Positions 1 through 64,000 of a stretch of DNA of 64,000 nucleotides are shown piece by piece. A program made the position numbers and the translations under genes. The notes under the pieces are model-generated. The model had not been told where the DNA came from and did no database searches. It saw nothing but the letters and a program-made list of their open reading frames with translations. How positions within the stretch are numbered: position 1 is the first letter of the stretch; each line of letters starts with the position of its first letter. The DNA comes from Tenericutes bacterium MZ-XQ (lineage in GTDB: Bacteria > Bacillota_I > Bacilli_A > Acholeplasmatales > Acholeplasmataceae): assembly GCA_002838205.1 (NCBI GenBank), contig CP017950.1:1122858-1186857 (forward strand), written 5' to 3'.

Positions 1-529
1 ATAACTCGAAAAACGACTGCGGATCATAATCTTGATAAGATTCTCCATTGATTTCGATGATTACATCACCAATATCTACGTTTTCTAATCGCTTCGGAAA
101 ATCATAAATGTATAATCCTTCGAATCCATAATTCATTACAATCGTCGGATCCTTCTCTTTTGCCATTTCATATGCTTTGATTAATGCAATTTGATATGAA
201 ACACTTTTTGATAACTGCCCCTGCCGATACTCATCTATGATTGTGTTTTCTTGTTCTCTAATCGTTGGTCTTCTTAAAACGACGCTTTCATCGTTTTTAA
301 GCAACATATACTGGAATGCTGTAATCGGATTATAAGAATATACATAGACACTATAGAATTGATCTGGCATCTCGTGTCCTTCAATCTCAAAAGAAGATTC
401 TAAAGCTGTAAGTCCACCTGGAGCAGTTACAGTGTAATTCGTAGGTACAACGCCTACAAAAAAGACATATAAATATGCAAATGATAAAATGATTAGTATT
501 TTTTTATTACTTTTAATGAAGGTTAACAT
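1..529 (-). CDS. SepM/YlbL-like membrane PDZ-Lon (S16) protease, N-terminal part
   Basis: Partial gene: the first 176 codons are present and the 3' end lies beyond the window edge. Translation from the ATG at 529 shows one N-terminal membrane segment (about residues 8-26) followed by the [19 protein letters not shown] region, which resembles the start of YlbL/SepM proteins. A PDZ-like part follows (about residues 120-176, with [12 protein letters not shown]). The Lon-type catalytic Ser/Lys domain expected in this family would lie off the window and was not seen. The start has GGTGAG upstream and overlaps the end of the dCMP deaminase gene by 17 bp, so it is the last visible gene of the hisS-aspS operon. 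Family members are cell-surface proteases; the substrate here is unknown. Confidence 0.72.
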
Positions 530-986
530 AAGTTAACTCACCAACTTTTATTTTTCGATATGAAACATTTGCAGCCTTTAACATTTTTACAGCTGCTTGA
601 TGTTCCTTTGTATGTTCGTATTTATCACTTTCAAACACAATCTCTTTGATACCGGATTGTATGATCAACTTTGTGCATTCATTGCAAGGAAAAAGTGTCA
701 CATAAATGGACGACCCTTTAAGTGATTGTGTCGCATTCAAAATCGCATTGGCTTCAGCATGAACAACATATGGATATTTAGTATCTAAGTACTCACCCAT
801 ATTTCCCCAAGGAAACTCATCATCTTTTGCGCCTGAAGGCATACCATTATAGCCAATGCCGACAATTCTTAAATCACTATTAACAATACATGCTCCTACT
901 TGAGTTGATGGATCTTTACTTCTAAGTGCTGATAATTTCGCAACTCCCATGAAATATTGATCCCAAGTGATAAAATCTTTTCTCAT
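513..986 (-). CDS. comEB: dCMP deaminase (ComEB family)
   Basis: Zinc-dependent cytidylate deaminase, converting dCMP to dUMP for thymidylate synthesis. It is 157 aa, normal length. The catalytic HAE is at residues 76-78 and the zinc ligands PCxxC at 100-104. The N-terminal [11 protein letters not shown] and YNGMPSG segments are typical of dCMP deaminases rather than of riboflavin-type deaminases. It overlaps msrA by 4 bp (ATGA) and the sepM-like gene by 17 bp, so translational coupling is likely. It supplies substrate to the thymidylate synthase encoded at 33.2-34.0 kb. In competent Bacilli the orthologue sits in the comE locus; no competence gene is visible here, so a nucleotide role is the simpler reading. 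Confidence 0.93.
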
Positions 987-1483
987 GATTTTCTCTCTTC
1001 CTTTTTGGCTAAACCTAAATTAACATGGCAATAACCAAATGGATTTTTCTTCAAATATTTTTGATGATTTTCTTCTGCAAGTTCATAGTCTTTATTTTCT
1101 TTTATTTTGACTTGAACTTTATCATAATCATTTTTAAAATATGATTTCATATAATCGATGACACGTTCTTTCTCACTCATGTCTTCTAAATAAATACCAC
1201 TACGATATTGATATCCAATATCATTGCCTTGTTTATTGATGCTAAATGGATTTACAATTCTAAAAAAATGTTCTAATACACCTTCAAGTGTTAAAACTTG
1301 CTCATCGTAGACGACTCTACATGCTTCTGCATGTGTACAAGTACCATCACAAACTTCTCTGTATGTTGGATGTGTTCTATTACCATCAACGTATCCAACA
1401 GAGGTCTCTAAAACCCCTTTTAATTGGTCAAAATAGGCTTCAACACCCCAAAAACATCCACCAGCTAAAACAATACTCTTCAT
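983..1483 (-). CDS. msrA: Peptide-methionine (S)-S-oxide reductase MsrA
   Basis: Repairs methionine-S-sulfoxide in oxidised proteins. The signature AGGCFWGVE has its nucleophilic Cys at residue 10 when translation starts at the ATG at 1483. That ATG is preferred over an in-frame TTG 12 bp upstream because GGTG lies 6 nt before it, inside the last codons of aspS. The gene gives 166 aa, normal for a single-domain MsrA, with no fused MsrB. It begins 1 bp after the aspS stop and overlaps comEB by 4 bp, so it belongs to the same T-box controlled transcript. Confidence 0.95.
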
Positions 1484-1484
1484 A

Positions 1485-3200
1485 TTATTCACCAACTTTC
1501 AAATGTAACTCTTTTAATTGAACTTGATCAACATCACTTGGTGCTTGCATCATTTGATCTTTTGCACTTTGCGTTTTAGGAAATGCAATGACATCTTTAA
1601 TATTTGTTGTATGTGTCATTAACATAACGATTCTATCTAAACCTAGCGCTAACCCACCATGAGGTGGCGTACCATATTTTAAAGCATCTACAAAGAATCC
1701 AAAACGATGTTTTACATCTTCATCAGTTAATCCTAGTGTTTTAAACATTAATTTTTGGACTTCTTGATCATAGATTCTTAATGATCCCCCACCAATTTCA
1801 TAACCATTTAAAACGATGTCATAGGCTTTAGCATATGCTTCTTTTGGATTATCTTTTAAGACTTTTGGATCACTCGGTTGAGTAAATGGATGATGTTTAG
1901 CATAAAAACGACCTTCTTCTGCATCATATTCTAAAAGTGGCCAATCTGTAATCCATACAAATTGATAATGATTTGGGTCTGCAAGTCCAAACATACTTGC
2001 AAGTTCGACTCTTAGTGCACCTAAAGCGTTTAATGCATTATCGTCATTTCCAGGTACCAAGAATAAAATATCTTGTTCTTTCAAGTTCAATTTTGCATAA
2101 TCTGTATCAGTCATAAATTTGTTTATACTGCCCGAATAACCTTCATTTGTATATTTAATAAATGCGAGTGCATCTCCATGATTTTTCTTAACTAACGCAG
2201 ATAGTTGATCAATTTGTTTTCTTGATAAACTTGAACCATTTGGCATGATTAAGCCTTTAACATATGTTTTATCATTAAACAAAGGTATATCGATAGCATT
2301 AAATAATTCTGAATAATCAGATATATGTAACTCATATCTTAAGTCAGGTTTGTCTGTACCATAAGTTTCCATTGCTTCTTTATAACTCATTTTTCTAAAT
2401 GGAGTTTGAACTTCTACATCAAGTACTTTTTTAAATGTATGGACCATGATTTTTTCAATTAAACTTTGAATATCTGATTCATCAATAAAAGAAGCTTCGA
2501 TATCGACTTGTGTAAATTCAGGTTGACGGTCTGCTCTTAAGTCTTCATCTCTAAAACATTTTGCGATTTGGAAATATTTCTCAAAACCAGCAACCATAAA
2601 TAATTGTTTATATATTTGAGGAGATTGAGGAAGTGCATAAAAATGACCTGCATAAAGTCTAGAAGGTACTAAATAGTCTCTTGCACCTTCTGGTGTTGAC
2701 TTACCTAATATCGGTGTTTCTAACTCATAAAACCCTTCATCAACTAATACACTTCTAATCGCTTGGGTGATCTTATGTCTTTGGATTAAAAAGTTTTGCA
2801 TCACCGGACGTCTTAAATCTAAATAACGGTATTTAAGCCTTGTTTCTTCAAGTGCATCTGAATCATTAGATACTGTCATCGGAGGCGTTTCAGCTGCACT
2901 TAAAATCATTAAATCCATGACTTCAATCTCGATTTCTCCTGTAGGAATGTTTAAGTTTTTGCTTTCGCGTTCTAAAACAACACCTTTGACTTCAATGACA
3001 TATTCACTTCTGATTTTTAATGCCTTTTCATAGTCTTTATGATCTGGTTTTACCACAATTTGTGTGATCCCAAATCTGTCTCTTAAGTCTATAAACACTA
3101 AACCACCTAGGTTTCTTGATTTTTGAACCCAACCTTTTAGATAAACATGTTGTCCAACATGCTTGATATTTAATTCATTATTATGATGTGTATATTTCAT
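1485..3200 (-). CDS. aspS: Aspartyl-tRNA synthetase
   Basis: Class II synthetase charging tRNA-Asp, 571 aa. It has an N-terminal OB-fold anticodon-binding domain (about 1-110) and motif 2 in FRDEDLRADRQPEFTQVD. A bacterial-type GAD insertion domain occupies roughly 290-410, and motif 3 is GLALGLDRIVML near the C-terminus. It starts 1 bp downstream of hisS and runs without a gap into msrA. Whether it is discriminating or also charges tRNA-Asn cannot be told from the sequence alone. The operon T-box at 5051-5193 presents GAC (Asp) in its specifier loop, which suggests that uncharged tRNA-Asp induces this gene. Confidence 0.97.
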   Translation of the reverse strand: MKYTHHNNELNIKHVGQHVYLKGWVQKSRNLGGLVFIDLRDRFGITQIVVKPDHKDYEKALKIRSEYVIEVKGVVLERESKNLNIPTGEIEIEVMDLMILSAAETPPMTVSNDSDALEETRLKYRYLDLRRPVMQNFLIQRHKITQAIRSVLVDEGFYELETPILGKSTPEGARDYLVPSRLYAGHFYALPQSPQIYKQLFMVAGFEKYFQIAKCFRDEDLRADRQPEFTQVDIEASFIDESDIQSLIEKIMVHTFKKVLDVEVQTPFRKMSYKEAMETYGTDKPDLRYELHISDYSELFNAIDIPLFNDKTYVKGLIMPNGSSLSRKQIDQLSALVKKNHGDALAFIKYTNEGYSGSINKFMTDTDYAKLNLKEQDILFLVPGNDDNALNALGALRVELASMFGLADPNHYQFVWITDWPLLEYDAEEGRFYAKHHPFTQPSDPKVLKDNPKEAYAKAYDIVLNGYEIGGGSLRIYDQEVQKLMFKTLGLTDEDVKHRFGFFVDALKYGTPPHGGLALGLDRIVMLMTHTTNIKDVIAFPKTQSAKDQMMQAPSDVDQVQLKELHLKVGE

Positions 3201-3201
3201 G

Positions 3202-4470
3202 TTATTTCTCCAATTTTTGTGTTAAATAAGTCACAACTTCATTTAGTTTAATTTCTTCTTGTACTTCTGTTTTTGTATCTTTAATACTGACCATACCACG
3301 ATTAAATTCTTCATCGCCTAAGATCAATAAATATTTGGTATCTAGTCTTAATGCTTGTTTGAACTGACCTTTAAATGATTTTTGGGTATAGTTCATATCA
3401 GAGACAAGGTTTGCACTTCTTAAATCATATAACAATTTCATCGCATGTTTGCGTAAATCAGGACTTGTTGTTACGATGAATGCATCAACTTCAAGGTCTT
3501 TTGAAAAATCGATTTCAAGGGCATCTAATGCCATTAAAAGTCTTTCCATGCCACATGCAAATCCTATCCCACCTAAATCTGGTCCTCCAAGTTCCTTAAC
3601 AAGGTTTTGGTATCTACCACCACCACCTAAAACATTTTGTGCACCAAATCCTGCGATGTCAGCTTCTATTTCAAATACTGTATGACTATAGTAATCGAGT
3701 CCTCGTACAAGTCTTGGTGCGATTTCATAATCAATTTCAGCAGCATTTAAATAAGCGATAACTTCGTCAAAATAGATTTTTGACTCCTCGTTTAATAAAT
3801 CGAGTGTTGTTGGAGCTGATTTAACAGCTTCATGTTTTTGGTCGATTTTACAATCCAAAATCCGTAATGGATTTTTATTAATTCTTTCCTTACAATCGTT
3901 ACATAACTCATCTTTATGAGGTGTAAAATGATCAACTAAAGCTTTTTGATAAGCATCTCTCGATTTTTGATTACCTAAAGTGTTAATTCTAACTTTGACA
4001 CCTTTTAGTCCTAAGCGTTTAATAAAATCGTACGCTAAAATGATGATTTCTGCATCTAATGATGGATCAACCGTACCAATGGCTTCTACACCAAATTGAT
4101 AAAATTGACGATAACGTCCTTTTTGAGGTCTTTCATATCTAAAATTAGGCCCTATATAATAAACTTTTTCTAACTCTTGTGATGCATAAAGCTTATTTTC
4201 GACATAAGCTCTAATCACACCTGCTGTACCCTCAGGTCTAAGTGTTAAAGCTCTATTTGAACGATCTACAAAATCATAAGTCTCTTTTGTGACCATATCG
4301 GATCCTTCAGAATCTCTATGAAAGACATTAGAATACTCCATAATTGGTATTCTCATTTCCCTGATGTTATATAGATTTAATATTTCTCTAATTTTTTCTT
4401 CTAGTTTTATCCATTTGTGCGATTCATTTGGAAGCACATCATATGTTCCTTTAACTCTGTTTGCGCTCAT
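3202..4470 (-). CDS. hisS: Histidyl-tRNA synthetase
   Basis: Class II synthetase charging tRNA-His, 422 aa, normal length. Visible features are class II motif 1 near the N-terminus, motif 2 in FRYERPQKGRYRQFYQFG, the histidine-specific LVRGLDYYSHTVFE loop, motif 3 (GIGFACGMERLL), and a C-terminal anticodon-binding domain (about 325-422). The start is an ATG with GGAG 9 nt upstream and overlaps the end of the acetyltransferase gene by 20 bp. The next gene, aspS, follows after 1 bp. A hisS-aspS pair under one T-box is a familiar Firmicute arrangement. Confidence 0.97.
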   Translation of the reverse strand: MSANRVKGTYDVLPNESHKWIKLEEKIREILNLYNIREMRIPIMEYSNVFHRDSEGSDMVTKETYDFVDRSNRALTLRPEGTAGVIRAYVENKLYASQELEKVYYIGPNFRYERPQKGRYRQFYQFGVEAIGTVDPSLDAEIIILAYDFIKRLGLKGVKVRINTLGNQKSRDAYQKALVDHFTPHKDELCNDCKERINKNPLRILDCKIDQKHEAVKSAPTTLDLLNEESKIYFDEVIAYLNAAEIDYEIAPRLVRGLDYYSHTVFEIEADIAGFGAQNVLGGGGRYQNLVKELGGPDLGGIGFACGMERLLMALDALEIDFSKDLEVDAFIVTTSPDLRKHAMKLLYDLRSANLVSDMNYTQKSFKGQFKQALRLDTKYLLILGDEEFNRGMVSIKDTKTEVQEEIKLNEVVTYLTQKLEK

Positions 4471-5029
4471 TGTATTGCTCCTTTGTCATCTCATATGTCA
4501 AGAGTTCATCACTTAAAACATATGATCTTTTTTCTAATATGTAAGGTTCTTTTTTAATATAATTGAAACCTGATTTCAATATAACTTTTTTACTACCAAT
4601 ATTTTGACTGATATGTTTCACTATAATTTTATCATAATTTAGATGTTCAAAGCCTATTTTTACTAAAGCTTTTACAGCTTTGGTCATGATACCTTGACCC
4701 CAATAATCTTTATGAATAACATAACCGATTTCAGCATAGTTTCTATTGATCGGTTTTGTATGAAAATCCACTGTTCCAATCATTTGATTTTTATTTTTAT
4801 CAATGATGGCATAACCAATGGGTAATCCTTGTTTAATTCTCGGATAAAAAATTTTAGTGATCGAATATTTTGCTTCTAAAGGATGTAAAAAGGGCCCCCA
4901 TGAAAGATATTTAGTTGTTTCTTCATCTTTGCCATATATATACATATCTTTATAATCACTTTTTTTGATTGTTCTAAGCATGTAATGATCAAAAGATATG
5001 ATCGGCATATTTTTGTATGGTTTTTTCAT
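4451..5029 (-). CDS. GNAT N-acetyltransferase, RimJ/RimL type
   Basis: Acetyl-CoA dependent N-acetyltransferase of 192 aa. The acetyl-CoA binding motif is in GYVIHKDYWGQGIMTKA (about residues 115-131), followed by the AVKALVKIGFEHL helix and LKSGF near 153-157. This pattern is typical of ribosomal-protein alanine acetyltransferases and related antibiotic or metabolite acetylases; the substrate cannot be predicted. It is the first gene after the T-box terminator and overlaps hisS by 20 bp, so it appears to be induced with the synthetase genes. That placement is unusual. Confidence 0.82.
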   Translation of the reverse strand: MKKPYKNMPIISFDHYMLRTIKKSDYKDMYIYGKDEETTKYLSWGPFLHPLEAKYSITKIFYPRIKQGLPIGYAIIDKNKNQMIGTVDFHTKPINRNYAEIGYVIHKDYWGQGIMTKAVKALVKIGFEHLNYDKIIVKHISQNIGSKKVILKSGFNYIKKEPYILEKRSYVLSDELLTYEMTKEQYNERKQS

Positions 5030-5050
5030 TTGATTACCTTCTTTGATTTT

Positions 5051-5193
5051 AAAAAAAATCGTCCCTAAAAAAATCTAAGGACGAATATGTTCGCGGTACC
5101 ACCTTAGTTCTAGAAAATTTCTAGCCCTCAATGTTTGATATGCCTCCAAAGTTGTCACCATTTATAACATAAATGCTCTTTTTCATTGGCTAT
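5051..5193 (-). promoter_or_regulatory. T-box leader of the hisS-aspS operon, probable Asp specifier, very short Stem I
   Basis: The antiterminator T-box sequence GGTGGTACCGCG lies at about 5092-5103. A terminator hairpin (TCGTCC...GGACGA, 5059-5084) is followed by eight U. Stem I is closed by ATAGCC/GGCATAT, has the AATGAAAAAGA / TTTGGAG internal-loop pair shared with the ileS T-box, and a specifier loop reading GTGACAA with GAC (Asp) followed by A. Above that loop there is only a 7-bp helix, CATTTAT/ATAAATG, with a 3-nt loop, so the usual apical tRNA-elbow platform is absent. Specifier assignment is inference by alignment with the Ile T-box at 49.8 kb. Confidence 0.9.
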
Positions 5194-5210
5194 TTAAATG
5201 ATATAGTATT

Positions 5211-5240
5211 ATTCTATCTTTTAGTAGGTATTTTTGTCAA
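5211..5240 (-). promoter_or_regulatory. Promoter of the T-box/hisS-aspS operon
   Basis: A perfect -35 TTGACA (5235-5240) is separated by 18 bp from the -10 TAGAAT (5211-5216). Transcription would start near 5203-5205, about ten bases before T-box Stem I. Confidence 0.8.
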
Positions 5241-5287
5241 CATTTATTAGAAATTTAATAAACTTTCTTATATAAATCTAAAAAATA

Positions 5288-6289
5288 TTAAATATCATTG
5301 AAATCTATTTTACGATAATCACTGTCTATAGTCCTCTTCATTAAATAAACATATGGTATAAACCCACATTTTTGCCAAAAGGTTGATGCTTCTAAGTTAA
5401 AAGGTTTCCAGTCAGTTACAATATATTTATAGTTTTTACTTTTCAATGATTCAATTGCATGATTCATAAGTGCTTTTCCTAGATTTTTTCCTTTAAAGGC
5501 ATTTAAGACACCTGCAACTACAAGTTCTACACTCATGTCAGGTATCATCAAATTCTTAGATACATACTCATATAATTGAAAACCTATAGGATGATTGTCT
5601 TTTTCTAAAATCAAAAGTTCACACACATCACTATCATTAACTAAATTTCTAAACGCTTCTTTTCGAGTTTTTAAATTATCCAAATGATAAGATACAAAGA
5701 TCGGAGCTTGATTTTGATGTTCAGCTACAATAAATGCTAACTTCTCAAGTATGGCTGCATCTTGTTGATGATACTTTCTTATACTTGCATCGGTATTTTT
5801 TATTAAAAATGGCTGAAAAGTATCAGTTGACATTGCGGCATAGGCCTGTTCTATAGAAAAACCTAATTGATGTGCAGAATCTAAGTGTTCTTTATGTCCT
5901 AAAGGCATCATTAAATAATGTATGAAAAAACCTTGATTAACCCACTGTTTTGAAACTTCTTTATACATATGCTTTATGATATCACTCGATTGATTGGTTA
6001 TTGCAGCTAAGCCCTCGTAAGGCACATGTACAAAGAATTTTCCATGCTCCTTTTTATAGGTTAATCCATAAATATAACCAACAGCTATATCATTTTTAAA
6101 TGCAACAACACCAATTAAATTCTCTGAATCAATTACTTTGGAAAAATGATCTTTTACATCAGATATTTCATGGATTGCATCTTTTAAAAAGGAATATTCC
6201 TTGTTTTCTTGATTTTGTCTACTTATGAGTAGTTTACATATTACATCTAGATGATCTTTTGTTAGCGTTTCATATCTTAAATCTCTCAT
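5288..6289 (-). CDS. Two-domain GNAT acetyltransferase-like protein
   Basis: Predicted protein of 333 aa. The start at 6289 is chosen because GGGAG lies 5 nt before it; an upstream ATG at 6301 lacks this. It appears to contain two GNAT folds. The N-terminal half has NDIAVGYIYGL-type strand patterns but a weak acetyl-CoA loop. The C-terminal half carries GKNLGKALMNHAIESLKSK (about residues 265-285) followed by STFWQKCGF, a good acetyl-CoA binding motif A/B. Tandem GNATs often have one degenerate half. It stands alone after a 29-bp gap from the upstream P-loop gene. Substrate unknown. Confidence 0.7.
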   Translation of the reverse strand: MRDLRYETLTKDHLDVICKLLISRQNQENKEYSFLKDAIHEISDVKDHFSKVIDSENLIGVVAFKNDIAVGYIYGLTYKKEHGKFFVHVPYEGLAAITNQSSDIIKHMYKEVSKQWVNQGFFIHYLMMPLGHKEHLDSAHQLGFSIEQAYAAMSTDTFQPFLIKNTDASIRKYHQQDAAILEKLAFIVAEHQNQAPIFVSYHLDNLKTRKEAFRNLVNDSDVCELLILEKDNHPIGFQLYEYVSKNLMIPDMSVELVVAGVLNAFKGKNLGKALMNHAIESLKSKNYKYIVTDWKPFNLEASTFWQKCGFIPYVYLMKRTIDSDYRKIDFNDI

Positions 6290-6329
6290 AAAAACTCCCA
6301 TTTTATTTATCTAAAATTCAAATAAATAC

Positions 6330-7298
6330 TCATCTAACTAGATTAGCATTAGTTTTCACACAAAAATATGTTTTTCCATCAATAAATGTATAATCAAAAC
6401 CAGCAATTGTACCCTCTTTTTGAATATTAAAATTGAGTTCCATTGGAATTCCAGAAATCAAAAAATGTGTGTTTGATTTAGGTATTAATTTATAATCATT
6501 CCAAAATTTTCCAACCAATATGAGCAAATCATCTTTTTCAACAATCTGTAATGTTTCACCTTTGGCTGGGAAATGATCTGGCACTTGATACATGCCTAAA
6601 TATTTTTTTAGATCACTTTTACTTAGTTCATGTGTGTTATTGATCCTTGGATATCCTAGCCATGCTAAAATCATCTCTTCATTCTTTGGCCAATTTTCTT
6701 CGGTAACATCCAATTGAAGTATTTGATAATCACTTAAAGGTAATAGATCAGCATATAAGTTCTGAGCGTCAGAAAAATATGCAACCATACCTTCAAATCC
6801 AGTTCTATTCCTATGCTTTTGGTAAGGACCTTCTTCAATTTTTTCAATGGTATACTCAGTCCAGATGTCTCCCCTTCTTTCACACGCTCTAGTAATAATC
6901 GTCTTTGTATCACCTTTAAAAAAGATAACCTTAGGATTTAGTTCAGATAATAATCTATTTAAACTTTGAAAATAATCTTTGATTTTTTCGAAAGATATCT
7001 CAAGATTAAGCAGATAAAGCGTATAACTCAAATAAGCACTGTCAATGATGAAAGTTGAATCTGACTCCTTAATTTTATCGATTAAATGTCTCCAACACTT
7101 GATGAGCGTCTCTACTTGATTCTTATTCGGTTGATCATAGTCTTCCCAAAACTGATTAAAATAGCCACCATCATGCTCATACTCATCTAACCAATAGACT
7201 GATTCCCCATTAAGATTAAGTTGTTGCGTTATAAATTGCGAGATCGTAGATTTACCACTTCCCGGTTGTCCTTCAACAAATATTATTTTATGCTGCAT
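6330..7298 (-). CDS. P-loop nucleotide kinase-like protein with C-terminal beta domain
   Basis: Protein of 322 aa starting with a Walker A motif GQPGSGKST at residues 9-17. A predicted kinase-like region runs to about residue 210 and includes IIDSAY and a RACERRGDIW segment suggestive of a lid. This resembles small-molecule or nucleoside kinases and zeta-toxin/chloramphenicol phosphotransferase-like folds. The last 100 residues are rich in predicted beta strands and do not match anything recognised. The start has a strong GGAGGAAG site. No antitoxin or partner gene is adjacent. The phosphorylated substrate is unknown; a resistance or salvage role would be speculation. Confidence 0.6.
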   Translation of the reverse strand: MQHKIIFVEGQPGSGKSTISQFITQQLNLNGESVYWLDEYEHDGGYFNQFWEDYDQPNKNQVETLIKCWRHLIDKIKESDSTFIIDSAYLSYTLYLLNLEISFEKIKDYFQSLNRLLSELNPKVIFFKGDTKTIITRACERRGDIWTEYTIEKIEEGPYQKHRNRTGFEGMVAYFSDAQNLYADLLPLSDYQILQLDVTEENWPKNEEMILAWLGYPRINNTHELSKSDLKKYLGMYQVPDHFPAKGETLQIVEKDDLLILVGKFWNDYKLIPKSNTHFLISGIPMELNFNIQKEGTIAGFDYTFIDGKTYFCVKTNANLVR

Positions 7299-7356
7299 AT
7301 AACTTCCTCCATCGTTATCACTCTTTCAATTATATAACAAAACCACTTTAAATCAA

Positions 7357-7388
7357 AGAGGAACTACATCAACTCAAGTAGTTCCTCT
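7357..7388 (-). terminator. Intrinsic terminator after dtd
   Basis: Perfect 11-bp inverted repeat AGAGGAACTAC/GTAGTTCCTCT with a 10-nt loop, followed on the minus strand by TTTGATTT. It ends the apt/relA/dtd transcript about 40 bp past the dtd stop. Confidence 0.75.
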
Positions 7389-7429
7389 TATCTAAAATAT
7401 ATTTAATTATCTTTTATAATGTAAGATTA

Positions 7430-7876
7430 TTATCTATTTTTACTATCCAAAATAATGGTTACTGGTCCATCATTGATTAAAGAAATCTCCATCATTGCTC
7501 CGAAAATCCCTTTTTCAATCTTAATATTTTGCTTTTTCAACTTTGCATTAAAATCATTATAAATTTCTTCTGCAACATCAGGTTTTGCAGCTTCAATGAA
7601 ACTCGGTCTATTGCCTTTTTTAGTGTCTGCATGTAAAGTAAACTGCGAGATACTAAGAATTTCATAGTTTTCTTGAAGAACTGAAAGATTCATCTTGCCC
7701 TGATCATCCTCAAAAATACGTAAATTTAATACCTTCTTTACTAAATAATCAACATCCTCTTTTGTATCATCATGAGTAACACCAACAAATAATAATAAAC
7801 CTTGATTAATGCTTCCAACAATCTGTTGATCTACACTTACAGATGCCTCTTTAACTCTTTGGACAACAACTCTCAT
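7430..7876 (-). CDS. dtd: D-aminoacyl-tRNA deacylase
   Basis: Hydrolyses D-aminoacyl-tRNAs (and glycyl-tRNA-Ala), a chirality checkpoint. It is 148 aa, with the [17 protein letters not shown] catalytic segment (about residues 77-93) and the NDGPVTIIL Gly-cisPro motif near residue 135-143. Its start overlaps the relA end by 4 bp, the common Firmicute relA-dtd arrangement. In this organism the enzyme may matter more than usual, because the ornithine operon produces D-ornithine and D-alanine; that link is inference. Confidence 0.95.
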
Positions 7877-10050
7877 TTGAAATCTCTTTCCACTGAAAAG
7901 ATGTCACTTACTTTTCTTAAGTTAACCATGAGTGATTGTAACTGATTTTGATCATTCACTAAAACCTTAAGCTTAATCACCATTTCAAGATTTGATCCAG
8001 TATTAGCATTTACTTCGGCAATACTAATGGTTTGTGCGTTAACCGCAGTGACAATATCAGTTAATAACGTCGGTTTTGCAGTTCCTATAATTTTTATTCT
8101 TGTTGGATATTTTCTAGTGATTTCAGTTGACCAGAAAGCCTCTATCAATCTGTTTTCGTCAAATTGACTACAATTTGGACAATATGTTGAATGAATAACA
8201 ATACCACTTGTCTTGCTCACAAAGCCAATAATTGGGTCACCAGGTATAGGTAGACAACAATTGGCAAGCTTTAATTGTGGACTTGATAAGCCTTCAATAA
8301 CGACACCAGTTTCACTATGTGTGATAAGCTGTCTTGCAGCTTTTTCCATTTGTCTTTGAAGTAGTAGTTCTTTATCAACTTCTTTTCCTAATAGTTTTGC
8401 AACAACCGTTTTAGAACTAATAATGCCTTTGCCTATTTCTAAATAAAGACCTTCTAATTCAGTGACCATGTTTTTTTCAAAATGTTTCTTGACAAATGCA
8501 TCATCAATAGAAACATCTACTTTTTGGGCAGACATCTCACGGTCTAATTGATCTTTACCTAATTGAATTAAATTATCTCGATTTTGTTTATTTAAAAAAC
8601 TTTTAATTTTATGTTTTGCATGTGATGATTTAGCAATTTTAAGCCAATCTTCACTCGGACCATAAGAACTTTTGTTGGTTTTAACACTGACGATATCACC
8701 AGTATTTAATTCGTAATCTAATGTTACAATTCGATTGTTGACATTAGCCCCAACCATCTTATTACCAATATCCGTATGGATTCGGTATGCGAAATCGATA
8801 GGTGTTGCCCCTTTAGGAAGTTCAATGACTTCTCCTTTTGGTGTAAATACATATACATTCGCATCTAAGATATCACCTTTTACAGTACCTACAAACTCTT
8901 CAGCTGTACCTTCTGTTTCATCAGAATCTTCGGTCATCTTCATGAGTTCTCCATACCATTTAAGTTTTTGTGCAATTTCAAACTGTTCACGTTCTTTAGA
9001 ATAAGTTTTATTTTCTTTATATGCCCAGTGAGCTGCAACCCCAAACTCTGCGACAGAATCCATTTCTTTTGTTCTAATTTGCACTTCAAAAAGTGTTCCA
9101 TCTTCGGATAAAACAGTCGTATGGAGTGATTGATACATATTTGGTTTAGGTACTGCTATATAGTCCTTAAAACGTCTTGGAATCGGTGTATAATTCGCAT
9201 GAATGATACCTAATGCTTGATAACATGTCTCTACTTTAGGAACAATAATTCTTACCGCAAGTAAGTCATAAATATCTTCAAATGCACGATGGTCTCTAAC
9301 CATTTTCTTATAAATAGAAAAAATGTTTTTAATACGACCTTTAATTTCATAGTTTTGTAGTTCACTATGATTAAATAGACCCTTAATACTTTCAATAATT
9401 TTTTCGATGGATGCTTCTCGTTCAGCTTTTTTTGCTTGGATCATATTTGATACACGATAATACATCGGTGGATCAGTATATCTTAAGGATCTATCTTCTA
9501 GTTCAGCTTTTATTCTAAAGATCCCGAGTCTATGAGCAAGTGGTGCATAAATATCTAATGTCTCACTAGCAATTTTATATTGTTTTTCTGGAGACATGGA
9601 GTTTAATGTTCTCACATTATGTAATCTATCTGCAATCTTAATTAAGACAACTCTGATGTCTTTAGCCATTGCTAAAAGCATTTTTTGATGATTATCCGCT
9701 TGTGATGCTACTTGATTAAACGATAGTTTACCAATTTTAGTCACACCATCAACAAGTGCTGCAATCTCAGGACCAAAATCTTTTTCAACATCTTTTAATG
9801 ATAAATCTGTGTCTTCTACTGTGTCATGAAGTAGTGCTGCAATAATCGTTGCTGGACCAGCAGTTAACTCTGATAAGATTTTTGCAACCGCTACTGGGTG
9901 AGTGATGTATGGTTCTCCACTTTTACGCATTTGTCCTTCGTGTTTTTCCTTAGCTAAAAAATAAGCCTTTTTTATAAGCTCTACATCTTTTTCATTTTTT
10001 ATGTATTTTCCAAAAGCTTCTGCTAAAGTTTGAAATAGTGGATCAGTCAC
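7873..10050 (-). CDS. relA: Bifunctional (p)ppGpp synthetase/hydrolase (RelA/SpoT, Rsh)
   Basis: Long RSH protein, 725 aa, making and degrading (p)ppGpp. The N-terminal HD hydrolase domain is intact ([15 protein letters not shown] and [10 protein letters not shown], about residues 45-85). The synthetase domain has [19 protein letters not shown] (about 308-326). A TGS domain follows ([19 protein letters not shown], about 398), and an ACT domain lies at the C-terminus (about 650-725). Translation begins at GTG with GGGGTGA upstream. It sits between apt and dtd, as in Bacillus. Both catalytic halves look complete, so this is probably the main stringent-response enzyme. Confidence 0.96.
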
Positions 10051-10063
10051 AGATTCACCCCTT

Positions 10064-10576
10064 TTAGTATGATATTAGTGTTAGTATATCATGACCTTTT
10101 AATTTATCTCTACCATTTAGTTCTGTTAATTCTATTAAAAATGCTAGACCAACAACTTCTCCGCCTAGTTTTTCAACAAGTTCTATGGTTGCTTCCATTG
10201 TACCACCTGTAGCGAGTAAGTCGTCAACAACTAAAACTTTATCTCCAGGTTTTACTGCATCTGCATGCATACACAATTCATTTGAACCATATTCTAAATC
10301 ATAAGAAACTGATATAGCTTCTCTAGGGAGTTTCCCTGGTTTTCTTACAGGTGCAAATCCAATGCCCATATTTGTTGCTACAGGACATCCAAAAATGAAT
10401 CCTCTAGCTTCTGGACCAACGATCACTGTTGCTCCTTTTTCTTGTGCAAATTTAGTAAATTCATCTGATGCATATTTATATGCTTTACCATCTAACATGA
10501 GTGGTGTTATATCTCTAAATAAAATCCCTTCTTTCGGGAAATTTGGTACTTCTGCAATATAGTCTTTTAAGTTCAT
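10064..10576 (-). CDS. apt: Adenine phosphoribosyltransferase
   Basis: Purine salvage: adenine plus PRPP gives AMP. The protein has 170 aa, with the PRPP-binding motif [16 protein letters not shown] at about residues 115-130, [10 protein letters not shown] near 54-63, and the N-terminal [16 protein letters not shown]. The start has CCGGAGG 8 nt upstream. The gene is 13 bp before relA on the same transcript. Its promoter is TTGTAA (10635-10640), 17 bp, TAAAAT (10612-10617), facing away from rarA. Confidence 0.96.
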
Positions 10577-10611
10577 AATAAGCCTCCGGTATCTTTTTGT
10601 ATCACTTATTT

Positions 10612-10640
10612 ATTTTATCGCATTTTATTACTTTTTACAA
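10612..10640 (-). promoter_or_regulatory. Promoter of apt-relA-dtd
   Basis: -35 TTGTAA (10635-10640) and -10 TAAAAT (10612-10617) with 17-bp spacing. It overlaps the divergent rarA promoter region, where TGCTATAAT at 10643-10651 forms an extended -10 on the plus strand. Confidence 0.55.
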
Positions 10641-10668
10641 GTATGCTATAATGTTGGTGGGTGATAAA

Positions 10669-11904
10669 ATGAAACCTTTAGCATATCGGATTAGACCAAC
10701 TGAATTTAGCGATGTCTTCGGACAGGACCATCTTGTTTCACAAGATGGTGTTTTGAGTTTAATGCTAAAAAAAGAGAAACTATTATCATTTATTTTATAT
10801 GGTCCCCCAGGAACTGGTAAAACCACGATCGCGACTATTTTTGCTGAAAAAGCTGGTCATGAATTCTATTTTTTTAATGCATCAACTGATAACAAGCAAA
10901 GACTAAAAGATATTTTAGATACAACAGCTTATAAAGATATTTTAATCGTTGTTGATGAAATCCACAGAATGAAAAAAGATATTCAAGATTATTTACTACC
11001 TTTTATGGAAAATGGTAAAGCTACTGTCATTGGATTAACAACACTTAACCCTTATCAATCTGTCAATCCAGCGATTCGTTCGAGATGTCATTTGTATGAA
11101 GTAAAAAAATTAACAGATGATGCCATAGAAAAAGCAGTTTTAAATGGTATTCATCATTTAGATATCGATATTCATATCGATCAAAAGGCATTAACTAAAA
11201 TTGTGAAATTTTCTAATCATGAAGTCAGAACCGCATTAAACATCTTAGAAAGTGCATCATTACTTCTAGATGATGGTGATACTTTGATGAGTCATCATAT
11301 CGACCGCATCAGTGGCAAAAAGCATTTAGATCTTGATGATCATGAAGATCATTTCTATGATTTATTAAGTGCTCTACAAAAATCAATTAGAGGGTCAGAT
11401 GTTGATGCGTCTATCCATTATTTAGCACGATTATTAACACTTGATGATTTATTATCCATTATTAGAAGACTTTTAGTCATAGCATATGAAGATATTGGAC
11501 TTGCAAATCCAATGATGGGACAAAAAGTCTTAGCTGCTACAGAAGCTGCTTTAAAAGTAGGCATGCCAGAAGCGAGAATCATTTTATCAACCACGGTTAT
11601 CGATATGGCATTATCTCCGAAAAGTAATACTGGTGTGATTGCGATTGATGAAGCACTTAGTGATTATGAAAACGAAGATTGTGGAGTAATTCCTGATCAT
11701 GCAAGTAATAGAAAAATCAAGTTAAACCCTGAAATATATCATTATCCACATAACGATGATCAATCAATTAATGATCAGTCATATATGCCAGATAAAATTA
11801 AAAATAAGGTTTATTACCATCCAAAATCAGAAAGTGCATATGAAAAAGCATTGTCTGATCGTTTAAAAATGATCGACCAAATCAAACATAAAAAAAGAGA
11901 TTAA
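10669..11904 (+). CDS. rarA: Replication-associated recombination protein A (RarA/MgsA), AAA+ ATPase
   Basis: Clamp-loader-like ATPase acting at stalled replication forks. It is 411 aa from the ATG at 10669, which has GGTGGGTG upstream; an open frame extends 24 codons further but has no ribosome site. Walker A is GPPGTGKTT (about residues 47-55), Walker B is LIVVDEIH, sensor 1 is in IGLTTLNP, and the arginine finger is in AIRSRCHLYEV. A C-terminal MgsA tetramerisation domain contains IIRRLLVIAYEDIGLANP. It is transcribed alone, divergent from apt, and ends at a bidirectional terminator shared with arcC. Confidence 0.95.
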   Translation: MKPLAYRIRPTEFSDVFGQDHLVSQDGVLSLMLKKEKLLSFILYGPPGTGKTTIATIFAEKAGHEFYFFNASTDNKQRLKDILDTTAYKDILIVVDEIHRMKKDIQDYLLPFMENGKATVIGLTTLNPYQSVNPAIRSRCHLYEVKKLTDDAIEKAVLNGIHHLDIDIHIDQKALTKIVKFSNHEVRTALNILESASLLLDDGDTLMSHHIDRISGKKHLDLDDHEDHFYDLLSALQKSIRGSDVDASIHYLARLLTLDDLLSIIRRLLVIAYEDIGLANPMMGQKVLAATEAALKVGMPEARIILSTTVIDMALSPKSNTGVIAIDEALSDYENEDCGVIPDHASNRKIKLNPEIYHYPHNDDQSINDQSYMPDKIKNKVYYHPKSESAYEKALSDRLKMIDQIKHKKRD

Positions 11905-11905
11905 A

Positions 11906-11938
11906 AAAATCACGGTTCATATTAGAATCGTGATTTTT
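11906..11938. terminator. Bidirectional terminator between rarA and arcC
   Basis: Stem AAAATCACG...CGTGATTTT with U-runs on both strands lies between the rarA stop (11904) and the arcC stop (11943). It would end both convergent transcripts, including the long ornithine operon. Confidence 0.85.
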
Positions 11939-11942
11939 ATCT

Positions 11943-12863
11943 TTATCTCGGTAAAATTTCAGTACCTTTGTGGTGAACAATCGCATCATAGGCTTGATCT
12001 AATGACGCTATAATTGCTTTATGACTACTATGCTTTACAAAGGATATACATGCCTCTACTTTTGGTAGCATTGAACCTTTTTTAAAATGATTGTCATTAA
12101 TTAAAGTTTCTAACTCATCAACATAAATCTTTTCTAACTTAATCTGGTTAGGTTCATTAAAATTTAAGTATACATGATCGACAGCAGTTAAAATAATTAA
12201 TGCATCTGCATCAATAATTTCAGCAATTTTTGCACTCGCAAAATCTTTATCAATCACTGCGTCGACACCATGATAACCAAATTCATCTTTAATGACTGGG
12301 ATACCTCCACCTCCACCACTGATAACGATGTGATGTTTTTCAAGTAATGCTAACAAGCTTTCTTTCTCAATCACATCGATTGGTAGTGGACTTGGTACTA
12401 CTCTTCGATATCCACGTCCAGCATCTTCAACCATATCATAATTTAAAGTTTTAGTTAACTCATCGGCTTCTTCTTTACTATAAAAACTACCTATAGGTTT
12501 CGAAGGATTTTTAAATCTTGGATCATTTTGATCGACTAGAATTTGAGTCACAAGTGTTACTACTTTTCTGTTTAATTTTTCTTGCTTAATCAAATTGATT
12601 AAAGCATTTTGGATATGAAAGCCAATATAACCTTGACTCATTGCACCACACTCAGCAAATGGCATCATTGGTGTTGATTTTGATTCATTAAAAGCCAAAT
12701 TAATCATACCAACTTGTGGTCCATTACCATGAACTAAAACAATATCATGCCTTTCTTTAATAAGTGGCAATATAGCTTTACTTACATGTTTTAATAATGC
12801 TTTTTGACTTTGTGGGTCTTTCCCTAATGCATTACCTCCAAGTGATATGACATATTTACTCAT
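11943..12863 (-). CDS. arcC: Carbamate kinase
   Basis: Makes ATP from carbamoyl phosphate and ADP, releasing ammonia and CO2. It is 306 aa from the ATG at 12863; GAGTGAT lies 6 nt upstream, and the further GTG and ATG codons are less likely starts. Family motifs include ISLGGNALG at the N-terminus, VHGNGPQVG, ISGGGGGIPV (about residues 212-221) and DKDFASAKIAEI. It overlaps argF by 8 bp and is the last gene of the ornithine operon. Together with argF it forms the energy-yielding half of the arginine deiminase pathway; arginine deiminase (arcA) itself is not in the window. Confidence 0.96.
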   Translation of the reverse strand: MSKYVISLGGNALGKDPQSQKALLKHVSKAILPLIKERHDIVLVHGNGPQVGMINLAFNESKSTPMMPFAECGAMSQGYIGFHIQNALINLIKQEKLNRKVVTLVTQILVDQNDPRFKNPSKPIGSFYSKEEADELTKTLNYDMVEDAGRGYRRVVPSPLPIDVIEKESLLALLEKHHIVISGGGGGIPVIKDEFGYHGVDAVIDKDFASAKIAEIIDADALIILTAVDHVYLNFNEPNQIKLEKIYVDELETLINDNHFKKGSMLPKVEACISFVKHSSHKAIIASLDQAYDAIVHHKGTEILPR

Positions 12864-13875
12864 AATCATCACTCAAAGTTGCTAACATCACCGCTTTAAT
12901 AGTATGCATTCTATTTTCCGCCTCTTCAAAAACGACACTTTGATTGGATTCTATGACTTCATCAGTAACCTCTAAAGCCCCTTGTTTAACAGTTGGATAT
13001 TGATCACCAAACTCCATAGCAATTTGTTGTCCAACTTCCGTATCTAATCCATGAAAAGCAGGTAGGCAGTGCATGAATATAGCATCTTTATTTGCGGCTT
13101 TCATGATATCTTTAGAAACTTGATATGGATATAATTCTTTGATGCGCTTTAACCACACATCCTTAGCTTCACCCATGGATACCCAAACATCTGTATAGAT
13201 AATATCGCTATGTTCTGCACCCTTTAATGGATCAGTTTCAAAAGATAGAATTGCGCCTGTTTCTTTAGCAATGTTTTCGCACACTTCTATTAACTCTTTT
13301 CTAGGCCATAATGCTTTAGGCGCAACTGCCTTAAAATTGATACCCATTTTCGCACAACCGATCATAAGTGAATTACCCATATTGTTTCTAGCGTCACCAA
13401 AATAAGTAAAATTCAAGCCTTTTAAAGTTCCAAAAGTTTCTTGAATCGTCAAGAAATCAGCAAGAATTTGTGTTGGATGATATAAATCAGTAAGGCCATT
13501 ATAAACAGGAACACCTGAATATTCACTTAAAGCCATCACATCTGTTTGTAAATACCCTCTAAATTCAATCGCATCATACATATGTCCTAAAACTCTTGCA
13601 GTGTCTTTAACACTTTCTTTTTTGCCCATTTGTGATCCAGTAGGCCCTAAATAAGTCGTTTGCATCCCTAGATCATATGCGCCTACTTCAAATGCACATC
13701 TTGTTCTCGTTGAATCCTTTTGGAAAAGTAAAACAATATTTTTACCTTCTAAATAACGATGAGGTATGCCTTGCTTTTTCTCTTCCTTAAGCCTTTTTGC
13801 TAGATTAATCAAATACTGAATTTCATCAGTCGTATAATCGAGCAGTGTTAATAAACTTCTTCCTTTTAAATTCAT
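12856..13875 (-). CDS. argF: Ornithine carbamoyltransferase, probably catabolic
   Basis: Interconverts citrulline plus phosphate and ornithine plus carbamoyl phosphate. It is 339 aa, with the carbamoyl-phosphate loop STRTRCAFE (residues 55-63), HPTQILADF, the ornithine loop (about 228-240) and HCLPAFH (about 272). It lies 1 bp after alr and overlaps arcC, so the catabolic direction (ornithine and ATP production) is the natural reading. The ornithine made here is the substrate of the enzymes encoded upstream in the same operon. arcB would be an equally valid name. Confidence 0.95.
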   Translation of the reverse strand: MNLKGRSLLTLLDYTTDEIQYLINLAKRLKEEKKQGIPHRYLEGKNIVLLFQKDSTRTRCAFEVGAYDLGMQTTYLGPTGSQMGKKESVKDTARVLGHMYDAIEFRGYLQTDVMALSEYSGVPVYNGLTDLYHPTQILADFLTIQETFGTLKGLNFTYFGDARNNMGNSLMIGCAKMGINFKAVAPKALWPRKELIEVCENIAKETGAILSFETDPLKGAEHSDIIYTDVWVSMGEAKDVWLKRIKELYPYQVSKDIMKAANKDAIFMHCLPAFHGLDTEVGQQIAMEFGDQYPTVKQGALEVTDEVIESNQSVVFEEAENRMHTIKAVMLATLSDDYE

Positions 13876-13876
13876 G

Positions 13877-14959
13877 TTATGTTCTCCCTATATATTTTCT
13901 TGGTACCCTATATGATATATTGGTACACACTTCATAAACAATAGTCTTTTGTTTTTGTGCTACTTCATCAGTTGAAATCATACCTCCAAATAGTATGACT
14001 TCATCTCCAACTTGAACTGTATCATCAACTTTTACAAACATTGCATCCATACAGATAATCCCAACAATTGGATATCTTTTATGGTTAATCTCAACATCAT
14101 TCTTTTTATTGCTTCTCAACCATCCATCAGCATAACCAATCGGTATAACAGCAATGTACTCATCTTTTTTAGCTTCATATGAAGCACCATAGCCGACTTT
14201 ATCATGTGCTTTTATATGCTTCATTTCTGCAACTTGACTATGTAATGACATCACAGGTATAAGATTAGGTTTTGGCTCATCTAATGATAAACCGTATAAC
14301 GATATGCCTAATCTGATATGTGTCGTAAAATCATAATCCTTTTCATATTTTATACCCGATGAAGAATTGGATATATGAATCATCGGTGGTTTATGTTTTA
14401 TATCTTTAAAAATGTCTTTGAAATGATTGAGTTGCATGAGATAATAATCATAGTTCTCATTTGCAGTCGCAAAATGTGTATAAATACCTTCTAGATGTAA
14501 ACTTTCATGTGTTGTAATATCATTAATCGCTTTAAGGACTTGTTCTTTATCTTCCAAACCATATCGATGCATACCTGTATCAATTTTCAAATGAATGTTT
14601 AATATACATTTTGTCTTTAAGACAGCCTTTAAAATATGTTCATCATAAATCGTAATATCGACATGGTACTTTTCAGCAACTTTAAACTGATCCTCAAGAA
14701 TAGGTCCCATCATAATGATTTTGACATGATGATTGATGTTTCTAAGTTCGATTGCTTCTTCCAAGAGTGATACAGCAAATACACGAACACCTTTCTTGAT
14801 TAAGTGTTCCATAATTTTTATCGCACCGTGACCATAAGCATTGGCTTTGATCACAGGGATAATCTCTTTATTAGGATTTAGTTTTTGGACGTAATCAACA
14901 TTATGATCAAGAGCATTTAAATCAATTTGAGCATATGTTGGTCTATAGATATCAGACAT
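13877..14959 (-). CDS. alr: Alanine racemase
   Basis: PLP fold-type III racemase of 360 aa, starting at the ATG at 14959 with GGAGAA upstream. The PLP lysine is K38 in VIKANAYGHG. The second catalytic tyrosine lies in VGYGASYEA, and IHISNSSSG and RLGISLYGL are typical for the family. It overlaps orr by 8 bp. Its position inside an ornithine degradation operon is informative: the terminal thiolase OrtAB releases D-alanine, which this enzyme can turn into L-alanine. A cell-wall role is also possible if the organism makes peptidoglycan. Assignment as alanine rather than another amino acid racemase rests on family resemblance. Confidence 0.88.
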   Translation of the reverse strand: MSDIYRPTYAQIDLNALDHNVDYVQKLNPNKEIIPVIKANAYGHGAIKIMEHLIKKGVRVFAVSLLEEAIELRNINHHVKIIMMGPILEDQFKVAEKYHVDITIYDEHILKAVLKTKCILNIHLKIDTGMHRYGLEDKEQVLKAINDITTHESLHLEGIYTHFATANENYDYYLMQLNHFKDIFKDIKHKPPMIHISNSSSGIKYEKDYDFTTHIRLGISLYGLSLDEPKPNLIPVMSLHSQVAEMKHIKAHDKVGYGASYEAKKDEYIAVIPIGYADGWLRSNKKNDVEINHKRYPIVGIICMDAMFVKVDDTVQVGDEVILFGGMISTDEVAQKQKTIVYEVCTNISYRVPRKYIGRT

Positions 14960-16001
14960 AGACTTTCTCCACATAGGGTGATGTCATTAAACTTAATATG
15001 CCCCCATATTTAAGTTTAAACTGAATCACATCACCAATTTGATAGATACCATCAATAATATGTACAATTAAATGATCGCTACTACTTCCTACAATTTCTA
15101 TACCTTTTGGAGGTATTAAATCATCATGCTTAACATCTTGTCTACCAATTGATAAGATAGCTCTTTTCATCATACCAACATCCTTGTAAGTTTGAATTTG
15201 ACCAAACGCATCAAAACCAAGTTCTCCTTCAGGATATGAGGGTTTTTCCTTAATTTCTAAAATTTCAGTTTCTAAGGTAATCACATCTTCATATAAATGA
15301 TCGATACGTTTTTGATATGCAGTTTCTCTACCGACAATCATTGCTTCTCCGATGCGAAGATTATTGATAAAATTAGGCATGTTACCTTCTATGAGCATTG
15401 GTATTGAAGATGAATTCCCACCAGAGATTAAATGAAGTTTCATGTCAAATGCATGTTCAATTTGATCTTTAATTGTCTTTAGTTTTTGATACGTTTCAAT
15501 AGAAGGAATCACACTACCATAGCATGTTAAATTAGTACCTATGCCATATAGTTCTACATGTTGAAGTGCTAAAATTTCTTTAATGTCATCTAATTTAAAA
15601 GATTGATAATAAATGCCTTCTCTTAAATCCCCTAAATCATACATGAGTATTATTTTGTGTCTTTTTCTCATTTTCCCAGAGATTTCATCTATTTTTTTAA
15701 TGACTTCAAGTTCAGAATGAAGTGACATATCTGTAAATTTAACAACAAGTGATGCTTCAGATAAAGCAGGAATTCTTAAATAAACTTTGGGTTTTATTGT
15801 CTTGATATGCATCAAATTATCTAGTTTAGAATCTGCAATAAAATCAACTTGAGATTGATCAAGTACAGATACTAACTTATCATCGGCACAATAAACTTTT
15901 GAAACCCCCATAATGGATATGCCTTGTTTATGACATAAGCCTGTGATAAATGAGACGTTATAAGCATATTTTTTTGGATCAATTAAGACTCTAGGATACA
16001 T
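14952..16001 (-). CDS. orr: Ornithine racemase
   Basis: PLP-dependent racemase converting L-ornithine to D-ornithine, the first step of the ornithine aminomutase pathway. It is 349 aa from the ATG at 16001, preceded by AAGGAGGAT. The PLP lysine is K35 in GVSKVYCAD, and EASLVVK and ISGGNSSS segments match the ornithine racemase/YhfX branch of alanine racemase-like proteins. It overlaps the mutL-like gene by 11 bp. The operon content (oraSE, ord, ortAB) makes ornithine the clear substrate. Confidence 0.9.
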   Translation of the reverse strand: MYPRVLIDPKKYAYNVSFITGLCHKQGISIMGVSKVYCADDKLVSVLDQSQVDFIADSKLDNLMHIKTIKPKVYLRIPALSEASLVVKFTDMSLHSELEVIKKIDEISGKMRKRHKIILMYDLGDLREGIYYQSFKLDDIKEILALQHVELYGIGTNLTCYGSVIPSIETYQKLKTIKDQIEHAFDMKLHLISGGNSSSIPMLIEGNMPNFINNLRIGEAMIVGRETAYQKRIDHLYEDVITLETEILEIKEKPSYPEGELGFDAFGQIQTYKDVGMMKRAILSIGRQDVKHDDLIPPKGIEIVGSSSDHLIVHIIDGIYQIGDVIQFKLKYGGILSLMTSPYVEKVYV

Positions 16002-17349
16002 CTTTATCCTCCTTAATGTTAAACATATCACGTAGCATTTGTTTAACCTCTTCTCTGTAGTTTAAAGAAAGTACACCAAGTGAAGAAAACAAATACTTTT
16101 GGTCCTTATAAATTTTAACATGATGGTTTGGTACCAGTTTGGTAACAGATTGTTCTAAGTAGTTTCTAATAAACGGTTCAATCCCATCATGGTATAAACA
16201 AGCTCCACCTGTTAAGAAGATTGCTTGAACTTGAGAAGCGTCTTTACCATCAGGTATGACTTTCATACCATTGGTTGTAAAAACACGCTTTAAATCGCCA
16301 ACATGACGGTCTAGTGCTTTTTCGACACAGACTTCTGTTAAAAGGTCGATCAGTTGTTTACCTTGATCAGTTTCTGGAATATAAGATGCTTCTTTTAAGA
16401 TTCTTAAAATACTTTCTTCTTCCATATGCATGGTTTGATTTATTTTTGTTTTTCTTGATTGGGCGTAAACAAGGTTTCTATTAATGTATACACCTAAATC
16501 GCCTTCAACTGTTCGCTTAAATAAAGGTTCACCATCATGATATTTTTGATATATTTGATTGGGTTCACAAACTGAATGGACATCTGTGGTTGCCCCACCA
16601 ACATCTATTGTCATTACACCTTTGATTAAATCATTTAATAAAAGCGTCGTTTCCATAACTGATCCAGGTGTAGGGATAATATGTCCATTGATCATGTCAT
16701 TAATTTTGTGCATACCCTTTGCATGAACAATGTTCTCTTCAAAAGTCTCATATATTGCTTTTCTTAAAGGTAAAATATTAAAGTCATCTACTCTTGGATA
16801 TACATTTTCAACAATCCTTAAATGCATAATATTTAATGCTTTGATTCGATCATGATTTTGAATATTCCCACTATAAATCATTGGTATATTTAAATCTTTT
16901 AATTTTAAGAGATTTTGATAAGCAACTTCTTTTTCGCCATAATCTGTACCTCCAGCAACAACAATAATATTAGGATGTATCGCTTTAATCTTTTCGATAT
17001 CACTATCCTCTATAAGATTCGCTGTCACTAAGTGAATGTTTGCACCTGCATTTAGGGCAGCTTGTTTTGCAGCTTTTGCTGTCATTTCATAGACAAGACC
17101 ATGAACAGTCATTTTTAGTCCCCCAGCTGCTGATGAGGTTGCAAACATCTCTTGATAATCAATGTCATTAACATTTAAGTTTATTTTTAGGTTTTCAATT
17201 GCTTTTTTTAAACCAATGGTGACATCAGTCTCAACAGTTGTTCTAGAATAACCCTTGCCTAAAAATCCAAGTGGTTCCTGGAATAGGTTAAATGCATTAA
17301 CAATCGTTGTTGTCGATCCAATTTCTGCAACTAAAACATCAACTTTCAT
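15991..17349 (-). CDS. MutL/GlmL-like protein of the ornithine aminomutase operon
   Basis: ASKHA-fold protein of 452 aa found next to B12-dependent carbon-skeleton and amino mutases. The phosphate loop is in AEIGSTTTIVNAF (residues 8-20), FATSSAAGGLKMT is near 68-80, and a second nucleotide motif is in TIDVGGATTDVHS (about 244). It probably acts as an ATP-dependent reactivase or assembly chaperone for OraSE; this role is inferred from GlmL/MutL and diol dehydratase reactivases, not seen directly. It overlaps oraE by 11 bp and orr by 11 bp. It is not the DNA mismatch-repair MutL. Confidence 0.85.
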   Translation of the reverse strand: MKVDVLVAEIGSTTTIVNAFNLFQEPLGFLGKGYSRTTVETDVTIGLKKAIENLKINLNVNDIDYQEMFATSSAAGGLKMTVHGLVYEMTAKAAKQAALNAGANIHLVTANLIEDSDIEKIKAIHPNIIVVAGGTDYGEKEVAYQNLLKLKDLNIPMIYSGNIQNHDRIKALNIMHLRIVENVYPRVDDFNILPLRKAIYETFEENIVHAKGMHKINDMINGHIIPTPGSVMETTLLLNDLIKGVMTIDVGGATTDVHSVCEPNQIYQKYHDGEPLFKRTVEGDLGVYINRNLVYAQSRKTKINQTMHMEEESILRILKEASYIPETDQGKQLIDLLTEVCVEKALDRHVGDLKRVFTTNGMKVIPDGKDASQVQAIFLTGGACLYHDGIEPFIRNYLEQSVTKLVPNHHVKIYKDQKYLFSSLGVLSLNYREEVKQMLRDMFNIKEDKDVS

Positions 17350-19534
17350 AAATCTTTTTGTGTTGTTTCACAATGAAAGAAGCAACATCAATTCCTTTCG
17401 TACCTCTACCAAAACCTTGATCCATGCCATATGATTTTGCGAGTTCTGGAGTCACTTGTGTACCACCAGCGATTAATATCAATTTATCTCTAACACCTTT
17501 TTCAATCGCATAATCATTTAATTTTTGCATATTCTTGTAGTGAATATCATCATGTGAGATGATGAGTGAAATCATGACACAACTTGCATCGATTTCAATA
17601 GCCGCATCAATAAATTTTTCGATTGGAACACTTGTGCCTAAGTATGTATAATGAATGCCATATTTTTCAATACCACCATGTTTGATATCCAAGATTTCTC
17701 TCATACCAACACTGTGTTCATCATTTCCACCTGTGCCAGCAACAATTTTTAAATCATGCTTTTTTACATAAGCCAAGATTTCTTCCTCTGGTAAATTTTC
17801 TTCTTTTTTGAGAATTTTTAATTCATTGATGTCAATATCAATATCAAAGACACCTTTGAATTGAACTCTCGTACCTTCACTAGGATGAAGAACTTCGACA
17901 TGTATAACTTCCACATTGGTTAAATTCATTTTTTTACCTACTTCTAAAGCCGCTGCCTCGGCAGTATCTTTATCTGTTGGAAAAAATAAATCAACTGTTA
18001 CCACACCATCACCCAACCACTGAACTTCTGGTTTTATAAGATGAGTGTCTCTATAATTTTTTGTTTGATCCATGCGGATATTCACATTATCTTCTTCATC
18101 AAGTTCGTCAATAAACTGGATTTTTTCAGGTTTCTCAAAAGTTGATCCATTGATTAATGATTCTGGATGTTTGCTTATACCGTATTGCTCGATATTATTG
18201 AATCCATAATGAGCTGACACTGGAGCCATATAGTCCTTAGCACGTTTATATGTTGTATCACTACCAATACCACCATTAACTTCTCGTTTAATACCGTCAC
18301 CCATGCGTTCTGGATATAGTCCACTATCGACAAACATACCAGCCTCAACAGCTTTGAAATAACCACCTAATTCGATGATTTCTTCCATCATTAAAATTGC
18401 TCGTTCTTCTAGTTCACGTTTAGTTTTAAAAAGTTCTCCATCTGTTTTAAATGTTAACATGCTCATTAAATCGTCCATACCAATCATGGCTTGCTTAGCA
18501 GTATCTAAAGCTTCAATGTTAAACATATGCCACGGCACATTACGTCCTTCATCAGGAGTAATCGTTGATTGTATATCTGCAGAAGTTAGTTTAGAAATCA
18601 ATAGATTTAAGACATGTGTCACTGTAGCTTCTCTTGTTGACGAATCCATATATTTTGTATTCATTTGTGCACGCATTTTATAATTGCTAAAAAACTCACG
18701 CAGTGCAAGTGCATAAGGTAGATTAAGTTTAATGTCTGGACTTGGTGGTGCAGCTGGTGGAACCGTTGATAGACAAATCAAATCTGGTTTGATCCCTACA
18801 CGTTCGCTAAATCTTGAATTAATACCATGTTGCACAAGAAGTTCAGGCATCACTTTCCAAGCATCTCTAGCTGTTGCATTTGCATTATGTGCACCATCGA
18901 TTTGTGCAAGTTCTCCAAAAGCCATAATTTTTTTAGATTCTGCTGCATCCACAAAACTTCTAATCATGTTAATGTTGCGATATAACACATTATATTGTGG
19001 GTCTTGATGTGCACCATTGACACCTTCTTCAGTAAACATGACTGCGATTTCAGGACCAGCAACTCCTGATACATATGAATGATAATTAATCGGTCTACCG
19101 ACTTCTTCTTCAATGATATCTAAAGCTTTTCTTTGAGCTCTAACTTGTTTTCTAGTGATAGGAACTCCACCAACCCCTTGAGGAGTACCTTCAAGAAGTC
19201 CGTCCATATGTGATTGTCCAGCAGTTCTAATGACCATCATATGATCAGCACCATGATAAGCAGCCATACGCATACGTCTAATATCATCTTCGAACCTACC
19301 TGAAGCAATTTCTGTTGTAATCGTTGATTGAGGTTGTGGATCAATATGATTTAAATGTCTTGCACTTGGTAACGATACATAATTTTTTAGTGAATCACTG
19401 ACATCTTGATAGAAAAAAGGTCCTATGTTTTGAGGTTTGTGTTCTCTCCATACCCAACCTTTTCTTTTGGGTCTATAATTTTCTAAATCACTTAGTATGT
19501 TTTTTATATCAAGTTTTTCATTAGGCTTTAGCAT
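17339..19534 (-). CDS. oraE: D-ornithine 4,5-aminomutase, large (beta) subunit
   Basis: Adenosylcobalamin- and PLP-dependent subunit converting D-ornithine to (2R,4S)-2,4-diaminopentanoate. It is 731 aa from the ATG at 19534, which has AAGGAGG upstream; an earlier in-frame start at 19558 is less likely. The B12-binding signature DEHSVG (DxHxxG) puts the cobalt-ligand His near residue 607, followed by the Rossmann-type B12 domain with IAGGTQVT near the C-terminus. The N-terminal three-quarters form the PLP-binding barrel domain. It overlaps oraS by 14 bp. The active form needs adenosylcobalamin, made by the transferase encoded at 22.7-23.2 kb. Confidence 0.95.
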   Translation of the reverse strand: MLKPNEKLDIKNILSDLENYRPKRKGWVWREHKPQNIGPFFYQDVSDSLKNYVSLPSARHLNHIDPQPQSTITTEIASGRFEDDIRRMRMAAYHGADHMMVIRTAGQSHMDGLLEGTPQGVGGVPITRKQVRAQRKALDIIEEEVGRPINYHSYVSGVAGPEIAVMFTEEGVNGAHQDPQYNVLYRNINMIRSFVDAAESKKIMAFGELAQIDGAHNANATARDAWKVMPELLVQHGINSRFSERVGIKPDLICLSTVPPAAPPSPDIKLNLPYALALREFFSNYKMRAQMNTKYMDSSTREATVTHVLNLLISKLTSADIQSTITPDEGRNVPWHMFNIEALDTAKQAMIGMDDLMSMLTFKTDGELFKTKRELEERAILMMEEIIELGGYFKAVEAGMFVDSGLYPERMGDGIKREVNGGIGSDTTYKRAKDYMAPVSAHYGFNNIEQYGISKHPESLINGSTFEKPEKIQFIDELDEEDNVNIRMDQTKNYRDTHLIKPEVQWLGDGVVTVDLFFPTDKDTAEAAALEVGKKMNLTNVEVIHVEVLHPSEGTRVQFKGVFDIDIDINELKILKKEENLPEEEILAYVKKHDLKIVAGTGGNDEHSVGMREILDIKHGGIEKYGIHYTYLGTSVPIEKFIDAAIEIDASCVMISLIISHDDIHYKNMQKLNDYAIEKGVRDKLILIAGGTQVTPELAKSYGMDQGFGRGTKGIDVASFIVKQHKKIYES

Positions 19535-19889
19535 GTTTAAAATCCTCCTTGATATCATCTAGATTATGTGTTTCAAGTAGTTTCAACCCAGCTTCTCTCA
19601 TATTTAGTTGATGTTTTTGGGCATACTTATAAACAACATGTCCAGCACCATGTTCAATTAAATTATTCTCCAAAATCAAATCGACGATTGCTTTTGCTTC
19701 AATCGAAGAAAATCCCATACGAAGTAGTACGCTTCGTTCAATTGAAGGTGATGTGTGTGTATAAGCTAAATCTAAAATTGGATCAATCATTTCATCTAAT
19801 AATTTATAAAAATAAGTTTTCAAGTCTTGATCCGACATGTCTTTTAGGTGTTTTCGTCTTTGTTCAAAATCATCTTTTCTAGCTTTCAT
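19521..19889 (-). CDS. oraS: D-ornithine 4,5-aminomutase, small (alpha) subunit
   Basis: Small partner of OraE, 122 aa, close to the usual 120 or so. The N-terminal RRKHLKDMSDQDLKTYFYKLLDEM region and the HTSPSIERSVLLRMGFSS segment fit OraS. It overlaps ortB by 11 bp and oraE by 14 bp, so the two subunits should be made in step by coupled translation. It has no catalytic motif of its own; assignment rests on length, sequence resemblance and its place directly before oraE. Confidence 0.92.
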   Translation of the reverse strand: MKARKDDFEQRRKHLKDMSDQDLKTYFYKLLDEMIDPILDLAYTHTSPSIERSVLLRMGFSSIEAKAIVDLILENNLIEHGAGHVVYKYAQKHQLNMREAGLKLLETHNLDDIKEDFKHAKA

Positions 19890-21273
19890 TGATCTTTCCC
19901 ACCATTTCTATAATTGTTTGTTGATTGACTCTAAGTTCATCTTCTAAATACTTAAGTTCAGTCATACTAAACTCGTGGTTTTTATATCTTTTGAGATATG
20001 ACATTTTTAATTGATTCATATCTAATGATTTATGTTTGATTAAACTTCCGGATGTAGGGAATACAAGATTTTTTCCGGGTTTTTCATCAAGTGGATGACC
20101 AAATGTTAATGTAATCCCTTGTGACTTAGCAAACGCAATTTGACTATTAAAATGTTTGCCTGCTCCAGTATATTCACTTTCTTGCACAACGATAATGAAA
20201 TCTTCTGGAAGTTCTTGAGCCATTGAAAATGCTGCAGCTAAGCTTGTATTACCTGCAGGTCCTCTTTCCATACCCTCTAAAAGGGATAAAGCTTCAGTCA
20301 TAAAGAAAACTGCACCTTGATTGACTAAAACATACTCGTCCATATATCTCAGTGGTCTTGCAGCACTTCTAGGTACATCAGATCGGTCAGGGTATGTTGC
20401 AAAAGGGATACCAAATCCTGTGTGACCTGTTGTAAATGATTTTAAGTTAAAATCATGATCACTTGCCATATGTAAGCCTGTTAAATCAACACTCGCACCA
20501 ACGATTCTTGTGTGATTGGCACCATGATATTTAAGACCTCTTGCAGTGCCTGTTAAATTCCCACCACCAGCGTTAGTTGCAATCACGACTTCCGGATACT
20601 TGCCTTCTTTTCTTAACATTTCTTCAGCAATTTCATATCCTAGTGTTTCTATGCCTTTAACTCCATATGGGGAATAAAGTGAAGCATTGAAATATCCTGT
20701 TTCTTCTAAAATAAGCAAAAACTCATAAAAAAGTTCTGGTCCTACAGATAACTGAATAACTTCTGCACCATATGCCTCACATGCTCTAGCTTTTTCTACA
20801 ATTTCTGGTTGATTCTTTTCATTAGAGTCAAAGACTTCTTGAACAATAATGCATTTCAACTTTAATCTAGCAGCCATCGCTGCTACTGCGGCACCATAGT
20901 TTCCACTTGTTGCTGCCACAACACCTTTATATCCTAATTTTTTTGCATGATATACACTAATTGCTGCTCTTCTTGCTTTAAAAGAACCACTTAAATTAAG
21001 TGCTTCATCCTTTAAAAAGATACGCGCTCCAAATCCCTTTTTTGCGAATTTTCTAGCGTATTCAGTTATATTTTTAAGTTCAACTAAAGGCGTTTGTCCT
21101 ACATGATTTTCAATTTGAATCTTTTGAACTTCCTCAAAAGTATAACCAGCATCATTCATCATTTTTTCATAATCAAATGCAATACCCTCAAGTTCAAACT
21201 GCTCATAATCCAATTGTAGTGAAGATTTCATAATTGCTTGTCTTTTAGACATCATCATCTCATAATCTGTCAT
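19879..21273 (-). CDS. ortB: 2-amino-4-oxopentanoate thiolase, PLP (beta) subunit
   Basis: With OrtA it cleaves 2-amino-4-oxopentanoate with CoA to D-alanine and acetyl-CoA. It is 464 aa with a fold-type II PLP domain (threonine-synthase-like). The PLP lysine is K99 in NLSGSFKARRAA, the phosphate-binding loop is NAGGGNLTG (about residue 235), and the SGNYGAAVA segment follows K99. The start has GGAGGAAAC upstream and overlaps ortA by 4 bp. Without the neighbours it could be mistaken for threonine synthase or a cysteine synthase-like protein. Confidence 0.93.
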   Translation of the reverse strand: MTDYEMMMSKRQAIMKSSLQLDYEQFELEGIAFDYEKMMNDAGYTFEEVQKIQIENHVGQTPLVELKNITEYARKFAKKGFGARIFLKDEALNLSGSFKARRAAISVYHAKKLGYKGVVAATSGNYGAAVAAMAARLKLKCIIVQEVFDSNEKNQPEIVEKARACEAYGAEVIQLSVGPELFYEFLLILEETGYFNASLYSPYGVKGIETLGYEIAEEMLRKEGKYPEVVIATNAGGGNLTGTARGLKYHGANHTRIVGASVDLTGLHMASDHDFNLKSFTTGHTGFGIPFATYPDRSDVPRSAARPLRYMDEYVLVNQGAVFFMTEALSLLEGMERGPAGNTSLAAAFSMAQELPEDFIIVVQESEYTGAGKHFNSQIAFAKSQGITLTFGHPLDEKPGKNLVFPTSGSLIKHKSLDMNQLKMSYLKRYKNHEFSMTELKYLEDELRVNQQTIIEMVGKINES

Positions 21274-21557
21274 CTTGTTTCCTCCAAAATGATCGATTTC
21301 ATCACATCAATTTCATCAACATGATCTCCAAATGAGTGTGTGTAGGATGGATTAACCTCAATCAAGATACCCTCAACTTTTCTTTTGGTTGTTGTTTCTA
21401 TTTCAACCAAGTCATTAAGATTTGCATCCTCTAATAAGAAGCCTTTTATTTTCATCATATAATCTTTTGTCTTTGTATCTTCAGGAAGATTGTTTGATCT
21501 TTCATTATGCTTTAAAACAATTTTTTTAACCATGACATATGTGCCTTTTTGGATCAT
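21270..21557 (-). CDS. ortA: 2-amino-4-oxopentanoate thiolase, small (alpha) subunit
   Basis: Small subunit of the thiolase, 95 aa if translation begins at the ATG at 21557 (AGGAGG 6 nt upstream; a tandem ATG at 21560 is equally readable). Sequence features are IQKGTYVMVKKIVL, NLPEDTKTKDYMMKIKGFL and the C-terminal PSYTHSFGDHVDEI. It has no known catalytic residues. Identity rests on resemblance to OrtA and on its fixed position between ord and ortB, which it overlaps by 4 bp. Confidence 0.9.
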   Translation of the reverse strand: MIQKGTYVMVKKIVLKHNERSNNLPEDTKTKDYMMKIKGFLLEDANLNDLVEIETTTKRKVEGILIEVNPSYTHSFGDHVDEIDVMKSIILEETR

Positions 21558-21570
21558 CATATTCCTCCTA

Positions 21571-22620
21571 TCAAACGAGTTCCTCTTCAATCATATCTCT
21601 CATATCACCAAGGATTGCTCTTGGGATTGGTAAATCTAACATTGTTTTTAAACCTGGTCTAGCATTGATGACATGTGGAATCATATTGACACAAATCGCA
21701 ATTGTTCCTAAGCCACCTTCAATTTCAGGTGTAATCGCCATATGGATATCAGGAGAACCATAAATATCGATATAATCTCCAGTATGAACACCTTCAAGAT
21801 TTGGTTCGATTTGTTGAGGATGATCCATATTTAAGAATTGATCATCACCCATATATCCTTGAGCGGTCATATTGATACCTGCCAATGTGCCTTTCTTCGC
21901 AAATCCATATTTTGATTTTCTATCTACAGTAGTAATAATCGGTTTCATTTGTTGTTCGAATCTTGTTGGATGAATACCTAAACCTTTAAAAATCATATGT
22001 ACACTTTGATTAAAACCAACATGACCTGCTAAATCATTGTTTTCAATACGTTCATGATACTTTTCAAGTGTATCTCCAACACCTTGTTCATCCATGACTG
22101 CAGGTCCAAAAGGACTCAAACTATTGACACGTTTTACATCAATATGACTAACATCTTTCATTGTACCAGTAAGTGCAAGGACCAAAAAATCCATAACAAA
22201 CCCTGGATTAATTCCAGTACCTAATATGGTGACACCATGCTTCTTAGCTAACTCATCCATTTCTTCTGATAATGCTTTATGTGATTGATATGGATAAGCC
22301 ATCTCTTCAGCTGTGGTGATACAGTTCACTTTTTTCTCAACAACTTTTTTAATCTTTTGGAATGCTCCTTTTACAAAACTATCCGTACAAAGCATTACGA
22401 CATCAGGTTTTTGTTCATCAAGAAGATGATCGATGTCATTTGATATCACAGCATCACAAGAAGCCTTGCTTTCAAGCAAGTCATTAACCTTCTTTCCAAC
22501 GATTTTAGGGTTAATGTCACAAACACCAACTATTTCTACGCCTTTTTTTGTTAGTAGCATGTCTGCCATACCTTGTCCCATGGCTCCAAATCCCCATATA
22601 ACTACTTTAACTGTTCTCAT
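21571..22620 (-). CDS. ord: 2,4-diaminopentanoate dehydrogenase
   Basis: NAD(P)-dependent oxidative deamination of (2R,4S)-2,4-diaminopentanoate to 2-amino-4-oxopentanoate. It is 349 aa from the ATG at 22620 (AAAGGCGGGA upstream), with a Rossmann nucleotide-binding motif WGFGAMGQGMA at residues 9-19 and a dihydrodipicolinate-reductase-like C-terminal domain including GTGINPGFVMD (about 130). It is the first gene of the ornithine operon, directly downstream of the promoter and cre-like site, and lies 13 bp before ortA. Confidence 0.93.
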   Translation of the reverse strand: MRTVKVVIWGFGAMGQGMADMLLTKKGVEIVGVCDINPKIVGKKVNDLLESKASCDAVISNDIDHLLDEQKPDVVMLCTDSFVKGAFQKIKKVVEKKVNCITTAEEMAYPYQSHKALSEEMDELAKKHGVTILGTGINPGFVMDFLVLALTGTMKDVSHIDVKRVNSLSPFGPAVMDEQGVGDTLEKYHERIENNDLAGHVGFNQSVHMIFKGLGIHPTRFEQQMKPIITTVDRKSKYGFAKKGTLAGINMTAQGYMGDDQFLNMDHPQQIEPNLEGVHTGDYIDIYGSPDIHMAITPEIEGGLGTIAICVNMIPHVINARPGLKTMLDLPIPRAILGDMRDMIEEELV

Positions 22621-22645
22621 TATTATCCCGCCTTTCATCAAGACT

Positions 22646-22675
22646 ATGATAACACGAAACCGCTTACATTGTAAA
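22646..22675 (-). promoter_or_regulatory. Promoter of the ornithine operon with an internal cre-like site
   Basis: -35 TTTACA (22670-22675), 18-bp spacer, -10 TATCAT (22646-22651), just after the terminator of the upstream gene. The spacer holds ATGTAAGCGGTTTCGT (22654-22669), which matches the catabolite-responsive element consensus WTGNAANCGNWWNCAW at all but one fixed position. Repression by CcpA when preferred sugars are present is a reasonable inference. Confidence 0.6.
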
Positions 22676-22678
22676 TTA

Positions 22679-22704
22679 AAAAATAAGATAAGTTAACTTA
22701 TCTT
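22679..22704 (-). terminator. Terminator between the adenosyltransferase gene and ord
   Basis: Perfect palindrome AAGATAAGTTAACTTATCTT followed by ATTTTTT on the minus strand, right after the adenosyltransferase stop. The stem is AT-rich, so some read-through into ord is likely. Confidence 0.6.
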
Positions 22705-23200
22705 ATCTTATTTCATATGTTCTCCCTAAAGTAAAGAAGAAATCTGAGAGTCTATTGACATATTTTAACGTATGGTCATTAACTTTTTTATGACTATCTA
22801 GTTCTACTAAAACACGTTCTAATGCTCTAGTCTTTACACGACACATATTGAGCCATGCTTGTGCTAAATTTTGATCAAGTTGAATGAATTTCGTCAATTT
22901 TTCTAAAGTTTCATCCATGTGATCAATTTCTTTTTCTAATAATAAAACATCGGTTTCAAAGACTTTAATTTGTTTTAAATCATCTAAAGCAATCTCATAG
23001 GCCATTTGATAAAATGTATAGTGGATTTTATCTAACAAATCTAAAGTTTTTTGGTCTTTAATGTGTTGTTTCGCAACTAAAATAGTTGCCATCACTTCAT
23101 CAATTTGTCCATTGACTTCGATATGAAAATCATTTTTCTTAACTCTTCTTACGAGTAGATCTGTTTCACCAGAATCTCCCCTTTTTGTATAAATTTTCAT
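22703..23200 (-). CDS. Cob(I)alamin adenosyltransferase, PduO type
   Basis: Transfers the adenosyl group of ATP to cob(I)alamin, making adenosylcobalamin. It is 165 aa, somewhat short for PduO-type enzymes. The N-terminal ATP-binding segment IYTKRGDSGETDLL is present, and the C-terminal helix has YVNRLSDFFFTLGR in place of the commoner RLSD(Y/F)LF. It lies immediately upstream of the ornithine operon, separated by a weak terminator. Because OraSE is the only adenosylcobalamin enzyme seen here, supplying its cofactor is the most economical role. Confidence 0.88.
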   Translation of the reverse strand: MKIYTKRGDSGETDLLVRRVKKNDFHIEVNGQIDEVMATILVAKQHIKDQKTLDLLDKIHYTFYQMAYEIALDDLKQIKVFETDVLLLEKEIDHMDETLEKLTKFIQLDQNLAQAWLNMCRVKTRALERVLVELDSHKKVNDHTLKYVNRLSDFFFTLGRTYEIR

Positions 23201-23208
23201 AAGACCTC

Positions 23209-24882
23209 CTATAGTTCAGTCGATATAATGACTGGAATAGTAATTGGACTTCTTCGTATTTCTTGATAAATGTAGCGGTTGATATCATTTCTAACATCAC
23301 GTTTGAACTCATTCCAATTGATATATTTACCATTTAAATGTTTCTCACTAGTCTTATAAAATAATTCTTTAACTTTAGTTAGGATTTCTTCTGATTCTTG
23401 CACGTATACAAACCCTTTAGTGACTATTTCAACTTCACCCAAGATTTTCTTTTGTTTTGGTGAAACATGAGCAACAATAAGTAATGCTCCATCTTCTGCT
23501 AAAAGTTCACGATCTTTCATAACGTAATCATTGACATCACCAACAGCAGTACCATCAATTAAAATATCTCCAACTGTTATTTCATTTCTAGATACAAATG
23601 CATCTTTATCCTTAATGTTTAAAACATCTCCGTTATCTAAAATAAATACTTCTTCAGGATCATAACCTATTTCGACTGCTAATCGTTTTAATCCATATTG
23701 ATGACGATATTCACCAATTGTAGGAACAATATATTTAGGTTTTAATAAATTCATCATCATTTTCAATTCTTCGCCAGTAGCATGTGCAGCAGTTAACAAT
23801 CTTTTATCAATATTTTCTACTTTTGCATCACTTCTATATAATACATCAAGCGTTCTTGCTGCCATCTTCTCAGTTCCAGGAACAGGAGGTGTCATTAAGA
23901 TGACTGTATCTTGATCAGAAATGTGAATCAGTCTATCTATTCTTTTGCACATTCTTTGAAGCATGAAAAATGGTTCATGACGATTACCAGTGACAAGCGC
24001 AACAATATCTTTATCGTCGTTTTTGTTCTTGTCATCAATAAATTTCAAGTTAACTAAACTAGATTTAGGTATATCTAAGTACCCATCACCAATCGCAATA
24101 TCAACGATTCTTTGTGCTCTTCTACCGATAATCGCTATCTTTTTGTGATGAGCTAAGCACATATCAACAACGCGTTGTATTTTCTTTAAATCTGAAGAGA
24201 ATAAAGAGACAATAATTCTTCCTTCTGCATTTGCAAAAACACTATTTAGCTTACTGTTTAAATTTTGATTCACGCCACCATTTAAAATCAAGGTTGAACC
24301 TAAAGATTCCATCAGTAAAGCTAGTACATTTTTTTCAGCTAATTCATTAATCTTCTTAAAATCTGTATGATATTGAATGTGTCCACTTTGGTCAAATGTA
24401 AAGTCTGAGGTATAAACAATAACACCATCAAGTGTATGAATAGCAATACCTATTGACTCTGGAATTGAGTGTGTCGTGTTAAAGAAACTCACTCTGACGC
24501 TTCCGAACTTGATGATACTATTTTGTGTAATCGTATTAAGTTTATAATCTTCTAAATTAAATTCTTCTTCCTTTAATAAATCTTTAACGATTTGCATCGT
24601 GAAATTAGTCGCATAAACAGGAACATTTAAGTCCTTTAAAATATGAGGTAGTGCACTGATATGATCTTCATGAGCATGCGACAAAAAAATGCCTTTAATA
24701 CGGTCTTTAGCACGTATTAAGACTCGATAATCAGGTATGATTTCATCCACCCCATATAACTCTGCACTCGGATATTTAATCCCTGTATCTAATATAAATA
24801 AATCTTTGTCAACATCGACGACATACATGTTTTTCCCATTCTCGCCGAGTCCGCCTAAAGCAAAAAACCTAATCTGACTCAA
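23209..24882 (-). CDS. rnj: Ribonuclease J
   Basis: Metallo-beta-lactamase/beta-CASP ribonuclease for mRNA decay and rRNA processing. The best start is a TTG at 24882: AAAGGAT lies 10 nt before it and the family's typical N-terminus SQIRFFALGGLGENGKN follows. This gives 557 aa, the usual RNase J size, whereas upstream starts add 52 unrelated residues. The zinc motif SHAHEDHIS is near residue 77, and beta-CASP motifs including MTPPVPGTE and the C-terminal HVSPKQKKI segment are present. It is 8 bp ahead of the adenosyltransferase gene. Confidence 0.94.
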   Translation of the reverse strand: MSQIRFFALGGLGENGKNMYVVDVDKDLFILDTGIKYPSAELYGVDEIIPDYRVLIRAKDRIKGIFLSHAHEDHISALPHILKDLNVPVYATNFTMQIVKDLLKEEEFNLEDYKLNTITQNSIIKFGSVRVSFFNTTHSIPESIGIAIHTLDGVIVYTSDFTFDQSGHIQYHTDFKKINELAEKNVLALLMESLGSTLILNGGVNQNLNSKLNSVFANAEGRIIVSLFSSDLKKIQRVVDMCLAHHKKIAIIGRRAQRIVDIAIGDGYLDIPKSSLVNLKFIDDKNKNDDKDIVALVTGNRHEPFFMLQRMCKRIDRLIHISDQDTVILMTPPVPGTEKMAARTLDVLYRSDAKVENIDKRLLTAAHATGEELKMMMNLLKPKYIVPTIGEYRHQYGLKRLAVEIGYDPEEVFILDNGDVLNIKDKDAFVSRNEITVGDILIDGTAVGDVNDYVMKDRELLAEDGALLIVAHVSPKQKKILGEVEIVTKGFVYVQESEEILTKVKELFYKTSEKHLNGKYINWNEFKRDVRNDINRYIYQEIRRSPITIPVIISTEL

Positions 24883-25005
24883 AATAACACATCCTTTATA
24901 TAAAACTAAGCAACGCTTTTTACTATTTTTATTATACCATTTTTTTAGAATATAACAATGATTTTGTTTCGGTATTATGATATGATGAATATAGGTGAAA
25001 CATAT

Positions 25006-25590
25006 ATGATCAATTATCCAATCAAACGTAAGAAACAAGAAAAAATAAATAATCGTGCGAATTTAGGAATGACTCTAGAAGGCGATATTGAAACGACCAA
25101 CAATTACTATTTAAATGCTGATATCGCTGTTATCCATAAAAAACCAACACCTATACAAGTGGTGAATGTGAGTTATCCTGCACGAAACAAAGCTAAAATC
25201 GTTGAAGCTTACTATAAAACACCTTCAACGACTGATTTTAATGGGATTTATAAGGGAAAATACATCGATTTTGATGCTAAAGAAACTAACTCAAAAACCT
25301 CGATGCCACTAAAGAATATTCACTCCCATCAAATCGAACACTTAAGACATGTCGAAAATCATGGTGGTATTGCTTTTTTAATAGTTCATTTTAAACAATT
25401 TGATGAATATTTTATGCTTCCAGCACATGTTTTATTTAAATATTGGGATCTTCAATTTGATGAAAAAAAGGGACGAAAATCCATCCCTTATAGTGCTTTT
25501 AAAAACGAAGCATTTCCAATTCAATTTGGGTTCTCGCCAAGATTAGATTACTTAAAAGTCATTGACAAGTATTATTTTGCTAAAAAATAA
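25006..25590 (+). CDS. recU: Holliday junction resolvase RecU
   Basis: Resolves Holliday junctions in recombination and chromosome segregation. It is 194 aa from the ATG at 25006 (AGGTGA upstream); Bacillus RecU is about 206. Recognisable parts are INYPIKRKK, NRANLGMTLEGDIETTNNYYL, the catalytic DFNGIYKGKYIDFDAKET segment with conserved Asp and Glu-Lys, and HQIEHLRHVENHGGIAFLIV. It is divergent from rnj, and its 3' end overlaps that of thiT on the other strand by 19 bp with no clear terminator between them. Confidence 0.94.
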   Translation: MINYPIKRKKQEKINNRANLGMTLEGDIETTNNYYLNADIAVIHKKPTPIQVVNVSYPARNKAKIVEAYYKTPSTTDFNGIYKGKYIDFDAKETNSKTSMPLKNIHSHQIEHLRHVENHGGIAFLIVHFKQFDEYFMLPAHVLFKYWDLQFDEKKGRKSIPYSAFKNEAFPIQFGFSPRLDYLKVIDKYYFAKK

Positions 25591-26264
25591 TCTCTATTAA
25601 GGACTTGAAGACGTCTATAAACTAGTAATCCAATGACTAAAGTGGTTGCTAAAGTCGTTGTAATATAGATGAAATTATATCCTAAACTATATAACCAAAT
25701 CTTGTTACCAACAAATGCAAATATTTGGGTTGCAATATTTGGAGATTCATTACCTGCTTCAACTTGACTTGATGCATACTCAATACTACTACTCCATAAG
25801 ATAACACCACTCAGTGTTGATGATGCTAAACGAATTGCACTAACTAAAAGGAATGCGTAAATAAATTGCATTCTTTGATCAAGCCCATTTTTGAATAACC
25901 CTGATAATCCAAATGCCATAAATGGAATAATATAATCAAATAAGATTAGCAAGAATATTCTAAATGCACCCCATGATTCTCCAGTCCAACCTTCAAGGGT
26001 TATTCTCAATGTTTCTAGATACACGATATAATCAACACCAAAATTATAAAGTGCATAGATAAACCCTGAAATCAGTCCATATTTTAGACCAAACATAAGT
26101 CCAATCAGGACGATTGGCAACATGGACAATCCAAAAAACTTACCTCCAAATGGCATACTTAGATTTAATCCAGGTATACTACTTAGCACAACATCTAAGA
26201 CGATTGCGATTGCCAGTAGGTTAATTGTAGCAATCATCTTCTTTGTTTCGATACTTTGATTCAT
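25572..26264 (-). CDS. thiT: Thiamine ECF transporter substrate-binding protein ThiT
   Basis: Integral membrane S-component of 230 aa with about six membrane helices. It binds thiamine and works with a shared ECF ATPase/EcfT module encoded elsewhere. GLKYGLISGFIYALYNFG and the GWTGESWGAFRI segment fit ThiT. The strongest evidence is the TPP riboswitch directly upstream on the same strand. It is somewhat longer than typical ThiT (about 190 aa), from extra residues in the loop around 165-185. The start has AAGGAGG. Confidence 0.88.
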   Translation of the reverse strand: MNQSIETKKMIATINLLAIAIVLDVVLSSIPGLNLSMPFGGKFFGLSMLPIVLIGLMFGLKYGLISGFIYALYNFGVDYIVYLETLRITLEGWTGESWGAFRIFLLILFDYIIPFMAFGLSGLFKNGLDQRMQFIYAFLLVSAIRLASSTLSGVILWSSSIEYASSQVEAGNESPNIATQIFAFVGNKIWLYSLGYNFIYITTTLATTLVIGLLVYRRLQVLNRDYFLAK

Positions 26265-26284
26265 TTCTTTTCCTCCTTAGAAAA

Positions 26285-26312
26285 ATAAAAAATTTCTATG
26301 GATAACCAAAGA
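26285..26312 (-). terminator. Expression-platform terminator of the TPP riboswitch
   Basis: On the minus strand AATTTCTTTGG, loop TTAT, then CCATAGAAATT (one mismatch) is followed by TTTTATTTTT, just before the thiT ribosome site. Confidence 0.75.
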
Positions 26313-26342
26313 AATTGATAGTTCGATTGATTCAAATAACTC

Positions 26343-26427
26343 GACTATCCCTCCGCTGGTATGATCCAGATCAGGTAATTCGGGTCGACTATATTAGTCC
26401 TCTCAGCGCGAAGCTCCCCGTAGTGAT
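26343..26427 (-). promoter_or_regulatory. TPP riboswitch (THI element)
   Basis: Thiamine pyrophosphate aptamer upstream of thiT. It has the conserved CTGAGAGG of the pyrimidine-sensing arm, ACCTGATCTGGATCATACCA of the pyrophosphate arm, and closing P1 strands ACTAC/ATAGT. Downstream, 26285-26312 forms a terminator hairpin (AATTTCT...AGAAATT with a TGG/CCA core) followed by a T-run. An alternative pairing GATAGTCGA/TCGAACTATC between P1 and the terminator could be the antiterminator. Control is therefore probably by premature termination when TPP is bound. Confidence 0.95.
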
Positions 26428-26487
26428 CATTTAAATTCTATCATAAAACATTTTTTAATACAACAAATAAGAAAAGGAAGTGTATAT

Positions 26488-26937
26488 ATGCCAAATGAAG
26501 TGATTACAGCAATCTTAGTGATGTTTGCACTGTTACTCATGATTTTAATTCCTAGTTTTAAAATCGTCAGAATAAATGAAGTTATGTTTATTGAAAGACT
26601 GGGGAAATTTCATCGTATGATTGATCAACCAGGTATTCATTTTATTGTGCCTTTAATCGATAGAAACATTGAAACTGTTTCTCTTGAACAGATACATGTT
26701 AAAAAAACATTAAAATATAAAATCGAAGATGATATTAAACATATTGAAGTATCTTATGATATGCAAATTTTTGAACCAAAGACATTTGTTTATGGTGCGC
26801 TTGACTCAAGAGAAACAATTCATCAGTACATCATAGATTCAATGATTCATCAAGTAGATAAATTGGATATTATAGAAGAAACAATAGATTATGCAAAAAC
26901 ATATGGGTTCCATATAAGAAACCTTAATTTAAAATAA
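26488..26937 (+). CDS. Short SPFH/band-7 protein, truncated
   Basis: Protein of 149 aa with an N-terminal membrane segment (about residues 7-25) followed by an SPFH beginning: VRINEVMFIERLGKFHRMI, then GIHFIVPLIDR. This is like the first half of the full-length SPFH protein encoded at 27.8-28.8 kb (VERLGGYYTTWGVGIHFLVP). The SPFH domain breaks off near residue 140 with YGFHIRNLNLK and no coiled-coil tail follows, so it is either a domain-sized protein or a decayed paralogue. The start has AAGGAAG upstream, and the frame is clean. It is divergent from thiT. Confidence 0.7.
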   Translation: MPNEVITAILVMFALLLMILIPSFKIVRINEVMFIERLGKFHRMIDQPGIHFIVPLIDRNIETVSLEQIHVKKTLKYKIEDDIKHIEVSYDMQIFEPKTFVYGALDSRETIHQYIIDSMIHQVDKLDIIEETIDYAKTYGFHIRNLNLK

Positions 26938-26952
26938 TTTTTTGTAATTATA

Positions 26953-26981
26953 TTGTATTTTAAATAATTTTGGAGTATAAT
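26953..26981 (+). promoter_or_regulatory. Promoter of the 27007 gene / NfeD / SPFH cluster
   Basis: -35 TTGTAT (26953-26958), 17-bp spacer, consensus -10 TATAAT (26976-26981). The predicted start point near 26988 falls inside the left arm of the inverted repeat described next. Confidence 0.65.
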
Positions 26982-26982
26982 A

Positions 26983-27006
26983 ACGTTATCAAAGGAGTGA
27001 TAACGT
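26983..27006 (+). repeat. Perfect inverted repeat enclosing a Shine-Dalgarno
   Basis: ACGTTATCA (26983-26991) and TGATAACGT (26998-27006) are perfect 9-bp arms around AAGGAG, and the ATG follows at 27007. Because the promoter -10 ends at 26981, the repeat spans the likely transcription start, so it looks more like a DNA operator than a full RNA hairpin. Confidence 0.7.
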
Positions 27007-27381
27007 ATGCAAATAACTTGGTTCAATGAAAAACCAAAAGACTGTATTGTGACTCTAGCAAAAGGCAATTTGACACTTAATAAACCTGCTACTACATTTT
27101 TCGAAACAGCTTATAGTGTTATGCTCGGTTACAATAAAGATGATATGAAAATCTTTATAAAGCCATTAGATAAAGAACATGCACTAAGACACGATATTCC
27201 AGATAATAACAAATACCGTATTACAGTGAAATCATCCTATAGTCGTGTTACAAACAAAGCATTTATGGACGAAATATGCGAAATGGCTCATATTGATTTA
27301 TCAGAAGATGTCAAAAAATATAAGGCATCTTGGAGCGAGAAAGAACAAATCTTAATTGTAGATTTGAAGGAGGAAGCTTAA
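27007..27381 (+). CDS. Conserved-looking hypothetical protein, first gene of the NfeD-SPFH cluster
   Basis: A 124-aa soluble protein not recognised. It has no membrane segment or cysteine cluster beyond single Cys residues. Predicted strands and helices alternate, with an acidic C-terminal KEEA. The start ATG lies directly after the inverted repeat and has AAGGAG 9 nt upstream. It is 3 bp before the NfeD gene, so it is almost certainly co-translated with it. A role in the same membrane-organising system is suggested only by this context. Confidence 0.75.
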   Translation: MQITWFNEKPKDCIVTLAKGNLTLNKPATTFFETAYSVMLGYNKDDMKIFIKPLDKEHALRHDIPDNNKYRITVKSSYSRVTNKAFMDEICEMAHIDLSEDVKKYKASWSEKEQILIVDLKEEA

Positions 27382-27384
27382 TAT

Positions 27385-27807
27385 ATGGAATGGTTAATTT
27401 GGGTTTGGTTAGGTATTTTTGTATTTGCTTTAGCATTTGAGTTTGCGACTGCAGATATGGTAAGTATTTGGTTCTCATTAGGTGCAACTCCAAGTTTTAT
27501 TTTTGCACTCATAGGATTACCTGAATGGCTACAAATATTATCATTTATTGTCGTAACAACAGTATTGTTCCTATTTACTAGACCAGTAGTCATGAAATAC
27601 TTTAAGGTCAATGAAATAAAAACTAATGTTGACTCAGTCATTGGACAAGAAGGATATGTTACAACAGATATTACTCCTTCTACCGTTGGTGTTGTTAAAC
27701 TTAGATCCCAAGAATGGTCAGCAATTTCTGATGAAACGATTGTCACTGGTGAAAAAGTTAGAGTATTTGATGTTGAAGGCGTTAAATTAATTGTTAAAAA
27801 AATATAA
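27385..27807 (+). CDS. NfeD-like membrane protein, short form
   Basis: Protein of 140 aa with two or three N-terminal membrane helices (about 3-25, 28-45, 50-68), then a soluble OB-fold domain (about 80-138) including VIGQEGYVTTDI and GVVKLRSQEWSAIS, typical of NfeD C-terminal domains. NfeD proteins pair with SPFH proteins, and here the SPFH gene follows 24 bp downstream. The protease domain of long NfeD proteins is absent, as usual for the short type. It probably helps organise membrane microdomains. Confidence 0.88.
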   Translation: MEWLIWVWLGIFVFALAFEFATADMVSIWFSLGATPSFIFALIGLPEWLQILSFIVVTTVLFLFTRPVVMKYFKVNEIKTNVDSVIGQEGYVTTDITPSTVGVVKLRSQEWSAISDETIVTGEKVRVFDVEGVKLIVKKI

Positions 27808-27831
27808 TAAAAATTAGAAAGAGGAAATCAT

Positions 27832-28785
27832 ATGAACTTATTAGATTTATTTGTCTCACCTGTAATGTTGAGTCCTATTGGATTAACACTACTTATTGTT
27901 GGCGGTATATTATTACTGATTGCTGCAGCTAGTTTTAGATTAGTTACGCAAACTAAAAAATATGTGGTTGAACGTCTTGGTGGATATTATACAACTTGGG
28001 GTGTAGGTATTCACTTCTTAGTTCCAATATTAGATCGTGTTGTTAGTGTTGTTTCATTAAAAGAACAAGTGAAAGACTTTGATCCACAACCAGTAATTAC
28101 AAAAGATAATGTTACCATGCAAATTGATACAGTTGTATTCTTCTCAATCACTGATCCAAAAGCTTATACATACGGTACAGAAAACCCTATGTTAGCGATT
28201 GAAAAAATATCCGCAACTACGTTACGTAATATCATTGGCGATCTTGATTTAGACCAAACACTTACTTCAAGAGATTTAATCAACACACAAATGAGACGTA
28301 TCTTAGATGAAGCAACTGACCCATGGGGTATCAAGGTGAATCGTGTTGAGGTTAAGAATATTCTTCCACCTAAAGACATCCGTGATTCAATGGAAAAACA
28401 AATGCGTGCTGAACGTGAAAGACGTCAAACCATTTTGATTGCTGAAGGTCAAAAACGTGCTGAAATTCTTAAAGCTGAAGGTGAAGCTGAAGCTGTTATT
28501 CTAAGAGCAAATGCTGTTAAAGAACAAAAGATTAGAGAAGCTGAAGGTGAAGCTGAAGCGATTTATAAATTAAAAGAAGCTGAAGCGTTAGGTATCAAAC
28601 TCATTAAAGATTCAATGCCTGACGAAGCTGTATTAAAGATTAAAGGTTATGAAGCATTAGCTAAAGTTGCTGATGGACAATCAACTAAGATTGTTGTTCC
28701 AACGAACGTTACTGATTTAGCATCATCGATCATGATGGCAGCTGAAATTGCTAAAAGCGATAAACCAAAAAAAGAAGTAAAATAA
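27832..28785 (+). CDS. SPFH (stomatin/prohibitin, band 7) protein
   Basis: Membrane-anchored scaffold protein of 317 aa: N-terminal hydrophobic segment (about 13-32), SPFH domain (about 40-200) with KYVVERLGGYYTTWGVGIHF and the typical MEKQMRAERERRQTIL, then a helical coiled-coil rich in Ala/Glu (about 200-260). It resembles QmcA and stomatin-like proteins that partner with NfeD. The gene ends at a bidirectional terminator. Likely function: oligomeric membrane domain organisation or protease regulation; no specific partner other than NfeD can be named. Confidence 0.93.
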   Translation: MNLLDLFVSPVMLSPIGLTLLIVGGILLLIAAASFRLVTQTKKYVVERLGGYYTTWGVGIHFLVPILDRVVSVVSLKEQVKDFDPQPVITKDNVTMQIDTVVFFSITDPKAYTYGTENPMLAIEKISATTLRNIIGDLDLDQTLTSRDLINTQMRRILDEATDPWGIKVNRVEVKNILPPKDIRDSMEKQMRAERERRQTILIAEGQKRAEILKAEGEAEAVILRANAVKEQKIREAEGEAEAIYKLKEAEALGIKLIKDSMPDEAVLKIKGYEALAKVADGQSTKIVVPTNVTDLASSIMMAAEIAKSDKPKKEVK

Positions 28786-28792
28786 TATACAA

Positions 28793-28822
28793 AAATGAGA
28801 AACTCATTTGAGTCTCTCATTT
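28793..28822. terminator. Bidirectional terminator between the SPFH gene and the phosphodiesterase gene
   Basis: Stem AATGAGA..ACTCA/TGAGT..TCTCATT with A-runs and T-runs on either side. It serves the SPFH cluster on the plus strand and also contains the last codons and stop of the minus-strand gene ending at 28804. Confidence 0.85.
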
Positions 28823-29928
28823 TTTTTGTGGTAAACAATCAGTGGTACTTCCATCTCTCCTGCAAGGAGTCCCGCATGATGTGCTTTAAATAATTTACCT
28901 TCTTTAAATTTGAAGTATTTATTAGATATTGATATCGCCATAAAATCGCCTAAAAATGAATCTATGAGCGGATGTTGTTCACCCTGCCCAAGTAATCCAC
29001 TATAGATAAGTTCACGTTTTGATAATAGCTTATAATCATTTCCATAAGTTTCATTAAACATTTTTTTGAACTTATGTTTCTTAAAAGGTTTCACAAAAAA
29101 GTTAGTCGCTCTTGGCTCAATAGATGGCATTCTAAGTAACATTTTCATGAGTTCTTCATGTTTATATAGTTCAATGGGCTCAACATCAATTAAACCATGG
29201 TCTGCAATTACAATGATCACGGTATCTTCATTCATCGTTTGACTAAACATTTCTAAGTCATGATTAAGCTTCTCAAGTTCCACTTTAACGTGTTCACTAC
29301 AAATGCCAGTTTCATGTTCTAAAAGATCTGGATATGCCCAATAAAGATAAGAGAAACTTTTTTGGTTTTTATTTGTAATCTCTTTTAGTCTTTTAAGTTC
29401 TAAATGAAATGTTTTATACCCATTTGGTCTAAAATCAGGAAACAATTCATAAGTCTCAACATCTGTATTTGCTCGTTTAATATAGTCATAAATTAAATCT
29501 TGTTTCATATACGTCTCTCTTAAGTTATTGTGAAATGTTCTTTTCGTATCATAAAAATCTTCATTTAAAAATACTACGTGATTCGTATTTTCTTTTTTAA
29601 AATACTGAACCCATCCTAAATAACCACTAACAATAGGTGGTTTTGTTGTTAATACTGCATTGGTCGCAGCAACTGTAGTCGGAGGAAACACTGATGTGAT
29701 TTTTTTTATCATGTGTTTCCTTAAGAATGATTGATCATCTAAATGTTTTTCTAAAATGTTTGTCCCCATGCCATCAAGTAAGATTAAAGCTACATGTTTA
29801 AACCCTAAATCTAAAACTTTCTTTAATTCCGGTATCACAGGATACTTACTTTCAGCTTTATAATAATCTAAAATGGTATGACTTACATTTAATATCGAAT
29901 TGTTATAATCAGGATATTTCACATCCAT
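28804..29928 (-). CDS. Alkaline-phosphatase superfamily phosphodiesterase/nucleotide pyrophosphatase-like protein
   Basis: Protein of 374 aa with the metal-binding and nucleophile region LILLDGMGTNILEKH (about residues 51-65) followed by SVFPPTTVAATNAVLT, where a Thr is the likely nucleophile. The second metal site is VIVIADHGLIDVEP (about 242). These fit the type I phosphodiesterase/nucleotide pyrophosphatase group. No signal peptide is seen, so it is probably cytoplasmic. It begins 1 bp after the pdp stop, which suggests a role in nucleotide or phosphoester salvage, though the substrate is not known. Confidence 0.85.
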   Translation of the reverse strand: MDVKYPDYNNSILNVSHTILDYYKAESKYPVIPELKKVLDLGFKHVALILLDGMGTNILEKHLDDQSFLRKHMIKKITSVFPPTTVAATNAVLTTKPPIVSGYLGWVQYFKKENTNHVVFLNEDFYDTKRTFHNNLRETYMKQDLIYDYIKRANTDVETYELFPDFRPNGYKTFHLELKRLKEITNKNQKSFSYLYWAYPDLLEHETGICSEHVKVELEKLNHDLEMFSQTMNEDTVIIVIADHGLIDVEPIELYKHEELMKMLLRMPSIEPRATNFFVKPFKKHKFKKMFNETYGNDYKLLSKRELIYSGLLGQGEQHPLIDSFLGDFMAISISNKYFKFKEGKLFKAHHAGLLAGEMEVPLIVYHKKNERLK

Positions 29929-29929
29929 A

Positions 29930-31225
29930 TTATGATATTTTCTTTTTGATCAATACGATTTCAGTTTTTTCTTGACCAATAGTGATCGCATCAAGTAATA
30001 ATGATTTAGCTTCATCTATACCTTTGTTTCTAACATATAAGGTAGCTAAAACGTCTCCTTTTTTAACTTGATCACCAATCTTTTTATGTAAATCAATACC
30101 AACATCTAAAAGGATTTGATCTTCTTTTGTTTCTCGTCCTGCACCGAGTCTCATTGCTGCTTTACCTATATCAAGAGCATTCATTTCAGTGATATAACCA
30201 TCTTTTGGCACTAAAACTTCAACTGTTTTATCTGAAAGTAGATTTTCTGGATGTTTCAATGGATCTATATCTCCACCTTGAGCTTCTACGAGTTCCAAGA
30301 ATTTTTGATAAGCTCTTCCATCATTTAATGCTGCTTCAAGCATAGTTCTAGCTTCTTTTTGATTTGATGCAAGATTTGCATCTAATAAGAGTTGTTCACC
30401 GATGGTCAAAGTTACTTCTACTAAATCTTTAGGTCCTTTTCCATGGAGTGTTTCTATTGCTTCATATACTTCAAGTGCATTACCAATCTTGTGTCCTAAT
30501 GGTTCGTCCATACCAGTTAGTATTGCAGTAACTTTCTTACCAGCTAATTTCCCAATTTCAACCATCAGTTTTGCAAGTTTTTCTGCTTCTTCTTCAGTCT
30601 TCATAAAAGCACCATGTCCAACTTTAACATCAAGACAAATCGCATCTGCTCCACTTGCAAGTTTCTTTGACATGATACTAGATGCAATTAACGGAATACA
30701 ATCAACCGTTGCAGTTACGTCTCTTAAAGCATATAATTTTTTATCTGCAGGAGCAACATCTCCACTTTGTCCCACAACTGCAATGCCTATCTCTTGGACT
30801 TGCTTAATAAAATCCTCAACTTTGATCTCAACTTGATATCCTGGAATACTTTCAAGTTTATCGATGGTACCACCCGTATGACCTAAACCTCTACCGCTCA
30901 TTTTTGCAAACTTCGCGCCTAATGAAGCTAAAAGCGGACCTAAAATAAGTGTAACTTTATCACCTACACCACCTGTAGAGTGTTTGTCAACCTTAATCCC
31001 TTTAATATCACTTAGATCAATGGAATCTCCAGAGTCTCTCATCGCTAATGCAAGATAAGTTGCTTCTTCATCATTCATTTGATTAAAATAGGTTGCCATT
31101 AAAAAAGCACTGATTTGATAATCAGGTATATCTCCTTTTGTATATGCACTAATGACATACTCAATTTCTTGTTTTGTTAATGCATGGCCATCTCTTTTTT
31201 TAGTTATAATATCTACGATATGCAT
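29930..31225 (-). CDS. pdp: Pyrimidine-nucleoside phosphorylase
   Basis: Cleaves uridine, thymidine and deoxyuridine with phosphate. It is 431 aa from the ATG at 31225; the upstream in-frame GTG at 31234 is too close to AGGAG. Family motifs: the substrate-binding KVDKHSTGGVGDKVTL (about residues 79-94), SGRGLGHTGGTIDKLE (about 112-127), and the C-terminal GRETKEDQILLDVG. It feeds ribose-1- and deoxyribose-1-phosphate to the pathway that includes DeoC at 44 kb. The phosphodiesterase gene follows after 1 bp. Confidence 0.95.
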   Translation of the reverse strand: MHIVDIITKKRDGHALTKQEIEYVISAYTKGDIPDYQISAFLMATYFNQMNDEEATYLALAMRDSGDSIDLSDIKGIKVDKHSTGGVGDKVTLILGPLLASLGAKFAKMSGRGLGHTGGTIDKLESIPGYQVEIKVEDFIKQVQEIGIAVVGQSGDVAPADKKLYALRDVTATVDCIPLIASSIMSKKLASGADAICLDVKVGHGAFMKTEEEAEKLAKLMVEIGKLAGKKVTAILTGMDEPLGHKIGNALEVYEAIETLHGKGPKDLVEVTLTIGEQLLLDANLASNQKEARTMLEAALNDGRAYQKFLELVEAQGGDIDPLKHPENLLSDKTVEVLVPKDGYITEMNALDIGKAAMRLGAGRETKEDQILLDVGIDLHKKIGDQVKKGDVLATLYVRNKGIDEAKSLLLDAITIGQEKTEIVLIKKKIS

Positions 31226-31308
31226 ATTTATCACGTCTCCTTACTATATATTTTATCATAAAACTTATGTTTTATGTTATAATGTGATAGGTAGAAAAGA
31301 GGGACAAT

Positions 31309-31893
31309 ATGATACTTGCAATGGTTAGACATGGACAAACTCAATATAATTTAAAAGGGATTATTCAAGGCCGTATAGATAACCCATTAAATGATCACGG
31401 AAAAGACCAAGCAAAGAAAGTTGGAGCATTCCTAAACAATCGTGAACATAACTTTGATGCAATCTTATCATCACCTTTATCTAGAGCATTAGAAACAGCT
31501 TTTATCATAAAAAATGAACTTAAAATGCATCACTCTATACATGTAATTCAAAGATTTGTAGAAAGAGATTTCAATCACTTAGATGGTAAACCTGTTGAAA
31601 TTGGTATGCCATTAGTTAGACAAAAAGGTTATACCCATCCTGGTTATGAAGATGATGAAAAACTCATTCATAGAGTTGTTAAATCCGCTTTACAGTTGGA
31701 AAAAGGATATCATAATAAACAGATTCTATGTGTTGCACATTCTCACGTCATTAAAGCACTAATGACTTATGCAGAACCCACCAAATATCAAATTTCTAAT
31801 TATATGCTAGATAATGGTGATATTATATATTTTGAAATAAAAAACCAGCAAGTTAGAGTGCTTAAACATGAAAAAATGACTAGTGAAAGCTAG
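31309..31893 (+). CDS. Histidine phosphatase family protein (phosphoglycerate-mutase-like)
   Basis: Phosphatase of 194 aa with the catalytic MVRHGQTQYN at residues 5-14, the LSSPLSRALETA motif (about 56-67) and the second catalytic His in CVAHSHVIKALM. It probably acts on a small phosphorylated metabolite rather than as a glycolytic mutase, because it lacks the mutase-specific insert. The ribosome site is AGAGGGA. It lies alone on the plus strand, divergent from pdp, and its stop codon shares CTAG with the stop of plsC. Confidence 0.85.
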   Translation: MILAMVRHGQTQYNLKGIIQGRIDNPLNDHGKDQAKKVGAFLNNREHNFDAILSSPLSRALETAFIIKNELKMHHSIHVIQRFVERDFNHLDGKPVEIGMPLVRQKGYTHPGYEDDEKLIHRVVKSALQLEKGYHNKQILCVAHSHVIKALMTYAEPTKYQISNYMLDNGDIIYFEIKNQQVRVLKHEKMTSES

Positions 31894-31900
31894 TCATTTT
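31873..31900. terminator. Bidirectional terminator overlapping the stop codons of two convergent genes
   Basis: Perfect 10-bp stem AAAATGACTA/TAGTCATTTT with loop GTGAAAGC and A/T-runs on both sides. The stops of the phosphatase gene (TAG, 31891-31893) and plsC (TAG on the other strand, 31890-31892) both lie at the base of the right arm. Confidence 0.9.
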
Positions 31901-32687
31901 TTTCTAAACTACTATTGATAATATTGAAGACTTTATCTGCTAAATCTGACGTTTTTAGATCTTTAACATCTTGATATTTTATAACTTCATGTACGGTAAC
32001 TTTAATATGAGTGCTTCTAAAAGGAGCACGATGCTTTATATCAGTGGTCCCTTGGATGGATACTGGTAATAAATCTGCTTCTGCTTTCATACCTACGCGA
32101 TAAGCACCAGCTCTCATTGCGACCATTTTGATGTCGTTTCGGTCTTTAATACCACCTTCTGGGAATATGACCATTGCTACCCCCTGTTTTATAACTTTTA
32201 CTGCATCAACCATGGCTCTTGCAGTGTTTCTATCACTTGTTCTATCAATTGGAAATGCACCAACAGATTTTAATAACGTATGCATGATGGGTATTTTATA
32301 AACAGGCATTTTTGGTGTATACGATGTCGGACGATTGATAATCTCCATCATAATAACTGGATCAGCATATGATTTATGATTAGCATAAATAGTCAATCTA
32401 CCGTCTTTGGGCACGTTTTCTAATCCTTCAACCTCAAGCTTTAATCTTAGTATAAATCGATTTAAAAAGTATGCAACACTCCGATATACATAATTTTTAT
32501 ACTTACTCATGTAACTTAATTTTAAAAGCAAAGGTAATTGAATAACTACAAATAAAATGGTTAATATAAATGATACAACCAAACTAAGTAAAAACCATAA
32601 AGGAAGTATATAATAAGAAGATTCTACGATGACATGCATCATCGCAGTAAACAATACTGCAATCAGTAAAAACACAGTTGTGATCAT
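31890..32687 (-). CDS. plsC: 1-acyl-sn-glycerol-3-phosphate acyltransferase
   Basis: Lysophosphatidate acyltransferase for phospholipid synthesis, 265 aa. Two N-terminal membrane segments (about 1-22 and 28-55) precede the catalytic NHKSYADP (HX4D, about residues 106-113), the substrate-binding FPIDRTSDRN (about 147) and VIFPEGGIKDRND (about 173). It overlaps folA by 4 bp and sits at the end of a pepV-thyA-folA-plsC run. Lipid and folate genes together reflect gene packing rather than an evident pathway. Confidence 0.9.
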   Translation of the reverse strand: MITTVFLLIAVLFTAMMHVIVESSYYILPLWFLLSLVVSFILTILFVVIQLPLLLKLSYMSKYKNYVYRSVAYFLNRFILRLKLEVEGLENVPKDGRLTIYANHKSYADPVIMMEIINRPTSYTPKMPVYKIPIMHTLLKSVGAFPIDRTSDRNTARAMVDAVKVIKQGVAMVIFPEGGIKDRNDIKMVAMRAGAYRVGMKAEADLLPVSIQGTTDIKHRAPFRSTHIKVTVHEVIKYQDVKDLKTSDLADKVFNIINSSLEKND

Positions 32688-33157
32688 ACGACTTTCCTTT
32701 CGTAGGTTGCAAAAATCAACCTGTCTTCCATTTTTTTATCAATTAATTTGAATTTGCTTAAATCAAAACTTGGGAAATACACATTACCTTCATGACGTCC
32801 TAAAACATAAGTAATATAAAGTCTATCTGCATGAGGCAATAATAATTTGTAAATGGTCTTTCCACCAATAATAAAAATATCTTCTTTTGTTTCTTTTATG
32901 AAAGTAAAAATATCTTTAACATGAATAGCATCAGGATAAAATGCATCCATTATGTTTGCAACATAAACCTTTTTAAAAGGTAAAGGTTTTGTTTTATAAT
33001 AACCTTTTAATGATTGATATGTCATATCACCCATTAAAACCGCTTCATTTTTTGTTTTATTTTTAAAATATGCCAAATCTTTTGGATAATGCCAAGGTAA
33101 TACATTATCTTTACCAATCAACCAATTTTCATCCATTGCCCATATCATTGAAATCAT
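32684..33157 (-). CDS. folA: Dihydrofolate reductase
   Basis: Reduces dihydrofolate to tetrahydrofolate with NADPH. It is 157 aa, with the N-terminal [20 protein letters not shown], the active-site [16 protein letters not shown] (about residues 19-34; the acidic catalytic residue is D27), and [23 protein letters not shown] (about 94). It overlaps thyA by 4 bp, the standard pairing, since thymidylate synthase produces dihydrofolate. Confidence 0.96.
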
Positions 33158-34020
33158 ACGGCTACTTTTCCTTTGATTGCAGGATGTGGATCATAATCTT
33201 TTAATTCAAAATCCTCATATTTGAAATCATATAGAGATTTTACATTTGGATTGAGTATCATTTTTGGTGGTTGTTTGGGCGTTCTTGATAATTGTAATTT
33301 AATCTGGTCAAAATGGTTTTGATAGATATGTGCATCCCCTAAAGTATGTACAAACTCACCGACTTTATAGCCTGTCACTTGTGCAACCATCATTAACAGT
33401 AAAGCATAAGAAGCTATATTAAAGGGAACACCTAAAAAGATGTCGGCACTTCTTTGATATAACTGAAGTGACAACCTACCATCAGCAACATAAAATTGAA
33501 TTAATGTGTGACAAGGAGGTAGTGCCATACTATGAATTTCACTTGGGTTCCACGCACTTAAAATCATCCGTCTTGAATTTGGATTATTTTTTAGCTCATC
33601 TAGAATATACTGGAGTTGATCAATACCGTTAAAATTACGCCATTGTGCACCATAAACTGGTCCTAAATCTCCATATTTAGTCGCAAAATCATCATCACTT
33701 TTGATTTTTTCGACAAAATCATTCATAGATTCACCTTGATAGTCTTTACTTTTTTTAAAAATTTCGTAAGGCCATTCATTCCAAATTCTTACCCCGTTAT
33801 CAACGAGATACTTAATATTGGTATTCCCAGAAATAAACCATAATAGTTCATGAATAATTGATCTTAAGTGAACTTTTTTAGTAGTTAAAAGGGGAAAGCC
33901 TTCGCTTAAATCAAATCGCATTTGATAACCAAAAACACTTTTGGTTCCTGTTTTGGTACGATCCATTTTAAAGGTGCCATGTTCTAATACATGTCTACAT
34001 AAATCAAGATAAGCTTTCAT
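33154..34020 (-). CDS. thyA: Thymidylate synthase
   Basis: Methylates dUMP to dTMP using methylenetetrahydrofolate. It is 288 aa, with the catalytic cysteine in [12 protein letters not shown] (about residue 170), the phosphate-binding arginine near [36 protein letters not shown], and the C-terminal KGKVAV. It follows pepV by 12 bp and overlaps folA by 4 bp. dUMP can come from the dCMP deaminase at 0.5-1.0 kb. Confidence 0.97.
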
Positions 34021-34032
34021 GATAAAGCCTCC

Positions 34033-35409
34033 TTATTTCGCTAATTCGTATAAAGCTTCCGTATAAATGATGATTGCTTTAAAAAAGTCATCTAAATCAA
34101 TAAATTCATTCTTTTGATGAATATATGTAGGTTTATCTAAAAAGTGAGGTCCAAACGCTACACTATTTGGTAAAGCTCTTGCAAATGTTCCACCACCAAT
34201 GATAATTGGTTCTGTCATATCACCTGTGTGCTTACGATAAACTTTTAATAAACTTTGAACCAAATCAGATTTTGGATCAACATATAGAAGTTCCTGATGA
34301 TTATCAACAGTGGCTTTAGCATCATAAATTTGCACATTTTCATTGATAAGTTGAACTACTTGATCAAAATCTACACCATTCGGATATCTTAAGTTTAAAT
34401 TGAAACGATACATACCATCAGTAGTAGATAGTGCACCTAGATTGATAGTCAAATCACCCATCTCTTCATCTCGATAGTTAACACCTAATTTATTACCATG
34501 AATATCTTTAATTAATCTTTCTTCAGCGAGCTTAACGATTTCATCTTCTAAACCTGCATACATAAAGAACTCAAACAATCGATCAATAGCATTTTCTCCA
34601 AATTGAGGCGTTGATCCATGAGCACTTTTGCCTACAACTTTGATGTAGAACTGTTGGTTTTGCTTTTCAACGACACCTTGATAATTATTTTCTTTTAAAA
34701 ATGCCTTAAACAATTGATCAAATGATTTTGTTGGATTTAAATATGCTTCTGCATAGTCAGGAACCATATTATCTCTAAATCCACCTTTTACACTTATGAT
34801 ATCTTTGCTTTCTAGTTTTCCTTCAATAAATATTCTAGAAATACCTTTTTCAGCATAAATAAGTGGGAAATCTGCATCTGGGATAAATCCTGACACTGGA
34901 ATTTCTGGATAAACACTAAAGTAATGACGTACACCTCTCCATGCTGTTTCTTCATCTGTTCCCAAAATCAGCTTAATTCTTTTAGATAGTGGTACACCTA
35001 ATTCTTTTAATATTTTTAGTGCATAATAGATCGCAATAGTAGGTCCTTTATCATCTTCAGTACCGCGTCCATACATCTTATTATCATGGATTTCTGCTCC
35101 ATATGGTGGATATGTCCAATCATTACCCGCAGGTACAACATCTAAATGTCCTATCGTTCCAACATATTCTTTTTGATTACCATAAGAAATATGTCCCGCA
35201 TATCCATCTAAGTTCACTATATCAAAGCCATCTTTTTCACCTAATTGAAGCATAAAATCAAGTGCTTCTTTGATACCTTCTCCAAATGGAGCACCCTTTC
35301 TGTTTGCGTCGTATGTTGTTAGCTCTGAATTAATTTTAATAAGACCTTTTAAGTCTCTTATAATATCATCTTTGCGATTAATAACTTCTTGTTTAAAATC
35401 TATTTTCAT
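34033..35409 (-). CDS. pepV: M20 family dipeptidase, PepV type
   Basis: Zinc dipeptidase of 458 aa cleaving a broad range of dipeptides. The start at 35409 is preferred because AAGGAG lies 9 nt upstream; two earlier ATGs are too close to it. Metal-binding motifs are VGTIGHLDVVPAG (about residue 80), MYGRGTEDDKGP (about 115) and ILGTDEETAWRG with the catalytic Glu (about 150); the last ligand His is in GPHFLDKPTYIHQKNE. Internal lid domain about 180-340. It is first in a run with thyA, folA and plsC. Its promoter overlaps a perfect inverted repeat. Confidence 0.92.
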   Translation of the reverse strand: MKIDFKQEVINRKDDIIRDLKGLIKINSELTTYDANRKGAPFGEGIKEALDFMLQLGEKDGFDIVNLDGYAGHISYGNQKEYVGTIGHLDVVPAGNDWTYPPYGAEIHDNKMYGRGTEDDKGPTIAIYYALKILKELGVPLSKRIKLILGTDEETAWRGVRHYFSVYPEIPVSGFIPDADFPLIYAEKGISRIFIEGKLESKDIISVKGGFRDNMVPDYAEAYLNPTKSFDQLFKAFLKENNYQGVVEKQNQQFYIKVVGKSAHGSTPQFGENAIDRLFEFFMYAGLEDEIVKLAEERLIKDIHGNKLGVNYRDEEMGDLTINLGALSTTDGMYRFNLNLRYPNGVDFDQVVQLINENVQIYDAKATVDNHQELLYVDPKSDLVQSLLKVYRKHTGDMTEPIIIGGGTFARALPNSVAFGPHFLDKPTYIHQKNEFIDLDDFFKAIIIYTEALYELAK

Positions 35410-35429
35410 CTTCATCATCTCCTTAATTT

Positions 35430-35463
35430 ATTGTAGCACATAATCACTTAATATTTAAGTGAT
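35430..35463 (-). promoter_or_regulatory. pepV promoter region with a perfect inverted repeat
   Basis: ATCACTTAA (35443-35451), TAT, TTAAGTGAT (35455-35463): a perfect 9-bp palindrome covering the -35 zone upstream of a -10 TACAAT (35430-35435). This placement is typical of a repressor operator. No T-run follows on the minus strand, so it is not a terminator for the upstream genes. Confidence 0.5.
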
Positions 35464-35471
35464 ATCAAAAA

Positions 35472-35495
35472 AATGGATGCAATTAAGCATCCACT
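35472..35495 (-). terminator. Terminator enclosing the stop codon of the DUF4097 gene
   Basis: GGATGC, TTAATT, GCATCC followed by ATTTTTTTG on the minus strand. The gene's TAA stop (GTG GAT GCT TAA) sits in the hairpin itself. Confidence 0.8.
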
Positions 35496-36499
35496 TCAAT
35501 TGTAATATTACCGGTATTTGTATTTGCGCTGAAGATGATTGATCCATTTAGACTTTGATACTCATCACCTTGACTATTACCATTGATTTTAATTTTGCCG
35601 GTATCTGTTTCTAGATCAAATCGATAATCATCTATTGTTGATAGTGTAACGACAATATCGCCTGTTGATGATTCTAAAATATAACTATTTGCTATGACAT
35701 GATTTAATACAATTCTTCCAGTTGATATATCAGCGTTTAAGCTTGTAAATGTACTATCTGAAATCGAAATTCTTCCTGTTGAATTATCTACAGTAGCATC
35801 ATTTGCAGTAATATCCATAAGTTCAATGTCACCAGTAGATGATTTAGCTGAAAATGTATTTGCAGATACTCCATTTAATGTCATATCTCCAGTTGAAAGC
35901 TCAACTTCATAATCTCCACTTACATTGATATCACTCATGAAAATATCACCAGTATCCGTATGTGCATATAACTCTAATGCAGTGACATTTGATATATCCA
36001 TTGAGCCTGTACGGTTATAGAGTCTTACATTTTGATATGTTTTTTCATCATCAAAATCCATATCGATATCGCCAGTCATTGTTTTTAAATCAACTGACTC
36101 AAGTGTCCAAGTCTCTGGGATATTCACTGTAACAGTAACATACTCTCTTGAAACCATATTCCATGAAAAGATATTAAGCCAAAAAGATTCAAAATCATGT
36201 GTCATAACGAATACATCATCAACTATATCAAACGTAAATGTGTCGTTTTCTTCTGCATAATAATTGATGGTTAACTCATCTTGATCAACATTATTTACTA
36301 CAATGTGTCTATTTTCTAACTCTAGCTTTATACCTGTAATCACTTGATCTTCTTCATGAGTTATCATTTCACCATAGTCTCTATCACTATTGAATGTGCC
36401 GGCAACTAAACTCCATTCTGGCACAAATATGATTGCTGCCATTACAAAAATAACTCCTACACCTAATAAAATAAATAATACTTTCATCATTGTTCTCAT
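35483..36499 (-). CDS. DUF4097-type beta-strand repeat membrane protein
   Basis: Protein of 338 aa. One N-terminal membrane anchor (about residues 5-30) is followed by a long repetitive beta-solenoid-like domain with recurring STGDI, STGRI, DTGDI and NTGNI units from about residue 130 to the end, typical of DUF4097/LiaF-like adhesin-fold proteins. It overlaps the HAAS-domain gene by 4 bp, and a PadR regulator leads the operon. Such trios in Firmicutes are linked to envelope-stress sensing; the actual signal is unknown here. Confidence 0.88.
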   Translation of the reverse strand: MRTMMKVLFILLGVGVIFVMAAIIFVPEWSLVAGTFNSDRDYGEMITHEEDQVITGIKLELENRHIVVNNVDQDELTINYYAEENDTFTFDIVDDVFVMTHDFESFWLNIFSWNMVSREYVTVTVNIPETWTLESVDLKTMTGDIDMDFDDEKTYQNVRLYNRTGSMDISNVTALELYAHTDTGDIFMSDINVSGDYEVELSTGDMTLNGVSANTFSAKSSTGDIELMDITANDATVDNSTGRISISDSTFTSLNADISTGRIVLNHVIANSYILESSTGDIVVTLSTIDDYRFDLETDTGKIKINGNSQGDEYQSLNGSIIFSANTNTGNITIEVDA

Positions 36500-37059
36500 T
36501 TTACACCTCTATATTTTTTAATTAAATTAACAAAAACTTTAAATAAGCCTTTTGCAACACCTTGACTAGCTTTATAAAACCATAAACTAATAAGACTTAG
36601 GATAGACATAACGATAAGTCCAACACCGATGTAACCTGTCACCTCTAAAAAACTTGTCATGTCAGTAAATGCAACAGCTATATAATAAATGATTGCTGCA
36701 AGGCCACTGAAAAATATGGCTATTGAAACGATAAAGAAAACAAAAACGATGACGAAACTAACGAAATAGATGACTGCAATCGGAATCCACAAAGGTGTTG
36801 CAATCAATATGAAGAAAAACTGAAATACAGTCTTAAATAAATCCTGTATTGAGTTTACTTCTCTTTTTGATAACTCACTTACCATCATATCTCTTTCAAT
36901 GGTTGCCATATGATACTGTTTCAAAATATCTTCTATTGCTTCTCCATGTTCAAGTCGATCATTAATAATTTCTTCATAATAAGAGATTACTTCATCAACT
37001 TCAGTTTTATTAAATTTTTTGCTTAATCTTTGCTCAAGCGTTTTTAACCATTTTTCCAT
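36496..37059 (-). CDS. HAAS/DUF1700 domain membrane protein
   Basis: Protein of 187 aa: an N-terminal helical HAAS domain (about 1-65, with LEQRLSKKFNKTEVDEVISYYEE) followed by three or four membrane helices (about 75-165). HAAS-domain proteins are usually encoded directly after PadR regulators and are thought to link membrane state to them. It starts 7 bp after padR and overlaps the DUF4097 gene by 4 bp. Confidence 0.88.
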   Translation of the reverse strand: MEKWLKTLEQRLSKKFNKTEVDEVISYYEEIINDRLEHGEAIEDILKQYHMATIERDMMVSELSKREVNSIQDLFKTVFQFFFILIATPLWIPIAVIYFVSFVIVFVFFIVSIAIFFSGLAAIIYYIAVAFTDMTSFLEVTGYIGVGLIVMSILSLISLWFYKASQGVAKGLFKVFVNLIKKYRGVK

Positions 37060-37066
37060 CTTAGCC

Positions 37067-37369
37067 TCACTTAGTTAATAAATCATATATTTTTTTGATA
37101 TCTTTCCATTCATCAAGAAAATCGTCAATGGCTTGATATCCTGCTTTTGTAATTTGGTAATATTTTCTATTTCTACCTTGATATAAAGCATTGTATGTCT
37201 TTAATTGTCCTGCTTTTTCAAGACGGCGTAATATTGGATATAGTGTTGATTCGCTGATCTCTACAAAATCCGATAAATCTTGTATTAACTTATATCCATA
37301 TGAATCACCTTTGCTTAATAATGCTAAGACAAAGATTTCAATTACACCTTTTTTTAATTGCTGTTTCAT
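37067..37369 (-). CDS. PadR family transcriptional regulator
   Basis: Winged-helix regulator of 100 aa (short PadR subfamily 2). The start at 37369 follows GAGGTGGG; the upstream ATG at 37381 lies before that site. Typical sequence: LKKGVIEIFVLALLSKGDSYGYKLIQDL, then ESTLYPILRRLEKAGQLKTY (recognition helix and wing) and GRNRKYYQITKAGYQ. It heads the operon with the HAAS and DUF4097 genes. A near-palindrome overlapping its promoter suggests that it represses its own operon. Confidence 0.93.
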   Translation of the reverse strand: MKQQLKKGVIEIFVLALLSKGDSYGYKLIQDLSDFVEISESTLYPILRRLEKAGQLKTYNALYQGRNRKYYQITKAGYQAIDDFLDEWKDIKKIYDLLTK

Positions 37370-37398
37370 AACCCACCTCATACTGTCTTACGTGTATT

Positions 37399-37427
37399 AT
37401 TATACATTGCATAGTATTGATTGTCAA
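37399..37427 (-). promoter_or_regulatory. padR operon promoter with probable PadR operator
   Basis: Consensus -35 TTGACA (37422-37427), 17 bp, consensus -10 TATAAT (37399-37404). The spacer contains ATACTATGCAATGTAT (37402-37417), an imperfect palindrome ATAC-N8-GTAT with 6 of 8 pairs matching, similar to PadR-type operators. With such a strong core promoter, tight repression would be expected. Confidence 0.75.
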
Positions 37428-37436
37428 CATAAAAAA

Positions 37437-37457
37437 AACACTTTTTTAAATAAGTGT
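37437..37457. repeat. 21-bp direct repeat (left copy), target duplication of the first IS
   Basis: The 21 bases starting AACACTTTTTT and ending AATAAGTGT are identical to 39160-39180 on the other side of the IS. They form a hairpin ACACTT/AAGTGT. This copy is followed on the minus strand by eight T, the original U-run of the ssb terminator. Confidence 0.9.
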
Positions 37458-37528
37458 CAGACTGTAGACAAAAACAGTTTTCAATGAAGAATATCTCATT
37501 TAGAGATGTTCTTTTTTCGTTTGAAGTA

Positions 37529-37551
37529 TAAAAAAAGAGTTTTTCACTCAA
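37529..37551 (-). terminator. Terminator after the IS1182-like transposase
   Basis: GAGT-GAAAA-ACTC followed by seven T on the minus strand, about 25 bp past the transposase stop. A second hairpin ATGGTAA/TTACCAT (37561-37579) carries the stop codon. Confidence 0.55.
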
Positions 37552-37573
37552 TTTCAGTTGAATGGTAAAGATA

Positions 37574-38920
37574 TTACCATATGATTGTGGCTAATTTTTT
37601 CAAATTGTACATACTTAAAATCATGAAGCTTCGATCCTCATTTTTCCTAAGTCCTCTAAGAAACGTAAATCCCAGGCAATGATTCATTTTTGAAATTCCA
37701 AAAACCCTTTCAACTGACGTTTTTCTTTTCGGATATACCTCTTTTCCAATCTCAGATAGTCGAATCCGTTTAGCTTCTTCACTATCTGCTTCATAAAAAT
37801 GCCTTAATATCACTTTTGTTTTTTGATTTGTACACTGAGTCTTAAAAGGACAATTTAGACAATCTTTCGTTTTTGTTTTATATGCTTTATAGCCTTGTTT
37901 ATTAGTACCTCTATAAGTTAATACTTTTTCATTTGGACAAATATAATAATCATGAAGTTCAATATACTTGAATCTATGTTTTGTAAAATATAATGCATTG
38001 GATGATCCACCTGCACCTTTTCTTCCTTTAGGTCTTTTATAAGGAATTACAGGCTTAACACCTCGTTTAAATAATTCATGAAGTAATACTGGATGATCAT
38101 ACCCCGAATCCATGACTGCCATGTCAACTTCTTCATGGGCATCTATATAATTAATGACTGTTTCAAGTCCAGTTTGACTATCGTGTAAGTTACCCGGAAA
38201 TACTTGAGATGCTAATACCCATCCGTTTTCATCACTGATCACTTGGTTACTATAGGCTAACTGTCTTTCTTTCTCACCTTTATGAAACATACCGCAGTCC
38301 GGATCCGTTAGACTCTTTGTTACTTTTTTAGCTTCATTAAAGTCTATTTCTTCTTTGCCTTCTTCACTTCTAACTTCATTGATTTCTTTTTGTAGAGCTT
38401 CTACATACCTGTTCGTTGAATCATTGATTAAGATATCATTGACTTGTCTTTTATTTGCATATGCCTTAATATGTGTTGCATCGACAAATATATTATCCAT
38501 TTTGACAAGCTTTAATTTCATAGCTTGATATAAAATCGTATTAAATATCTCCTCAAAAACAGAAGTGCCTTCAAATCGACGTACATAGTTTTTTCCAAAG
38601 GTTGAAAAATGTGGGACGAAATCATTAAAATCATATCCTAAAAACCACCGATATGCTGCATTAACTTCGATTTCTTCAATTGTTCTTCTCATGGATCTAA
38701 TGTTGAATAAATATTGAATAAAGACAATCTTAAATAAAATGACTGGGTCTATAGAAGGTCTTCCCATATCATCCGCATATAAATTTTCTACAATATCATA
38801 AATAAAACTGAAGTCAATCGCTTTATCTATTTTTCTAACTAGATGATTGTTTGGAACGAGTTTATCCATTTCCATGATGAAGATGTTTTCGCGATTGTTT
38901 ATTTGATGTTTTGTTAACAT
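37574..38920 (-). CDS. IS1182 family transposase (DDE, IS4-like fold)
   Basis: Intact transposase of 448 aa. The N-terminal domain has DDMGRPSIDPVILFKIVFIQYL and IEVNAAYRWFLGYDFND. The catalytic core shows a first Asp in NIFVDATHIKAYANK (about residue 148), a second in VDMAVMDSGYDHPVLL (about 270) and the Glu in RKTSVERVFGISKMNHCLG (about 400). A cysteine-rich segment CLNCPFKTQC (about 363) is common in this family. No frameshift is present, so the element may be active. The start follows GGTTGGTGA. Confidence 0.92.
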   Translation of the reverse strand: MLTKHQINNRENIFIMEMDKLVPNNHLVRKIDKAIDFSFIYDIVENLYADDMGRPSIDPVILFKIVFIQYLFNIRSMRRTIEEIEVNAAYRWFLGYDFNDFVPHFSTFGKNYVRRFEGTSVFEEIFNTILYQAMKLKLVKMDNIFVDATHIKAYANKRQVNDILINDSTNRYVEALQKEINEVRSEEGKEEIDFNEAKKVTKSLTDPDCGMFHKGEKERQLAYSNQVISDENGWVLASQVFPGNLHDSQTGLETVINYIDAHEEVDMAVMDSGYDHPVLLHELFKRGVKPVIPYKRPKGRKGAGGSSNALYFTKHRFKYIELHDYYICPNEKVLTYRGTNKQGYKAYKTKTKDCLNCPFKTQCTNQKTKVILRHFYEADSEEAKRIRLSEIGKEVYPKRKTSVERVFGISKMNHCLGFTFLRGLRKNEDRSFMILSMYNLKKLATIIW

Positions 38921-38953
38921 GAAATCACCAACCTTTATTGTTATTTTACCATG

Positions 38954-38979
38954 TTACCTATATATTTATATATAGGTAA
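38954..38979. repeat. 26-bp palindrome upstream of the IS1182-like transposase
   Basis: TTACCTATATAT, two bases, ATATATAGGTAA: perfect 12-bp arms about 35 bp before the transposase start, in the promoter zone. It could be an operator or a leader hairpin. Confidence 0.65.
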
Positions 38980-39007
38980 AAGTTCATTTTTGATTAAAAA
39001 ATAAAAA

Positions 39008-39089
39008 GAGAGTACTCAGAACACTAATCAAACTCTAGGTTTAAGTGTTTTTAAGCAGTCTAAGCCGCACTTTTTAAACTGGTACTCTC
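39008..39089 (-). other. Predicted three-way structured leader of the IS1182-like element
   Basis: On the minus strand GAGAGTAC (39082-39089) pairs with GTACTCTC (39008-39015), enclosing about 66 nt that contain an inner hairpin AACACT...AGTGTT and a second AGTGCGG/CTGCTT arm. TTTTTATTTTTT follows immediately, so the whole fold ends like a terminator. It may be a leader structure or a small RNA. Confidence 0.45.
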
Positions 39090-39119
39090 ACACCTTCATT
39101 TTATAACAAAAAATAAAAA

Positions 39120-39145
39120 AGTACAATATCCGAAGATACTGTACT
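39120..39145 (-). terminator. Inward-facing terminator inside the right end of the first IS
   Basis: AGTACAGTATC, TTCG, GATATTGTACT followed by TTTTTATTTTTT on the minus strand: an 11-bp stem with one mismatch, capped by a C(UUCG)G tetraloop. It lies 14 bp inside the IS end and would stop transcripts entering from ssb before they reach the transposase. Confidence 0.88.
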
Positions 39146-39159
39146 TTGTCTACAGACTG

Positions 39160-39180
39160 AACACTTTTTTAAATAAGTGT
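39160..39180. repeat. 21-bp direct repeat (right copy); ssb terminator hairpin
   Basis: Identical to 37437-37457. It directly follows the ssb stop and forms ACACTT/AAGTGT, but the U-run that would complete the ssb terminator has been left 1.7 kb away beyond the IS. Confidence 0.9.
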
Positions 39181-39539
39181 TATTTTTCTTCTAAATCTTT
39201 TATATCTGGATCATTTTTTTGACTTGATGATAAGAACGTAATTCTTTCAGCAATCACTTCGAGCATATTTAGTCGTTTTTCAGGTTCAATTTCGTATTTA
39301 TAGGTTTGTACTCTTGCTTTAACAGCAATCATCGTTCCTTTTACACAATATGATTCTATTGCTGTGGCTAAACCCTCCCATACAGATACTTTAATAAAAT
39401 CTGTATCATAATTGCCTTCCATGTTTTTAAAACCTCTTTGAACAGCAAGAATGATATCACTGACTTTTCTGCCATCTTCTAAAATCTTAGTTTCAGGATC
39501 CTTTGCAAGTCTACCAACAAGTATTAATTGATTTAACAT
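39180..39539 (-). CDS. ssb: Single-stranded DNA-binding protein, short form
   Basis: OB-fold single-stranded DNA-binding protein of 119 aa: MLNQLILVGRLAKDPETK at the start, then DFIKVSVWEGLATAIESYCVKGTMIAVKARVQT. It is short and ends DPDIKDLEEK, without the acidic DDDIPF-type tail that recruits partner proteins. The replicative ssb normally sits between rpsF and rpsR; this one stands alone between two insertion sequences, so it is probably a secondary SsbB-like copy. AAAGGAG precedes the start; TATACT at about 39561 may be its -10. Confidence 0.88.
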   Translation of the reverse strand: MLNQLILVGRLAKDPETKILEDGRKVSDIILAVQRGFKNMEGNYDTDFIKVSVWEGLATAIESYCVKGTMIAVKARVQTYKYEIEPEKRLNMLEVIAERITFLSSSQKNDPDIKDLEEK

Positions 39540-39682
39540 AATAACTCCTTTTTCTTTTTAGTATAAATGAGGAGTCATTGAAGTAAAAATGGACAATTGA
39601 ATGTTCACTATATATTTTCTTAGATGATTTCGTAAAAATGAGTTAAGATATATGGTTGATGGACTATGGGTCATTTCATTAT

Positions 39683-39691
39683 AAAAAAAAG
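39683..39691. repeat. Left 9-bp direct repeat flanking the second IS
   Basis: AAAAAAAAG, matching 40865-40873 on the other side; probable target duplication (8 or 9 bp). The 143 bp between ssb and this repeat hold no gene, only the ssb upstream region. Confidence 0.65.
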
Positions 39692-39714
39692 CTGACGTTT
39701 GGTGCATAGTGTTG

Positions 39715-40641
39715 TTATTTTTCATAATAATCACTACTCACTGATTCTAGTACATCCGTAATTCCAGGATCACTTTGGAAATTTCTATAAGTGATTCTCT
39801 TTTTTATCTTTTTAACTCTTCTGTATAAATCATCAATCATAGAATTCCTGCTTTCAATAATTTGACGACTGTTAATGTGTTTTGATTTAGGCGTATGATT
39901 ATATCTATAAACGAAAAAATTCATGTAATGTTGTAGATTTTTTAGACGATATCCTGCGTGCTTGAATAAGTATCTTTTTATATTGCTATGTAATGAATCT
40001 ACTAAAAGTGTATTGTATTTTCCATCACATTCTCTGCGTGCATCATAATTAGGGACACTAAATTGACGCATAAATTGTTTCTGTATTACCGATCCATCAT
40101 GGATAAATTTAGTCACTTCTCCAATGTTTTTTGTACATAAATCAATAAACTTTTTTGGTGAAGCGTTTCCTCTTGATGACACTTTAGCTATAGTTATTCC
40201 TTCTAAACTTATCAAAGTAATCACGCAAAGATGATTAAATGAAATCCCTCTAATCCCCTTACCATCACGTCTAACCAGTTTATATCTTTTATCACTTATT
40301 CTGACGAAAGTCTCATCTACTAGAATAGTTCCATTCAAAAATACCTCATCTTGGTAATCTCTTAAAGATTCGAAGATAAGGTATCGATAATATAAAGCTG
40401 TCTTTATATCAATGCTTAGGTTTCTTGCGATTACTTCTAAAGTTACATCATCAATCATAAATCCAATAAATCTTTTGAAGATGTAATCACTATTATTTAA
40501 GTAACTTGTTGTAGATTCGTCTTGTATAAAAGTTCCCATACAAGATTTACACTTAAATCTCGGTTTACCATTCTTAGTACGACCATGCTTGATTGGAGAA
40601 TTAACTGTACCACAAAGTGAACATATTTTGAACTTGGGCAT
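39715..40641 (-). CDS. Transposase with N-terminal zinc ribbon, IS1595/ISXO2-like
   Basis: Transposase of 308 aa, intact. An N-terminal zinc ribbon CSLCG...CKSCMGTF (residues 7-37) precedes a helix-turn-helix region. The catalytic core has Asp in GTILVDETFVRIS (about residue 108), Asp in KFIHDGSVIQ (about 178) and the VDSLHSNIKRYLFKHAGYRL / LQHYMNFFVYRYN block at about 214-250, as in IS1595-type DDE(N) enzymes. The ribosome site AAGGAG (4 nt before ATG) is part of an unusual set of interlocked repeats in the leader. Confidence 0.82.
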   Translation of the reverse strand: MPKFKICSLCGTVNSPIKHGRTKNGKPRFKCKSCMGTFIQDESTTSYLNNSDYIFKRFIGFMIDDVTLEVIARNLSIDIKTALYYRYLIFESLRDYQDEVFLNGTILVDETFVRISDKRYKLVRRDGKGIRGISFNHLCVITLISLEGITIAKVSSRGNASPKKFIDLCTKNIGEVTKFIHDGSVIQKQFMRQFSVPNYDARRECDGKYNTLLVDSLHSNIKRYLFKHAGYRLKNLQHYMNFFVYRYNHTPKSKHINSRQIIESRNSMIDDLYRRVKKIKKRITYRNFQSDPGITDVLESVSSDYYEK

Positions 40642-40646
40642 AATAC

Positions 40647-40749
40647 TCCTTAGACCACAAAAGCGAGTATTTCACCCAACTAAGGAAAGTCGCCAAACAA
40701 ACCAGGGTAAAATACTCGCTTTTGCGGTTCCTTAGTTTATTTGTTTGGC
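40647..40749 (-). repeat. Interlocked inverted repeats in the transposase leader (possible RNA switch)
   Basis: Three complementary pairs cross one another: A 40654-40672 with A' 40710-40728 (19 bp, one G.U), B 40678-40687 with B' 40728-40737 (10 bp), C 40692-40701 with C' 40740-40749 (10 bp). The order along the DNA is A B C A' B' C'. A further copy of the B' sequence (40647-40653) contains the Shine-Dalgarno, so B can pair either with the ribosome site or with B'. Confidence 0.8.
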
Positions 40750-40864
40750 ACGTTCATTATAACATTTTAGTTTTGGAAAATTCCACTCAAAATAAAAAGT
40801 TTAATATTCGCCCTTGTTAATGATTTATCAGAAAAATTTAACAACACTATGCACCAAACGTCAG

Positions 40865-40889
40865 AAAAAAAAGGCTATGATTTAGCCTT
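40865..40889 (-). terminator. Terminator of the M16 peptidase gene, abutting the second IS
   Basis: AAAGGCT, AAATCAT, AGCCTTT followed by eight T in total on the minus strand. The gene's TAG stop (40875-40877) is inside the hairpin. The T-run is also the right copy of the IS target duplication (40865-40873). Confidence 0.85.
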
Positions 40890-42152
40890 TTTATAGATTA
40901 ATATGCTCATCTTTCGTTTCTGGATTCTCTTTAAAGCAAATTTTATATCTTCATATGTTACATCATTCATCATATCGATGACATCAAATAATGAAGACTT
41001 TAGATGTTTATATTTACCATAAAGATAAGTTTTCGTTTCTAAATGATTGAGTGCAAAAATGAATTGTCCTAAGTAAACTCGCTTATGTCTAATAAAATCT
41101 TCTTCATTCAAATCATCATATGCATCCTTTGTTAAATACTGAATTAATATATTTTTTAGTTTATTTATCTTTTTGCTTTCTGCAAAAATCACAATATTTT
41201 CTGCTTTTCTTTCAAATGTTGTATTGACATAAAAACTTTGATTAATCAATTTTTCATTTAATAAGTATTCATACATTTTTGAAGATGACCCTAAAAGTAT
41301 ACTCAAACACATCGTCATCACCATCTCACGCTTAACAAGTTCTTTTCCAAATCTTCCTAAGGGATCGAGTTTGATACCAATCATTAACTTATCTACTTGA
41401 ACATCATCGTAGACAATTTCTGCTTTTTTGACAATGGTCTTAGATTCTTTTGGTAATATAACCTTTGGTTTATCTACCAGTTTTTTATCTTCATCATAAG
41501 CTTTAAAAAAAGCTTTTAACGCTTTAAGGTCAATATGCCCAGATATGACTAATAGTCTATTATGATGGTTATAAAAGTGTTTGTAGATGTCCATTAGCAT
41601 ATCTGGATGAATATCTTGAATAGAATCCACAGTGCCGCCAATATCATGTTTTAAAGTATGATTATGGTACATATTTTCCATCAGTTGATTTTGCATCTTT
41701 GAGTGTGGATCATCTAAATACATCTTAAGTTCTTCTTCAATGATTAACTTTTCTTGTTCCACATTTTCTTTTGTGAAATATGGTGTATCAAGCATGTCTA
41801 ACAAATGTGATAATGCTGGAATTACTTGATCGGTAGCACTAAAAACAAATGATGTTTGGTGGTATGATGTCATTGCATTCGCATCAACGCCGAGATTAGA
41901 AAATTTTAAAAACGCATCACCATCAGGCATCGCGAATATTTTGTGTTCCATAAAATGTGCAGTCCCTGGAGGTGTTTGATAAAGTTTATCTTGATATGTA
42001 TAATCTAATGATAAAGCACCATATGGAATGGATAACTCCACATAAGTGGTGTAATATGGATCATCTTTTGGTAATAAATGAACTTCCATACCATTTTTGA
42101 GTTTCATGATATATACATGTTCATTGAATCTTTGATGATATTTTTTAATCAT
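40875..42152 (-). CDS. M16 family zinc peptidase, catalytically complete (YmfH-like)
   Basis: Inverzincin-type peptidase of 425 aa. The zinc site HFMEH (HxxEH, about residues 66-70) is intact, with the distal Glu in EELKMYLDDPHSKMQNQ (about 140). It overlaps the second M16 gene by 4 bp. In Bacillus the pair YmfF/YmfH has one active and one inactive member; the same pattern is seen here. Such pairs probably degrade or process peptides in the cytoplasm as a heterodimer; the substrate is not known. The stop lies inside the terminator hairpin next to the second IS. Confidence 0.9.
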   Translation of the reverse strand: MIKKYHQRFNEHVYIMKLKNGMEVHLLPKDDPYYTTYVELSIPYGALSLDYTYQDKLYQTPPGTAHFMEHKIFAMPDGDAFLKFSNLGVDANAMTSYHQTSFVFSATDQVIPALSHLLDMLDTPYFTKENVEQEKLIIEEELKMYLDDPHSKMQNQLMENMYHNHTLKHDIGGTVDSIQDIHPDMLMDIYKHFYNHHNRLLVISGHIDLKALKAFFKAYDEDKKLVDKPKVILPKESKTIVKKAEIVYDDVQVDKLMIGIKLDPLGRFGKELVKREMVMTMCLSILLGSSSKMYEYLLNEKLINQSFYVNTTFERKAENIVIFAESKKINKLKNILIQYLTKDAYDDLNEEDFIRHKRVYLGQFIFALNHLETKTYLYGKYKHLKSSLFDVIDMMNDVTYEDIKFALKRIQKRKMSILIYKKAKS

Positions 42153-43354
42153 GACTCTCCTCCATATAAGACATAGATAGTATCTAACGTAACCATAGAA
42201 GCAACCTTTTGAATATCCTCTATAGATACTTTCATTATGTTGATTAATCTTTGCTCAGTTGTTGTTGTATCTCCGAAAATCGATCTGAAAAAAGATCTTT
42301 TTGTCATGTATGATTGATGATCTAAACTGCTTTTTATCTGATGAGTTAAATATGCTTTCGCATGTTCTAATTCCTCAAGAGTTACAGGATTTTCCTCAAA
42401 ACTATTTGCAACTTTGATGATTTCATCCAGTGCATAATCTTTTTGGTGCTTAGCAACTCCACTACTGATGACGATTGTGCCTTTATAATAGTCATAATTA
42501 GATGAAATATCATAACAAAGACCTTGTTTCTCTCTAATTTCATTAAATAATCTACTTTCTGGATAACCACCAAGCATTGTGTCAAAGCATAATGCGGCTT
42601 CATAGAGACCATCAAATCGATAGATTGGCAAAACAAACCCTAATTTTAAAATCGCTTGGTTCATATGTGTTTTTTCGTAACGTTTCACCAATGGATGTGG
42701 TTTTCTAAACTCAAACTCAGGGCTTAGTTGCATATCTTTCGTTTCTACAAGAAGACTCGTTTTTATATCATCGATAAATGTCTCTATATGCCCATTGATG
42801 ACGATTTTAATATCTTGATTAAAAAATGCAGTCTGGTAATATGATAAAAGATTTTCAAGAGAAACTTTTTTAATATCTTCCAATGTACCCGAAAGTGGAT
42901 ATGCTGCTAGATCTTCATCATAAAACGATTTTGCAAACTCAATATTTGCATAAGCTCTTTTGTGATCTTTTAAAGCTTCCCATTGTTCAATCAAAAGCCT
43001 TTTTTCTTCTTCGAAGATTTGCGCGTTAAATGATGTTCTATCCATAAATATCTCATTTAATAATGCTACAGCTTCTTTAACCAAGTTTTGATTTAAAACA
43101 ATTTTTGGATCAACAATTGTCAACATAAAAGACATGACATTAAAGTTGGCATGTTTTTCTGTTTTTGTATAAAGTTGTGCGCCATATAGGTTTTCTAAAT
43201 GACGATACATGAGTGCTTTAGTATGATAATTTTTTGTGCTTGAAATGAGTAATTTTGGTAATAAAAAACGATACACACGTTCTTCTTTTTTATCAATACC
43301 TGTAAAAAATAACGCGAATTGTATCGTTTTAAACTCGTTTTTAATCCCGATCAT
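42149..43354 (-). CDS. M16 family peptidase-like protein, lacking the zinc motif (YmfF-like)
   Basis: Protein of 401 aa with the M16 fold (KALMYRHLENLYGAQLYTKTEKHANFNVMSF at the N-terminus, then GGYPESRLFNEIREKQGLCYDIS in the C-terminal half). The place of the HxxEH motif is occupied by LYRHLENLYG-type residues, so it has no zinc site and is probably the inactive partner of the downstream peptidase. The C-terminal R/Y substrate-binding region is kept, consistent with a structural or substrate-holding role. It starts at the deoD stop (1-bp overlap). Confidence 0.86.
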   Translation of the reverse strand: MIGIKNEFKTIQFALFFTGIDKKEERVYRFLLPKLLISSTKNYHTKALMYRHLENLYGAQLYTKTEKHANFNVMSFMLTIVDPKIVLNQNLVKEAVALLNEIFMDRTSFNAQIFEEEKRLLIEQWEALKDHKRAYANIEFAKSFYDEDLAAYPLSGTLEDIKKVSLENLLSYYQTAFFNQDIKIVINGHIETFIDDIKTSLLVETKDMQLSPEFEFRKPHPLVKRYEKTHMNQAILKLGFVLPIYRFDGLYEAALCFDTMLGGYPESRLFNEIREKQGLCYDISSNYDYYKGTIVISSGVAKHQKDYALDEIIKVANSFEENPVTLEELEHAKAYLTHQIKSSLDHQSYMTKRSFFRSIFGDTTTTEQRLINIMKVSIEDIQKVASMVTLDTIYVLYGGES

Positions 43355-44061
43355 TAGATGCTGTTAAGTGCAACTTCCATCATTTTTGTAAATGCTTCTT
43401 GACGTTCTTGCGCTGATGTTGCCTCATGTGTCACAAGCGAATCAGAAACAGTTAATAAACAAGCAGCTTTTTTCTTTAATGCTTTTGCATTCGCAAATAA
43501 CGCAAATGATTCCATTTCAACAGCTTCAGCACCATGGTTTTGATATATATCTTTATACTCATCTGGGTTCAAACGATAAAAGACATCAGATGAATGGATA
43601 GTTGTTAGATGTACTGGGATGTTTAACTTTTCAGCAGCCTTCAAAATTTTATTATTTAAAGGCTTAGATGCTGGTAAAACCTTACGGCTTGATACTCCCA
43701 TTGTTTTTGCATAAGATGATTCAGAATATGCTTTTTCAGCAAGCAATACATCATATAGTTTTAATTCTGGACTATAAGCTCCAGCTGAACCAATACGAAT
43801 AATCTTTTCTACATCATAGAACTTAAATAATTCGTAACTATATATACCAATACTTGGCATACCCATACCTGAACCCATGACAGTGACTTTCTTTTTACCA
43901 AAGTATCCTGTATATCCAAACATATTTCTAACTGTATTGATTTGAACAACTTTAGTTAAAAAAGTTTCTGCGATAAATTTTGCTCTTAAAGGGTCTCCAG
44001 GCATTAATACGGTTTTTGCGATTAAATCTTTATTTTCTAACTCAATATGAGGTGTTGGCAT
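43354..44061 (-). CDS. deoD: Purine-nucleoside phosphorylase, DeoD type
   Basis: Hexameric-type phosphorylase of 235 aa cleaving purine (deoxy)nucleosides. The start is the ATG at 44061 with AAGGAGTG 9 nt upstream; an in-frame GTG abuts that site. Motifs: MPTPHIE at the N-terminus, [15 protein letters not shown] (phosphate binding), [18 protein letters not shown] (about 64), and [13 protein letters not shown] with the substrate-contacting Glu. It overlaps deoC by 20 bp. With deoC and pdp it makes up the deoxynucleoside salvage route. Confidence 0.95.
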
Positions 44062-44716
44062 CTTTTTCTTCACTCCTTTGATTGACTATGCTTACGCCAT
44101 TTGATGTACCAATTCTAGTTGCTCCTGCTTCGATCATTTTCATGGCATCATCATAAGTTCTAACACCACCGCTTGCCTTAACAAAAGCTTTTTCTCCTAC
44201 AGTTTTTTTCATTAGTTCGACATGATGAACCGTTGCACCACCAGTACCAAAACCAGTTGATGTTTTCACAAAAGTAGCTTCTGCTTCAACAGCTAGTTCA
44301 CACGCTTTTACTACTTCTTCGTCAGTTAAATAGCCTGTTTCTATAATAACTTTTACACATCTTCCATCGGCGTTTTCTACAACACCTTTGATTTCTTGAA
44401 GGACTGTGTGATAGTCTTTTTGTTTTAATGCTGCGACATTGATAACCATGTCTATCTCATCCGCACCATCGTTAATTGCTTCTAATGTTTCATAGGCTTT
44501 AACTAGATGATGGTGTGTGCCATGAGGAAAACCAATGACTGTACATACTAAGACATCTGTTTTTTTAAGATGATGTTTTGCATACTTAACCCAGATTGGA
44601 TTAACGCATACACTCTTAAAGTCATGTGCCTTTGCTTCATCAATCAATTGATCAATTTGATCTTTAGAAATGTTTGCACCTAGTTTTGTGTGATCAATCA
44701 TTTTATTAAGCTTCAT
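44042..44716 (-). CDS. deoC: Deoxyribose-phosphate aldolase
   Basis: Cleaves 2-deoxyribose-5-phosphate to acetaldehyde and glyceraldehyde-3-phosphate. It is 224 aa (TIM barrel), with the Schiff-base lysine in [16 protein letters not shown] (about residue 153), the helper lysine in [17 protein letters not shown] (about 182) and [11 protein letters not shown]-type Asp near 90. It overlaps the YczE-like gene by 11 bp and deoD by 20 bp. Deoxyribose-1-phosphate from DeoD and Pdp would need a phosphopentomutase, not present in this window. Confidence 0.96.
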
Positions 44717-45365
44717 ACTTTAATTCTCCTTTTTGATTTATTTTTTTTAATATATGTGTGAACATACCAACAAGTATGCCCATCATAAATGTCATAATGA
44801 CAGTAAATACATGAACCTGTTCAAATAAGCTTTTTGTCATAAGGCCTAGAATAACAGCGATGATAAAAAACGAACCTTCTACAATAATCTTTGATAGTGA
44901 TAGCACTTTAATTTTCTTATAAATAACAAGCATAAGTCTTTCATAAGGTGATGCTGGAAGTCCAGTTAAAATCGTGATCGCAACTCCAAAAGCACAGAGC
45001 ATCATGCCTAAGCTTGCCATTAGTATTTTAATCGCTAACAATGATGTAATCTCGATGGGAATGAGCGCAAATAAAGCATTCCAACCATCAACAAATATCC
45101 CAACAACAAATAAAAATATCGCACTGATCAACATATCATACTCAAGATTAAGTAAAAATGTTAATAGGGTAACTACCAATCCAGTAAAAATAATCACTCT
45201 TCCAATGGTTGCCCAAGGTATGAATTCTACCACTATTTTTTGCAAAAAATAATTAAATGCATCTATGGGTGAAGCTCCTAAATTAGAGTTTAGGATACTT
45301 GAAATGCCAAGTGCGATGATGATAAATCCTAAAGTGTGTAGTAATACTCTAATGGATAACTTCAT
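44706..45365 (-). CDS. YczE/YyaS-like membrane protein
   Basis: Integral membrane protein of 219 aa with five or six predicted helices. The N-terminal [26 protein letters not shown] pattern is characteristic of the YczE/YyaS/YitT group, with a second [19 protein letters not shown] element near 130-145. These look like permeases but no substrate is established. It heads the deoC-deoD-M16 run, which hints at a nucleoside or pentose link, though the overlap may only reflect packing. Confidence 0.8.
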
Positions 45366-45374
45366 ATAACTCCT

Positions 45375-46232
45375 TTATACGTCAAGCAAATATTTTAAAT
45401 CAACTTTTTCAAACGTATGTGATATTTTATCAAAATCATGTTTCTTTAATGCTTTGTGGGCTTTTTTCATAAATTTCTTTGGAATAACTTTTGTTCCTTT
45501 AATAAACCCTGGAACATCTTGGATGTATTTATCTATGACTTCAAAAACTTCTAAAGCATTAAATACTTTAATCTCTTGATGGATTCGATAAAACACGTAA
45601 TCCAAATGCGGAGGAAAAACAGTCATAGTATGTTCTTTAAACTCTATACCAATAACAAGTTTCTTACCCTCAGTTTTTAAAAAATGATAAGGTGGTACAT
45701 ATGTATCTAAATCTTGATAATATTTTTGTAAATCATAATGTTCATCTAAATATCTATAGATTGCAGATAACTTATCTGTATGCATGATAAAGTAATTACT
45801 CATAATAACAGGATTTTTATCAACATAAGCTTGCTTTAACATATGATAAACTTTAGATAAAACTTCGTACTTATAAGGCAGCACATCTTCAAACATTTCG
45901 TTGTAAATATGAAAATCAAATCGCTGACAGATTTTCTTCACAATTTCAAATAATTGATTTGCTACATAATTAGGTGTTAATAATGGCATTTCTAAATGAA
46001 AATTCAGATCTAAATAACGTGGACTTAACCTGTAAATATCTGGGACTTGAGATTTTGGCGTGATTAAAAACTTGGCTTGATGACCTAGTCTAGGATGTGT
46101 ATATAAAAATCTTACACTTTGTTCATCCATCTCAGTTTTGATACCTTCGATATCATCAAAAAATTGAATGAGTGTATCAAGGTCAATTTTACGACTTTTT
46201 TCCTTGAAAAAATGGATATGAAATTGAGCCAT
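45375..46232 (-). CDS. Uncharacterised protein, 285 aa
   Basis: Not recognised. It is soluble, rich in Tyr, Phe, His and Lys, with no membrane segment, no cysteine motif and no nucleotide-binding loop. It begins AQFHIHFFKEK and ends in a Lys-rich helical stretch (KKFMKKAHKALKKHDFDK) before a final acidic turn. A central IYRYLDEHYDLQKYYQDLDTY segment is probably helical. A clean frame, an ACCTACC-type weak ribosome site and a 9-bp gap to the next gene support a real gene. Its location between surE and the yczE-like gene gives no functional clue. Confidence 0.7.
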   Translation of the reverse strand: MAQFHIHFFKEKSRKIDLDTLIQFFDDIEGIKTEMDEQSVRFLYTHPRLGHQAKFLITPKSQVPDIYRLSPRYLDLNFHLEMPLLTPNYVANQLFEIVKKICQRFDFHIYNEMFEDVLPYKYEVLSKVYHMLKQAYVDKNPVIMSNYFIMHTDKLSAIYRYLDEHYDLQKYYQDLDTYVPPYHFLKTEGKKLVIGIEFKEHTMTVFPPHLDYVFYRIHQEIKVFNALEVFEVIDKYIQDVPGFIKGTKVIPKKFMKKAHKALKKHDFDKISHTFEKVDLKYLLDV

Positions 46233-46286
46233 ACCGACACCTACCTTTTATATGATTAGTTTATCACAAATATCATGTTTAAACAA

Positions 46287-47024
46287 TTAAGATGAAGGAT
46301 TCATGATCTCCTTAATTTTAGCATAATCCGTGCGATTAAGCTTAAGTGGTGTTATAGAAACATATCCCTCTTCATAAGCGTTAACATCGCTATCTGGATG
46401 TTCCTGATAATTAATAATACTCCCCTTGATATGGAAAATATCAGGTTTTTCTGATTTGACAAATTCTGCATGTTGATATCTTAAACCTTGAGTTGTTATT
46501 TTAACACCAATCGGTCTTTGAAAAGATTCCTTTGGGAAATTTATATTTAATATACCATCACCCTCATAAATCTTTGTTTCTAATATTTCATCGAAAAGTT
46601 TTATAGTTTCATCGTATAAATATGGTGGCATGGTAAAAGGTGATGAGATAGCAATTGCATCAACACCTAATATCTTTGCTTCATAAGCTGCTGAAACTGT
46701 TCCTGAGTAGTATATGTCTTTAGCGATATTTTGTCCACAGTTAATCCCTGATACAACAAGATCAAAATCAACATCAAAAACCTTAAGACCTAGTCTTACA
46801 GCATCAGCAGGTGTACCATCTACAACAAGTGTAGCTTTTGAACCATAAAGTGGTTCAGTCACAAATGTTTCTATACGTGATTTTATAGTTATTGCATGAC
46901 TTTTAGCACTTTGATGTGTCTTTGGTGCAGCAATATAAATATTTCCGTAAGGCGCTAATGCTCTGGCTAGAATCCCTAAGCCTTCTGCTTGATATCCATC
47001 ATCATTTACAACTAATATATTCAT
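46287..47024 (-). CDS. surE: 5'/3'-nucleotidase SurE
   Basis: Dephosphorylates nucleoside 5'- and 3'-monophosphates and short polyphosphates. It is 245 aa from the ATG at 47024 (GGGTGAA upstream, inside the ileS end). Metal-binding motifs are LVVNDDGYQAEG (residues 4-15), a Ser in KTHQSAKS (about 39), and VSGINCGQNIAKDIYYSGTV (about 90). It starts 5 bp past the ileS stop, so it is probably co-expressed under the Ile T-box, an uncommon combination. Confidence 0.95.
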   Translation of the reverse strand: MNILVVNDDGYQAEGLGILARALAPYGNIYIAAPKTHQSAKSHAITIKSRIETFVTEPLYGSKATLVVDGTPADAVRLGLKVFDVDFDLVVSGINCGQNIAKDIYYSGTVSAAYEAKILGVDAIAISSPFTMPPYLYDETIKLFDEILETKIYEGDGILNINFPKESFQRPIGVKITTQGLRYQHAEFVKSEKPDIFHIKGSIINYQEHPDSDVNAYEEGYVSITPLKLNRTDYAKIKEIMNPSS

Positions 47025-47029
47025 AAATT

Positions 47030-49726
47030 TCACCCATTTACAATTTTATCACAACGATCACATAATCCATTTTCATGTTTATGATCAACGACATTCCAAC
47101 AACGATCACAAGTTTCACCTTCTGCCTTTTTAACAGAAACTTCTAACTGATCACTTACTTCAATATGTACTTTAGAAACAATAAAAACTTGGTGCGCTTT
47201 AAAATCTAAATGGTCCATTGCTTCTTTTTGTGCTTTTGTAACTTTCAGTTCAACTTCAGCTTGAAGTGATTTTCCGATGATTTTTTGTTCTCTTGCTTCT
47301 TCTAATCTCTTTAAGACAAGATTTCTGACTTGTTCTAATGTATCAAAAGCAGCAAGTAAGTTTTCATCGATATTCTCATATATTTCAGGCATATTTTCTA
47401 AATAGACGTTTTCTAATTTTTCACCAGGTAAGAAACGATATGCTTCATCTGTTGTATGTGGTATGATTGGTGTTAATAATTTTAGCATATCTAAAAGTGT
47501 ATCATATAGAACCGATTGAACACTTCTTCGTTCTAATCCATCAGTTTTCTCGATGTATAAGATATCTTTTGTATAGTCTAGATAAAATGCACTCAGTTCA
47601 TTTGTCATAAATGAAACGATACCACGGTAGACACGATCAAATTGATAGTTATCATATGCTTCAATCATCTGATTAGAAAGTTGTCTAAACTTATCTGTCA
47701 TGACTTGATTCAATTTACCACGATTTTGATATGAGACATAATCTTTTTTAGGATCAAAATCACTGATATTACCTAAAACAAAACGAATGGTATTTCTGAT
47801 CTTACGATATCCTTCAGCGATTTGCTTCATCATTTCATCAGAGATTCTTACATCAGCTTGATAATCAACTGATGCTACCCATAATCTTAAAAGGTCAGCT
47901 CCTTGTACTTTCATGATTTTATTAGGATCAACCGCATTACCTAAGGATTTACTCATTTTTTTACCTTGACCATCCAATACAAAGCCATGAGAAACGACTT
48001 TTTTATATGGTGATTGTCCAAAAGCTGCAACCCCTGTAGATAAAGATGAGTTGAACCAACCTCTATATTGATCAGATCCTTCTAAATATAGGTCAGCTGG
48101 ATAAGGTAGACCTCTATCTTCTAAAACAGAATGTGAAGTACCAGAATCAAACCAAACATCCATGATGTCAGTTTCTTTTCTAAAGATACCATTTGGACTA
48201 CCCGGATGTGTATATCCTTTAGGGAGTAAATCTTTAGGATCTTTATCAAACCAAGCGTTAGAACCAAATTCACTAAAAACATCAGCAATATGATCTAGTA
48301 CCGCTTTATCTAAAATCGGTTCATCATTTTCTGCATAAAAAATTGGAATTGGAACACCCCATGCTCTTTGTCTTGAGATACACCAATCTTCTCTATTTGA
48401 TATCATATTCGAAATTCTTAGTTCACCCCAAGTTGGAATCCACTCAGCCTTTTTAACTTCATCTAATAACTCATTTTTGATTTTATCGATAGAAGCAAAC
48501 CATTGCGGTGTTGCTCTAAAGATGACTGGCTTTCTTGTTCTCCAGTCATGCGGATATGAATGGGTAAACTTAGAAAATTTTAATAAAACTCCAAGTTCAT
48601 CTAGTTTTTTAACAACTTCTTCATTAGCCACTTCATAATACATACCGTCAAATGGTCCTGATGCTTTTGTCATATATCCACGATCATCTACAGGACAGAA
48701 AATATCAAGTCCATATTGCTTACCAATTCTATAGTCATCTTCACCATGACCAGGTGCTGTGTGTACTAATCCCGTACCATCAGTATCTGTGACATGATCA
48801 CCTACAATGATTGGTGATATACGGTCATAAATTGGGTGCTTATATGTTTTTAAGTCTAAATCTTTACCTTTATAGCGTTTTAAGATTTTAGGATCATTAA
48901 ATCCTAACTCTTTAGAAACTTGGTCTAATAAAGTTTCAGTAACTACATATTTTTTACCGTTTGCTTCAAATAACACATATGTAAAGTCAGGATGAACAGA
49001 GATTGCTAAGTTTGCAGGGATCGTCCAAGGTGTTGTTGTCCATATCATATAGCTTGCATCTTTTAAGTCTTTATCATCTGATAAAGCTGGAAAGGCAACA
49101 TAGATTGAAATAGAAACTTTATCTTGATATTCGATTTCTGCTTCTGCAAGCGCAGATTCAGATGATGGTGACCAATAAACAGGTTTTAATCCCTTGTAGA
49201 TCAATCCTTTTTCAACCATTTTCGCAAAGACTTTTACTTGTCTACCTTCAAAATCTTTTGTTAAAGTGATATATGGATGATCCCAATCACCTAAAATACC
49301 TAAACGCTTAAACTGTTCTTTTTGTCTTTCAACTTGATCCATTGCATACTCATAGCATACCTTTCTATAATCAACTAAAGACATTTCCTTACGATTTACA
49401 CCTTTTTTAGTGACTGCAGTTTCAATAGGGAGCCCATGTGTATCCCATCCAGGAATATATGGAACAAAATTACCTTTCATAGTTTGGTAACGTAAAACAA
49501 AGTCTTTTAAGACCTTATTTAAAGCGTGTCCAATATGAATATCACCATTTGCATATGGAGGTCCATCATGCAAAATAAATGGCTTGTTGTCTTTGTTTTT
49601 TTCTAAGACTTTTTTGTAAAGATCCATATCCTCCCATGCTTTTTGAAATTCAATTTCCCTAACCCCTAAATTCCCTCTCATTGGAAAATCAGTTTTAGGC
49701 ATACTTAACGTGTCTTTGTAATCCAT
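47030..49726 (-). CDS. ileS: Isoleucyl-tRNA synthetase
   Basis: Class I synthetase charging tRNA-Ile, 898 aa from the ATG at 49726 (AAGGAGTG upstream). HIGH motif in [11 protein letters not shown] (about residue 58), CP1 editing domain (about 190-390) with [17 protein letters not shown] motif [10 protein letters not shown] (about 595), an anticodon domain, and the C-terminal zinc site CDRCWN...CDRCDK, which is intact. It is preceded by an Ile-specific T-box and followed after 5 bp by surE. It belongs to a reduced division cluster with sepF and ftsZ. Confidence 0.97.
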
Positions 49727-49751
49727 TTTATTCACTCCTTGTTATATAAAA

Positions 49752-49940
49752 ATAAAATCGTCCTTATCGCTAAGGACGAAATAAAATTCCGCGGTACCAC
49801 CTTAGTTCTAGGTTTCCCTAGCACTTAGTTTATTAAGATTGCTCCAAAGTGATATAAATCATTGTGTTTGTTACTAGGCTTACACCATCCCTAATTCGCT
49901 TAAAACCTTTACAAGATTTATGTGTCTTTTTCATTGCAAT
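49752..49940 (-). promoter_or_regulatory. T-box leader of ileS (Ile specifier)
   Basis: T-box sequence AGGTGGTACCGCGG at about 49789-49802. The terminator CGTCCTTA/TAAGGACG (49759-49778) is followed by ATTTTATTTTT. Stem I runs from ATTGC/GCAAT through the AATGAAAAAGA internal loop to a specifier loop with ATC (Ile) followed by A, then a 50-nt apical arm. This arm is missing in the Asp T-box at 5.1 kb. A possible -10 (TAGAAT) overlaps the end of sepF. Confidence 0.93.
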
Positions 49941-49954
49941 ATTTAATTTTTTTA

Positions 49955-50308
49955 TTATTCTACAATATCTTTTAAGAATGGATCCATCGAGCCATCTTTA
50001 TATACATCTTTGTTCGCAAACATGAATACTTTTTCTTGTACATGGACAATCTCGCCTTTAATCGCGTAAATGATACCTGAGAAAAATGCAATCACTTTGT
50101 TTGCCTGATCAATATCTAAAGGCTCAAAATTTAGAATCAGTGGTGCACCTTCCATCATTTGATCTGCAAGATGTGTAAGATAATTATCATCATCTGAACT
50201 TAATTTTTCAAAGATGATTCTTTCATATGTAGACTCTTTAGATTCAAGATTTAATCCATCTTGCTCATGCATTTGCTTTTTATTCTTATTTTTGCCAAAA
50301 AGTCCCAT
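49955..50308 (-). CDS. sepF: Cell division protein SepF
   Basis: FtsZ-bundling protein of 117 aa. It has an N-terminal membrane-targeting helix (MGLFGKNKNKK), a linker, and the SepF core with PLILNFEPLDIDQANKVIAFFSGIIYAIKGEI (about 55-86). The final strand EKVFMFANKD matches SepF (usual length 110-150). It follows the yggS-like gene by 8 bp and precedes the ileS T-box. With FtsZ in the same cluster and no ftsA visible, SepF is a good candidate for the FtsZ membrane anchor. Confidence 0.92.
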   Translation of the reverse strand: MGLFGKNKNKKQMHEQDGLNLESKESTYERIIFEKLSSDDDNYLTHLADQMMEGAPLILNFEPLDIDQANKVIAFFSGIIYAIKGEIVHVQEKVFMFANKDVYKDGSMDPFLKDIVE

Positions 50309-50316
50309 ATATCCTC

Positions 50317-50907
50317 CTAGTTTAGCAACTCATAAAATTTTCTACCAATGCGTAAATGTGTCGCGTGATGTTTGATTGCTAAATGATAATCTTCTGTCAT
50401 CCCCATTGATAAAAGTGGAAGGTTATAAGCTTTTGATAAAGCATTCATTTTTTTGAAAGCTTCTTCAGTAGCAACCTCATCTTGATCTTTACCCATGGTC
50501 ATAAATCCGACTAATTCTATTTTATCATATTTTTTAATTTCTAAAAGAAATTGGTCCAATTTATCGACATATATGCCACTTTTTTGTGGTTCTTCTGTCA
50601 AATTTAATTGAATAAAGCATTTAATTTTCTTAGTTGCGTGTTTCTGGATTTCTTTTGCGACTGATAAACGGTCAAGTGTGTGTAGATAATCAATTTGATT
50701 AATGATATCTTTGACTTTATTGGATTGGAGATGTCCAATAAAATGCCACTTAACATCCAAGTCACTTAATGCTTCTATCTTTTCAGTCATCATTTGCACT
50801 CTATTTTCACCAAAGTCATGGTAACCTTTGCTATAGATTTTTCTCAATTCTTGCGGTGAAAAATATTTTGATGCACAGATAACTGTACCTTTATAATCTT
50901 TAATCAT
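50317..50907 (-). CDS. YggS/PROSC family PLP-homeostasis protein, N-terminally short
   Basis: Fold-type III PLP-binding protein of 196 aa. The PLP lysine is K14 in VICASKYFSPQELR; in most relatives it lies near residue 35, so about 20 N-terminal residues are missing. No alternative upstream start exists because the gene begins in the ychF stop (ATGA). Other features fit: DFGENRVQMM, WHFIGHLQSNKVKDI, LLSMGMTEDYHLAIKHHATHLRIGRKFYE. It is the ylmE equivalent of the division cluster and probably maintains PLP supply to enzymes such as OraE, OrtB, Alr and Orr. Confidence 0.9.
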   Translation of the reverse strand: MIKDYKGTVICASKYFSPQELRKIYSKGYHDFGENRVQMMTEKIEALSDLDVKWHFIGHLQSNKVKDIINQIDYLHTLDRLSVAKEIQKHATKKIKCFIQLNLTEEPQKSGIYVDKLDQFLLEIKKYDKIELVGFMTMGKDQDEVATEEAFKKMNALSKAYNLPLLSMGMTEDYHLAIKHHATHLRIGRKFYELLN

Positions 50908-52001
50908 ACGTTAAATCTAAAGAGCATGATATCTCCATCTTTAACTAAATACTCTTTACCCTCTAATCTAACTCTTCCAGCTTCTTTAGCTTTTTGAGGT
51001 GTCTCGTATTTCAGTAAGTCATCATAAGCTAAAGTTTCAGCTTTAATAAATCCTCTTTCAAAGTCACTATGAATAATTCCAGCACATTCAGGTGCTTTCA
51101 TACCTTGCTTAAATGTCCAAGCTCTAACCTCTGGTTCACCAGCAGTAAAATATGTTTTTAAGCCAAGCAAATCATAACTGCGATCAATCACTTGATTAAG
51201 TCCTGACTTTTTAAGTCCATAAGCTTCTAAGAAATGTGCTTGTTCCTCTGGATTAAGTGATGCGATTTCCATTTCTACTTGTGCAGAAATTAAAACAACT
51301 TCTGTGCCTTCTTTATGCGCATAATCTAAAACATCTTGATAAAACTTATTTGAATCAGCTTCCATCAAGTCTTCTTCTGAAACGTTTGCAATATAGATCA
51401 TTGGTTTTAATGATAATAAATTAAAACTTTTTATCAGTTTTTTATCTTCATCAGAAAACTCCAATGTCCTTGGGCTTATGTTTTGATCAAGTGCTTCTTT
51501 GATTTTATTCAAAACTTGTAGTTCTTCTTGCGCTTCTTTAACTTTTGCTTTTGCTTTTTTATCTAATCTAGAGATTCTTTTTTCAACAACTTCCAAATCT
51601 GCTAAGTTGAGTTCTAATTTAATCGTTTCAATATCTCTAACTGGATCAATGTTGCCTTCAACATGGGTAATGTTTTCGTCTTCAAAACATCTAACCACTT
51701 GGCAGATTGCATCAACTTCACGAATGTGTGATAGGAATTGGTTCCCTAAACCTTCACCTTTTGATGCGCCCTTGACTAAGCCTGCAATATCAATAAACTC
51801 ATAAGCAGTCGGCACAACTTTTTTTGGTTTATAAATGCGCGCTAAAACATCTAAACGTTCATCTTGTACATAGACAACACCAACATTTGGATCAATCGTC
51901 GCAAACGGATAATTAGCAGCTAATGCTTCCGCTTTTGTAATGGCATTAAATAATGTTGATTTACCAACATTTGGTAATCCAACGATTCCTGCTTTCAACA
52001 T
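50904..52001 (-). CDS. ychF: Ribosome-associated ATPase YchF
   Basis: OBG-family P-loop ATPase of 365 aa binding the ribosome. P-loop GLPNVGKSTLFNA (residues 7-19), FATIDPNVGVVYVQDERLD (about 37), IDIAGLVKGASKGEGLGNQFL (about 70), and a C-terminal TGS domain (about 280-365) ending FRFNV. Role: stress and redox response and translation fidelity, as known for the family. It begins 40 bp after ftsZ and overlaps the yggS-like gene by 4 bp; this insertion into the ftsZ-ylmE-sepF order is not standard. Confidence 0.96.
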   Translation of the reverse strand: MLKAGIVGLPNVGKSTLFNAITKAEALAANYPFATIDPNVGVVYVQDERLDVLARIYKPKKVVPTAYEFIDIAGLVKGASKGEGLGNQFLSHIREVDAICQVVRCFEDENITHVEGNIDPVRDIETIKLELNLADLEVVEKRISRLDKKAKAKVKEAQEELQVLNKIKEALDQNISPRTLEFSDEDKKLIKSFNLLSLKPMIYIANVSEEDLMEADSNKFYQDVLDYAHKEGTEVVLISAQVEMEIASLNPEEQAHFLEAYGLKKSGLNQVIDRSYDLLGLKTYFTAGEPEVRAWTFKQGMKAPECAGIIHSDFERGFIKAETLAYDDLLKYETPQKAKEAGRVRLEGKEYLVKDGDIMLFRFNV

Positions 52002-52021
52002 AAATCATTCCTCGTTTCATT

Positions 52022-52043
52022 AAAAAAGGCTGTTCGCCTTTTT
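52022..52043 (-). terminator. Terminator between ftsZ and ychF
   Basis: AAAAAGGC, GAAC, AGCCTTTTTT on the minus strand directly after the ftsZ stop. The stem is short and AT-rich outside the GGC/GCC core, so partial read-through into ychF is likely. Confidence 0.65.
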
Positions 52044-53184
52044 AAAATTTTGATTTTTTAGCAAGCCATGAAGGTAGGCTACGCTTGTTACCTTCTTTAA
52101 CGCCTTCATGTGCTTCCTCTTCATCGTATTCTTTTTCTACTAAGCCTTGGTCTGTTAATTGCATTTGATCAGTAGATGTCTTGTTAAATATTTCTGAAGC
52201 TAAGTTTTCAATCGTTGAACCTTTAGCTTTTAATTCATATCCTGTTGCAATGACTGTTACAATCATTTCATCATCTAAATCTTCATTGACTGTTGTTCCA
52301 TAAATGATGTTTAGGTCACGATCAGTTGCATTTCTAATTTCTGATAAGGCTTGTCCAGTTTCGATTAATGTAATATTTGTTCCTGAAGTAATATTAACGA
52401 TTGCATCAGTTGCTCCATCAATAGAAACTTCTAACAATTTAGAGTGAATAGCTTTTCTAGCTGCTTCAATGGCACGATCTTCACCGGATGCAATCCCAAC
52501 ACCCATGAGTGCAGTACCTTTATTTTCCATAACAGTTCTAACATCTGCAAAGTCAACATTGATTAAACCTGGAATAGCGATAATTTCAGCAATCCCTTGA
52601 ACACCTTGACGAAGCACATTGTCAGATTCTCTAAATGCATCAAGTAATTGAGTTGTTGGCCCAGATACGGCAAGTAATCTTTCGTTTGGTACAACAATTA
52701 AAGTATCTACATGCGGTTTCAATTCTTCTAAACCCATAATTGCTGCTTGCATACGAGCAGGACCTTCAAACGCGAATGGTTTTGTAACGATACCAATCGT
52801 TAAGCATCCCATCTCTTTAGCTTTTTTAGCAATAATTGGTGCGGCACCTGTCCCAGTTCCACCGCCCATACCAGCAGTGATAAAGACCATGTCTGCATCT
52901 TTTAATACTTCTTCAATATCATCAATGGATTCAAGTGCGGCTTCTTTACCAACTTCTGATTTTGCACCAGCACCTAAACCTCTTGTTAAGTATTTGCCTA
53001 GTTGAACACGTGTTTCAGCTTTAGATACTTTTAAAACTTGAGCATCAGTATTCATCGCAACAAAAGTGACGCCTTTAACGTCATTTTCGATCATACGATT
53101 GACTGCGTTTCCGCCTCCACCTCCAACACCGATAACTTTGATAATAGGTTTTTGATTAAAATTATCTGACTCTCCGAATACCAT
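52042..53184 (-). CDS. ftsZ: Cell division protein FtsZ
   Basis: Tubulin-like GTPase forming the Z-ring, 380 aa. GTP-binding segments: [15 protein letters not shown] (about residues 17-31), the tubulin signature [16 protein letters not shown] (about 104-119), and [11 protein letters not shown]. The C-terminal conserved peptide [13 protein letters not shown] is kept, so it should bind a membrane anchor such as SepF. The start has AGGAGGGAA. ftsA is not adjacent. Presence of FtsZ, SepF and the YggS-like gene argues for FtsZ-based division in this lineage. Confidence 0.97.
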
Positions 53185-53247
53185 AGGTCTATTCCCTCCT
53201 AGTTACTAACTCTATTTTACACGATTTATCTTTTAAAATAAAGATAA

Positions 53248-54410
<1,163 letters not shown>

Positions 54411-54430
54411 GTTAAAGTATTTAAAATATT

Positions 54431-54469
54431 AGCTGTACCCTAGGAAACCAGCTAAAACAAAACAGGGAG
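54431..54469 (+). promoter_or_regulatory. preQ1-I riboswitch upstream of queT
   Basis: P1 AGCTG (54431-54435) pairs with CAGCT (54449-54453). The loop contains CCCT (54438-54441), complementary to AGGG (54464-54467) in the ribosome site AGGGAG. The A-rich tail AAAACAAAACAGGG is the hallmark of the class I H-type pseudoknot. Ligand binding would hide the Shine-Dalgarno, so control is translational. Confidence 0.9.
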
Positions 54470-54476
54470 ATTAAAA

Positions 54477-54962
54477 GTGAAAAATTTCGTTTTAAAAGAT
54501 TTTTTATTGCAGTCTATGATTGCTGCAATGTATGTTGTCTTGGTATTTGTGTTTCAATTCTTAAGTTTTGAAACCGTACAGTTTAGAATCGCTGAAGTTT
54601 TACTCATCTTAGTGTTTTTTAATAAAAAGCACTTCATTGGATTAACGATTGGAACATTTGTTGCGAACTATCTCATGAGTCCTTATGGCTTAGTTGATGC
54701 TTTGTTTGGTACTCTTGCCACAGTCATAGCTTTAATTCTAATGATTTTAATGAGTAAACCAAAATGGTTATCTTTATTATTTCCAGCGATCAGTAATGGT
54801 ATTGTTATTGGATTAATGATATCAGTGATGAATCAAATTCCGTTTCTACCGATTGCAATGTGGGTTTTCCTTGGTGAAGCAGTCGTTATGTTACTTCTTG
54901 GATATCCACTATATACTTATTTAAACAAGAATCAACATTTTAAAGAAATGATGGGAAGCTAA
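54477..54962 (+). CDS. queT: QueT family queuosine-precursor transporter
   Basis: Membrane S-component-like protein of 161 aa with five or six helices, starting at GTG 7 nt after AGGGAG. The sequence LLQSMIAAMYVVLVFVFQ and FETVQFRIAEVLLILVFFNKK followed by GTFVANYLMSPYGLVDALFGT is typical of QueT. It probably imports preQ1 or queuine with an ECF module encoded elsewhere. The preQ1 riboswitch upstream and the divergent tgt strongly support the call. No queC/D/E/F genes are visible, so salvage rather than synthesis is likely. Confidence 0.94.
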   Translation: MKNFVLKDFLLQSMIAAMYVVLVFVFQFLSFETVQFRIAEVLLILVFFNKKHFIGLTIGTFVANYLMSPYGLVDALFGTLATVIALILMILMSKPKWLSLLFPAISNGIVIGLMISVMNQIPFLPIAMWVFLGEAVVMLLLGYPLYTYLNKNQHFKEMMGS

Positions 54963-54971
54963 GTGCTTCCC
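54953..54971. terminator. queT terminator with the stop codon in its loop
   Basis: GGGAAGC, TAAGT, GCTTCCC then ATTTTTTATTTT. The TAA stop of queT (54960-54962) is part of the loop. It may also serve galM, which ends at 54977 on the other strand. Confidence 0.88.
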
Positions 54972-54976
54972 ATTTT

Positions 54977-55951
54977 TTATTTTATATATGGTTTATAGGT
55001 AATGAATTGATGATAAAGTTCATCTTTATTTAAAATTGCACTATTTAAACTTTTATGATGAATACCGCCTGGTTCATATTGACATTCAAATGTGAATGAT
55101 GAGTGGATAGCATCTTGATCATATGGACCATCTAAACTGATAATCGCAGGATCATTATGAGTATAAACAACCACTGCTGGGTATGATGTATAAACATCAA
55201 GACCAATACGACTTATAGGATCATATGCAGATGCTTTAACTGCATCATCACTTAAATTATCAAATATCCATGCATGATCAAAACCGTTAAAAGGAGTATG
55301 TTGCATGTCTTTAATAGCGTCTCTAAATCGTTTTGGCTCTCTAAAATCAAAAGGAGTATTTGTGACTTGATCGACGCTTTTTAAAAGGTGTTTTTCATCG
55401 ATGTTTAAATATTTTGAGGCTTTAATCGTGATTTCATGATCAAGAATTGTTTTATTTTTTTGATTTAGATTAAAATATGCATGATTCGTAATATTACATA
55501 ATGTATCTTTTGTAGAATGTGCATCAAAATCAATATGTAGTGCACCTTCTTGATCAAGCTCATAAGTGACATCCAAAGTTAGTTTTCCTGGATACCCTTC
55601 TTCTAAATCATCTGAAATATATCTGAAGACCACTTTTGAATCTGTCTTAGATACTACATCAAAGTTTTGTGTGGAAAAACCTTTAGGCCCTCCATGAAGC
55701 GATGTAACATCTGAATGATAAGGTTTCACTTCATATGGTTGTCCATGAATTTCATAACTAGGGACAACCAGTCTTCCACTTGTTCTACCTATCGTTTTGC
55801 CGTAAAACGCTAAATTGTGCATATACTCATCAATCGTTTTTGGAGTAATGATTAAATGATGCCCATGATATTGATACTTATAAATACCAGCACCATATGA
55901 AATCAAAGTTACTTCTGCAATTTTATTTTTTAATACAACTGTTTTGATCAT
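54977..55951 (-). CDS. galM: Aldose 1-epimerase (mutarotase)
   Basis: Interconverts alpha and beta anomers of aldoses. It is 324 aa from the ATG at 55951 (GGAG upstream). Catalytic residues are in CNITNHAYFNLNQ (His, about residue 170) and in TFECQYEPGGIHH near the C-terminus (Glu region). GRTSGRL and NGFDHAWIF are also typical. It lies 14 bp after mutY in a run with a histidine phosphatase. No galactose genes are nearby, so its sugar partner is unclear. Confidence 0.92.
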   Translation of the reverse strand: MIKTVVLKNKIAEVTLISYGAGIYKYQYHGHHLIITPKTIDEYMHNLAFYGKTIGRTSGRLVVPSYEIHGQPYEVKPYHSDVTSLHGGPKGFSTQNFDVVSKTDSKVVFRYISDDLEEGYPGKLTLDVTYELDQEGALHIDFDAHSTKDTLCNITNHAYFNLNQKNKTILDHEITIKASKYLNIDEKHLLKSVDQVTNTPFDFREPKRFRDAIKDMQHTPFNGFDHAWIFDNLSDDAVKASAYDPISRIGLDVYTSYPAVVVYTHNDPAIISLDGPYDQDAIHSSFTFECQYEPGGIHHKSLNSAILNKDELYHQFITYKPYIK

Positions 55952-55965
55952 ATCTATATCTCCAA

Positions 55966-56970
55966 TCACTTGATTTTCCGATGCGCTATAGCCATTGGTA
56001 TCTGATTTAGTTCATTCGTACTTAACTTGATCCATTCTGTTTTAGGTTTTGTTATAAGTCTTGTTTCATAAACACGCATCATCCAAATTTGGTGTGTAAA
56101 TATATGTTTAACCGTCTTTTCTTCATGTATGACATCTAAAACTACGCCTTCTTGTTCAAGGTGATTTAACACGTCATATATGCTTTCGCTTTCAAACTGA
56201 GGATATTCATACATGCCCTCAAGCAAACTTTCTGTTCGCTTTCTTAAATATATATATCCATTTTGATCATATATTTTTAAGGTCATATAATTAAACTCTT
56301 TTTTATCATTAAGTTTGGATAACACTGGTCTTTCGTCTTGAATACCTAACTCATAGGCTTGACAATGTTCTTTAAGTGGACATATCTCACATTTAGGATT
56401 CTTGGGTCTACAGATCGTAGCGCCTAGTTCCATCATTGCTTGTGTATACTTATAAGGCGTTGCTTTTTCAATATAGGACTGATTGATTTGATCAAGAGTT
56501 TTTCTGTTTTTTTCAGTTCTCATATCATCTGCTATATTCAAATATCTAGATAAGACTCTAATAACATTACCGTCAAGCGCACTATATGGCTTATTATATG
56601 CAATAGACATAATCGCACCTGCAGTATAATGACCAATGCCAGGCAGAGATAATACATCCTTATATGCATTTGGAAAAACACTGTTAAAAGATTCCACTAT
56701 CATTTTTGCAGCTTTCAACATATATTTAAACCTTCGGTAATACCCCAATCCTTCAACATCCTTTTTTAAAGTTTCTTCGTCCGTTTTTGAAAGGGTTTTG
56801 ATATCTGGATATTTCTTTATAAAACGTTCAAAAAAGGGTAAGACAGTTTCAACTTGTGTCTGTTGAAGCATAATCTCACTTACCCATATGTTGTATGGAT
56901 TTGTAGTTTCTCGAAAAAGAAGCTTTCTATGATTCTCATCATACCAAGCTTCTAATCTTTTAATATCCAT
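55966..56970 (-). CDS. mutY: A/G-specific adenine glycosylase MutY
   Basis: Removes adenine mispaired with 8-oxoguanine. It is 334 aa from the ATG at 56970. Helix-hairpin-helix LPGIGHYTAGAIMS (about residues 107-120) with the catalytic Asp in YSALDGNVIRVLSR (about 130). The 4Fe-4S cluster ligands CRPKNPKCEICPLKEHC (C-x6-C-x2-C-x5-C, about 186-202) are complete. The C-terminal NUDIX-like domain (about 220-334) recognises 8-oxoG. It overlaps the histidine-phosphatase stop by 1 bp (TAATG). Confidence 0.95.
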   Translation of the reverse strand: MDIKRLEAWYDENHRKLLFRETTNPYNIWVSEIMLQQTQVETVLPFFERFIKKYPDIKTLSKTDEETLKKDVEGLGYYRRFKYMLKAAKMIVESFNSVFPNAYKDVLSLPGIGHYTAGAIMSIAYNKPYSALDGNVIRVLSRYLNIADDMRTEKNRKTLDQINQSYIEKATPYKYTQAMMELGATICRPKNPKCEICPLKEHCQAYELGIQDERPVLSKLNDKKEFNYMTLKIYDQNGYIYLRKRTESLLEGMYEYPQFESESIYDVLNHLEQEGVVLDVIHEEKTVKHIFTHQIWMMRVYETRLITKPKTEWIKLSTNELNQIPMAIAHRKIK

Positions 56971-57494
56971 TATAAATCCACTTCTCTTACGCCACAATGT
57001 TCAATGACATCATCAAATCTTGTTAAAGTCGACATCACAATGCCGTGACATACAACGATAACTTTTTTATAGTTTTTATATTTCAATAATGTTAAATGGA
57101 CGCGTTTTTTTAAGTCTTCATATGCTTCCCAGCGATATTTATGACCAACGTTTCTCCTACCTTCAGCTTCAAAGTACTCTTGAAAAGCTCCGCTAACTTC
57201 ATAATCATAAATGAATTTTGTATCTGGCATCCATTCATGAAGGTCGTTTTCGACGACTAGTTTAATACCTGTTTCTCTAGAGATGATTGCAGCAGTCTGA
57301 AGTGCTCTTGTATAAGGTGAAGAAATAATAATATCCGCATCTTTTAGATTCGGATCTTTTGCTCGATCTTCAGCTTGAGCAATACCATTTTCTGTGAGTT
57401 TGCCAAACTCATACCCCATCCCAACATAGCCTCGTTCGATGACTTCATCATATCTAGGTTCGCCATGTCTAATTAATATAAAATGTGTTGTCAT
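56970..57494 (-). CDS. Histidine phosphatase family protein
   Basis: Protein of 174 aa from the ATG at 57494 (AAAGGATG upstream); a longer open frame begins at 57629 but those 45 codons look non-coding. The catalytic segment is FILIRHGEPRYDE (residues 4-16), followed by ISSPYTRALQTAAII and the second His in VVCHGIVMSTLTRF. It is not a glycolytic mutase by length; the substrate is unknown. It is first in a run with mutY and galM, downstream of an extended -10 (TGTTATAAT). Confidence 0.86.
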   Translation of the reverse strand: MTTHFILIRHGEPRYDEVIERGYVGMGYEFGKLTENGIAQAEDRAKDPNLKDADIIISSPYTRALQTAAIISRETGIKLVVENDLHEWMPDTKFIYDYEVSGAFQEYFEAEGRRNVGHKYRWEAYEDLKKRVHLTLLKYKNYKKVIVVCHGIVMSTLTRFDDVIEHCGVREVDL

Positions 57495-57669
57495 ATGAAT
57501 CATCCTTTCAAAGTTATTATAACACAAAGCATATGATGTTATCCTATTCACATAATTTTTTAAAAATGATACATTAAAGAAAGAATTCTTGACAAGAATA
57601 AAAAAGCATTTTCCAACACTAAAAAACACTCAAATGTTATAATACATCAGTACTAAAGGAGGAGTTAAA

Positions 57670-58278
57670 ATGTCAGAATTATTAAATCGTAGATCGATTA
57701 GAAAATATGATCCAAATGTTAAAATATCAAAAAATGAAATGACTGAAATGCTTGAAAAAGCCATGCGTGCTCCATCTTCTATGAACATGCAATCGTATCG
57801 TTTTTTCATTGTAGAATCAAAAGAAGCTAAAGAAAAACTACGACCTGTATTGTATGGAAATCAACTGCAACTTGATACATCAAGTGCAATGATTTGTATT
57901 TTTACAGATTTAAAGAAATTTGAACTTGCAGAAAAGATATTTGATAAAGCTGTTGAAGCTGGACTTATGCCTGAAGATGTTAGAGAAAGACAGTTAAGAA
58001 ACATTTCTAATATGGTTGATAATTTAACTGAAAGTTCTATTGAGAAAACAGGATGGCTTGATGCAGGATTAATGTCCATGCAACTCATGCATATCGCTAG
58101 AGAACATGGTTATGATACATGCTCAATTGGTGGTTTCAAACATGAAGAGATTGCTGATGCACTGGGTATCGATAAGAAAAGATATAAACCTGTGATGCTT
58201 TTATCAATTGGTAAAAAAGCTGAAGATGGATATCCTTCAGTAAGACTTGATGTTGATGATGTAGCACATTGGTTATAG
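57670..58278 (+). CDS. Nitroreductase family protein
   Basis: FMN-dependent NAD(P)H oxidoreductase of 202 aa. N-terminal LLNRRSIRKYDPNVKI gives the FMN phosphate-binding Arg-Arg-Ser-Ile-Arg, followed by MRAPSSMNMQSYRFFIVE (about residues 36-53), and the C-terminal SIGGFKHEEIADALGID. A strong AAAGGAGG site and an extended -10 (TGTTATAAT at about 57637) precede it. The natural substrate cannot be inferred; quinone, flavin or nitro compounds are reduced by relatives. It is transcribed alone and ends at a strong terminator. Confidence 0.9.
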   Translation: MSELLNRRSIRKYDPNVKISKNEMTEMLEKAMRAPSSMNMQSYRFFIVESKEAKEKLRPVLYGNQLQLDTSSAMICIFTDLKKFELAEKIFDKAVEAGLMPEDVRERQLRNISNMVDNLTESSIEKTGWLDAGLMSMQLMHIAREHGYDTCSIGGFKHEEIADALGIDKKRYKPVMLLSIGKKAEDGYPSVRLDVDDVAHWL

Positions 58279-58284
58279 ATAATG

Positions 58285-58308
58285 AAAAGGGCTCAAGAGA
58301 GCCCTTTT
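58285..58308. terminator. Bidirectional terminator after the nitroreductase gene
   Basis: AAAAGGGCTC...GAGCCCTTTT with flanking A and T runs, between convergent genes ending at 58278 (plus) and 58316 (minus). Confidence 0.9.
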
Positions 58309-58315
58309 ATTATGA

Positions 58316-60733
58316 TTAAATATCGTATTGAGACATGATTTGTGCTGGCGTTTTTCTAAGCAACATTACAATAGGGAACATCCCTGCTAAAATGTTGATT
58401 AAATATGCCATAATTAGTCCTACTACAAAAGTAAGTGCATTTACTGTAAAGAAATTAAACTCACCAATAAAACCTTGTGATAACTTATTTAGTCCGAATG
58501 ATGCAAGCACATAACCAATAAGTGTTGAAACAGATGTTAATACAAATATTTCTAATAAAAATGATACGAAAATATCGTTTTTCTTAACACCTAAAGCGCG
58601 ATATACTGATACTTCATAAATTCTTGAAATAAGGCTTGATCTAATGACAAAATAGAACCCGATCATAGATATACCAATCAGTACACCTGCAGTAATTGAA
58701 GTAGGAACAATCACTTCTGCTCTAGCTTCTTTAGCATCGGTTAAAGCTTCATCATATATATCAATAACTACATAACTTGCAAACTCAGTTTCTAGTGCTG
58801 TTTTTAATGCATCTGAATCATTAGCATACATATAAATACTTGATACACTAGGATCTTCAACTCTCATCTCTAAAATGACTGAGTTTGGAATCACATATGA
58901 AATATCATCAAACTCTGTAAATACACCAGAAATTTCAAAATCACTACCTGGCATTGCCTTAGGAAATTGATTTGTATAGTCGTTATTCCCAAACATTTGA
59001 ATATATAGATTTGTAGAAATAAGTAACTCTCCATCACTTGGTAATACTCCAGCAACTAAAGTTTCATCAAAATATCCAAGTGGTAAGATACCATCTCCCG
59101 GCATGACATATAAGAATGCTAAGTTTTCTGTCATATAGATCATTGGAAGCTCACTATCCACAATGCCTGAAATCCTAACATCTCTATCTTTAACTCTTAC
59201 TTTTTCTTTAATCAAATATTCGTAAGACCATATACCAATCTCTTGACCTCCAGCACCTTGGAACATGCTGCCGTCTATCAATATATCAGCAACAATCTTA
59301 GAAACGACGATTTCATCTGTAGTTGGCATCTCACCATATAACAAATCTTTTTCTTCGATATGGTCAATCACATCAATTCTTCCGTTGATAGACACTGATG
59401 ATAAAGTATCATTAGGTAGTACAAACTGTAGATTTGCACTTCCAAAAGGATTGATATAAAAATCTTCATCAGAGGATCCAATATCATTTAAATCATCCAA
59501 ATTAAAAGGAATACCACTTTCTCTACGAACTTCTAAATAACCCTTTGGCATTGACATAAATTGTTCTGGCTTTAATAATGCAGTTGCTGAAAACATAGAT
59601 ACAGTAACCGCAATAACCATGCCTGCAATCATAAATGAAAATAGCATGAGCTTTCCTTTGCGGCTTGTGTTTAATATCTTTTGAAAAGCTAACCATAGTG
59701 TTTGCTTGATTGATACCATCGTTCTTGATTGTCTTTCAATATGCTCGTTATCTAATACATCTTGATCGAAATTCGTTTCAATCAATTCTTCTCTCGTTTT
59801 TCTAACATAATGTTCATCTTTGATAACCACTCCTGAATTATCATCAACAATTTTCATCTTTTGATAAGGTGATTTGATATCTAAATAGAGTGTTTTATTC
59901 TTAACAATGAGTTTAATATCTAAATCTTTGAGCTCATCTTCATGATCGCTATAAAGACTTAAATTAACACCATTGGATGATGCATCAGCGATATGACTGT
60001 AATCTTTTAAATAAATGGTATCATCTTTACCGATGTGATGTTCATCTGAAGATACATTTTCCTTGTCAGCAATGATTTGTCCATCTTTGACTTCGATAAT
60101 ACGATCTCCATAAAACTCTGCAATATGTCTTTCATGTGTGACAAGAATGACAAGTTTTTCTTGTGAAATTTGTTTGATGATATTCATGATATCAAGTGTA
60201 TTTTTACTATCTAGGTTTCCTGTAGGCTCATCAGCAATGATGACTCTTGGATTTTTAACTAATGCTCTTGCGATTGCAACTCTTTGTTGTTGCCCACCTG
60301 ATAACTGCAATCCTTTTTTCTTTCTAAAAGGATACATATGAACAGATTTCAATATGTAATTTACACGTTCTTCAATGATATTAGGATCTTTAATACCCAT
60401 CATTTTTAAAACAAAGGCGATGTTATCAAAAACAGATAGTTGTGGTAATAAGTTATAGTTTTGAAAAATATATCCAACATATTCATTTCTAATTTTATCC
60501 CATGTGTGAACATCATAACCAGGTATAACTTTGTCATCAAAATGAATTGTTCCAGATTGAACTTTGTCAAGTCCCCCTAAAACGTTTAATAACGTTGTTT
60601 TACCTGATCCTGAAGGTCCAAGCAGTACAACTAAACCTTTATCAGGGAACTCTAATGAAACATCGTTTAAGACGTGAATTTCGTTTCGTTTTCTGCGATT
60701 AAAATATTTATTTAACTGTTCTACTCTAATCAT
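58316..60733 (-). CDS. MacB-like ABC transporter, fused ATPase and FtsX-type permease (second subunit)
   Basis: Protein of 805 aa from the ATG at 60733 (GGGGTGAA upstream). ATPase domain (1-230): Walker A GPSGSGKTT, signature LSGGQQQRVAIARAL, Walker B VIIADEPTGNLDS. A beta-rich linker follows (about 235-340), then one membrane helix (about 365-385), a large extracytoplasmic MacB_PCD-like region (about 390-670) and three C-terminal helices of the FtsX domain. It starts 1 bp after the stop of its sister gene. The two probably form a heterodimer of the mechanotransmission (type VII) class, exporting or releasing peptides or lipids; the cargo is unknown. Confidence 0.9.
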   Translation of the reverse strand: MIRVEQLNKYFNRRKRNEIHVLNDVSLEFPDKGLVVLLGPSGSGKTTLLNVLGGLDKVQSGTIHFDDKVIPGYDVHTWDKIRNEYVGYIFQNYNLLPQLSVFDNIAFVLKMMGIKDPNIIEERVNYILKSVHMYPFRKKKGLQLSGGQQQRVAIARALVKNPRVIIADEPTGNLDSKNTLDIMNIIKQISQEKLVILVTHERHIAEFYGDRIIEVKDGQIIADKENVSSDEHHIGKDDTIYLKDYSHIADASSNGVNLSLYSDHEDELKDLDIKLIVKNKTLYLDIKSPYQKMKIVDDNSGVVIKDEHYVRKTREELIETNFDQDVLDNEHIERQSRTMVSIKQTLWLAFQKILNTSRKGKLMLFSFMIAGMVIAVTVSMFSATALLKPEQFMSMPKGYLEVRRESGIPFNLDDLNDIGSSDEDFYINPFGSANLQFVLPNDTLSSVSINGRIDVIDHIEEKDLLYGEMPTTDEIVVSKIVADILIDGSMFQGAGGQEIGIWSYEYLIKEKVRVKDRDVRISGIVDSELPMIYMTENLAFLYVMPGDGILPLGYFDETLVAGVLPSDGELLISTNLYIQMFGNNDYTNQFPKAMPGSDFEISGVFTEFDDISYVIPNSVILEMRVEDPSVSSIYMYANDSDALKTALETEFASYVVIDIYDEALTDAKEARAEVIVPTSITAGVLIGISMIGFYFVIRSSLISRIYEVSVYRALGVKKNDIFVSFLLEIFVLTSVSTLIGYVLASFGLNKLSQGFIGEFNFFTVNALTFVVGLIMAYLINILAGMFPIVMLLRKTPAQIMSQYDI

Positions 60734-60734
60734 A

Positions 60735-62957
60735 TTATTCACCCCTACTTTGACTTAATGTTTCAATGACTGATTGTTTAAAGACTTTCTTATTAAATCT
60801 TAAACCTAACCATGCACCAAAGAGCATAAATGCACCTAATAGTATCATGTAATCTCTAACTTGCATATACTGAATATCCGCTGCAATCAACGTGATATTT
60901 GAACTAATCAAGTTAATGATGATCATTGTTATAATAAACCCTACTGTTGACATAATCACTTGTTCTAAGACGACAAGTTGTGCTAGTGTGGTTTTATTTG
61001 CTCCAATCGATCTAAATATTGCAAAATCTTTCTTTCTTGCGTTCATCACATTTTTTGTTACTGCATGAACAATAGAATATAGGAATAATCCAAATAATGT
61101 TAACAATATCACTGCTAGAAAGCTTAAAAAGAAAACTTGAAGCTCTCTACCTGCTCCCGAAACATTAGCTGGATAATAAACTTTATATATATCCGAATCA
61201 ATGGTATCTATAACGCGATTACCCGCATAGTATCCATCAACACTTAATGAAATATAATTTTTTGGACTTACTGTATATTGACTTTCCCATAAATCTAAGA
61301 AATAATCCTTAATGATTTGATGTGTATCTGGATGAATTCTTGCACCATCAATCTCTTCTGGAACAGAAATCGTTAAGTTAGATAATTCATAAAAATATTC
61401 ATTATAATTGATATCAAATGCTGTAAAAATTATCGTTTGTCCTGTTAAAACTGTACGATCGCCCTCACCATCGATATAAATATCTTCATCAAATCCTGAG
61501 TATTCATCTTTATAAGTCCACATACGATTATCGTTTATTTCAAATGATAAATCATAATTGAGTCTTTGCTCAATTTGAGCTAAAAGACCATAATTAATGG
61601 TAGATTCGTCTGAAGTTGGCTGCGCTAAAAATGCTTCTGAAAAATATACAATTTCTCTTTCTAATTTATCAATACCAGAAACGACAAATGTACCAATAGA
61701 TGTATCACTTGAATCATCTCCATACCACTCATAAGCATTTCCCGCATTTAAAGTAACGGTATCACCAACATTGAAATCCCAATAAGCGCTTATAACGATT
61801 TCATTGACTTCTACTGGTAGATTCCCTTCAACATCATTTGCGTTTAATACGATGGCTGAATCTGTAGCCTCTACTCGTCCTCTTCCATAATAGTCTCCAC
61901 TTGCTTTAGAAAGAAATAGATTTGTCTCATTATAGAAGTTCATTGCTTCTTCATAAACTTCGTTAACAACTCTCATAGATCTAAACGACTCTAGTTCTGC
62001 TGCTGTAAACTCAGTGCCATCTCTTTTTTCAATTAAGACTCTAGTTTCTGGAACAGAGGGGAATGTTGATGACTGTTCTAAACCTACTTCTCTAATACCA
62101 CTAATTTGATTCGTGTAGACAATTGTAAAAACTGCAATGACAATGATTTGCATGATCATTAAGAATATTAATTTTTTAGGTGTAGATAATAAGTTTCTAA
62201 GTGCAAATCTAAAAAGAGTTAAAAACCCCATACGCTTTGGTTTTGGAACTTCATTTAAATGTGCTAAATCGTAATCTTTAATTTTTCTATCTTCGACAAC
62301 TTCACCATCATGCATCTTTATTTTTCTTGTTGCATAATCTTTTACTTGATCATAGTCATGCGTAACGACAATGACAAGTTTATCTTTAGCAATCGTATAA
62401 AGTAATCTCATAACTTGTTCTGCTGAACTAGAATCAAGATTACCAGTTGGCTCATCAGCAACAATAACAGGGCAGTCTTTGGCTAGTGCTCTTGCGATAA
62501 CTGCTCTTTGTTTTTGTCCACCTGAAAGCTTAGAAGCTTTGTGGTTTTTATGAGATGTAAGTCCTACTTTATCGATAAGTTCTAATGCTCTTTTTTTACG
62601 TTCTTTAGGATCATAACCTTGAATCTCAAGTGCTAGCATCACGTTTTGAAATACTGTATATGAATCTATAATATTATAGTTTTGGAACACAAACCCTATA
62701 TAAGTTCCACGATATCTTTCCCAGTCAGCGATGGTATAATGTGATGTTTCTTCTCCAAATAAATATAATTCACCGTCTTCATATCCATCGAGTCCACTGA
62801 TTACATTTAAAAGTGTAGATTTACCACTTCCAGATTCACCTGTGACAGCGACGAATTCACCAAGTTCAAAATCTAGACTTATATTTTTCATCCCAACAGA
62901 GACTGTTTCTTCTGAGCGATAATATTTTGATACTTGATCAAGTTTAATCATTGCCAT
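60735..62957 (-). CDS. MacB-like ABC transporter, fused ATPase and FtsX-type permease (first subunit)
   Basis: Protein of 740 aa. The ATG at 62957 is chosen because GAGGTG is 7 nt upstream; ATGs 6 bp to either side fit less well. ATPase (1-225): Walker A GESGSGKST, signature LSGGQKQRAVIARAL, Walker B VIVADEPTGNLDS. First membrane helix at about 260-280, an extracytoplasmic domain rich in Glu/Asp/Tyr (about 285-600), then three C-terminal membrane helices (about 610-730) as in FtsX. It overlaps the HAD gene by 14 bp. Same organisation as the following gene, so the two are partners. Confidence 0.9.
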   Translation of the reverse strand: MAMIKLDQVSKYYRSEETVSVGMKNISLDFELGEFVAVTGESGSGKSTLLNVISGLDGYEDGELYLFGEETSHYTIADWERYRGTYIGFVFQNYNIIDSYTVFQNVMLALEIQGYDPKERKKRALELIDKVGLTSHKNHKASKLSGGQKQRAVIARALAKDCPVIVADEPTGNLDSSSAEQVMRLLYTIAKDKLVIVVTHDYDQVKDYATRKIKMHDGEVVEDRKIKDYDLAHLNEVPKPKRMGFLTLFRFALRNLLSTPKKLIFLMIMQIIVIAVFTIVYTNQISGIREVGLEQSSTFPSVPETRVLIEKRDGTEFTAAELESFRSMRVVNEVYEEAMNFYNETNLFLSKASGDYYGRGRVEATDSAIVLNANDVEGNLPVEVNEIVISAYWDFNVGDTVTLNAGNAYEWYGDDSSDTSIGTFVVSGIDKLEREIVYFSEAFLAQPTSDESTINYGLLAQIEQRLNYDLSFEINDNRMWTYKDEYSGFDEDIYIDGEGDRTVLTGQTIIFTAFDINYNEYFYELSNLTISVPEEIDGARIHPDTHQIIKDYFLDLWESQYTVSPKNYISLSVDGYYAGNRVIDTIDSDIYKVYYPANVSGAGRELQVFFLSFLAVILLTLFGLFLYSIVHAVTKNVMNARKKDFAIFRSIGANKTTLAQLVVLEQVIMSTVGFIITMIIINLISSNITLIAADIQYMQVRDYMILLGAFMLFGAWLGLRFNKKVFKQSVIETLSQSRGE

Positions 62958-63612
62958 GTGCATTCACCTCGTTTATTATGTTTAATATGTCAATTGGCTG
63001 ATCAACAATGTAGCTTGCTTGATGTTTTTTTAAAACCTCTTTTGAACGATATCCCCATGTCACACCAATACTTTTGATTTGTGCATGATTTGCAGTCATC
63101 ATGTCTACATCTGAATCACCAATGAAAATCACTTCATCTTTAGATAAATTCATTTCCTTTAGCGCAATATAGATCATATCTGGAGCTGGTTTTATAGGAA
63201 TGCCCTCCATTTCACCCATAGATATATCAAAATAGTCTTTAAATATATCGTGATTTAGTGCTTCAACTAAATATCTATATTTATTAGATACAACAGCCAG
63301 TTTATAACCTTGTTCTTTCAATGTACTTAACAATTCTAAAATACCATCATATGGTGCTGTTAAATCATTGTTATGTTTATCGTAATATGTTTGATAAACT
63401 TCGTATATTTTCAATATATCTTCTTGAGTCGTTTCTTTTGGAACTACATCTTCTATTAAGTTGATGGCACCTCTACCTATGCCGTCTTTAACTTCCTGTA
63501 TAGTCTTTTCTGGTAGATTAAAATTACGCATTGCATAGTTCACACTTACAACAACATCATCAATAGTATTTAAGATGGTTCCATCCATATCAAATATAAT
63601 GCCTTTAATCAT
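62944..63612 (-). CDS. HAD superfamily hydrolase, phosphoglycolate/pyrophosphatase (PpaX) type
   Basis: Phosphatase of 222 aa. HAD motif I is IIFDMDGTILNT (residues 5-16; nucleophile D9), motif II is AVVSNK (about 108), the motif III lysine is in IKPAPDMI, and motif IV is VIFIGDSDVDMMTA (about 164). A helical cap lies at 17-80. It resembles Gph/PpaX, which act on phosphoglycolate or pyrophosphate. It heads the operon with the two ABC genes. The start has GAGGTGAAAAG. Confidence 0.88.
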   Translation of the reverse strand: MIKGIIFDMDGTILNTIDDVVVSVNYAMRNFNLPEKTIQEVKDGIGRGAINLIEDVVPKETTQEDILKIYEVYQTYYDKHNNDLTAPYDGILELLSTLKEQGYKLAVVSNKYRYLVEALNHDIFKDYFDISMGEMEGIPIKPAPDMIYIALKEMNLSKDEVIFIGDSDVDMMTANHAQIKSIGVTWGYRSKEVLKKHQASYIVDQPIDILNIINEVNAHGND

Positions 63613-63636
63613 CTTTTCACCTCGCGTTTACGGATT

Positions 63637-63664
63637 ATTTTATCATATTTAGTAAATGGTTCAA
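63637..63664 (-). promoter_or_regulatory. Promoter of the HAD-ABC operon
   Basis: -35 TTGAAC (63659-63664), 16 bp, -10 TAAAAT (63637-63642). A second -10 TATAAT lies at 63687-63692. Both are downstream of the terminator at 63719-63751, so the operon does not depend on read-through from the structured RNA. Confidence 0.6.
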
Positions 63665-63678
63665 ATTTATTTTCGATT

Positions 63679-63709
63679 ACTTACATATTATACACTATAA
63701 CTTACATAT
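63679..63709. repeat. Pair of 10-bp direct repeats upstream of the HAD-ABC operon
   Basis: ACTTACATAT occurs at 63679-63688 and 63700-63709, exactly 21 bp apart (two helical turns), around the distal -10. This spacing suits a dimeric or tandem DNA-binding regulator. Confidence 0.55.
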
Positions 63710-63718
63710 AGTCATAAA

Positions 63719-63751
63719 AAAAGGGCTAACAATCGTGACTGTTAATGCCCT
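63719..63751 (-). terminator. Terminator of the structured RNA
   Basis: GGGC-AT-TAACA, loop, TGTTA-GCCC followed by TTTTTTT on the minus strand. Confidence 0.8.
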
Positions 63752-63900
63752 GTTTGGCCATAGCATGGGTTTCCCCCTCCACTATTCTAGGTAGTACGAG
63801 ACCCATACTATCACACCGGTTTGTGATGACAAATGTATTGTCTATCTCAAATATAACGTGAATATTTGATTTGCAATAGGGCGTATATGTCCCATTCGTA
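63719..63900 (-). ncRNA. Unassigned structured RNA, about 180 nt
   Basis: This stretch has no convincing gene. On the minus strand it folds into a multi-branched domain: AGTACGA/TCGTACT and GAC-ATAC/GTAT-GTC close three internal hairpins (TCAAATAT/ATATTTGA, GACAA/TTGTC, ATCACA/TGTGAT). A hairpin around GGGGGAAACCC follows, then a classical terminator GGGC..TAACA/TGTTA..GCCC with seven T (63719-63751). A wobble pair in the closing helix favours the minus strand. It does not match tmRNA, RNase P, SRP, 6S or a riboswitch motif I know. A sound promoter for it is not evident. Confidence 0.55.
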
Positions 63901-63917
63901 CTTTTTTTTATTTTTTC

Positions 63918-63946
63918 TTTACTTTTTTTATGATTTGATGTAATAT
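63918..63946 (+). promoter_or_regulatory. Promoter of ssrA
   Basis: -35 TTTACT (63918-63923), 17 bp, -10 TAATAT (63941-63946). The predicted start, about 10 bp further, coincides with the GGGGA that begins tmRNA. Confidence 0.65.
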
Positions 63947-63955
63947 ATATGCGCT

Positions 63956-64000
63956 GGGGATGTTCTGGATTCGTCACGGCATGAATTCACATATAAGCAT
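63956..64000 (+). ncRNA. ssrA: tmRNA (ssrA), 5' end only
   Basis: GGGGATGTTCTGGATTCGTC at 63956-63975 is the tmRNA 5' half-acceptor stem and T-arm-like entry (commonly GGGG..GTT.YGGATTCGAC). Here GATTCGTC replaces the usual GATTCGAC. The gene runs off the right edge, so the tag peptide and 3' end are not visible. It rescues stalled ribosomes with SmpB. Confidence 0.82.

Follow-up and report, generated by a model that had tools for sequence, protein, structure and literature searches.

The question raised by this locus is what a transposase leader does with three pairs of complementary arms, each of which crosses the other two just ahead of the ribosome site. The window (the whole stretch of DNA analysed, 64 000 nucleotides) belongs to a genome of 2.16 Mb in a single contig, closest among named bacteria to members of the Mycoplasmatota/Acholeplasmatales, in which the IS1595-family element of Table 1 is present in five copies with essentially identical transposases. 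The window transposase has the IS1595 domain, with a PF12762 score barely over the cut-off (27.3 versus 27 bits); the score is well over the cut-off in the transposases of two other loci (L064 and L008). All five copies (the window copy and L002-L005) are bordered on either side by (A/T)AAAAAAAG (39683-39691 and 40865-40873 in the window), which, when looked at as a target duplication, measures 8 or 9 bp depending on the reading. The element seems to target poly-A/T tracts, which are perhaps terminators. The right-hand flank of the window copy forms the A/T tract of a hairpin (AAAAAGGCTA/TAGCCTTTTT) that is likely to be the upstream gene's terminator. Its neighbours are an unrelated DDE transposase (DUF772/DDE_Tnp_1; 37574-38920) and an SSB gene (39180-39539).

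Table 1. Coordinates in the window of the insertion sequence and of the elements of its leader
Feature	Position	Strand	Basis
IS1595-family insertion sequence, 1173 bp	39692..40864	(-)	ends compared across the genome's five copies
IS terminal inverted repeats CTGACGTTTGGTGCATAGTGTTGTTA	ends of 39692..40864		five-copy comparison
Transposase, 308 aa, ISXO2-like/IS1595 DDE domain	39715..40641	(-)	Pfam PF12762
Extended -10 element TGTTATAAT	40756..40764	(-)	sequence; TANNNT spacing across leaders
C' arm GCCAAACAAA	40740..40749	(-)	repeat search; first base is the predicted +1 (40749)
B' arm AACTAAGGAA, copy of the SD region	40728..40737	(-)	repeat search; subgroup feature
A' arm, 24 nt	40705..40728	(-)	repeat search and pairing in relatives
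C arm TTTGTTTGGC, 5' part of segment I	40692..40701	(-)	repeat search and pairing in relatives
Nearly invariant core GTTTGGCGAC of segment I	40689..40698	(-)	two leader alignments; altered-core control scans
B arm TTCCTTAGTT, 3' part of segment I, antisense to the SD region	40678..40687	(-)	repeat search; I/T complementarity
A arm, 24 nt	40654..40677	(-)	repeat search and pairing in relatives
SD copy CTAAGGA (SD AAGGAG at 40651-40646); target T includes the start codon	40647..40653	(-)	sequence

In the RNA, the order is TGTTATAAT, 6 nt, C', B', A', C (which continues into GAC), B, A, CTAAGGA and the ATG (40641). The three mutually crossing pairs of the original prediction were all recovered by the repeat search and were not produced by shuffling. 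B'/B and C'/C are paired at 10 of 10 positions, as had been claimed; the A'/A pair is real as well, but the 19 bp assigned to it was an underestimate, since 24 pairs can be drawn (92% Watson-Crick, 2 G-U), with 15 as the longest exact run. Chance had been thought an unlikely origin, and indeed, among 2000 dinucleotide-shuffled versions of the leader, exact stems reached 11 at most (15, 10 and 10 were observed), and 2 versions had two crossing exact stems of at least 8; the folding z-scores of the leader were -4.9. The predicted seven-base copy of B' at the ribosome site is also present and could pair with B. The segment formed by GUUUGGCGAC and B, which we call I, thus has two possible partners: C' at the 5' end, or T, the ribosome site.

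The predicted transcription start is the G of C', 6 nt after TGTTATAAT, and C' lies at +1 in nearly all leaders: of 51 leaders, 40 have a TANNNT motif 6 nt upstream of C', and 48 have one at 4-8 nt. A promoter consensus scan of the window leader did not report TGTTATAAT as a -10, and no good -35 hexamer was evident. The start region of the window copy (40631-40648) resembles A' (40700-40717; AATACTC repeat), so A could additionally pair with the SD-ATG region there, a resemblance limited to the nearest relatives. In L063 and L264, the coding start repeats C' (GCCAAACCAA and GCCAAACCAAAT), so C can pair with the start-codon region. Terminal-repeat fold-back inhibition was considered and rejected: folding does pair the start codon in the window copy, but such pairing is not evident by eye in relatives.

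The helices look mutually exclusive, judging from their order and spacing. Linkers are about 0 nt for B'/A' and B/A, and in some relatives as little as 1-2 nt separates C' from A'; with the order C'-A'-I-A-T, such linkers mean that A'/A excludes both C'/C and I/T. They are too short for a static triple pseudoknot, which was discarded. In 25 of 25 leaders tested, A'/A is the lowest-energy fold of the complete leader; the RNA truncated at C folds C'/C, and blocking of the A arms lets C'/C, I/T or both form (only I/T in L331).

Conservation of the arms was analysed in genomes of the same order, where 13 of 160 gave a leader match, with a DNA identity of 75-90% in most cases (L037, among these 13, is short and chance-like, and L036 in genome G158 is a remnant devoid of C' and promoter). 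The transposases of the same family are 48-81% identical, and among relatives the leader is better kept than the transposase. The -10, the arms and the start codon align, whereas the region upstream of the promoter does not, which leaves the earlier suggestion that the leader senses read-through unsupported. For A'/A, C'/C and B/SD together, 95.7% of cells are paired in 12 distinct aligned leaders, versus 40-46% when the arms are slid by 1-3 columns; in the same 12 rows, 14 double-changed cells were observed versus 4.2 in shuffles (0 of 500 shuffles). Compensatory changes, proposed originally as the check to be made in related copies, are therefore found for these three pairings. They are not found for B'/B outside the closest copies: no B'/B covariation was seen in the wider leader alignment, and two bases co-change between the window element and its nearest relative (AACTAAGG/CCTTAGTT to AATCAAGG/CCTTGATT). 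B/B' is thus a feature of a subgroup, kept in the closest copies only, and it was dropped as a general element of the leader.

A wider search, using a covariance model (whose E-values are rough) and the pattern TATAAT-N-GCCAAA-N-TTTGGC, led to at least 51 distinct leaders. IS1595-like elements across Bacilli are concerned, and leaders with entirely different arms occur in other families of this class, the A'/A sequences being unrelated between families. The same plan with unrelated arms precedes the transposase of a second IS1595-like element of the host genome (G000; seven copies, L008-L014), which is 24% identical to that of the window, and it is also present at L313, L331 and L335. Leader-bearing elements sit on several deep branches of the transposase tree; the leader is absent from six canonical IS1595 plasmid elements (ISSag10, ISCaje5 and others). 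Among named phages and plasmids searched by blastn, the insertion-sequence form was found in a Tenericutes MO-XQ plasmid only, and the viral form described below in none. No Rfam 15 model, C4 and isrK included, matched the leader at insertion-sequence or viral loci, either at the gathering threshold or in E-value mode, and nothing on point was found in open-access papers on the core sequence or on IS1595 leaders.

The core pattern gave at least 184 matches in IMG/VR. The crossing stem is bimodal among the viral matches listed, with at least 32 at 18-24 bp, whereas stems in the shuffled control reach at most 14 bp; viral leaders were collected via the core pattern, and viral counts are lower bounds. 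The downstream ORFs on these GC-rich contigs match primase/helicase, C5 methylase, SNF2 helicase/methylase or AntA/AntB anti-repressor proteins, or nothing (L164 and L295 are IS-like exceptions among the leaders). In the viral group there is an extra CCCG/CGGG hairpin, whose loop pairs with the 5' segment and whose changes are compensated, for example CCCG/CGGG to CCCA/TGGG between L256 and L254. In L258, L254, L257 and L267, a short upstream ORF directly follows GTCGCCAA and runs into the beginning of the primase gene, an overlap that suggests translational coupling.

Selection on the RNA itself was assessed from mismatches. Under a score in which G-U and A-C weigh the same, and with counts that are not independent because the leaders are related, G-U exceeded A-C 82:20 over both helices (62:11 in insertion sequences, 20:9 in viral leaders). 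For A'/A alone, the ratios were 54:8 and 14:6, respectively, and 49 versus 14 in distinct sequence contexts. This large excess of G-U indicates that the sense RNA is under selection. Complementarity of I to the 45 nt following A was significant (P ≤ 0.05) in 16 of 27 insertion-sequence leaders and in at least 14 of the 24 viral leaders listed. Mean I/T scores were 10.1 for insertion sequences (6.4 shuffled, 6.5 for a downstream control) and 9.8 for viral leaders (6.5 and 7.4); in L331, I/T reaches 14 bp and extends to the ATG. The antisense segment is thus complementary to an upstream site, C', and to a downstream one, T, the latter in most leaders but not all. The viral leaders lacking I/T are mostly T-rich just 3' of the A stem (L272, L273, L271, L259, L239 and L260); the T count after the called stem is high in most of them, not in L273 and L287, where the called stem enters the U-tract. 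This stretch looks like a terminator platform. As a general explanation, a terminator was rejected, because a U-tract after A is missing from many insertion-sequence leaders.

We consider it fairly probable that the leader serves mobile elements as a regulatory RNA that acts in cis, by co-transcriptional switching, and it looks like a widespread, hitherto undescribed means of timing protein production by mobile DNA. The recurrence of one plan with unrelated A'/A helices, both on viral contigs and among further IS1595-like elements, is part of the evidence for this reading. Transcription would start at C', and I is complementary both to C' and to T (the SD, often with bases of the start codon). 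C'/C is predicted, from the energy model, to be the first helix formed on the nascent RNA; while it persists, I/T could form alongside it and mask the ribosome site (OFF). After synthesis of A, the far stronger A'/A, of about 18-25 bp, would oust C'/C, hold I in a hairpin loop, prevent both C'/C and I/T, and free the ribosome site (ON). In the second form, on viral contigs, A'/A followed by a U-tract would act as a terminator and C'/C as the antiterminator. The architecture is well supported by the arms, their exclusivity (order and linkers), the covariation, the wobble asymmetry, the spread and the two kinds of expression platform. We infer the direction of the switch and its signal, and a limit or delay that it would put on transposase and phage early proteins. 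By the model energies, A'/A is already preferred when A has just been made and T does not yet exist, so the OFF state may be brief; moreover, the same helix would release translation in the first form but end transcription in the second, so a single logic is not proven. Of the pseudoknotted switch originally envisaged, the control over the Shine-Dalgarno is retained (compensatory changes, B antisense to the SD, G-U excess), but not the simultaneous presence of all helices, which the linkers seem to preclude.

The strongest competitor, although unlikely, is control in trans: immunity or copy-number control of the P4 CI or P1 C4 type, where the A'/A loop would present I, and a processed or terminated RNA would pair with C' and T of other copies or of a second phage. 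By analogy, C'-[A' I A]-T is an arrangement similar to P4 seqA-CI-seqC (PMC4825925). Primase/helicase and anti-repressor, gene types that P4 and P1 have too, are among those downstream, and A'/A is free to drift, unlike the constrained I, C' and T. However, there is no Rfam match to C4 or isrK, and pairing in cis accounts for the arms without any separate RNA.

Somewhat less likely still is a riboswitch-like or protein-bound leader, in which the core GCCAAAC/GUUUGGCGAC (with the CCCG/CGGG hairpin in viral leaders) would be the binding site and A'/A the switching helix. The core GCCAAAC/GTTTGGCGA is nearly fixed across leaders: among the matches listed, stems of at least 16 were found for 27 of 170 with the true core, 1 of 102 with a compensated U-A (L407), 0 of 111 with C-A and 0 of 110 with U-G. 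More variation would be allowed if pairing were all that mattered, so the core sequence itself is probably read as well, and a factor may read it. Two expression platforms would also fit such a leader, yet the downstream genes share no metabolic theme, and the core is not absolutely required, since it is compensated in L407 and at a genome locus (L335, GCTAAAT/ATTTAGC) and L331 lacks C', with no GCCAAAC at its 5' end.

A DNA element, with C' and C as an operator pair or transposase sites, is very improbable. The terminal repeat (GTTTGGTG) is similar to the core (GTTTGGCG) in the window element, but the core stays constant while terminal repeats vary, and does not track them; the wobble asymmetry and the presence of the leader ahead of viral non-transposase genes speak against both this reading and the DNA structure for transposition first suggested. 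That the leader is a mere 5'-terminal stability hairpin, with the remainder incidental, fits C' being at +1 in nearly all leaders, which would leave the 5' end unexposed, but is hardly credible given that A'/A and I/T are conserved too.

A broader version of the switch reading is that insertion sequences and phages share a new class of leader RNA, in which an internal antisense segment picks the 5' end or the ribosome site beneath a freely drifting flanking hairpin, a conserved factor reads the fixed core, and the RNA possibly acts in trans as well, as element-specific immunity; we advance it tentatively, as somewhat short of probable. If true, a control device common to transposases and viral early genes has been missed by annotation and by Rfam. 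The leader would be a natural example of crossing, mutually exclusive helices with clear covariation, which makes co-transcriptional refolding testable, and, if it acts in trans, RNA immunity of the P4/C4 kind would extend to insertion sequences.

In P4 CI and P1/P7 C4 (to which IsrK of Gifsy-1 is related), as here, one leader carries an antisense segment between two complementary targets. The C4 RNA of P1/P7 has this layout and controls an anti-repressor. In the P4 CI RNA, the antisense segment with its flanking targets serves the control of phage replication (PMC4825925). The present leader differs in that a long hairpin carries the segment in its loop, the first target coincides with +1 and insertion sequences are included; it matches neither the C4 nor the isrK model of Rfam and has no known processed RNA. 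Among transposase leaders, those of IS10 (RNA-OUT, fold-back inhibition) and IS200 lower transposase through RNA structure at the ribosome site. IS10 fold-back acts on read-through RNA only, whereas all arms are here downstream of the internal promoter. We know of no crossing alternative helices in the leaders of ISPpu9, IS10 or IS200. In the 5'-UTR of the ISPpu9 transposase (Asr9/Ssr9), intramolecular control by an RNA structure at the ribosome site holds transposase low (PMC8450116). These three elements belong to other families than the window element. In hok mRNA, metastable early hairpins are later replaced by the final fold. The same is described for aapA1-type toxin mRNA, whose early co-transcriptional hairpins give way to the final fold (PMC6733600). 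Hairpins formed during transcription and then refolded are common to these mRNAs and to our model; the genes (toxin-antitoxin), partners and sequences differ. With attenuators and riboswitches the leader shares terminator/antiterminator exclusivity and modular expression platforms; it differs from them in having no known ligand and in the placement of its switching helix, which lies within the conserved helix and also crosses it.
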